From positions 1 to 32,858 of the forward strand of contig JASHTL010000064.1 of NCBI GenBank assembly GCA_030040595.1: a stretch of 32,858 nucleotides of DNA, written 5' to 3'. Made by a program: the position numbers and the translations under genes. The stretch comes from Microcaldota archaeon. Lineage in GTDB: Archaea > Micrarchaeota > Micrarchaeia > Micrarchaeales > CABMGC01. A model generated the notes under the pieces. It did no database searches. It was not told the origin of the DNA and worked only from the letters and a program-made list of their open reading frames with translations. Below are positions 1 through 32,858 of this stretch, in pieces (the first letter of the stretch is position 1; each line of letters opens with the position of its first letter).

Positions 1-128
1 TTATGAAATTTATCCTTTTCAGGGATTCGACTATGGCTGGGTCTAAGCTCATTTCTGAGAATGCTTTCAAACTTTACACCTTTCCTAAAAGCAAAGAAGT
101 AGTTATACGACGACTAATTATAGCCTGA
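1..128 (+). CDS. Possible C-terminal end of a CDS running off the left edge (open frame ...MKFILFRDSTMAGSKLISENAFKLYTFPKSKEVVIRRLIIA*)
   Basis: Open frame from the window edge (ATG at 3) to TGA at 126-128; no homology recognised. Confidence 0.3.
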   Translation, partial: MKFILFRDSTMAGSKLISENAFKLYTFPKSKEVVIRRLIIA

Positions 129-212
129 CTTATAGGAACTACTGTATCTGCTCGCAATAATCTATATCGACACTGATATTTAAACCTTGACATTGTAAGG
201 TCTTGCGGTCAC

Positions 213-2663
213 ATGGCAGATCTGGATGCGCCCGGCCAGTCTTCATTCAGGCAGAATGGGCTTCTTACTCGCGTTTCCGGAGTGCTTGCCATAGTTGCAG
301 CAGCGCTCACGATATATTTTCTGTACAGGAATGGCCTCAGAGGACTATCGGAATTAGTCTTCATAGCCACCTCACTCGCAGTTTTCATCGAAGGAATGCT
401 GCTATTAAGGCAAACCAGGCACCGGATCATAGCCATAATGATTATTTTAGAAGCTGTAGTGCTTTTCATATTTTTTCAATATTCGCCATACAGGTGGTTT
501 GTTGTTCCTCTCTTGCTGATATCAGGACTACTAAATTTGATATACAACCCCGTCCCAAAACCCAAATCTCCCCACCCGATCTCACAAAAATGGCCGGCAT
601 TGGTACTGCTCTCTTCCATATTCATGCTTATTGTGATAATTATAATGGAAATCCTGCAGTATTACCTGATATCCTCGCAGAATGCAAGCTTCCTGTATGT
701 TCTATCGCTCGTTGGTTACTCTACATACCTCCTATATGCATCATGGATCGTGGGCATGATGCTGCCCCTGACCCTCCTGGTTTCCGGCCTGAAAATGCGA
801 TCCACTGAAATAAACAAAGTGAGGAGATGGTCTTTGATTTCGCTGGCACTCTCAATTCTCGTTGCGATATTCGCATATACTCTCCTATCCGCCCCTTATA
901 ATTTTGCACTTCTTTCTTCGATAGCTTCGGGAGCTACCACAGCCAGCCATAATCAAATTAACATCGTATTGCTCTTAGGAATTATTGGAGGGATAACATT
1001 ATTTGGGGGGATAGGAACAGCGGCATCTGCATTTGCGGTGTTCAGAAGTAAGGCAAACGAGAGCCTTCCTAAATTCGTAACCAAACGATACAAACTGGTT
1101 GTACTAACTGCAGTAGCCGCGGTAATTATTATAGCAGTATATCTGAATGTATCGATTTCCCTGGGAAATGCCTACGCGCTGAAAAGTCTCAATGACCAGA
1201 TATACGAATACGGAGGAAACCTAAGATATCTGCTCGCAAACAAGACAATGTTTCTTTCCCTTATCAGCACGAATTCCGGATATTATACACAGAACTATTC
1301 GCAGTTATACGAAGCGCTCTACAACGAGTCACACAACCAGACAACAATTAACGAGGCCCTTGGTCCGAATTCCACATATAGTGGTGCGGCAACCGCATAT
1401 GACTGGGGAGAATACAATCCCATAATCCGAGGCACTGTTGTATATACATTATACTACTTGGGGCTTCCAGTACTGAACAGCACAAAAACCCCACCCACGC
1501 TTAACCTTCCTGAGAGCGCCACGGATCTTGAATCTCTGTATCAGCTCAGGAGCACCGGTACCGGAATCCTGCTCATAGCAGATGCTCTAAGTGTGCTGTA
1601 TTATTCTGGCGTATTCGGAGGAACTGTGAACTATACCGCATATACCAAACAAAGACAGCTGACATATGTTGATTATACATACGGTAATTACGTAGGATCT
1701 GAATCTCCTTATTACTCGTCAAAACTGAGTGGAGGGGTAACCACAACGGCATCAACAACATCAAGCGGCGATCAGTACGATTACTCGTCTGCTAGCGTAG
1801 TTGGATGGCTAGTTCTAGCATCTAACATTGGAGGACCCCTACAACTATTGTCCTACCGTGGGCTCTATAACAATACCATTACAGACAAGCAGCTATTTTA
1901 TCTTGCGGCGCTGACCCAGTACGATGGCTACCTATCATCTCAAATACTCTACAACAAAAGCATGGGGGCTGGGATTGACGGTTTGGTGTATAATGGAAAC
2001 ACTTTAATCATAGACCTTGGAAACCTGAATCTTACTTCGAACCAGTCAATATCACTGCATGTGGATGGCATCGCGAGCAACTATACTAGATATTACAACT
2101 TCCTTGTCGCTGACGGAACCATTGGGGTGGGCCTGCATAACATAACCGTTGGAATAGGAAGCCAGTCTTCCTCGGCCCCGCTTTATATCTCACCAGCCGT
2201 GCTGGAACCTGAATCTGTCACTCTGTCTACAAATGGAAACCTGTCCATGACGCTTTCAAACCAATTCTCGTTATACACGCCAAATTATTCCAACCATACA
2301 TACCGTAATTCAAATTACACGTTTTATCCAAAACCAGGATTTGGCAATGTGATCTTATCCGATATCAACCTATCAAATGCTCCTCCAAGTTTCGATTACA
2401 TAAACGGAACGCGTGTCAATAGCGTCAAAGAGTTTCCCGGAATCATGGAGTATGCAACACAAAATTCTTACGGTGACATAACATATTCGAATGCTGTAGC
2501 GGTGACCCCAAATCAGAATTATACTATCCCAAGCAATAGCGAGGCCCAATTGACTTTCTATACTGGCCCGCCCAGCTCTGTGGGTTCGCAACACATCTTC
2601 TTCTTTTCCGCCAACAGCAATTACGGCAAGGCCTATTACATAATCTATACAAAAACCACTTAA
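213..2663 (+). CDS. Large multi-pass membrane protein: N-terminal hydrophobic helices, then a long Asn/Ser/Thr/Tyr-rich, probably extracellular domain
   Basis: 816-aa ORF; TATA-like TATTTAAA at ~177-184 upstream of ATG 213; many N-x-S/T sequons. Confidence 0.8.
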   Translation: MADLDAPGQSSFRQNGLLTRVSGVLAIVAAALTIYFLYRNGLRGLSELVFIATSLAVFIEGMLLLRQTRHRIIAIMIILEAVVLFIFFQYSPYRWFVVPLLLISGLLNLIYNPVPKPKSPHPISQKWPALVLLSSIFMLIVIIIMEILQYYLISSQNASFLYVLSLVGYSTYLLYASWIVGMMLPLTLLVSGLKMRSTEINKVRRWSLISLALSILVAIFAYTLLSAPYNFALLSSIASGATTASHNQINIVLLLGIIGGITLFGGIGTAASAFAVFRSKANESLPKFVTKRYKLVVLTAVAAVIIIAVYLNVSISLGNAYALKSLNDQIYEYGGNLRYLLANKTMFLSLISTNSGYYTQNYSQLYEALYNESHNQTTINEALGPNSTYSGAATAYDWGEYNPIIRGTVVYTLYYLGLPVLNSTKTPPTLNLPESATDLESLYQLRSTGTGILLIADALSVLYYSGVFGGTVNYTAYTKQRQLTYVDYTYGNYVGSESPYYSSKLSGGVTTTASTTSSGDQYDYSSASVVGWLVLASNIGGPLQLLSYRGLYNNTITDKQLFYLAALTQYDGYLSSQILYNKSMGAGIDGLVYNGNTLIIDLGNLNLTSNQSISLHVDGIASNYTRYYNFLVADGTIGVGLHNITVGIGSQSSSAPLYISPAVLEPESVTLSTNGNLSMTLSNQFSLYTPNYSNHTYRNSNYTFYPKPGFGNVILSDINLSNAPPSFDYINGTRVNSVKEFPGIMEYATQNSYGDITYSNAVAVTPNQNYTIPSNSEAQLTFYTGPPSSVGSQHIFFFSANSNYGKAYYIIYTKTT

Positions 2664-2727
2664 ACGACATCAACCACTCCTGATTTAGGGACATTTATTA
2701 TACATAACGTCACTAAATAATCTAAAC

Positions 2728-3795
2728 ATGGAGAAGAATGGGGAATCGGCGCCTAAAGACAGGTTCACCCTGATATTCCTCAACCTTGCATCGCTGATGC
2801 TTGTCCTGGGGTCCGTGTACATAGTTGAGGAAATCTCGATAATATACGGGATAGGCGCCGGAGCGGTGATCCAGAGCTCCTACGACAATAACGCGACTAT
2901 AGCGCCGTCGATAGCTGCTGCGGCACAGCAGCTGCTGGCGGTCCACAAGAGCATACTGGAATCGTATGTCCTCTTCATCGTGGCATTGGCCCTAATGGGC
3001 TGCGCATTCCTTATGTTCATCAGGCGCAATGAACGCAACACCGCTTCGCAGACAAGGTACGTGCCGCTGCACGCCGGCATGGTGGCAGTCTACACGCTCC
3101 TGCTTTATGTCATCCTCTCTGGACTCTTCACAACGATACAGAATTACTACATGGACGTAACCTATGCGGGAATAGTTGTCTGCTTCGCGTGCGATGCCTT
3201 CATAGAGTACACGAACAGGACGCGGAGCGTATCAAGGGTCACAAAGGTGAGGCACACCATGGCAATAGACCCTGCGAAGCCGTTCTCGAACCTGATCAGC
3301 CTTCGGGAGAGCATCTTCGCAAACCTCTCCGGCCATCTCCGCATAATAGACAAGCACTTCAATTCGACTGCGCTCTCCAACCTGCACAGGCTCATCGAGG
3401 AGAGCAAGGGCAACTTCAAGAAGATCACCATACTCACCTCAAAGGAGATGCTCGATTCCGATACAAGCAGCTCAGTGTCAGATTTCAGGAGCGAGCTTGC
3501 GCATGACGGAATAGCATTCGAGATGAGGCTAATGGACGACAAGGACGCGGTGGAGCAGCACGAGAGGCTCATGCTCGACGACAAGATAGCGTACAAGGTG
3601 CCTCCGTTCAACATAATAAACAAGAAGAGCGAGCACATAACCACCGTGAGCTTCTCCACGGCAAGCAGGAGGTTCGAATACCTCTACGGAAGGGCAATAC
3701 GGCTTGACAACTACATGACAAAGATGGCAAGGCCAGGCAACGAAGCCGGCGTGGCAGAGCACGGACAGGAAGGGAACAATACCCCCAGCCCATGA
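2728..3795 (+). CDS. Membrane protein with about four TM helices and a C-terminal soluble domain (possibly PLD-like, HERLMLDDKIAYKVPPFN)
   Basis: 355-aa ORF; hydrophobic N-terminal half and charged C-terminal half; TATA-like tttattata upstream. Confidence 0.75.
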   Translation: MEKNGESAPKDRFTLIFLNLASLMLVLGSVYIVEEISIIYGIGAGAVIQSSYDNNATIAPSIAAAAQQLLAVHKSILESYVLFIVALALMGCAFLMFIRRNERNTASQTRYVPLHAGMVAVYTLLLYVILSGLFTTIQNYYMDVTYAGIVVCFACDAFIEYTNRTRSVSRVTKVRHTMAIDPAKPFSNLISLRESIFANLSGHLRIIDKHFNSTALSNLHRLIEESKGNFKKITILTSKEMLDSDTSSSVSDFRSELAHDGIAFEMRLMDDKDAVEQHERLMLDDKIAYKVPPFNIINKKSEHITTVSFSTASRRFEYLYGRAIRLDNYMTKMARPGNEAGVAEHGQEGNNTPSP

Positions 3796-3894
3796 CCTGC
3801 TTTACAAAAGAGAGAGCTGCACCCATGGCGTTGGTTATTTTGGGATGTAGCAATTTTGGCAAAGTTTAAATGCCTTTTTGTTTTATATGAGAGC

Positions 3895-4977
3895 ATGGAG
3901 CACAATCCATACTCGTTCAGGAGCGAGTTTAACGAGAGGCAGAGTCCGCTCACAAGGCAGGTCCTCAGGGCCCTCTCCGAGGATTCTAGAATATCCATAC
4001 TCGAACTCTCAAAGAAGCTTGAAGTCTCAAGGCGCACGGTCAAGGAGCGCATCCGCAAGGCGGAGGCAGAGCTCGGGATAAGGTATACGATAGAGCTGAA
4101 CGAGGAGCTGCTCGGCCTGAACAGCCCGCACATAATAATGCTCAAATTCGTGAACAAGCCCAACTACAACGAGGTACTCTCCCTACTTGAGAAATCATAC
4201 ATACCGCAGGTTGCAGTCCAGGTCCGCGGCAAGTACGACATGATAATATACGCGAACGCGATCAGCAGCCAGGATTACGTGCACTGGGACAAGACAATGC
4301 AGATCGCGCTCTCGAAGTACGGCGTGCTCTGGCAGGCGTCTGACGTGGCGCACAGGTCGCTTGGGTTCTTCCCCTCAAGGAACCAGCTGATAGACAGGCT
4401 CTCGATCCCTTCGAAGTACAAGGAGATGCTCAAGCTGCTGAATGTTGATGCAAGGATGTCGTACAAGCAGATATCGGACAAGCTCGGCATGCACTTCAAC
4501 ACCGTTGCTTACAACTTCAAGAAGCTTACCGAGCTCGGATACGTCAAGCGCTTCACCATGGTCATGAAGCCGCAGGATAACACGTCGATAATGTCGATGT
4601 TCGGCAAGTACATACTCGCAGAGAACTTCGAAGTGGACGGCTCTCGGCTGCGGCGCGAGATACTCCAAAGCGACGACAATGATCCAGTGGTATGCAGGTT
4701 CCCGCTTGCCGCGCAGATGGTTGGCAGCTATGACTATTTCCTCCTTGGTGTATTCGACAATTACGACGTGGCATACAAGCGCCAGATACAGTACTACAAG
4801 GAGCGCTTCAGGCGGCACCGCGTAAAGGTCCTTTACGGCGAGGTTACCAGGCTCCTCCTTGGCGACCTGCCGCTCAGAAGCATAGATACAAAGAAGGAGT
4901 TTACCCCTATAAAGTGGCACTCCGAGCAGGCCGAGCCGCGCGCGCAGGAGCAGCAAGCCGAGATGCAGGAAGCATAG
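3895..4977 (+). CDS. Lrp/AsnC-like transcriptional regulator with duplicated HTH + RAM-like halves
   Basis: HTH 1 'RQVLRALSEDSRISILELSKKLEVSRRTVKERI'; HTH 2 'KEMLKLLNVDARMSYKQISDKLGMHFNTVAYNFKKL'. ATG 3895 preferred over 3856 because the TATA-like tttaaatg lies at ~3865. Confidence 0.8.
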   Translation: MEHNPYSFRSEFNERQSPLTRQVLRALSEDSRISILELSKKLEVSRRTVKERIRKAEAELGIRYTIELNEELLGLNSPHIIMLKFVNKPNYNEVLSLLEKSYIPQVAVQVRGKYDMIIYANAISSQDYVHWDKTMQIALSKYGVLWQASDVAHRSLGFFPSRNQLIDRLSIPSKYKEMLKLLNVDARMSYKQISDKLGMHFNTVAYNFKKLTELGYVKRFTMVMKPQDNTSIMSMFGKYILAENFEVDGSRLRREILQSDDNDPVVCRFPLAAQMVGSYDYFLLGVFDNYDVAYKRQIQYYKERFRRHRVKVLYGEVTRLLLGDLPLRSIDTKKEFTPIKWHSEQAEPRAQEQQAEMQEA

Positions 4978-5041
4978 CAAAAGCGAACTTTCGCGCAGTG
5001 ATTATAAACGCTTTCGGCAAGAATAATATCAAGGCATCTCC

Positions 5042-5710
5042 ATGGCGCAGCAACAAAACACTCCTACGGCAACGGGCCAGCCGGCAGGCCAGCAGGGCCA
5101 GGACAGGACCCGCCTTTACATAATAATAGGCATCATAGTAGCGGTAATCGTAGCCCTGATACTTCTGGGGATATACTTCTCCTCATCTGGCGTTCCGGCG
5201 CTTACGCAGACCGCATCGCAGAACTCCACCTCAATACCGATGGGCTCGGCCCAGGCGCAGACCCTGCTGGGGTCTTCCCTTATCAACTACAGCGTCTCGG
5301 ACCTTTTCAACCCGGCATCGCCTCTGAACATGTCCGACCTGATATCGGTTGTCCCGCAGCTATACGACAATGCGACCAGCGGGTGGATCACAGTTGCACA
5401 GGGATCCAACGCAACCTCGAACGCCAGCATCGAGTATATTGCCATCACGACCTCGAACGTGCAGACGATCTCGAGCCTGCTCGGTTCGGCATCGGTCTCT
5501 GGGCTTCCAATGACCGAGGAGAAGACCAACACGGGCAGCGTGAACGGGTTTGCCTACACGTACTGGCTCTATTCCAATTCCACCGCCAACATGCAGGTGC
5601 TCTCCGGATGGAAGAACAACGACGCAGCTATAGCTATAATCCTCTCAAATCCTCCATTCACGGTGAACGAGACCGCGCTGGTAAGCGCAGTGGCGAACGA
5701 CACCCCGTGA
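5042..5710 (+). CDS. Membrane-anchored secreted hypothetical protein
   Basis: 222-aa ORF; single N-terminal TM (LYIIIGIIVAVIVALILLGIYF) then Ser/Asn/Thr-rich region; TATA-like gattataaac upstream. Confidence 0.75.
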   Translation: MAQQQNTPTATGQPAGQQGQDRTRLYIIIGIIVAVIVALILLGIYFSSSGVPALTQTASQNSTSIPMGSAQAQTLLGSSLINYSVSDLFNPASPLNMSDLISVVPQLYDNATSGWITVAQGSNATSNASIEYIAITTSNVQTISSLLGSASVSGLPMTEEKTNTGSVNGFAYTYWLYSNSTANMQVLSGWKNNDAAIAIILSNPPFTVNETALVSAVANDTP

Positions 5711-6850
5711 TCATGGCATCTGCGTGAAATAAGTCGATCCGCTCTGGTTTATGCCTCCAACACAGTACACATATCCGCCAGTAGCGGCACAGCTCCCCTC
5801 TCCCAGGCCCGGACCGGGGTAGACAGTCCCGTCGCTCCACACGCCGAACCCCGAACCCGATATACTGGCATAATACGTGTTGCTTATTGGCGTGGCATTG
5901 TATTCATCTCCACCAACGCAGTAAACCGTGCCGCTGGAGGTGACGCAGCTGGGATCATAGGCTGGCAGCGGGTACGTTCCGGAACCGTTCCATTCCTCTA
6001 TCTGGTCTAACGCGGAGGAATTTACCGTACCGTAATAGTCGTCCTGACTGCCTGTTCCTCCCACGCAGTATATCTCGTCCTCCTGGCTAACGCAGCCGGC
6101 TAGGGACGTGTTTACGGGATACGGATCTGTAGCGGCCCAGGATGTATACTTGCCATCTTCCAAAGTCGCGTGGTTTACCGCATCTGTGCTTGCGCCGTAA
6201 CTGTATCCGCCTATGCAGTAAAGGCTATTGCTGGCAATCACGCACGACGTGCTATCTATTGGGATAGGATATAGGCGCACAGGTCTCCATCCTGACACTC
6301 CTGAAGAGCTTAAGTTTGCGTAGTATGCGGTCGAGACGGTGCCATAGGCATCGCCTCCTCCTATGCAGTATACTGTGCTCGAGTAAAGAGCGCATGAAAG
6401 TCCGCTCACGTTGGCCGGGTAAGAGGCCGTGGCCTCCCAGCTGCCTATGCCTGACTGCGAGACCTTGGCGAAGTAGACGCTGTCAGTGTCAAAGCCCTGG
6501 CCAAGCGTGCCGTCAATGCAGTAGATGTACCCGTTCAGGCCCACGCACGTCTCATTGTATACTGGAAGCGGATACTGCGATGATGCCTGCCATTGCCCCG
6601 GCTTCCCGGCTGGCAGCACCGTGGTAGTGGCTATGGACGATACGATTGTAGTTGTTTGCGAGGTCGTTGCCTGGGTCGTGGTGGCCGGAATCGTGCCTGT
6701 GACATTTATCACCGATAGCACCGATGTTGTTGAAAGGACTGTTGTGGTGGTTACCTTCCCGCCTGATGCGTATATGCTTGATAGTATGACAAACACTATG
6801 AGGGCGATCACTGAAACGGCCAAGAGGATAAATGGCGAGACCTGCTGCAT
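5711..6850 (-). CDS. Membrane-anchored kelch-like repeat protein with recurrent Cys pairs
   Basis: Six approximate repeats ending YC(I/V)(G/D)G, each with a second Cys ~10 residues earlier; N-terminal TM; ATG at 6850 (MQQVSPFILLAV) preferred. Confidence 0.75.
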   Translation of the reverse strand: MQQVSPFILLAVSVIALIVFVILSSIYASGGKVTTTTVLSTTSVLSVINVTGTIPATTTQATTSQTTTIVSSIATTTVLPAGKPGQWQASSQYPLPVYNETCVGLNGYIYCIDGTLGQGFDTDSVYFAKVSQSGIGSWEATASYPANVSGLSCALYSSTVYCIGGGDAYGTVSTAYYANLSSSGVSGWRPVRLYPIPIDSTSCVIASNSLYCIGGYSYGASTDAVNHATLEDGKYTSWAATDPYPVNTSLAGCVSQEDEIYCVGGTGSQDDYYGTVNSSALDQIEEWNGSGTYPLPAYDPSCVTSSGTVYCVGGDEYNATPISNTYYASISGSGFGVWSDGTVYPGPGLGEGSCAATGGYVYCVGGINQSGSTYFTQMP

Positions 6851-6950
6851 GCTCGCAATTAGCCATATCAGATTAATATATCTATTCGGGCTTGATGCAC
6901 CTGGCAACGCGCATCGAGGCGGTTTGCGATGCCGCCTATTGCGATCCTCA

Positions 6951-7520
6951 TCACAGTTCACCGTATCTGAAGCAATAGGTCATGTGGTCATTGACCATGC
7001 CCGTGGCCTGCATGTGCGCATAGCATATCGTGGTGCCAACGAAGCTGAATCCTCTTTTCTTGAGGTCCTTGCTCAGCGAATCGGACTCCGCTGTGCTCGC
7101 AGGCACCTGGTCCATGCTCCTCCACCTGTTCCTTATCGGCTTGCCCCTGACGAACTTCCATATGTAAGAGTTGAAGCTGCCGAACTCTTCCTGCACCTTG
7201 AGGAAGCATTTTGCGTTGTTCACCGCAGACTCTATCTTCAGCCTGTTCCTTATTATCCCGGCATCATTAAGCAGGTTCTTTATCATCGGGCCTGTGAATA
7301 CGGCTACTTTCCCAGGATCAAAGCCGCTGAAAGCCTTCCTGTACCCTTCGCGCCGGCTGAGTATCGTGAACCAGCTAAGCCCTGCCTGCGCGCCCTCGAG
7401 CACAAGGAATTCGAAAATTCTCCTGTCATCATGTACGGGCACGCCCCACTCCGTATCATGGTACCTTATGTAGAGGGGATCTGTATTGGACCACTCGCAG
7501 CGCCTTATTTCTTTTGCCAT
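6951..7520 (-). CDS. tag: DNA-3-methyladenine glycosylase I
   Basis: RCEWSNTDPLYIRYHDTEWGVPVHDDRRIFEFLVLEGAQAGLSW is characteristic of the Tag family. Confidence 0.95.
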   Translation of the reverse strand: MAKEIRRCEWSNTDPLYIRYHDTEWGVPVHDDRRIFEFLVLEGAQAGLSWFTILSRREGYRKAFSGFDPGKVAVFTGPMIKNLLNDAGIIRNRLKIESAVNNAKCFLKVQEEFGSFNSYIWKFVRGKPIRNRWRSMDQVPASTAESDSLSKDLKKRGFSFVGTTICYAHMQATGMVNDHMTYCFRYGEL

Positions 7521-8926
7521 CGTTCACGCCCTTCCTCGTTGCCTTTAATCGCCGCCCTGTTCTCCTTGCCCCTGGCATATGATAGAACCGCAGCTATGAA
7601 GAGCACGATTATCGAGAGCACCAGCGCGGCGTCTATCCCTGTGATGAATGCGGTGGAGACGCCGCCTATGAGCTTGGATGTCCCAAGGAAGATCGAAAAT
7701 GCTATTGGCCTTGAGACCGCGAGCGATGCCACGGTGAGTATTATCACGTAGCTGGCAAGCGTGCCTATGTTCTGCATCAGCCGTGAGAGCCCGGATATGC
7801 TGCCGTAATGCTCGCGCTGGGCATTGGCCATTATCGCGCTCATGTTTGCAGGGAAGAACATCGAGACCCCGATTCCCGATATGAACGACGCAACGAGTAT
7901 TATGTAAAGGCTGCTTGTAGCGGTCAGCGTAAGGTAGATGGCCACTGTCGCCATCATCAGGATAAGCCCCACAGTCGCTATTATGCGCGCACCATGGGTA
8001 TCAGAGAGCCTGCCCATCTTCGGCCCCACTATTGCCGTTATTATGTAACCCGGAGTCAGCAGGAGCGAGGCATCGAGCGGGTTAAGTCCCCTGACGCCCT
8101 GCAGGTACATTATGATTATGAAGACAACGCCAAGGTACCCTAGGCTCATGAAGAATGTCGCAAGGATGGAGTAGGTGAGCACCCGGTTTCCCTTGAAGAT
8201 TCCGAGGTTCATGAGGGGGCTCTTGCTCCTTATCTCGACAATGAAGAAGAGGCCCAGGACAACAACTCCCGCTGCCATCAGGCCGATGTTGAGCGGAGTA
8301 GCTCCCTGTCCCGCAATGTCTATAGCACCATATGCTATCAGGAGCAGCGATGAAGTAAGCGTGACCATGCCTGGCCAGTCGATCTGCGCCTTGATCCGCT
8401 GATTGTCCTTTATGTACCTAATTCCATAATACGTTGCAACTATGCCGATCGGCACGTTTATGTAGAATATGTACTGCCACCCTGCGAAAGTGGTCAGGAC
8501 TCCGCCGAGGAGAATGCCGAGCATTGCGCCAAAGCTCCACCCGACTGAGGTATAGCCGAATGCGCGGCCGCGCTGGTGCGGCTCGAACGTGTCTGCTATT
8601 ATGGCTCCGGAGTTGGCCTGGAGCATGGCGCCGCCTGTTCCCTGGATGATCCTGAAGAGTATCAGGAAGATGATTCCGGGGGCAAGCCCGCAGAGGAAAG
8701 AGCCTATTGTGAAAACGGCGAATCCAAGGTTGAATATCCTGCCACGGCCGTATATGTCGCCTATCCTGCCAAACTGGGTCGTGGCAACCGCTATGACAAG
8801 CAGGTATGCAAGGATTATCCAGACCGATAATACCAGGTTGGTGTGAAGTGCCTGGTTGATGGTAGGCAGCGCGAGCAGCACTATGGTAGTGTCTATGGCG
8901 CCCATGAGCACCCCCAGCACAAGCAC
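7505..8926 (-). CDS. MFS transporter, DHA2/EmrB-QacA-like (~14 TM)
   Basis: GAIDTTIVLLALPTINQAL near the N-terminus; FGRIGDIYGRGRIF; IIQGTGGAMLQANSGAIIADTF; overlaps tag start. Confidence 0.92.
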   Translation of the reverse strand: MLVLGVLMGAIDTTIVLLALPTINQALHTNLVLSVWIILAYLLVIAVATTQFGRIGDIYGRGRIFNLGFAVFTIGSFLCGLAPGIIFLILFRIIQGTGGAMLQANSGAIIADTFEPHQRGRAFGYTSVGWSFGAMLGILLGGVLTTFAGWQYIFYINVPIGIVATYYGIRYIKDNQRIKAQIDWPGMVTLTSSLLLIAYGAIDIAGQGATPLNIGLMAAGVVVLGLFFIVEIRSKSPLMNLGIFKGNRVLTYSILATFFMSLGYLGVVFIIIMYLQGVRGLNPLDASLLLTPGYIITAIVGPKMGRLSDTHGARIIATVGLILMMATVAIYLTLTATSSLYIILVASFISGIGVSMFFPANMSAIMANAQREHYGSISGLSRLMQNIGTLASYVIILTVASLAVSRPIAFSIFLGTSKLIGGVSTAFITGIDAALVLSIIVLFIAAVLSYARGKENRAAIKGNEEGRERWQKK

Positions 8927-9117
8927 TGCAAGTATCTTGCCTTGATTGTTCAGAATAACACCTTTATTTTTGCGGCTGACCGCCTTGGGCTACCAGCCGG
9001 CATGAAAACTATGCTACTAGAAAATTATAAACCTACCGCAGGAATGCCCCCTGTGTTTGCGAAACGATTGGATTGTTTCTAATACCTTATTGTGGCATAT
9101 GTAATTGAGTGATTTCC

Positions 9118-9933
9118 ATGGCCAATGCCGAAATGATAAAATACAAGACACAGGTTGGCAACGACATATACGCATACCTGGCAAGACCTGACGGTGAGGA
9201 AAAGCTGCCAGGCGTCGTGCTGATACACGAGATATTTGGGCTAAGCGGCCATGTCAAGGCCGTTGCTGACAGGATAGCAAAAGAGGGCTATGTGGTCCTG
9301 GCTCCCCATCTCTATTCATTCAGCCCTGAGATCTCCTCTGTCTTCTCAGATCAGAATCTGGCTGCGACTATGCGCTTCATGGGGAAAATCCCAAGGGAGA
9401 AGATGCGCGATCAGGAGTTCGTCCAAGGAGAGCTCTCAAAAGTGCCTTCACCGGAACGCGAGACGGTGCAGAGGGTCATGGGAATGATGTTCGGAGGGCT
9501 CCCTATGGACAAGCTGACCACGGCAGGGGTGGACGGCGTGGAGTACCTTAGGTCGCAGGATTACGTCAATGGTGATAGGATAGGCACAATCGGCTTCTGC
9601 TTTGGAGGCGGCATCTCGGTAAACATAGCATGCAACACGAGGACAGCTGCGTGCATAATCTTCTACGGAAACAACCCCTCGCCAATAGAGCTCGTGGAGA
9701 AGATCCAATGCCCGGTGATGGGGCTGTACGGAGCAGAGGACATGCACATCAATGCAAACCTTGACAAGCTTACGGCAGCTATGGCAAAATACCGGAAGGA
9801 CTTCGAGATGAGGATATATCCGGGAGCCGCGCATGCGTTCTTCAACAACACCAACAGGCAGGTGTACAACAGCGCGGCGGCGAAGGATTCGTGGAAGAGG
9901 GTAAAGGGGTTCTTCAAGCGCACGCTTAAATGA
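9118..9933 (+). CDS. Dienelactone hydrolase family protein
   Basis: GVVLIHEIFGLSGHVKAVADRIAKEGYVVLAPHLY, nucleophile motif IGFCFGGG, C-terminal YPGAAHAF. Confidence 0.93.
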   Translation: MANAEMIKYKTQVGNDIYAYLARPDGEEKLPGVVLIHEIFGLSGHVKAVADRIAKEGYVVLAPHLYSFSPEISSVFSDQNLAATMRFMGKIPREKMRDQEFVQGELSKVPSPERETVQRVMGMMFGGLPMDKLTTAGVDGVEYLRSQDYVNGDRIGTIGFCFGGGISVNIACNTRTAACIIFYGNNPSPIELVEKIQCPVMGLYGAEDMHINANLDKLTAAMAKYRKDFEMRIYPGAAHAFFNNTNRQVYNSAAAKDSWKRVKGFFKRTLK

Positions 9934-9939
9934 CGATAT

Positions 9940-10314
9940 TCACTTCCTGATCCTGAGGTAGTCGGTATCGTCGAAGGCGAGGGCCATCGCCAGAAGCAGT
10001 ATCGCAAGGTCCCTTATCACGATGTCGTTGAATCCGAAGTAGTAGGTTACCGAAACTACTATCGAAAGCATGATCAGCGAGGCAATCACGGCCATGGCCC
10101 TGAGATAAAGGCCAAGGAGCACGGCTATTCCCACTATGACCAGAACCACTCCGTGTATCATGACAAAAGTGTTTATGGCTATGAATGCTGAGAAGAACGG
10201 AGGGACATACGAGGCCCAATAGCTTGGCTGCACAATCTCCCATATGCCTATGCCTACGAAGACTACGGCAAGGCCAAGGCGCATCAGCAGATGGCGTATC
10301 TGTGAGTTCTTCAC
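9940..10314 (-). CDS. Small four-TM membrane protein, DoxX-like
   Basis: 124 aa, hydrophobic; RLGLAVVFVGIGIWEIVQPSYW resembles DoxX-family starts. Confidence 0.6.
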   Translation of the reverse strand: MKNSQIRHLLMRLGLAVVFVGIGIWEIVQPSYWASYVPPFFSAFIAINTFVMIHGVVLVIVGIAVLLGLYLRAMAVIASLIMLSIVVSVTYYFGFNDIVIRDLAILLLAMALAFDDTDYLRIRK

Positions 10315-10326
10315 CGGCTTACCCCT

Positions 10327-10908
10327 TCAGCTGCTCTTGTTGGAAGTCGGCGGAACAGTTGGCGTTGGCAGCGTGACTATATACCATACGCCTCCAACTC
10401 CCTCGCCGGTTATTGTGCCTGATGCCTTGTCCTGGGCATAGTAGTAGAGAGGCCACCCGTCATACGCGAGCTGTTTCTCGCCGCCTGTTCTTGTTATAGT
10501 GGAGAACTCAGAGATGTTTACCCCGGCAGGCACTTCAAGCGTGTAGTTTCCCGACACTATGAACGGCGGCCAGATGGTTGCGCATGAACCATAGCACGCG
10601 CTCGAGTTGCTGTACTGCTTGTCAGGAGTGTAAAGATACAGGGTCCATCCGGTGGCGTTGGAAAGGTAATAACCGTAGGTTGTGTTGTAAGCAGCGGTGA
10701 ATCTGTAAACTGTGCTCGTGCCTGCCGCGGTTGCCGTAGTAGCTGCGCTTGTAGCTCCTGCTCCTATCACGGCAGGCGAGGTAGTGGCCGGCGCCGAAGC
10801 CGACGTAGTGCTGTAAGAAGTCGCGGGCTGGTGGTATGCCAGGTACGCCGCTGCCGCTATTATCACTACAACAACAATTATCGCTCCCACAATGGCTGCA
10901 ATATTCAT
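10327..10908 (-). CDS. Secreted protein with the 'secreted repeat'/lipoprotein_15 type domain
   Basis: N-terminal TM/signal; ATGWTLYLYTPDKQYSNSSACYGSCATIWPPF and LAYDGWPLYYYAQDKASGTITGEGVGGVWYIV. Confidence 0.82.
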   Translation of the reverse strand: MNIAAIVGAIIVVVVIIAAAAYLAYHQPATSYSTTSASAPATTSPAVIGAGATSAATTATAAGTSTVYRFTAAYNTTYGYYLSNATGWTLYLYTPDKQYSNSSACYGSCATIWPPFIVSGNYTLEVPAGVNISEFSTITRTGGEKQLAYDGWPLYYYAQDKASGTITGEGVGGVWYIVTLPTPTVPPTSNKSS

Positions 10909-10966
10909 GCAATCCCGTTACATATGCTCGCATTGTAAATATAAACCTAGCAGGATATGCGGGTTG

Positions 10967-11581
10967 CTATGCCTTCTTGTCGCGCGCCTCCCTGAGCGCC
11001 CTCGCCATCCAGAGCAGGTCCTCCATGAAGACCGCTAGGTGATCCAGTCCCAGGCTTCCGTCCCTGAGCGGAGCGAAGAGCTCCTCGTTCGATATGTTCG
11101 GGTTGCCAGCCAGCTTCCCCGTGATGCTCTGGCCTATGTGTATGGCCCTGCTTATGGGCACTCCCCTGAGCTCTATAACAACCTCGCGGAGCTGCTCCAC
11201 GGCCCTGGCCCCGCTTACGCTCCCATAGCTCACAAATCCTATTGGTTTCCTGTTCCATTCGGGATACGTCCAGTCGATCGCGTTCTTCAGCTGACCCGGA
11301 TAGCCGTGATTGTACTCCGGCGAGATTATTATAAACGCATCGGCCTCTTCAAGCTTATCAGCCCATCTCTGCACGTCCTCATTCGGGTACTTCCTGGCGA
11401 GCATCTTCGGCGAAGTAGGCAGGTCATACCACGGCAGTTGGTAATCCTTGATGTCCAGAAGCTCAGCGTCCACTCCTTCCCACGCCTTGAGCTGCCCCTC
11501 GATCCACCTGGCCGGCCTTTCACCGAACCTCTTCTGCCTTACGCTTCCCAGTATTATCTTTATTCTTATCTTCTCATCCAT
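10967..11581 (-). CDS. NADPH-dependent FMN reductase family protein
   Basis: IRIKIILGSVRQKRFGERPARWIE; IIISPEYNHGYPGQLKNAIDW; GFVSYGSVSGARAVEQLR. Confidence 0.93.
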   Translation of the reverse strand: MDEKIRIKIILGSVRQKRFGERPARWIEGQLKAWEGVDAELLDIKDYQLPWYDLPTSPKMLARKYPNEDVQRWADKLEEADAFIIISPEYNHGYPGQLKNAIDWTYPEWNRKPIGFVSYGSVSGARAVEQLREVVIELRGVPISRAIHIGQSITGKLAGNPNISNEELFAPLRDGSLGLDHLAVFMEDLLWMARALREARDKKA

Positions 11582-11647
11582 GCTCTAGCCTCTTTACCCA
11601 TACAATATACGCATGCAAGATATATAAATATAGCACGTCCTATACCA

Positions 11648-11822
11648 CAGCCGCTCAACAGGGAAGGAAACAAGGCCGGGCTGCCCTTCCGAATCCGCCT
11701 GACGGCGGATAACCTCATGGGCTATTGGAATACCGATGAAAATGAGACCGGGCACATAATGCGCATTTCTGACGTCAGAAACGTGCTGAAAAAGCGAAAT
11801 GAAAACCTAAGCATCGCGATGC
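11648..11822 (+). ncRNA. Candidate structured non-coding RNA or regulatory region (class unknown)
   Basis: Tatataaata at 11621-11630, then helices GGAAGG/CCTTCC (11662-11667/11685-11690), ATCCGCC-TGAC-GGCGGAT (11693-11710), GCAC/GTGC enclosing palindrome TTTCTGACGTCAGAAA (11766-11781); no convincing CDS. Boundaries are approximate. Confidence 0.3.
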
Positions 11823-11863
11823 CTTTTTATAGGACGGGTCTCAACTAAATGTTTGGCGAGTAT

Positions 11864-12592
11864 ATGAAGAAGATAGCAAAAGCCAGAATAAAAAAGCAGC
11901 ATCTCTTGCTGCTCTCAGTTGCGGCTGTAGCCCTTATGGGGGCTGTTGGAGCTGCAGGTTTCGGAGGAGCCTTCAACGGTTTCTTCGGAATACACAGCAA
12001 TGGTTACAATGGCGAGGCGAACCAGGCCAGGTACAATTCCTACAATGGGGTGCTAGTCCACGTGCCATACAATGGCATATACAACGGCAGTTTTACGTAT
12101 AACGGGGTATATAACGGAATGCCAGCCAGGCCAATCCAGATGTACAATGAGACAAACACGATAAAGGCCGATGCAGCTGTTGACCAGTGCAAGACGACCT
12201 ACGCAAACAACGTCTCTACTGTGGCATCGAACAGCGCGGGCCTTACAATAAGCCCAACGCAGGTAGACCAGGCAAATGCAAACCTGCAGAGCAACGTGAC
12301 TGCCAATGCGACTAGCTGGGATACCACGATCAGCCTTGCATTCTTTACGAATGCGTACCAGAACTTCATGCTGCATTACTTGCTAGCAACACACCAGCTT
12401 AATTCGACCGCGGCATCGACTCTGAATGCCTCGCTGAACGGTACCAGGACATCGCTGCAAAACTGCATATCCACCAACAGCACGGCGCAACCGGGCTATG
12501 GACCTTATCCGACAAGATCCGGATTCGGCGGCTTCGGGACCGGGCTTGGGATATCGGGCAGACTATGGATGGGATCCGGCTGGGATAGATAA
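11864..12592 (+). CDS. Secreted hypothetical protein with short tandem YNG motifs
   Basis: Signal-like N-terminus MKKIAKARIKKQHLLLLSVAAVALMGAVGAAGF; SYNG...PYNGIYNGSFTYNGVYNG. ATG 11864 fits the TATA at ~11825 better than 11849. Confidence 0.75.
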   Translation: MKKIAKARIKKQHLLLLSVAAVALMGAVGAAGFGGAFNGFFGIHSNGYNGEANQARYNSYNGVLVHVPYNGIYNGSFTYNGVYNGMPARPIQMYNETNTIKADAAVDQCKTTYANNVSTVASNSAGLTISPTQVDQANANLQSNVTANATSWDTTISLAFFTNAYQNFMLHYLLATHQLNSTAASTLNASLNGTRTSLQNCISTNSTAQPGYGPYPTRSGFGGFGTGLGISGRLWMGSGWDR

Positions 12593-12605
12593 ATACATCA
12601 AAGTC

Positions 12606-12639
12606 AGGGCGGGCTGCAGTCCCAACCTGCAGCCTCCCT
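12606..12639. terminator. GC-rich hairpin between convergent genes, candidate bidirectional terminator
   Basis: GGCTGCAG (12612-12619) - 7 nt - CTGCAGCC (12627-12634), with outer AGGG/CCCT pairing. Confidence 0.55.
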
Positions 12640-12651
12640 TACCCACTCGGC

Positions 12652-13185
12652 TCACTTCCTCTTAGTTATCACACTGCCTTTTGACTCTTTTATTTCCTGC
12701 TCCATCGCGCTTATTTCAGGAATTGCGGCCTTAGGAACCCTGTCATGCCACCTCCTTCCCTTCTTTATTATGTTCCTGATTTTTGTGGCCGAGAGTCTTC
12801 TCCTGTCATACCATTTCGGCGATATGACGCGTATGCCGTGATCCCTGAAGATCCTCTTCACCAGTTTTGTCTGCGAGAAGACAACGTCTATCCCTGGGTC
12901 ATTTCTGATTATGTAACTGAACCACTTATCGTTGTCGTTGAAATCAGGTATCATAAGAAACCTCACGCGTCTCTGGAACGCAGGGCCCTTAATCGCAGAC
13001 CTTATTATCCGTATGCGGTCCATCGCGGAAAGAGGATTTATCTCTGTTCCGGATTCCTGCGCGCTGCCCACCCCAATAACAACCTTGTCGCACATGCTTA
13101 GGGCTACCAACAACGCCTTCATGTGACCTTTGTGCAGCGGCTGGAACCTGCCGATGAACAGGCCATTGCTGAACTTCCTGGGCAT
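12652..13185 (-). CDS. Nicotinamide-nucleotide adenylyltransferase, archaeal type
   Basis: GLFIGRFQPLHKGHMKALL nucleotidyltransferase motif; GVGSAQESGTEINPLSAMDRIRII; (L/I)SATKIRNIIKKG. ATG 13185 preferred. Confidence 0.92.
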   Translation of the reverse strand: MPRKFSNGLFIGRFQPLHKGHMKALLVALSMCDKVVIGVGSAQESGTEINPLSAMDRIRIIRSAIKGPAFQRRVRFLMIPDFNDNDKWFSYIIRNDPGIDVVFSQTKLVKRIFRDHGIRVISPKWYDRRRLSATKIRNIIKKGRRWHDRVPKAAIPEISAMEQEIKESKGSVITKRK

Positions 13186-13257
13186 GCATTTATACGATAA
13201 CATGCATGCTTTATATTGGAATGTATGGGGCCTATACGGAAATGAACATTCCTAATA

Positions 13258-14346
13258 TCAGGATGACCCGTACCTTAATACGGCTTCTGACTCGAGGAAA
13301 TCTCCATATCTGCTGGCCGATTCCCTTATGCCAGCAACTTGTTCTCTTGTAAACTTTCTGAATGGGGTTACAGTTACAACAGACTTTCCCTTATCATTGG
13401 ATCTCTTCCATGTACCTACAACCTTTCCATCGGATATTACCATTGGCAGGAAGAGAAGCGTTGAACCGTTGATTATCTTCTTCGCGTATTTTGGCTCCAG
13501 CACGTCGCTGCGGTCGCTGTACGATATTATATACTCGTCGAATGAGGGGAGCAAGTAGACGGAACCCGCGTTCCGAGCGGATATGCCGGTTTTCCTTGAC
13601 ATCCAGTAGCTCTTTCCGGACAGCTCTACCTCTTTTAGGTTGGATTTTATGCTCTCGATCCCGACCTTCGCCTCTGATATTCTGAGGCCAGACCACCATG
13701 CGAAGTCCTTTATTGTCGCAGGGCCATGGCTCTCAAAGTACACTGAAGCAAATTTGGCTAGAGACGTCTCACGATTGTAAGTATTGGCATCAGGCACCAT
13801 CACGTTCAGCAATTTGAATGCGGGCTGGTTGCCAACGTATCCGCTGAAACAGATTATGCCTCTTCTTCCCGCCCTTCTGGTTATGTGCCTCTGCACTTCC
13901 GTATTCCTGAGTTCGGGAATGCCGGATCGTGAAAGAATGCCGCCCAACTCCTTATAGGTCAGCTGCTCATCGCCCTCGAATGCGTCCCGCACTATTTCAA
14001 GCCCTCTTTTGAGCATACGTTCTGTAAGACCATTCCTGCGCTGGTAGCTCGGGATGGACTCATCCGGATAGAGGCTCAGCATCCATCTGACTTCCAGCGG
14101 CGGGACAAAGTGCCATGTGCCCCGCATTGACCAGGTCCTTATTATCTTCTTATTCGCTATCGCATCCTCTACCTCTGATTGCGTCGCACTCCTGCAACGG
14201 AGGCCTACGGCCCATAGCGCGTCCCTATACGCCTGCGCCTGCAGCGCGCCCAGGGACTTGACAACGCCGACCGGACCTGACGCTACTACTGAAGAGATAT
14301 GCTGGTTGGCGAGCCTGGCATAGGGTATATCCTGAAGATCCATCAT
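13258..14346 (-). CDS. Winged-helix DNA-binding domain protein, AlkZ-like family
   Basis: N-terminus ARLANQHISS...VVKSLGALQAQAYRDALWAVGLR, TWSMRGTWHFVPPLEVRWML, C-terminal VTVTPFRKFTREQVAGIRESASRYGDFL. Confidence 0.85.
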   Translation of the reverse strand: MMDLQDIPYARLANQHISSVVASGPVGVVKSLGALQAQAYRDALWAVGLRCRSATQSEVEDAIANKKIIRTWSMRGTWHFVPPLEVRWMLSLYPDESIPSYQRRNGLTERMLKRGLEIVRDAFEGDEQLTYKELGGILSRSGIPELRNTEVQRHITRRAGRRGIICFSGYVGNQPAFKLLNVMVPDANTYNRETSLAKFASVYFESHGPATIKDFAWWSGLRISEAKVGIESIKSNLKEVELSGKSYWMSRKTGISARNAGSVYLLPSFDEYIISYSDRSDVLEPKYAKKIINGSTLLFLPMVISDGKVVGTWKRSNDKGKSVVTVTPFRKFTREQVAGIRESASRYGDFLESEAVLRYGSS

Positions 14347-14394
14347 CAATTACTCCGTTCTAAAGCTTAAAAACAGGAGGCCTCAAGAGCCGTA

Positions 14395-15519
14395 TCAGAA
14401 GTGATGGCCTATCGGAACTGTCGTCGTAGGCCTGATGGTAGTGGTGGTCGTGCTGGTAGTGGCTGCCTTCGGTTCCGAGACCGTGAAGCTAGTTCCGTCA
14501 GTGCTTAGGGCTGAAGGCGTTGCCAGCGTGGTCAGGGTCCTTCCATTCTCGCTGACCATGGTTATGGAGGTGACGCCAGGCATGCTGCTTATCGGCTCAG
14601 TGCCTGAGCCCATGTTCGCAAAATTGGTTCCAGGCACGCCGGTGTTGTCGCTGCCGTAGTAAGCGGTGCCGAAGCTTGCGAGCGTGGTGAGCGAGCACGA
14701 TGATCCCGAGCATAATTCAGGCCTCTCCTCGACCCAGTCAGAAGACTTCTGCGATGAGCTGTATGTCACGATGATGCTGAATCCTTTGTGCTGCGTCACG
14801 TCCACAAGCGTTACGTTCCATTCATCCGAAGTGCCAGGCACCTGGGTGACGCTTGCGTTTATTATGTCACCTGGAGAGACGGATATTCCTGATATTGGGG
14901 TCTCGGCAGCTGGTAGTACTTCGTACCATGCTGTGTAATGCGCTGCGCCATCGTAGTAGTCAGACTCTGTGCCCGTCTGCACCAGGGTGTCGTCGCTGTA
15001 CCCTCCTATCCCGATCCATTCTGATGAGTATGTCGCGCTTGAAGTTGATCCTGGAGCCTGTACGACCCAAGAGCCCTTTACCGATGTCGTTACAGGCGAG
15101 CTTGACGTTCCGACATAGCCTGCCCAGTTAAGGGACTCTACCTGGTTCACCAGGCTCTTTCCCTCTGTGATGGCGCCGGAGTAGGAGAGACCGCTCGGCT
15201 GGCAGTTGTATATGCCATTGGTATAGTTACCGTTCGTGCCAGCCTGCAGGCTGCATGGCGAGACCACATTCTTGTAATTCTGGCTGTACGCGTTGCCGAG
15301 ACCGAACACCTTGTTGTCACCAACATATGTGTACGGTGTGCTTTGGCTTATTGTTACGTTATTAACCATGTCCGATATGTTGCCGTGCTGAAGCTGTGGG
15401 CCTGGAAACTGTGCAAGCTGGGACCCTAGAATGCCGGAATAGCCCGTTGCCACCACAAAAGTCGCGCTAAATACCGCAGCCAAGGCCATGACAAAAAGTT
15501 TGTTTTTGAGAGCACCCAT
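14395..15519 (-). CDS. Secreted G1-family (eqolisin) glutamic endopeptidase-like protein
   Basis: Signal-like N-terminus; SEWIGIGGYSDDTLVQTGTESDYYDGAAHYTAWYEVLPAAETPISGISVSPGDII and SDWVEERPE match the eqolisin Q- and E-containing motifs. Confidence 0.85.
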   Translation of the reverse strand: MGALKNKLFVMALAAVFSATFVVATGYSGILGSQLAQFPGPQLQHGNISDMVNNVTISQSTPYTYVGDNKVFGLGNAYSQNYKNVVSPCSLQAGTNGNYTNGIYNCQPSGLSYSGAITEGKSLVNQVESLNWAGYVGTSSSPVTTSVKGSWVVQAPGSTSSATYSSEWIGIGGYSDDTLVQTGTESDYYDGAAHYTAWYEVLPAAETPISGISVSPGDIINASVTQVPGTSDEWNVTLVDVTQHKGFSIIVTYSSSQKSSDWVEERPELCSGSSCSLTTLASFGTAYYGSDNTGVPGTNFANMGSGTEPISSMPGVTSITMVSENGRTLTTLATPSALSTDGTSFTVSEPKAATTSTTTTTIRPTTTVPIGHHF

Positions 15520-15566
15520 CCCACAGCACCTTGCTCTCTATTAAGATCCCTAGGTATTTAAAAGTT

Positions 15567-15578
15567 TTGGACTCGGCG
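15567..15578. repeat. Copy of tRNA-Ala 3'-end sequence TTGGACTCGGCG
   Basis: Identical to 19103-19114 in the same orientation. Confidence 0.55.
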
Positions 15579-15595
15579 CCTCTGTAGCGCTTCTT

Positions 15596-16090
15596 CTAGG
15601 TTCTAAATGCTGCCTTCACGTGATCTATGGCTTCCTCCGGGGTGCTTGCACTTTGTATTTCCCGGAAAGACTGGCTAAGCTGCCTGAAGAAAGCTATACT
15701 CTCCGAGCTATTCCCCAACAGTATGACGGGCTTTCCCTCTTTTATGCCCAGGGCCGCTTCGCTGGCAGTGCCCGGATTCATGCCTACTACCACCAACGCG
15801 TCGCTGGTAAGCACATTGATGCAGTTTCTCGCCTGCTCCATGTTTGTTACGATTGGTATGTCCAAATGTTGAGACCAGTCTGAAGTGTTGCTGTTTGGAA
15901 GTATGCCTACGGTAAGGCCTCCCTCCTCATGCGCACCTCTCATCGCAGCCCCCATGACGCCGGCTTCCCTTCCCCCACTCAGGGTCACCCATCCGTTCCT
16001 TGCTATCAGCCTGCCGACCGCGTATGCATTATCGGTGTGCGGTTGAGTAGCATCTCCTGGTCCCATTACTCCAACTATGCGCTGCCTCAC
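15596..16090 (-). CDS. TIGR00725-type (LOG-related Rossmann) protein, GTG start
   Basis: VGVMGPGDAT...AVGRLIARNGWVTLSGGREAGVMGAAMRGAHEEGGLTVGILP; TMEQARN-like and GTASE(A)ALGIKEGKPVILLG. Confidence 0.88.
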   Translation of the reverse strand: MRQRIVGVMGPGDATQPHTDNAYAVGRLIARNGWVTLSGGREAGVMGAAMRGAHEEGGLTVGILPNSNTSDWSQHLDIPIVTNMEQARNCINVLTSDALVVVGMNPGTASEAALGIKEGKPVILLGNSSESIAFFRQLSQSFREIQSASTPEEAIDHVKAAFRT

Positions 16091-16163
16091 ACAATCCCCG
16101 GGAATTTAATGATTATCCTGATATTTAAAGCAGCCGTTTCGGGCTTGCACTCGGATCACCACT

Positions 16164-16216
16164 TTACCCTTACATTTCATTATAAATTCAATATTTATAC
16201 AAATATGTGAGGGTAA
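16164..16216. promoter_or_regulatory. Putative operator/promoter unit A upstream of fic
   Basis: TTACCCTTACA (16164-16174) / TGTGAGGGTAA (16206-16216), inverted with one mismatch, bracketing TATTTATA at 16192-16199. Confidence 0.65.
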
Positions 16217-16231
16217 TAATGTTATTCGCTA

Positions 16232-16283
16232 TTACCCTTACTTTAAATTAGAAAAGTAACTATTTATATATTTGTAAGGGTAA
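16232..16283. promoter_or_regulatory. Putative operator/promoter unit B immediately upstream of fic
   Basis: TTACCCTTAC (16232-16241) / GTAAGGGTAA (16274-16283), perfect 10-bp inverted repeat bracketing TATTTATATA at 16261-16270; ATG at 16293. Confidence 0.7.
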
Positions 16284-16292
16284 GTACCAGAT

Positions 16293-17189
16293 ATGGTTGT
16301 TATAAAGAAAAAGCAGATAGGCGACAAAACCTACTATTATCTTGGACATACGTATCGCCAACAAGGCAAAGTAAGGTACAAAGAGACATACCTAGGAAAT
16401 AAGGTACCTGCTGACATCGAAAATGTAAAGAAAGGATTCCTACAGCAACTATACAAGGAAAAATGGTTTGGCCTGTTTGAAAAGATAAAATTGGAATATG
16501 CTAAAGATCTCAAGAAAACACCGCCAGAAGTGTTAGAAAAGAATCTAGAAGCATTTATGATATCATTTACGTATAACACCAACAGAATAGAAGGCTCAAA
16601 ATTATCCCTCAAAGACACTGCATTGCTGTTGGAACATGGAATAACCCCTAAAGGCAGGCCCATTGGGGATGTAAAGGAAACTGAAGCACATAGAAAAGTA
16701 TTCTATGAGATGTTGGAATATGAAGGAGACTTATCCATAGGGATACTGCTCAAATGGCATAGAGAGTTATTTGGCGAGACAAAACCCGAAATAGCGGGTA
16801 AGATAAGAGATTACCAAGTCTATATTACTGGAACCAGATATAAACCCCCAAGCGCAATTGAGGTTCAGGCATACATCCTAGAGTTCTTCAGATGGTACAA
16901 CAGGGAAAAGAGTGCATTGAACCCTGTCGAACTTGCGGCTCTTATCCATGTAAAGTTTGAGGCAATTCACCCATTTGGTGATGGTAACGGCAGAATTGGA
17001 AGACTAATCATGAACTTCGTATTGCATAAGAACGATTACCCGATGTTAAACATACCATATACAAATAGGCTAGGTTATTATAACGCACTTGAAAAAGCGC
17101 AGATAAAAAAAACAGATTCAATCTTTGTCTTGTGGTTCTTCAGAAGGTACCTAAAAGAATGCGGCACGTATCTGCCAAGAAGTAAGTAA
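16293..17189 (+). CDS. Fic family protein (probable AMP transferase with N-terminal inhibitory motif)
   Basis: Catalytic motif HPFGDGNGRIGR; inhibitory-type motif TNRIEG upstream; N-terminal IKKKQIGDKTYYYLGHTYRQQGKVRYKETYLG. Confidence 0.93.
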   Translation: MVVIKKKQIGDKTYYYLGHTYRQQGKVRYKETYLGNKVPADIENVKKGFLQQLYKEKWFGLFEKIKLEYAKDLKKTPPEVLEKNLEAFMISFTYNTNRIEGSKLSLKDTALLLEHGITPKGRPIGDVKETEAHRKVFYEMLEYEGDLSIGILLKWHRELFGETKPEIAGKIRDYQVYITGTRYKPPSAIEVQAYILEFFRWYNREKSALNPVELAALIHVKFEAIHPFGDGNGRIGRLIMNFVLHKNDYPMLNIPYTNRLGYYNALEKAQIKKTDSIFVLWFFRRYLKECGTYLPRSK

Positions 17190-17219
17190 ACTATTTCGCA
17201 CCAAGTTAAATGGACGTAG

Positions 17220-17230
17220 TGGACTCGGCG
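17220..17230. repeat. Copy of tRNA-Ala 3'-end sequence TGGACTCGGCG
   Basis: Identical to 19104-19114 in the same orientation; identity continues left as ACGTA (17215-17219 region vs 19098-19102) with a small gap or mismatch. Confidence 0.6.
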
Positions 17231-17300
17231 AAACCAGCAAATGAGTATGATGTAAGAACAACATTAGATAATGGTGTTTAATAGTACTTGATAGTATTCA

Positions 17301-17687
17301 CTAGCATTCTATTGTCTTGACTCCGGCTTTTCTAGCAAGGTTTGCCTGATTATTGTCGCAGGTCACTAATTCGTAAGCATTCTTTAGTGCTGCAGCTACA
17401 AACATAGCATCATATATCGACGAATTGTATTTCCTAGCAATTTCAAAGGCCTTACTCGTATGTTTTCTTTCCTCTATAAACCTAAAGGTATCAGGGTACC
17501 TCTCGAGAATCTCGACTGCCTTCTTATATTCAAGCTCATTCTTACGGACTTTTTTCAGAAGTGCGCTGCCTAGCTCTATCATGGAAAGTTCTATGCTTAT
17601 TGGTTCGTAGAGATACTTTTCAACCTCTTCCCATCCTGGCTCTTCTGAAAAGTACTTGACAATAACGGAGCTATCAATAAGCCTCAT
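17301..17687 (-). CDS. vapC: PIN-domain toxin, VapC family
   Basis: MRLIDSSVIVKYFSEEPGWEEVEKYL, later SSIYDAMFVAAAL and LVTCDNNQANLARKAGV; acidic residues typical of PIN domains. Confidence 0.9.
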   Translation of the reverse strand: MRLIDSSVIVKYFSEEPGWEEVEKYLYEPISIELSMIELGSALLKKVRKNELEYKKAVEILERYPDTFRFIEERKHTSKAFEIARKYNSSIYDAMFVAAALKNAYELVTCDNNQANLARKAGVKTIEC

Positions 17688-17892
17688 TTCTATCCTCCCT
17701 TATTGATTTCACCGCGAATCCGGCTTTAGATGGTTTTGAGGTTTTAATAATTTCTTTCAATTCGAGTAAGACTTTTTTGGCATTTGCCTTCCATGCAATA
17801 TCCTCTATGTATTCTTTTGGGTTTATGCCAGCCCTTTTGAGCTGTTCTGCAGTGCCACGCCTTACTCTAATACTGATTACTTCGGTGTCCAT
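17674..17892 (-). CDS. vapB: VapB-type antitoxin
   Basis: 72-aa ORF directly upstream of and overlapping vapC; ISIRVRRGTAEQLKRAGINPKEYIEDIAWKA. Confidence 0.8.
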   Translation of the reverse strand: MDTEVISIRVRRGTAEQLKRAGINPKEYIEDIAWKANAKKVLLELKEIIKTSKPSKAGFAVKSIREDRNEAY

Positions 17893-18042
17893 GATTATAT
17901 GTCAGCATACAGATATATAAACATTTCTGTTTACTTAGTCGATTACACAAATACCAGATGGGCTCGGTTATGGAAGATCTTCAAGTAATGGTTGTACTTT
18001 CACAATCGATAACTGGACATTCTATATATTTTTTGCAGGTGC

Positions 18043-18954
18043 TTACCTTTGCATATACGTGTCCACTTCAGAACGAACAGGTAAAGAAGAAGACGCTCCT
18101 AAACGCTGGACACTTAGTGCCGCAGCTTTATTGGCAAAGCTGAGTGCATCATTCAACGATTTTTGTTCTGACAATGCAACTGCAAAAGCCCCAGCAAAGC
18201 AATCACCTGCAGCAGTAGTATCAATTGCATTTACTTTAATCCCTTCCACTCTGACTTCTCCATGCTGATTAATACAGAGCGCACCTTTTGCACCCAAAGT
18301 AACAATTATTGTCTGGTCTTTCCTAGCTTTTACTTTATTTGCATAGTTTTTAATGGTCTCTATGTCCTCAGTAACTGTTTTGTTTGCAAAGAAGGCAACC
18401 TCATGCTCATTTACTATTAAATAATCTGCAAGGATAAGGAGCTCTTTAGAGCATTTCGCAGCTGGTGCTGGGTTAAGTATCGTCTTAGCGCCTGCGATCT
18501 TGGCTCTTTTGAAGAGTGATAGTATTGTTTCTTGTGGTATCTCGAATTGTGATAAGAGAATGTCAGAGCTGCCCAGCTTTATTGAAGATACATCATCAGC
18601 AGATACTTTGGCATTGCTTCCAAGGACTACCACTATTGAGTTTTGCGAATCTTTATCAACACATATAATAGCCGTGCCAGTTGGTGTGCCCTTTGTAAAT
18701 CTTATCCCATCGACCTTCATCTTTTCCTTTTTCAAGACTTCATATATTGACCTTCCAAAATCATCTTCTCCCACCCTGCCTATGAATTCTACGTTACCAT
18801 TAAGTCTGCTTGCCGCAATTGCCTGGTTAGAACCCTTACCACCAAGTATAAAATGAAGACTATCCCCCAGTACTGTTTCACCCGGTTTTGGCATTTTATC
18901 TGTTCTAGTGACAACATCCATGTTAATGCTGCCAACAACGACTATCTTCCCCAT
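18043..18954 (-). CDS. Ribokinase/PfkB family carbohydrate kinase
   Basis: VVGSINMDVVTRTDKMPKPGETVLGDSLHFILGGKGSNQAIAASRL and DTTAAGDCFAGAFAVAL. Confidence 0.93.
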   Translation of the reverse strand: MGKIVVVGSINMDVVTRTDKMPKPGETVLGDSLHFILGGKGSNQAIAASRLNGNVEFIGRVGEDDFGRSIYEVLKKEKMKVDGIRFTKGTPTGTAIICVDKDSQNSIVVVLGSNAKVSADDVSSIKLGSSDILLSQFEIPQETILSLFKRAKIAGAKTILNPAPAAKCSKELLILADYLIVNEHEVAFFANKTVTEDIETIKNYANKVKARKDQTIIVTLGAKGALCINQHGEVRVEGIKVNAIDTTAAGDCFAGAFAVALSEQKSLNDALSFANKAAALSVQRLGASSSLPVRSEVDTYMQR

Positions 18955-19103
18955 TTATTTGCCTCGATACCTTACTTATGATTGTTAATAATTAAGATAC
19001 TATCTTACTCTGGACAGATCGACGCAGGATTCCCATACCATGTATCATAAGCTTTATATCATTTTCAGGGGTCCACTGCGCCAGTCCACAAAGGAAACGT
19101 AAT

Positions 19104-19177
19104 TGGACTCGGCGGGATTCGAACCCGCGACCTCGCCGTTGCGAACGGCGCGCAAACTACCGCTGTGCTACGAGCCC
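19104..19177 (-). tRNA. tRNA-Ala, anticodon CGC, no intron
   Basis: RC: GGGCTCGTAGCACAGCGGTAGTTTGCGCGCCGTTCGCAACGGCGAGGTCGCGGGTTCGAATCCCGCCGAGTCCA; 7-bp acceptor stem with G3:U70, anticodon arm CGCCG-TTCGCAA-CGGCG, T-arm GCGGG-TTCGAAT-CCCGC. Confidence 0.95.
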
Positions 19178-20178
19178 TTTGGTAATAGTCTACCTGTCTT
19201 TATCCATTGGCCATACCTTTCTTTTATCAAAGGATGCGATGTACCTATATTGTACATCCATCTTCTTATATTCCTATTACCACGCAAAACTACGTCTCCC
19301 GAGTCTCGTTTATTTTGCCAATGAACATATGCTGGGAAATCTAAATTGTTTAGTAATTCTCCCATATCATAAAGGAACGACTTACTCCCACTAGATATTT
19401 TAAGTTCTAGATATTTGTAATCCTCGTCTTTTCTCGCGTATAGACAACCATCTGTATCAAGCAAACCACGCAACACTGACGCTTTAACATCTATTGGACT
19501 ATTGAATATCTGCTCTGTTATTCTCAATTTATTCTTCTTTTCACCTATGGGCATACCTAATGAATTAAAATAATCGAATATTAGTCTACTTTTTATCGGA
19601 ATGCCTATTACGTGTTCACTTGATCGTTTATAATAGTAACCCGATAAATTAAACCTCCTCTGTAAAATTGGTATTACATAATCTAGATAATAATGTAAAT
19701 CGTCGGTCATATTCCCAGTAAATAAGGTCTGATAGCACCAACGGTTTTCGTATGTAGAGAAAAATTTTGACAAGCATCCATCTCCCATGCAAATGCCTAC
19801 CAACTCCCATATTTGCGGATCCACCTGCGGTAAGTCCACTGTATGTCTAAAACTTCTAACGAATGCCATTCTTGAGTTTATCTGATTTTTATATTTCCTA
19901 TAAGATTCTAGACCTCCGAGGCGGTTTCCCCAATTGGAAGGATAGGTTTCTATGCCCTTTGAAACTTTTCTTTTAATATCTGGCGAAGATATGTCCAGAA
20001 GTTCATTAAAAACCTCTTCAGGTATAAGTCTAGTACCAGAACACCAATTCTTAACTGCAGAATAACCGTACCCTAATTTTTTACTTAGGTCTATTATAGA
20101 AATTTGATTATCTTGCAGAATATTGTCAAATAAGAGTGCTCGTGATTCATCATTAAGTCTTATTCTATCCCCACCCAT
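19168..20178 (-). CDS. Free-standing LAGLIDADG-type homing endonuclease-like protein with N-terminal HTH
   Basis: Two LAGLIDADG-type motifs: WELVGICMGDGCL and VLRGLLDTDGCLY; N-terminal HTH 'ISIIDLSKKLGYGYSAVKNWCSGTRLIP'; stop TAG overlaps tRNA positions 8-10. Confidence 0.88.
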   Translation of the reverse strand: MGGDRIRLNDESRALLFDNILQDNQISIIDLSKKLGYGYSAVKNWCSGTRLIPEEVFNELLDISSPDIKRKVSKGIETYPSNWGNRLGGLESYRKYKNQINSRMAFVRSFRHTVDLPQVDPQIWELVGICMGDGCLSKFFSTYENRWCYQTLFTGNMTDDLHYYLDYVIPILQRRFNLSGYYYKRSSEHVIGIPIKSRLIFDYFNSLGMPIGEKKNKLRITEQIFNSPIDVKASVLRGLLDTDGCLYARKDEDYKYLELKISSGSKSFLYDMGELLNNLDFPAYVHWQNKRDSGDVVLRGNRNIRRWMYNIGTSHPLIKERYGQWIKTGRLLPKGS

Positions 20179-20289
20179 TCAGATCCGATTATAATAAAAA
20201 CCTCAGATTATTTATACCATTGGACAGCGTGGCTGACAAAGATATCAAGCGTTATAAGCTTTACATTGGGAAGTAATATCGGTGCGCCA

Positions 20290-20622
20290 ATGGCAGTGCA
20301 ATATCTGGGGTACATACTGATCGGGCTGGGCATAGCGATAATACTGCTTGCCCTGGTCCTCGGATACGGGGTCTACATAAGCGCGAGCGGAAACATCAAC
20401 AGCGCTGCGCTTGCCAGTCCAAGCAGAAACAGCACGATCAACGGCTCAGTGAGCACGCTCGCCAGCAACCTTCAGAATACCGCTACCGTAGGAACGTACA
20501 CTGCAATAGAGATAGCAGTGCTCTTCCTGATAGCATCGATAGGGTACAAGCTTTCGTACCTCGGGCTGCAGATGAACGGCAGGCAGAGCACGCCGGGCAA
20601 GCAGGCCAAAATGAACGATTGA
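20290..20622 (+). CDS. Small membrane protein with two TM helices
   Basis: ATG 20290 MAVQYLGYILIGLGIAIILLALVLGYGVYI...; second TM IEIAVLFLIASIGYKLSYLG. Confidence 0.7.
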   Translation: MAVQYLGYILIGLGIAIILLALVLGYGVYISASGNINSAALASPSRNSTINGSVSTLASNLQNTATVGTYTAIEIAVLFLIASIGYKLSYLGLQMNGRQSTPGKQAKMND

Positions 20623-20643
20623 TTCGGGAAACAGGTTGAGAAC

Positions 20644-22023
20644 ATGGAAGTCAGGAAGATAAGAAAGGCTGAGCAGGTATTCGCGCGTGCGCTCTCCGAG
20701 GTAAAGCCAAGTGCCGTAGAGACTAACGCAACCATAGCGAGCATAAACACGGTAATGCACAGGCTCGGCAAGATCGTCGACAACGGCGTAGAGCTCAAGG
20801 TCGTCGGCTCCATAGCCAGGGGCACAAACCTCAAAGGCGATTCCGATGTGGACATATTCGTACTGTTCCACAAGAAAACCGACACGAAGGAGCTTGTGAA
20901 GAAGGGCCTGGCATACGGAAAAATCCTTGCAAGCGGCAAGCGCGACAGGTATGAGATAAAGTACGCGGAACATCCGTACATAAGGATCTACCTTGACGAG
21001 CTCGCGGTCAGGATAGACCTGGTGCCGGCGCTGAAGATAGACAGCATAGAGGAGATGGGCACCACAGTGGACAGGACGCCGATGCATGCTGATTTCATAA
21101 ACTCCAACCTAAGCGAGAAGCAGAGGGACGAGGCGCGCGTGCTCAAGTACCTGCTCAAGGAACACAACATATACGGTGCGGAGGTAAAGGTTGGCGGATT
21201 CCCCGGATACCTGTGCGAGATACTGATATACCAGTTCGGTTCGCTGCTCAGGCTTCTAGATAACGCGGCAATGTTCAGCCTTCCCGTCATACTCGACCCG
21301 AAAACGAAGAACAAGCTCAGCGACAAGTCCATTGCAAAGAGGTTCAGCTCCGATTTCGTGGTAATAGACCCTGTCGATCCTGACAGGAATGTCGCAGCCG
21401 GCGTATCTCAGGAATCGCTGGCGAGATTCGTGCTCCTGGCACGCCGCTTCGTCGCAGATCCGAGCATGAAATGCTTCTACGGGCAAGGTTTCTCCGACAC
21501 GTCTGCTAGGAACATGGTCGGCAGGTTCGTGAAAAGCTCCGGCCTGTCAGTGTATCTACTCTCCGCAAAGGTCCCTGATAAGAGCGAGGATGTGGTCTGG
21601 CCGCAGCTAAGGAAGGTTGCAAACATGGTTGCGGAACTGGCCTCGCGCTACGATTACGAAATCTACCTTACAATACCATGGATAGCGAACGGGTCAGGAA
21701 ACGTACTCTTTATAATGCCCGACTCAAGGGTCAGGGCCCGCATGCTTAAAGGCCCCGATGTCTTCATGCGCGACGCATCTAACAATTTCATAAAGACGCA
21801 CAAGGCCGCAATGGGCACGATTATCAGGGGATCATCCATCTACACCATAGAGAGGAACAGGTACCAGAGCATGGAGGACTTCCTGAGAGGAGTGCTCAAG
21901 AACGGAACGGTGGTAAGGCACAAGGACATAAATCTCAAGTCCGCTAAGCTCTACATCAATAAGATACCAAAGGAGCTCTCGGAGAGCGCCTATTCCGAGA
22001 TACTTAAGCGGATAACCCTGTAG
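20644..22023 (+). CDS. cca: CCA-adding enzyme (tRNA nucleotidyltransferase), archaeal class I
   Basis: VVGSIARGTNLKGDSDVDIFVLF nucleotidyltransferase motif; EIKYAEHPYIR; GGFPGYLCEILI. Confidence 0.96.
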   Translation: MEVRKIRKAEQVFARALSEVKPSAVETNATIASINTVMHRLGKIVDNGVELKVVGSIARGTNLKGDSDVDIFVLFHKKTDTKELVKKGLAYGKILASGKRDRYEIKYAEHPYIRIYLDELAVRIDLVPALKIDSIEEMGTTVDRTPMHADFINSNLSEKQRDEARVLKYLLKEHNIYGAEVKVGGFPGYLCEILIYQFGSLLRLLDNAAMFSLPVILDPKTKNKLSDKSIAKRFSSDFVVIDPVDPDRNVAAGVSQESLARFVLLARRFVADPSMKCFYGQGFSDTSARNMVGRFVKSSGLSVYLLSAKVPDKSEDVVWPQLRKVANMVAELASRYDYEIYLTIPWIANGSGNVLFIMPDSRVRARMLKGPDVFMRDASNNFIKTHKAAMGTIIRGSSIYTIERNRYQSMEDFLRGVLKNGTVVRHKDINLKSAKLYINKIPKELSESAYSEILKRITL

Positions 22024-22041
22024 GCAGAATCGGTTGTTGGC

Positions 22042-22848
22042 ATGGGATTCCTGGACGGAGTGGCTGGAAGGCTCAAGAAGTTCAGCGATGGCAGGATCGA
22101 AGGCAGGGTCGAGAGGATAACAAGGGAGACCGAGAGGATCGAATCGCAGTTCAGGGCCGAGGCAAAGAAATTCGGCATTGAGATATACAGGACGGCATCG
22201 AGGAACTACTACGAGATACTGGGGATAAGGTACACCAACGACCAGAAGCAGATCAGGGACGCGTATCTGAGGCTGATAAAGAGGTACCACCCCGACGTGA
22301 GCAGCGACGTCTCGGCCAAGGAAAGGTCCGAGGAGATTAACGAGGCGTACGGCGTGCTCAAGGACAGGTCGAAGAAACTCGATTATGACACCGCCTTCTC
22401 CAAGGGCACGAACCGGCTTGGCGCCGGAGCAAGCAGGGCCATGTCCGACGCGCTGCTCAAGAGGTACATGGAAATGCGCGAGAAGGAGTTCAACGAGTTC
22501 AGGGAAAGGATCTCCACGCCACAGTATAAGGATGCGATAAAATCTGCAATAGAGGATGTTACCGACTGGAAAAAGAGATTCAAGAAGTCGGAGAGCTACG
22601 TCTTCGGCCCGATTCTTGACCAGGCCAGGTCGATCCGGAAGCTAGGAAGGGTAAACAGTTCCATATTGAAGAGCAAATACGGATCCAGGTATTACGAGAA
22701 ACTGAGCAGGAACGCAAGGACTCTTGCGATGCTCTCCGAATCCGCATCAGAGATAGAGAAGGGAATAGCGGCTGTCGCTGCAAGCACAAGGTCGAAAATC
22801 GGAGAAGATGAGGAAAAGATAGCGCGCAGGCTGCGCGCATCGGTGTAA
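22042..22848 (+). CDS. J-domain protein with charged helical N- and C-terminal extensions
   Basis: NYYEILGIRYTNDQKQIRDAYLRLIKRYHPDVSSDVSAKERSEEINEAYGVLKDRSKKLDYD contains HPD motif. Confidence 0.9.
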   Translation: MGFLDGVAGRLKKFSDGRIEGRVERITRETERIESQFRAEAKKFGIEIYRTASRNYYEILGIRYTNDQKQIRDAYLRLIKRYHPDVSSDVSAKERSEEINEAYGVLKDRSKKLDYDTAFSKGTNRLGAGASRAMSDALLKRYMEMREKEFNEFRERISTPQYKDAIKSAIEDVTDWKKRFKKSESYVFGPILDQARSIRKLGRVNSSILKSKYGSRYYEKLSRNARTLAMLSESASEIEKGIAAVAASTRSKIGEDEEKIARRLRASV

Positions 22849-22850
22849 GC

Positions 22851-23474
22851 ATGAGACTCATATTGATAAGGCACGGGCGGACGCATTCGAATGCGAAGAG
22901 CATAGTTCAGGGCGACCTTGACAGCCTGAACAGGGAGGGCATATCGCAGGCAAGGCGCGCTGCCAAACGCCTCAGGAAAGAGGAAATAGACGTCATATTC
23001 TCGAGCGACATGAAGAGGGCAAGGCAGACAACCAGGGAGATAGTCAAGTTCCATGACGTTCCTGTATACTACGTCAAGGACATAAGGGAGAGGAACTCAG
23101 GAGCACTAAGAGGAAAACCGCTCGAGCGTATGCTTGAAGAGATGCGCAGGAGCGGAGTGCCTGCGCACAAATACGCGCCGAAGAACGGAGAGAGCATAGC
23201 CCAGGTGCGGAAGAGGGCCATCAAGTTCATCAGGAAGCTCCATGGCAGGTATAGGGACAAGACCGTGCTGCTTGTAACGCACGGACATGTCATAAGGGGA
23301 ATAGCCTCGTTCTATCTGGGGCTCCCGCTGGAGAGGCTTGTTGACGTGCCTGTGAAGAACACCGGAGTAATGATAATACGCTTTGAGGGAAAGAAGGCAC
23401 GGAAGGTGAAGGACGAGATGTTCCTCTGGAAATTGGAAAGATCAAGGCGCGCTGCCAAGCATGCCGGCAACTAG
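22851..23474 (+). CDS. Histidine phosphatase (phosphoglycerate mutase-like) family protein
   Basis: LILIRHGRTHSNAKSIVQGDLDSLNREGISQAR; VLLVTHGHVIRGI. Confidence 0.93.
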   Translation: MRLILIRHGRTHSNAKSIVQGDLDSLNREGISQARRAAKRLRKEEIDVIFSSDMKRARQTTREIVKFHDVPVYYVKDIRERNSGALRGKPLERMLEEMRRSGVPAHKYAPKNGESIAQVRKRAIKFIRKLHGRYRDKTVLLVTHGHVIRGIASFYLGLPLERLVDVPVKNTGVMIIRFEGKKARKVKDEMFLWKLERSRRAAKHAGN

Positions 23475-24260
23475 CATGCCCTTTGCAGTAAGCCTGACAT
23501 GCCTGCTTTTCAGCACAGAGCCAACGCCCCTCTCCTCGACCAGCGAGAGTCTGGCGAGATCCTTCACCTGCTCCTCTATAAGCCCCTGGGTCCTGTGCAC
23601 AGGGCTCTTCTCCATTATCCTCCTTGCAAGATCCTGCACCTTGCTCTCGCCGGATTTTGCCAGGTCAACAAGTATCTGCTCCATGTAGCCCCTGTCGCCT
23701 ATGAACGCCACAACGGTTCCGTCGCCAAGCTGGACCGCCTTTGGCATCGCGTCGTTTATCCTCCAGACATTGAACCTGTTGATCAGCGACGCATACGATC
23801 CTGTCTTTGACTTCTCGCGCTCCGCGTCTGCAGCATGCTTCTCGCAAAGGTAGACGCTCTTGCCCTCGCTCAGCCTTATGAATATTTCCGCGGGCTCATA
23901 ACGCGCCTCCTCGTTGTAGCAGATGTCGCAGCAGAAGATCGCGGTCATAACATCCTGCTTTACCCCTGCCTTTATCTCCTTCATCCTGTACTGCTGTATG
24001 CCGGTGACCTTGTAGAGGTAGCCGCACTCCCTGCATCTCGAGACTATGCTCCAGTTGGTTCCGTGCGAGTCCGCAGGGGAGACCATGACCTTGAATTGCG
24101 GAGTGGTGGGTGTCATCGCCTCAGTGCTGAAATCCGGCCTCTCCGCATAGAATGCATCCTGCTCCGTGTCCTTCAGGCAGACAGGGCATCTTCTTATGAC
24201 AAGTTCAAGGGGATGCAGCACCATCCTTTTCTTCGACGACAACAGGACCATGCTATGCAC
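23442..24260 (-). CDS. Zinc-ribbon protein with probable C-terminal winged helix
   Basis: CPVC, CREC and CCDIC/CEKH metal-binding pairs; C-terminal region LVEERGVGSVLKSRHVRLTAKGMLVAGML; convergent overlap with the upstream phosphatase. Confidence 0.7.
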   Translation of the reverse strand: MHSMVLLSSKKRMVLHPLELVIRRCPVCLKDTEQDAFYAERPDFSTEAMTPTTPQFKVMVSPADSHGTNWSIVSRCRECGYLYKVTGIQQYRMKEIKAGVKQDVMTAIFCCDICYNEEARYEPAEIFIRLSEGKSVYLCEKHAADAEREKSKTGSYASLINRFNVWRINDAMPKAVQLGDGTVVAFIGDRGYMEQILVDLAKSGESKVQDLARRIMEKSPVHRTQGLIEEQVKDLARLSLVEERGVGSVLKSRHVRLTAKGMLVAGMLGSAP

Positions 24261-25361
24261 CTAGGCATTGTTCCCTGTGACTACTATTACTGCGCTCTTG
24301 CCAACAAGCTCTCTCCTGCTTCTTTCGTACAGGTCCGCGAATCCTGCGAAACCTGCTGCCCCGCCTGGTTCCGCTCCGATTCGATTCCTGCCAAGCTTCT
24401 TTACGGCTGCGATTATGTCGGTGTCTTGCACGCGTATTGCGCTGCCTCTGCTCTCCCTGAGCGCCTTTATCGCCTCGAAACCGAAAGTGGGATAACCTAC
24501 CGCAATCGCGTCAGCAACTGTATGCGGCTCCACGTACCCGATCTTCCCCTTCCTATTATATGCCTTGACGAGCGGATCGCAGCCTGAGGACTGCACCGCT
24601 ATTATCCTTGGCAGCTTCTTTATCCATCCGAGCATCTGCCACTCCTTGAAGCCTTTCCAGAGCCCGGAGAGCAGGGTTGCGTTGCCGACTGGCAGGAAGA
24701 CCATGTCCGGAACCACGTATCCCGACTGCTCAATTATCTCATAGGCAACGGTCTTTTGCCCCTCTTTCCTGAAATGATAGTCGCCGCAGACGAATGCCGA
24801 TTCCGATACTGCGAATGACTCAGCCTTGCGCAGCGCCTCGTTGAAATCCTTGCTGACGCGGACCAGATCGGCCCCATACTTCCTTATCCTGGCCACCTTT
24901 GCCCGGTTTGCGTTTGCGCTTATGAAGATTGTAGCCTTTATGCCTGCTTCTTTCGCATAACGCGCAATGGACATGCCCATGTTGCCTGTGGATGCGCAGA
25001 CTACCCTGTCGTAGCCGAAGTCAACAGCCTTGGTTATCTCAAGCGCTGATCCGCGATCCTTGAACGACCTGGTTGGATTCTTCGTCTCAAGTTTGAACGA
25101 GAATCTGACACCATCGTATCTGGAGATGCGCTTCGAAACCAAGGGTGTGCCTCCTTCTCCCAGATCGACCCTGAAAGAGTCTGCTGGCAGGAAAGGCAGG
25201 TACTTTGCGTTGCTAGGCCTCTCTTTCCTGAAACCCTTGGGAAGCGAGAGCCTTGAATAGTCAAGCTCGACTTCGAGAATGGATCTGCAATTCCTGCATC
25301 TGAATGCAGTGCGATCGCGCGAATACCTGGAGCACCCTGCGCATTTCAGTCTATAGTCCAT
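24261..25361 (-). CDS. thrC: Threonine synthase (PLP-dependent fold II) with N-terminal zinc ribbon
   Basis: CAGCSRYSRDRTAFRCRNC; LETKNPTRSFKDRGSALEI (PLP Lys); VCASTGNMGMSIARYAKEAGI. Confidence 0.92.
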   Translation of the reverse strand: MDYRLKCAGCSRYSRDRTAFRCRNCRSILEVELDYSRLSLPKGFRKERPSNAKYLPFLPADSFRVDLGEGGTPLVSKRISRYDGVRFSFKLETKNPTRSFKDRGSALEITKAVDFGYDRVVCASTGNMGMSIARYAKEAGIKATIFISANANRAKVARIRKYGADLVRVSKDFNEALRKAESFAVSESAFVCGDYHFRKEGQKTVAYEIIEQSGYVVPDMVFLPVGNATLLSGLWKGFKEWQMLGWIKKLPRIIAVQSSGCDPLVKAYNRKGKIGYVEPHTVADAIAVGYPTFGFEAIKALRESRGSAIRVQDTDIIAAVKKLGRNRIGAEPGGAAGFAGFADLYERSRRELVGKSAVIVVTGNNA

Positions 25362-25432
25362 AAGATACAGAGTTTATTCTGATAGCAGGATTATATTTGT
25401 TGTTATGCCGCAACAGCAGATGCGCGAAGGCA

Positions 25433-26839
25433 TCACGTCTGTGTGCCGACAATTCCTGACACGCCGCTGACCGCAGAAGCTACGCTGCTCCCTATCCCCC
25501 CGCCCCCTATTCCAGTTCCTCCTATGCCTCCGCCTCCGCTACCGACATTTCCTCCATTCCCACCGCTCCCGCCACCAGTGTTCGCGCCTCCACTCGCGCC
25601 GCTTCCAATGCTTATGCCACCACCCCCACCTCCGATTCCACCTATGCCTGCAGCACCACCTCCAGATACTGCGGTTCCCACTGTTCCTCCTACGCCTCCT
25701 GTATAGTTACCTGCGCCTGTCGCCCTGCCAGTGCCAACTATCGGGTTGCCTGCACCCACATTCCCGGTAAAGTTGGTTACTATAAGCAGATTATTCCTGT
25801 ACCGCGAGACCATGTTTCCTCTTGGAAAGGTCTCGTTTGCCAGGAGAGAACCTGTTGTTGTGTTAATGCCTATTGTTGCGTTTTCATATTCTGTCAGGTT
25901 TCTTACCATATACCCGTTAAGGTTCATGTCAAAGTGCGAAGTAGCACCTATCCTGCCCTGGTGCTGCACTGATATGATGTTCCTGTTTGTCACTGCGATA
26001 GTCGCGTTGCTTGAATAAGTGGCAGTGATAGACGGAAGCATTACCACTGCTCCCGTTCCGGTTATGTGGAGCGACTTCTCCAGGTTGACGTCCAGGTTCA
26101 CCCAGTTGGTTGTCGCATTTGACACGTTGAATGTGGTGTTGAGCGAGATTATGTATCCCGGAAGCAGCACGCTCTGGTTCATGCCGTTGATCCTGGCCGA
26201 TACATTGCTGAGCCTAAGCGTAACATTGCCGTATTCGCCTGCAGGCAGTACCACGTTTGCTATCTCCTGCGAGATATTGTCCAGCGCCACCAGGTCAGCC
26301 CTGTCAGTGGTGAGCGGCAGCACGTACACATTCCCGGAAGACGCACTCGTGACGGAAATGCTGTTTATGCTTACGTATACGTCTGTAATGTTATAAGACT
26401 GAGGATCGTCTGACACGCTGAATACCGTGGTTCCGTTGCTGATAGGCGTTAGATTCGATGGAGAGGAGAATGCCGATATTGACGAGGTGCCGCTAACCGG
26501 GCTTGTATGGGCAGGGTGCCAGAATACCGTGAAGACCAGCAGGCCGACTACGGTCAACGAAACGAGGGCCGCCCAGATAAGCCTGTTGTCTGGCATTCCA
26601 GAACGCTGCTGTTCCTGCTTTTTGGTCTCTACCATAGCCATGTTAATTGAATAGTACTTCCATTTCTTCGAAGTGCTGAGGTTGGACTCCACTATCCTTC
26701 CAGATTCGAGAAGCTCATGAAGATGCTGGCTTACTGTTGACGGAGCCAGGCCAAGCTCTTGGCTAAGGTCTGTCAGGGTCCTGCTCTTCTTCTTTAGAGA
26801 TTCCAGTATCCTTGCCTTGGTCTCCCATGTTCGGCTCAT
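25433..26839 (-). CDS. N-terminal winged-helix HTH + TM + DUF4382-like extracellular domain + Gly-rich C-terminal tail
   Basis: HTH 'KARILESLKKKSRTLTDLSQELGLAPSTVSQHLHELLESGRIV'; TM 'LIWAALVSLTVVGLLVFTVFW'; DUF4382-like 'VFSVSDDPQSYNITDVYVSINSISVTS...'; Gly-rich tail. Confidence 0.82.
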   Translation of the reverse strand: MSRTWETKARILESLKKKSRTLTDLSQELGLAPSTVSQHLHELLESGRIVESNLSTSKKWKYYSINMAMVETKKQEQQRSGMPDNRLIWAALVSLTVVGLLVFTVFWHPAHTSPVSGTSSISAFSSPSNLTPISNGTTVFSVSDDPQSYNITDVYVSINSISVTSASSGNVYVLPLTTDRADLVALDNISQEIANVVLPAGEYGNVTLRLSNVSARINGMNQSVLLPGYIISLNTTFNVSNATTNWVNLDVNLEKSLHITGTGAVVMLPSITATYSSNATIAVTNRNIISVQHQGRIGATSHFDMNLNGYMVRNLTEYENATIGINTTTGSLLANETFPRGNMVSRYRNNLLIVTNFTGNVGAGNPIVGTGRATGAGNYTGGVGGTVGTAVSGGGAAGIGGIGGGGGGISIGSGASGGANTGGGSGGNGGNVGSGGGGIGGTGIGGGGIGSSVASAVSGVSGIVGTQT

Positions 26840-26884
26840 TTTACCCCCAGATACGATACGTTCATGATGGTATTAAAGGCTCCT

Positions 26885-26914
26885 CCATGTTTCGGTTTTT
26901 ATCTCTGAACATGG
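26885..26914. promoter_or_regulatory. Candidate operator, perfect 7-bp inverted repeat CCATGTT-N16-AACATGG
   Basis: CCATGTT 26885-26891 and AACATGG 26908-26914, upstream of the minus-strand HTH-TM gene. Confidence 0.35.
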
Positions 26915-26974
26915 CGTGCGCAGAGGCAGGGGCAAAACCGAAATATGCTTTAATGATATAAGTACTGCGAATCC

Positions 26975-27113
26975 GATATGATATCGGTTTAGAGGATGAA
27001 GGACTCTCCGGGATCCGTGTGGCACACCATTGCGCGCACGATTCCGCGCCTGTCCTGACCCATAACCCCACAATAAAGCCCGGCCATTCACGCGCGGCCG
27101 GGCTCTTTTCTTT
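26975..27113 (+). ncRNA. Candidate independent non-coding RNA ending in a terminator-like hairpin
   Basis: TATA-like gctttaatgatata at ~26947-26960; potential stems AGGAC/GTCCT (27000-27004/27052-27056) and GTGT/ACAC; no convincing ORF; ends at the hairpin at 27078-27103. Confidence 0.35.
27078..27113 (+). terminator. Intrinsic terminator-like hairpin followed by a T-rich tract
   Basis: GCCCGGCC-ATTCACGCGC-GGCCGGGC then TCTTTTCTTT. Confidence 0.7.
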
Positions 27114-27162
27114 AGCGCCTGGTTGAAAACCTTTTTATATCATGATTGCATAGAGATAATTC

Positions 27163-27495
27163 ATGCAGGAACGGAATGGCGTAAGGGAAGTGAGCTTCGA
27201 CGAGGCAACTGAGATGCTGAAAGGCAATGGCGTCAAGTTCGTCTGGCTGGGAAGGGAGCCCCTCGAGTACATAGTCAAGCTGCTGGAGATAGAGCCGACG
27301 AAGGCGGAGATGATTCCGCCGAGGAGCTTGGTGGAGGGAAACAGCGAGGAGATCGAATCGCTGAAAGGGGCCATATTCGCATGCTATCACGGAAACACCT
27401 CGGGTGTGGTGGTGAAGTCGCTCAAGTCAAGGTTCGGGATAGAGTCATACAGCCTGAAGGGCGGAGTCACTGCGGTAGTCGGCGAAATATTCTGA
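27163..27495 (+). CDS. Rhodanese-like domain protein
   Basis: 110 aa; IFACYHGNTSGVVVKSLKSRFGIESYSLKGGVTAVVGEIF resembles the rhodanese Cys loop and C-terminal 'SLKGG' region; TATA tttttatat upstream. Confidence 0.65.
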   Translation: MQERNGVREVSFDEATEMLKGNGVKFVWLGREPLEYIVKLLEIEPTKAEMIPPRSLVEGNSEEIESLKGAIFACYHGNTSGVVVKSLKSRFGIESYSLKGGVTAVVGEIF

Positions 27496-27514
27496 CAGGC
27501 TGGGCAAGACTCGG

Positions 27515-28588
27515 CTACATCGCATTGAGCGTGTGCTTTTTCTTCATGATGTGCAGGGAGACGAAGAGCTGGAGCTGCTGGTAGGTGAGCACGCCTGCAA
27601 GCTTGCCGTTCTTTGTGACTGCAGCAATCGCCACGTCAGCAGCGGTAAGTTTCGACATGCCGTCTGATACTGACATTCTCGAATCCAGCGTCATTATCGG
27701 CACAGCCAGCTGACCGGCCCTCTCAATGACGTTTCCCCTCACCTTCTTCCCGAGGTCGATAAGGCCGTATCCGGTGCCTATACGCGTTATCACGGCATGC
27801 TCGCCGCTGTCACGCACCTTGCCGTACAGCTGCTCTATGGTAGCATCCGGATCGACGTACACGAAATGCCTGCTTGCAGCCTCGCCTATCTTCACCCCTG
27901 CCGTATCCCTCCTTACAATCACGCTGTTCTCCTCCGACTTGAGCCCTCCGTAGAGGAATACCACTATGACTATCGTAAGAAGAAGGTCGAAGAGCCGCTG
28001 CTCGAGGGAGTACGCGCTATAGAAGAAGACGAGAGCCAGGGTCGCCACGACTATCAGTACAAGCATGATCTTGCTGACCTTTGCCGTTATCATTGTCGCG
28101 TCAAAGAAGTTGTGGTTCTTCTGGATGTAGCTCCTGAAGATCCTGCCTCCGTCCATTGGGAATGCGGGTATTATGTTGAATGCGCCGAGGAAGACGTTAA
28201 GTATGAAGAGTATGTTCGCCAGCTGCTCAACCGGGCCGGAAGGCAGTATCACCGCGATAATGCCGAAGACGCCGCCGATGAAAAGGCTCATCAGCGGCCC
28301 TGCAATCGAGATGTTGAACTCGACCCTGGGATTTATCTTTGTCGTGTCTATGACCGATGCGCCTCCGAAGGGCAGCAGTATTATCCTGCTCACATTCACC
28401 TTGTTCCTTACCGCAGTAACTGAATGCGCGAGCTCGTGTATAAGCACGCACACGAACAGAAGCACAAGCACCAGGCCGAAGACCGGTATATAGATCAGGA
28501 AGAGGAGTATCATCAGGATGAAGATCCAGTTTAGCTCTATGGGTATGCCGTATATCTTGCCTATGCCTAAAGATCCGGGTGAGGCCAT
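27515..28588 (-). CDS. Site-2 protease family (M50) metalloprotease with C-terminal CBS-like domains
   Basis: VCVLIHELAHSVTAVRNKV (HExxH) and NIIPAFPMDGGRIFRS; C-terminal MTLDSRMSVSDGMSKLTAADVAIAAVTKNGKLAGVLTYQQL. Confidence 0.93.
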   Translation of the reverse strand: MASPGSLGIGKIYGIPIELNWIFILMILLFLIYIPVFGLVLVLLFVCVLIHELAHSVTAVRNKVNVSRIILLPFGGASVIDTTKINPRVEFNISIAGPLMSLFIGGVFGIIAVILPSGPVEQLANILFILNVFLGAFNIIPAFPMDGGRIFRSYIQKNHNFFDATMITAKVSKIMLVLIVVATLALVFFYSAYSLEQRLFDLLLTIVIVVFLYGGLKSEENSVIVRRDTAGVKIGEAASRHFVYVDPDATIEQLYGKVRDSGEHAVITRIGTGYGLIDLGKKVRGNVIERAGQLAVPIMTLDSRMSVSDGMSKLTAADVAIAAVTKNGKLAGVLTYQQLQLFVSLHIMKKKHTLNAM

Positions 28589-28645
28589 CAAACCAGTTAT
28601 CTATGCCGGAAGAGGCTTATAAGCATATCTTGTTATTTCCATAAT

Positions 28646-29371
28646 ATGCTCGTCTCATTCGTCAAGGGCAAGCCTGCCCTCATGATAAACAGGGAAAGGA
28701 TCCTTATAGCCAGCGACCTGCACATAGGAAACGAGTTCAAGGCCGCAAGGTCGGGAATGCACTTCGTAGGAGCGACGAGGAGAATGGCCGAGGAGCTGCT
28801 TGGCATATACAAGAGGAGTAGGGCGAAGGGGATTGTGCTGCTCGGCGACGTGAAGGAGAGCGTGGGATACCCGCAGCGTGACGAGTTCGACGCGATCGCA
28901 ACCTTCTTCCACATGTTCAGGGATATCGACATAACCATGGTGAGGGGAAACCACGATGCGCATATGCACGAGCTACTGGCCAGGATAGGCATAAGCATCT
29001 ACCCGGTGAAGGAACTGCTCACAGAGAGAATTGCACTGATACACGGAAACGCGATGCCTTCGGAATCTGCAATGAAAAAAGATTACATAATAGCAGGTCA
29101 TTCCCACATAGCCGTGGAATCCGATGGAGGCGTTACAAAGGGATGGTTGAGGGCAGAAATAGGAAGCGGCGCAGCAAAGGAGTACAAAACATACAACAAG
29201 AGGATAAGGCTTGTGGTCATGCCCGCATTCAACAGCCTAATAACTGGGGTGAAAGTGGGTACTGAGACAAAATGGTCGATGCCGCTTCTAAGGAACAGGG
29301 TATTTGACCCGGAAAAGGCAATGGCATACGACCTGAACGACAAGTTACGATTCAAGGGATCAGGGTTATAA
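28646..29371 (+). CDS. Metallophosphoesterase (COG1407-like)
   Basis: ILIASDLHIGNEFKAARSG; GIVLLGDVKES; VRGNHDAHM; ALIHGNAMPS; IIAGHSHIAV. Confidence 0.92.
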   Translation: MLVSFVKGKPALMINRERILIASDLHIGNEFKAARSGMHFVGATRRMAEELLGIYKRSRAKGIVLLGDVKESVGYPQRDEFDAIATFFHMFRDIDITMVRGNHDAHMHELLARIGISIYPVKELLTERIALIHGNAMPSESAMKKDYIIAGHSHIAVESDGGVTKGWLRAEIGSGAAKEYKTYNKRIRLVVMPAFNSLITGVKVGTETKWSMPLLRNRVFDPEKAMAYDLNDKLRFKGSGL

Positions 29372-29395
29372 TGGAGAAAAGGGAAATACAATAAT

Positions 29396-29779
29396 ATGAA
29401 ACTCAACAAGCTGACAAAGGAGGAGGAACGGGTCATACTGCATAAAGGGACTGAGCTTCCCTATACCGGCGAGTACGACAACTTCTACGAATCAGGAACA
29501 TACTACTGCAAGAGGTGCGGGGCCAAGCTCTTCAAGTCGGAAAGCAAGTTCGATGCGCATTGCGGCTGGCCCGCATTCGACGACCAGATACCCGGCGCGG
29601 TTGAGAAGGGAGAGAATCAGGGCCTGATATTCGGCACTGAGGTGCATTGCGCGAGATGCAAGGCCCATCTTGGGCATGTCTACCACAACGAGTTCCTGAC
29701 AAGGAAGAATACAAGGTACTGCATAAACTCCATCTCCATGAGGTTTGTGCCTGACAAAAAGGGAAAGAATGGAAAATAA
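29396..29779 (+). CDS. msrB: Peptide-methionine (R)-S-oxide reductase
   Basis: GTYYCKRCGAKLFKSESKFDAHCGWPAFDDQIPGAV; HCARCKAHLGHVY; RYCINSISMRF. Confidence 0.97.
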   Translation: MKLNKLTKEEERVILHKGTELPYTGEYDNFYESGTYYCKRCGAKLFKSESKFDAHCGWPAFDDQIPGAVEKGENQGLIFGTEVHCARCKAHLGHVYHNEFLTRKNTRYCINSISMRFVPDKKGKNGK

Positions 29780-30314
29780 AACTGAAAAGATAGTACTCGG
29801 AGGAGGATGCTTCTGGTGCGGAGAAGCGGTCTTCAAGATGATTAAGGGAGTGAAGGAGGTTACCCCAGGATATGCAGGCGGACATACCGTCAATCCTACC
29901 TATGAGGACGTTTGCACCGGCAGGACCGGACATGCAGAGGTTGTTGAGATAGTATACAATCCTGACGAGACTACCCTCGAAAAGATCCTTGATGTCTTTT
30001 TCAGGATGCACGATCCTACATCCCTCAATAAGCAAGGAGCTGACTTTGGCAGCGAGTATAGGTCGATAATACTCTACATATCCCAGAAGCAAAAGAAAGA
30101 AATAGAAGATTTCGTAAAGAACTCTCAGAAAAATTTTGATAAGCCGATAGCCACCGAGGTTAAGAAATTAGACAAATTCTATCCCGCTGAGGATTACCAC
30201 AAGAACTTTTACGAAAGAAACCCTCTCCAGCCATATTGCATATTCGTCACAAGGCCAAAGGTTAAGAAAATCAGGGAAGAGTTTAAAGAAGAGCTAAAAT
30301 CAGAATACAAGTAA
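29769..30314 (+). CDS. msrA: Peptide-methionine (S)-S-oxide reductase
   Basis: VLGGGCFWCGEAVFKMIKGVKEVTPGYAGGHTVNPTYEDVCTGRTGHAEVVEI; ATG 29769 overlaps the msrB end. Confidence 0.97.
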   Translation: MENKTEKIVLGGGCFWCGEAVFKMIKGVKEVTPGYAGGHTVNPTYEDVCTGRTGHAEVVEIVYNPDETTLEKILDVFFRMHDPTSLNKQGADFGSEYRSIILYISQKQKKEIEDFVKNSQKNFDKPIATEVKKLDKFYPAEDYHKNFYERNPLQPYCIFVTRPKVKKIREEFKEELKSEYK

Positions 30315-30431
30315 ACGCTAGGATTTATTGCGCAATCGCGATCGGCCTGAAGACACACAAGATGCGCGTAAGACAACATTGTGCGAAACCCTCCCGAAGC
30401 CTATAAAAAATACAAACCCGAATACATACGC

Positions 30432-30977
30432 ATGGCGATCTCAGAAGAGCTGATCATAGTCATCGCGATAATGATCTTTTTCATAGGACGCATGACATGG
30501 CGGACCATGAAAGGGACGAAGTACTCGGTAAGAAGCATATTCACGCGGCCTGTGATATACATAATTCTTTCCGCATTCCTGGTGCTCGGACTGCTGCTGT
30601 GGCAGGATGCGCTTGTGGTCGTGGTTGCGGCCGCCGGACTGCTCATCGGCCTGGTTCTCGGTAAACGGTCGAACCTATTCGAGAAAAACGGACAGGTGAT
30701 GTACAAAAGGTCAAACGAGGTCATGATCCTATGGCTTGTCGCATTCGTAATAAGGATAAGCATAGACTTGCTGTACGATCCGGCGCTCTCTTCTATTACC
30801 TCAAACGAGTCGCTCTCCTCGATACTTGCTGCGGCGACTGCATATGAGAGCACTCCGCTTGCCTTCGGCGCGGACCTACTCCTCGCCTTCTCCGCGGGCC
30901 TCTTGCTCGGCGAGGCATTCGTGCTCTACAGGAACCACAAGGCCAAATATCCTAAGACTAAGGCTACTCGGGGGTAA
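30432..30977 (+). CDS. Multi-pass membrane protein of unknown function
   Basis: ATG 30432 (MAISEELIIVIAIMIFFIGRMTWRTMKG...); TATA-like cctataaaaa upstream; ~5 hydrophobic segments. Confidence 0.75.
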   Translation: MAISEELIIVIAIMIFFIGRMTWRTMKGTKYSVRSIFTRPVIYIILSAFLVLGLLLWQDALVVVVAAAGLLIGLVLGKRSNLFEKNGQVMYKRSNEVMILWLVAFVIRISIDLLYDPALSSITSNESLSSILAAATAYESTPLAFGADLLLAFSAGLLLGEAFVLYRNHKAKYPKTKATRG

Positions 30978-31731
30978 GCCATCTTCTTGTGGCAATGACT
31001 CCAAGTACCAGCATCACCGCGCAGAAAATGATGAGATAGAGCACGTAAAGGAAGTTGGGGGCCTGTCCGAAGAGCGCCTCCCTTCCAAAGAGCGCGGCAT
31101 AGCTTATCGGGTTGAAGGCGCTTATTGTCTGCATCCATGGCGGGAAGAGGCTTGCGGGAAAGAGAGCCTGGCTGGAGAACATCAGCGGCAGGTTTATCAG
31201 GTTCGAGACGACTCCCGGGGTCTGCCAGTCCCTTGATCTCATGGTTATTATCGCGTAGACGCAGGACATGCCTATGCCTAGCAGGAAGAGCGAGCAGATC
31301 CAGACGAAGACGTAAAACGCGTTGGTATTGAAGGTCACGCCGAACAACATGGCCACAACCACCATGACGGGTATCTGGATAATGCCGCGCGCTGCTGCGC
31401 CTGCCACCTTTCCGAAGAAGATCGCCTCCTTTGGCGCCTTTGTGACCATCATGCGCTTCAGGAACCCGAACCGCTTGTCCTGGATCATTGACATCGAGCT
31501 GAACATGCCTATGAGTATCATTCCCGTTGCGAGCTCCCCTGGAAGCAGGAATGAGATATAGTTGTTTGTTCCGAACAGCGAGGTCAGAAGGCTGGTCGGC
31601 AGTCTTGCAAGACTATTCCCGAAGAAGACAAGCCACATCAGGGGCTGTATGAACATCATCGCCACTACTGCCTTGTTCCTGTAGGTACGCTTCACCTCCC
31701 TGAGAAATATTGCGTATGTCTCCTTGATCAT
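30964..31731 (-). CDS. ABC-2 type transporter permease
   Basis: 255 aa, ~6 TM; FLREVKRTYRNKAVVAMMFIQPLMWLVFFGNSL; MQTISAFNPISYA. Confidence 0.93.
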   Translation of the reverse strand: MIKETYAIFLREVKRTYRNKAVVAMMFIQPLMWLVFFGNSLARLPTSLLTSLFGTNNYISFLLPGELATGMILIGMFSSMSMIQDKRFGFLKRMMVTKAPKEAIFFGKVAGAAARGIIQIPVMVVVAMLFGVTFNTNAFYVFVWICSLFLLGIGMSCVYAIITMRSRDWQTPGVVSNLINLPLMFSSQALFPASLFPPWMQTISAFNPISYAALFGREALFGQAPNFLYVLYLIIFCAVMLVLGVIATRRWLTPE

Positions 31732-32696
31732 TGCCTCGCCCTCTGCAGCTGCCTGTAGAACTTCCTGTAGTCGATTGGATGGTCCTCTTCCTGTTCTGCC
31801 ATGGTAGATCCAGTGAGCTTTATGAACGCGGTATCAAGGCTCGGCTTCTCAAGCCTCAGGGCGCTGACCTGGAAGAGGTCTATCTTCTTGAGTACCGAGA
31901 CGAACGAGTCCTTGCTCTTTCTCAGATGGATCTTGATCTCGTTGCCCTGCCTCTTGTAGCTGAGACTTCTTATGGAGGACATGCTGAATTCGCCTGTCAC
32001 GGTGAGCACGACCACGCCGCCCCCGGCCTTGGACCTTAGCTTCTCCGGAGTGCCTATCGTCACTATCTTGCCCTTGCTTATTATTGCGATCCTGTCGCAG
32101 AGCTGGTCTGCCTCGTCCATGTAGTGCGTCGTAAGGAATATCGTGACCTTGTGCTCGTCCCTTGTCTTCTTTATGAGGTCCCAGAGCATGCTCCTTGTCC
32201 CGACGTCGAGACCCAGGGTCGGCTCGTCCATGAAGATGACGCTCGGATCTCCGAGCAGGGCCATTGTTATCTCGACCTTCTTCCTCATTCCCGTTGAAAG
32301 GTTGCCTGCCCTCATCTTCACCGTGTTCTTTATCCCGAAATATTCCAGCAGGCGCATCGCTGTTGCGTACCAGTCGCTTACTCCCTGCAGGTCTGCCTGG
32401 AGCTTCAGGTTCTCTATTACCTGCAAATCGTCGTCAAGTATCACCTCCGATGCGATCCATCCTATGTCCCGCTTCACGACGCGTGGCTCCTTCCGAACGT
32501 CGTGCCCGTTGATTATGCAGATTCCGCTGGTCTGCGGAATGAGCGTAGTCATTATCTTTATTGTAGTCGTCTTGCCTGCGCCGTTGGGCCCCAGGAGTGC
32601 GAATATCTCGCCCTGTTTTACGCTAAAGGAAACGTTGTCTACTGCTTTGAAGGCTCCATACGTCTTTACAAGGTTCCTTACGACTATCGTATCCAT
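31728..32696 (-). CDS. ABC transporter ATP-binding protein (DrrA-like)
   Basis: Walker A GPNGAGKTTTIK; signature NLSTGMRKKVEI; Walker B VIFMDEPTLGLD; 4-bp overlap with the permease gene. Confidence 0.96.
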   Translation of the reverse strand: MDTIVVRNLVKTYGAFKAVDNVSFSVKQGEIFALLGPNGAGKTTTIKIMTTLIPQTSGICIINGHDVRKEPRVVKRDIGWIASEVILDDDLQVIENLKLQADLQGVSDWYATAMRLLEYFGIKNTVKMRAGNLSTGMRKKVEITMALLGDPSVIFMDEPTLGLDVGTRSMLWDLIKKTRDEHKVTIFLTTHYMDEADQLCDRIAIISKGKIVTIGTPEKLRSKAGGGVVVLTVTGEFSMSSIRSLSYKRQGNEIKIHLRKSKDSFVSVLKKIDLFQVSALRLEKPSLDTAFIKLTGSTMAEQEEDHPIDYRKFYRQLQRARQ

Positions 32697-32815
32697 TTTC
32701 TATTCATCGTATATTCTTGTGCTTTATTTGCCTTTTATTACAACCGGTAACGTTACGTCTATATGGCAGGCAACGCATATAAATATCGTACAGCCTATAT
32801 TATACGAGTGGAAAG

Positions 32816-32858
32816 ATGGAAAGGTACTGCGGTTGCGACATGCGCGGCATGCTCACAT
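32816..32858 (+). CDS. Possible 5' end of a CDS running off the right edge (MERYCGCDMRGMLT...)
   Basis: TATA-like catataaatatc at ~32777-32788 about 30 nt upstream of ATG 32816; an alternative GTG at 32809 in another frame is also open. Confidence 0.3.
   Translation, partial: MERYCGCDMRGMLT

Follow-up and report, generated by a model that had tools for sequence, protein, structure and literature searches.

Genes of tRNAs are known landing sites of integrases. The ends of such genes constitute the typical att sites used by archaeal integrating elements (PMC3293823), and disrupted tRNA genes have been regarded by Randau and Soll as a guard against mobile elements, in the form in which this idea is cited in PMC3293823 and PMC4390854. 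Among free-standing homing endonuclease genes (HEGs), SegB of T-even phages homes in a tRNA region, it has been argued that an endonuclease gene is more readily retained when a promoter is embedded in it, and the free-standing enzymes of T4 cleave at a distance of hundreds to thousands of bp from their own gene (PMC2988022). In the window, i.e. the whole stretch of 32,858 nucleotides of micrarchaeal DNA analysed here, a LAGLIDADG reading frame abuts and overlaps a tRNA gene. Micrarchaeota are small archaea that are known mostly from environmental DNA; named relatives fall in this phylum, and the same-family searches are consistent with that placement. We consider it probable that this ORF is a free-standing LAGLIDADG homing endonuclease gene belonging to a group with tRNA-specialised subfamilies, which would home into the 5' boundary of a tRNA gene, leave behind a resistant recoded tRNA allele and take over the tRNA promoter.

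The ORF encodes 336 amino acids (19168-20178, minus strand), starts with ATG and has a 3' end that reads ...CTA TTA CCA AAG GGC TCG TAG. The closing codons GGC TCG TAG are bases of an intact, intronless tRNA-Ala(CGC) gene (19104-19177, minus strand), on which the ARAGORN and Rfam calls agree (Rfam 58 bits, E 3e-10) and which has a normal cloverleaf fold, carries the G3:U70 identity pair and is the sole match to itself in the 949-kb metagenome-assembled genome. The overlap of ORF and tRNA spans exactly 10 nt (19168-19177, minus strand), wherein tRNA bases 1-10 supply the HEG codons Gly-Ser-stop, with TAG corresponding to bases 8-10. A preliminary description of this locus had proposed a stop codon supplied on the same strand by an intronless tRNA gene through a 10-nt overlap, and all of this is borne out. 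The overlap is not a chance event, because an overlap of exactly 10 nt recurs in 15 loci and HEG and tRNA overlap in 46 of the 68 scored pairs, and an assembly artefact is ruled out by the same arrangement in many independent genomes. At most Ala(CGC) loci the HEG stop corresponds to tRNA bases 8-10, with other frames ending at base 15-23, and at Arg(CCT)-type loci the HEG is likewise closed by tRNA bases, with GGGCTCGTAG or GGGCCCGTAA. Two neighbours serve as synteny anchors, namely a small conserved ORF (cluster c7; 20266-20622, plus strand) and, with this ORF between it and the insertion, the gene of the CCA-adding tRNA nucleotidyltransferase (20644-22023, plus strand), which is kept at the locus with or without the HEG. 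Family-wide (loci L050-L089), tRNA-Ala(CGC) is accompanied by this gene as a conserved divergent neighbour, apparently with a common intergenic promoter region.

The encoded protein is classified as a LAGLIDADG homing endonuclease by its motifs, catalytic acidic residues and predicted fold, with cleavage itself being putative. Residues 230-311 match Pfam LAGLIDADG_3 (PF14528) above the cut-off (E 6e-8), and this region includes the second motif LRGLLDTDGCL (19441-19473, minus strand) with the catalytic Asp243 in an invariant RGLLDTDG. The first LAGLIDADG-type motif LVGICMGDGCL (19771-19803, minus strand) carries the catalytic Asp133 in a G132-D133-G134 triplet, is placed by the fold match to I-DmoI and I-Tsp061I and, like D243, has its aspartate invariant across the 7 aligned homologues. 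The two motifs recognised in the preliminary description are hence supported by Pfam, invariant residues and predicted fold. An AF2 model (pLDDT 80.6) predicts a monomeric two-repeat alpha-beta LAGLIDADG fold, for which Foldseek returns I-Tsp061I (E 2e-10), I-DmoI (E 3e-9) and also PI-PfuI, with TMt values of 0.76 versus 2dch and 0.71-0.78 versus I-DmoI, and a sequence search of solved structures gave weak intein matches only (E 0.009-0.01). At the N-terminus, residues ~10-75 (19954-20151, minus strand) resemble a helix-turn-helix, as judged from the alignment, helices in the AF2 model and matches to Pfam HTH_26/HTH_3 that fall below the cut-off (E 0.03-0.15). The Ala-type HEGs of two other genomes, G012 (L005/L051) and G075 (L006/L060), are shorter and lack this region.

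Following a profile search of 301 Micrarchaeota genomes, 94 distinct free-standing loci were analysed, and with 3 of them truncated by contig ends, 91 were informative. As many as 76 of these 91 homologues abut a tRNA, while about 0.6 would be expected by chance, 10 are contained in or adjoin rRNA sequence and 5 are near neither, in a tally compiled by hand with the rRNA and multi-intron tRNA assignments made by eye. Homologues thus reside mostly at tRNA genes and not away from them. On the same strand (62 loci), the tRNA starts from 119 nt before to 142 nt after the HEG stop; on the opposite strand (6 loci), the tRNA 3' end meets the HEG; and a multi-intron tRNA, assigned by eye, lies beside the HEG in 8 loci. 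The picture is wider than that of the preliminary description in that some HEGs adjoin the tRNA 3' edge from the opposite strand and many isotypes are targeted, namely Ala, Gln, Phe, Thr, Ile, Gly, Val, Pro, Leu, Asn, Ser, Met, Arg, Glu, His, Trp and Asp. HEG and tRNA are opposite in strand, with their 3' ends meeting or overlapping, at L106, L109, L113, L121, L122, L124, L134 and L166, and it is the 3' end of the HEG that touches the tRNA whatever the orientation. At L120 (2198-2418), a HEG upstream of a tRNA-Phe-like gene immediately follows the gene of RNase P RNA. The free-standing ORFs encode 240-360 aa and have no splicing domains; relatives within long reading frames, which are probably inteins, also match the profile and have no tRNA nearby. 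Viral contigs contained no HEG relative in a single-sequence search and gave only partial 26-34% matches in the profile search, at loci without tRNA, and a viral carrier of the HEG is accordingly unsupported.

HEG clades track the tRNA isotype across host families. In a tree of 83 catalytic domains, isotype labels require 27 changes, as compared to 43.5 +/- 1.5 (minimum 39) upon 1000 shuffles, and the Ala(CGC), Thr, Phe and Gln clades each span more than one host family. Within the window's family, a single-sequence search found the HEG in 13 of 79 genomes and in none of the 9 same-genus relatives, and the relatives retrieved by this search together with a contig scan are nearly all directly upstream of tRNAs. 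Recent homing is not directly visible, because the Ala(CGC) HEG proteins are only 32-53% identical to that of the window. Frameshifted and deleted HEG copies are present beside intact tRNAs in G046 and G020, and such remnants show that loss is under way. This distribution bears on the explanation that the protein is not a selfish element but a domesticated host factor, which might for instance regulate the adjacent tRNA or serve as its RNA-binding maturase. Some LAGLIDADG proteins function as maturases, and this activity, the constant tight linkage to tRNAs and the helix-turn-helix-like region would suit such a role, but the presence of the gene in a minority of genomes, its decayed copies beside intact tRNAs, the normal tRNA kept in HEG-less relatives, the invariance of both catalytic aspartates and the absence of any intron to splice from the window tRNA make a host factor improbable.

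Empty sites with intact flanks were found for three tRNAs (Ala, Thr and Phe) in several genera. At tRNA-Ala(CGC), alleles without the HEG occur in close relatives, and these same-genus and same-family alleles with their mapped boundaries support the earlier proposal of a homing element at the tRNA 5' edge. The window was compared with five same-genus empty genomes, of which three have a particularly close flank (L055, L058 and L053). In these three the upstream flank broke at -22/-23, which places the left junction, the end of upstream homology with the empty alleles, at 20246/20247 (minus strand); homology is regained at tRNA +1 or a few bases from it and runs on downstream to +123. For other Ala(CGC) loci, the flank breaks at -7 between G012 and G011 of the same genus and at -15 to -18 between G046 and four same-genus genomes, and in all Ala pairs homology resumes at tRNA +1 or within ~10 nt. 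In the case of Thr(CGT), the promoter and the entire leader align between G036 and G043, with the insertion at position 0, and for Phe(GAA), comparison of G021 and G020 with four same-genus genomes reveals a break at ~-55, with a TATA box at the HEG 3' end.

The same boundaries weigh on two explanations by known types of insertion. A classical archaeal intron-encoded endonuclease in an unrecognised tRNA intron, or in a split or permuted tRNA, might be envisaged given that the nearest folds are those of archaeal rRNA-intron endonucleases, that some homologues reside in rRNA and that many Micrarchaeota tRNAs carry introns. However, the HEG is followed by an entire tRNA with its 5' acceptor strand, and the left junction falls within leader or promoter sequence with no tRNA piece upstream. 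This explanation is very unlikely and already conflicts with the data on the Ala, Thr and Phe types, the HEG not being flanked by two tRNA exons. The HEG is instead free-standing, lying outside intron and intein, followed by a complete tRNA and without a splicing domain. An equally small probability is assigned to HEG and tRNA moving together as an element that integrates in the manner of tyrosine integrases (att), for which the exact reconstitution of the tRNA at the boundary and the common use of tRNA ends as att sites (PMC3293823) could be taken as signs. Against it, the family has an endonuclease and not an integrase fold and the insert is close in length to the HEG. At the window locus, with the genome checked for tRNA matches, the insert consists of one ORF with no integrase and no duplicated tRNA att segment, the window tRNA having a single match in the genome, and the comparison of empty and occupied Ala sites revealed no second tRNA fragment at the far end. 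Integration of the att type was rejected on the lack of an integrase gene and of a duplicated tRNA att segment.

Insertion at this position affects the promoter. Alignment with L055, L058 and L053 shows that the TATA element AAAGCTTATAACG (20250-20262, minus strand), which immediately precedes the tRNA in empty alleles, is directed at the HEG in the window. Since the HEG sits between TATA box and tRNA in the Ala and Thr types, the tRNA promoter therefore now faces the HEG, and the capture of this promoter that had been suggested from the window alone is supported by the empty-allele alignment. Two TATA-like boxes noted previously are both real, and only their positions needed a correction by 1 base: a strong box TATAAATAA (TATAAATA; 8.5 bits) at 20208-20216 (minus strand) inside the insert, 38 nt before the HEG ATG, and a weak box GGATAAAG (4.3 bits, with empty alleles averaging 5.2) at 19198-19205 (minus strand) within the HEG coding region, ~25 nt before the tRNA. 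Using a matrix trained on 71 HEG-less alleles with leave-one-out scoring, the mean TATA score near the tRNA was 5.2 bits in HEG-less alleles, 2.5 in nine HEG-bearing alleles (p=8e-4) and 0.0 for coding DNA of HEGs taken at random, which suggests, in keeping with the preliminary description, that tRNAs of HEG-bearing alleles have no strong promoter of their own. Box GGATAAAG is weak but well placed, and residual initiation of the window tRNA from it is therefore possible. Promoter capture is not universal, because the Phe-type HEG lies upstream of a retained tRNA promoter, whose TATA box is kept next to the tRNA.

Besides the promoter, the occupied tRNA itself is altered. The D-arm of the window tRNA-Ala(CGC) (19151-19168, minus strand) is recoded to GCAC...TTTGC, as compared to GCGC...GCGC or GCTC...GAGC in HEG-less relatives. 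A D-arm-agnostic pattern was applied to 164 genomes, with a 5' D-stem strand other than GCGC/GCTC taken as recoded; HEG-less alleles picked by tRNA similarity had been a biased sample, and use of this pattern weakened the association in the second family. Across both families, the Ala D-stem is recoded in 8/10 HEG-bearing versus 16/88 HEG-less alleles (stratified permutation 5e-6, related genomes not being independent). In the window's family (f1), it is recoded in 5 of 6 alleles with an intact or decayed HEG and in 1 of 36 without (p=4e-5), whereas the association is weak in the sister family (3/4 versus 15/52, p=0.09). The lone recoded HEG-less allele of the window's family, in G038, has a tRNA almost the same as that found beside the decaying HEG of G046, as though a HEG had disappeared from G038 and the tRNA had stayed behind, while G075 is the one exception of an intact HEG-bearing allele with a canonical D-stem. 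Compensatory changes maintain the stem in Phe HEG-bearing alleles (GTTC/GAAC instead of GCTC/GAGC) and in one Thr HEG-bearing allele (GCTT/AAGC instead of GCTC/GAGC). The recoded D-stems are as expected if the enzyme recognises the 5' half of the tRNA and the allele of its carriers is resistant. Alternatively, this pattern might stem from a divergent tRNA having been transferred together with the HEG. In f4, HEG-associated tRNAs with D-arm introns were noted at L107, L110, L112 and L160 (Arg(CCT)) and at L119, L126 and L132, and these introns fall in the region that is recoded elsewhere. For Arg(CCT), such an intron is present in 4/4 HEG-bearing alleles and, of the HEG-less ones, in L267 and not in L273 and L274, numbers too few for a claim.

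The D-stem variants without HEG in the second family and the canonical D-stem of G075 could also reflect a neutral landing spot, at which HEGs that cut elsewhere persist where they do no harm, with the D-stem changes due to relaxed constraint or tRNA replacement. Yet the HEG clades are isotype-specific, the compensatory changes keep the stems, and the insertion is not obviously harmless because the tRNA promoter is removed, and we hold this explanation to be distinctly improbable, although not to the extent of an intron or att origin. Intronless homing into tRNA gene boundaries, as first surmised from the window, thus appears most likely given tRNA adjacency, the weak tRNA promoter and the empty sites. 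The enzyme would recognise and cut the 5' part of an unoccupied tRNA-Ala(CGC), presumably the 5' acceptor strand and the D-arm, and repair from the HEG-bearing copy, with homology arms formed by the upstream flank on one side and by the tRNA plus downstream flank on the other, would insert the HEG at the tRNA 5' boundary and convert the tRNA to the D-stem-recoded, putatively resistant allele. The HEG would take over the tRNA promoter, because it would replace the short leader, and the tRNA would then be made from the HEG transcript or from the weak promoter within the HEG, with RNase P presumably trimming it. An RNase P RNA gene is present in the window's genome (112 bits). An insertion of this kind would be hard to lose without harming an essential tRNA, and if the mechanism holds, a selfish gene makes an essential gene dependent on it by promoter theft. 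The mechanism would then also account for the odd D-stems in some archaeal tRNAs, suggest why archaeal tRNA genes are disrupted in a way that can be tested, and possibly provide enzymes of which each is specific for a single tRNA isoacceptor.

More tentatively, and with the balance somewhat against it, a radiation of isotype-specific HEGs may drive the evolution of Micrarchaeota tRNAs, with compensatory D-stem recoding and possibly the non-canonical D-arm introns of archaeal tRNAs as resistance, and with occupied tRNAs forming the 3' tails of HEG messages from which RNase P would release them. If true, this would provide the idea of Randau and Soll with a concrete culprit.

The open-access papers searched yielded no report of tRNA-abutting archaeal LAGLIDADG genes, nor of any chromosomal family of endonucleases that specialises on the boundaries of tRNA genes. 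The arrangement points to a previously undescribed intronless parasitism of essential genes, in which, in several cases, a HEG separates a tRNA from its promoter and uses tRNA bases as its own 3' end, stop codon included. With the archaeal rRNA-intron enzymes I-DmoI and I-Tsp061I the family shares the predicted catalytic fold, and rRNA-associated copies are found among the homologues, but here there is no intron, the targets are tRNAs, and full-length Ala-type proteins add the N-terminal helix-turn-helix-like region. PI-PfuI and the Tli VMA intein have the same fold and distant sequence similarity to the window HEG, whereas the Micrarchaeota proteins are free-standing, of 240-360 aa and without splicing domains. 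SSV/pNOB8-type elements and the Caldiarchaeum tRNA-Thr insertion likewise land at a tRNA boundary with the tRNA reconstituted (PMC3293823), in contrast to which the present inserts are of a single ORF, without integrase and att duplication. SegB and other T-even free-standing HEGs resemble the Micrarchaeota family in being single selfish genes outside introns and inteins and beside tRNA genes, and a further likeness would lie in the co-conversion of flanking markers and in host promoters, embedded or captured, by which loss is made less likely (PMC2988022). SegB differs as a GIY-YIG enzyme of a phage tRNA cluster that cuts a tRNA intergenic region, whereas the Micrarchaeota family is of the LAGLIDADG type, chromosomal and archaeal, with a gene that abuts and overlaps its putative target tRNA.
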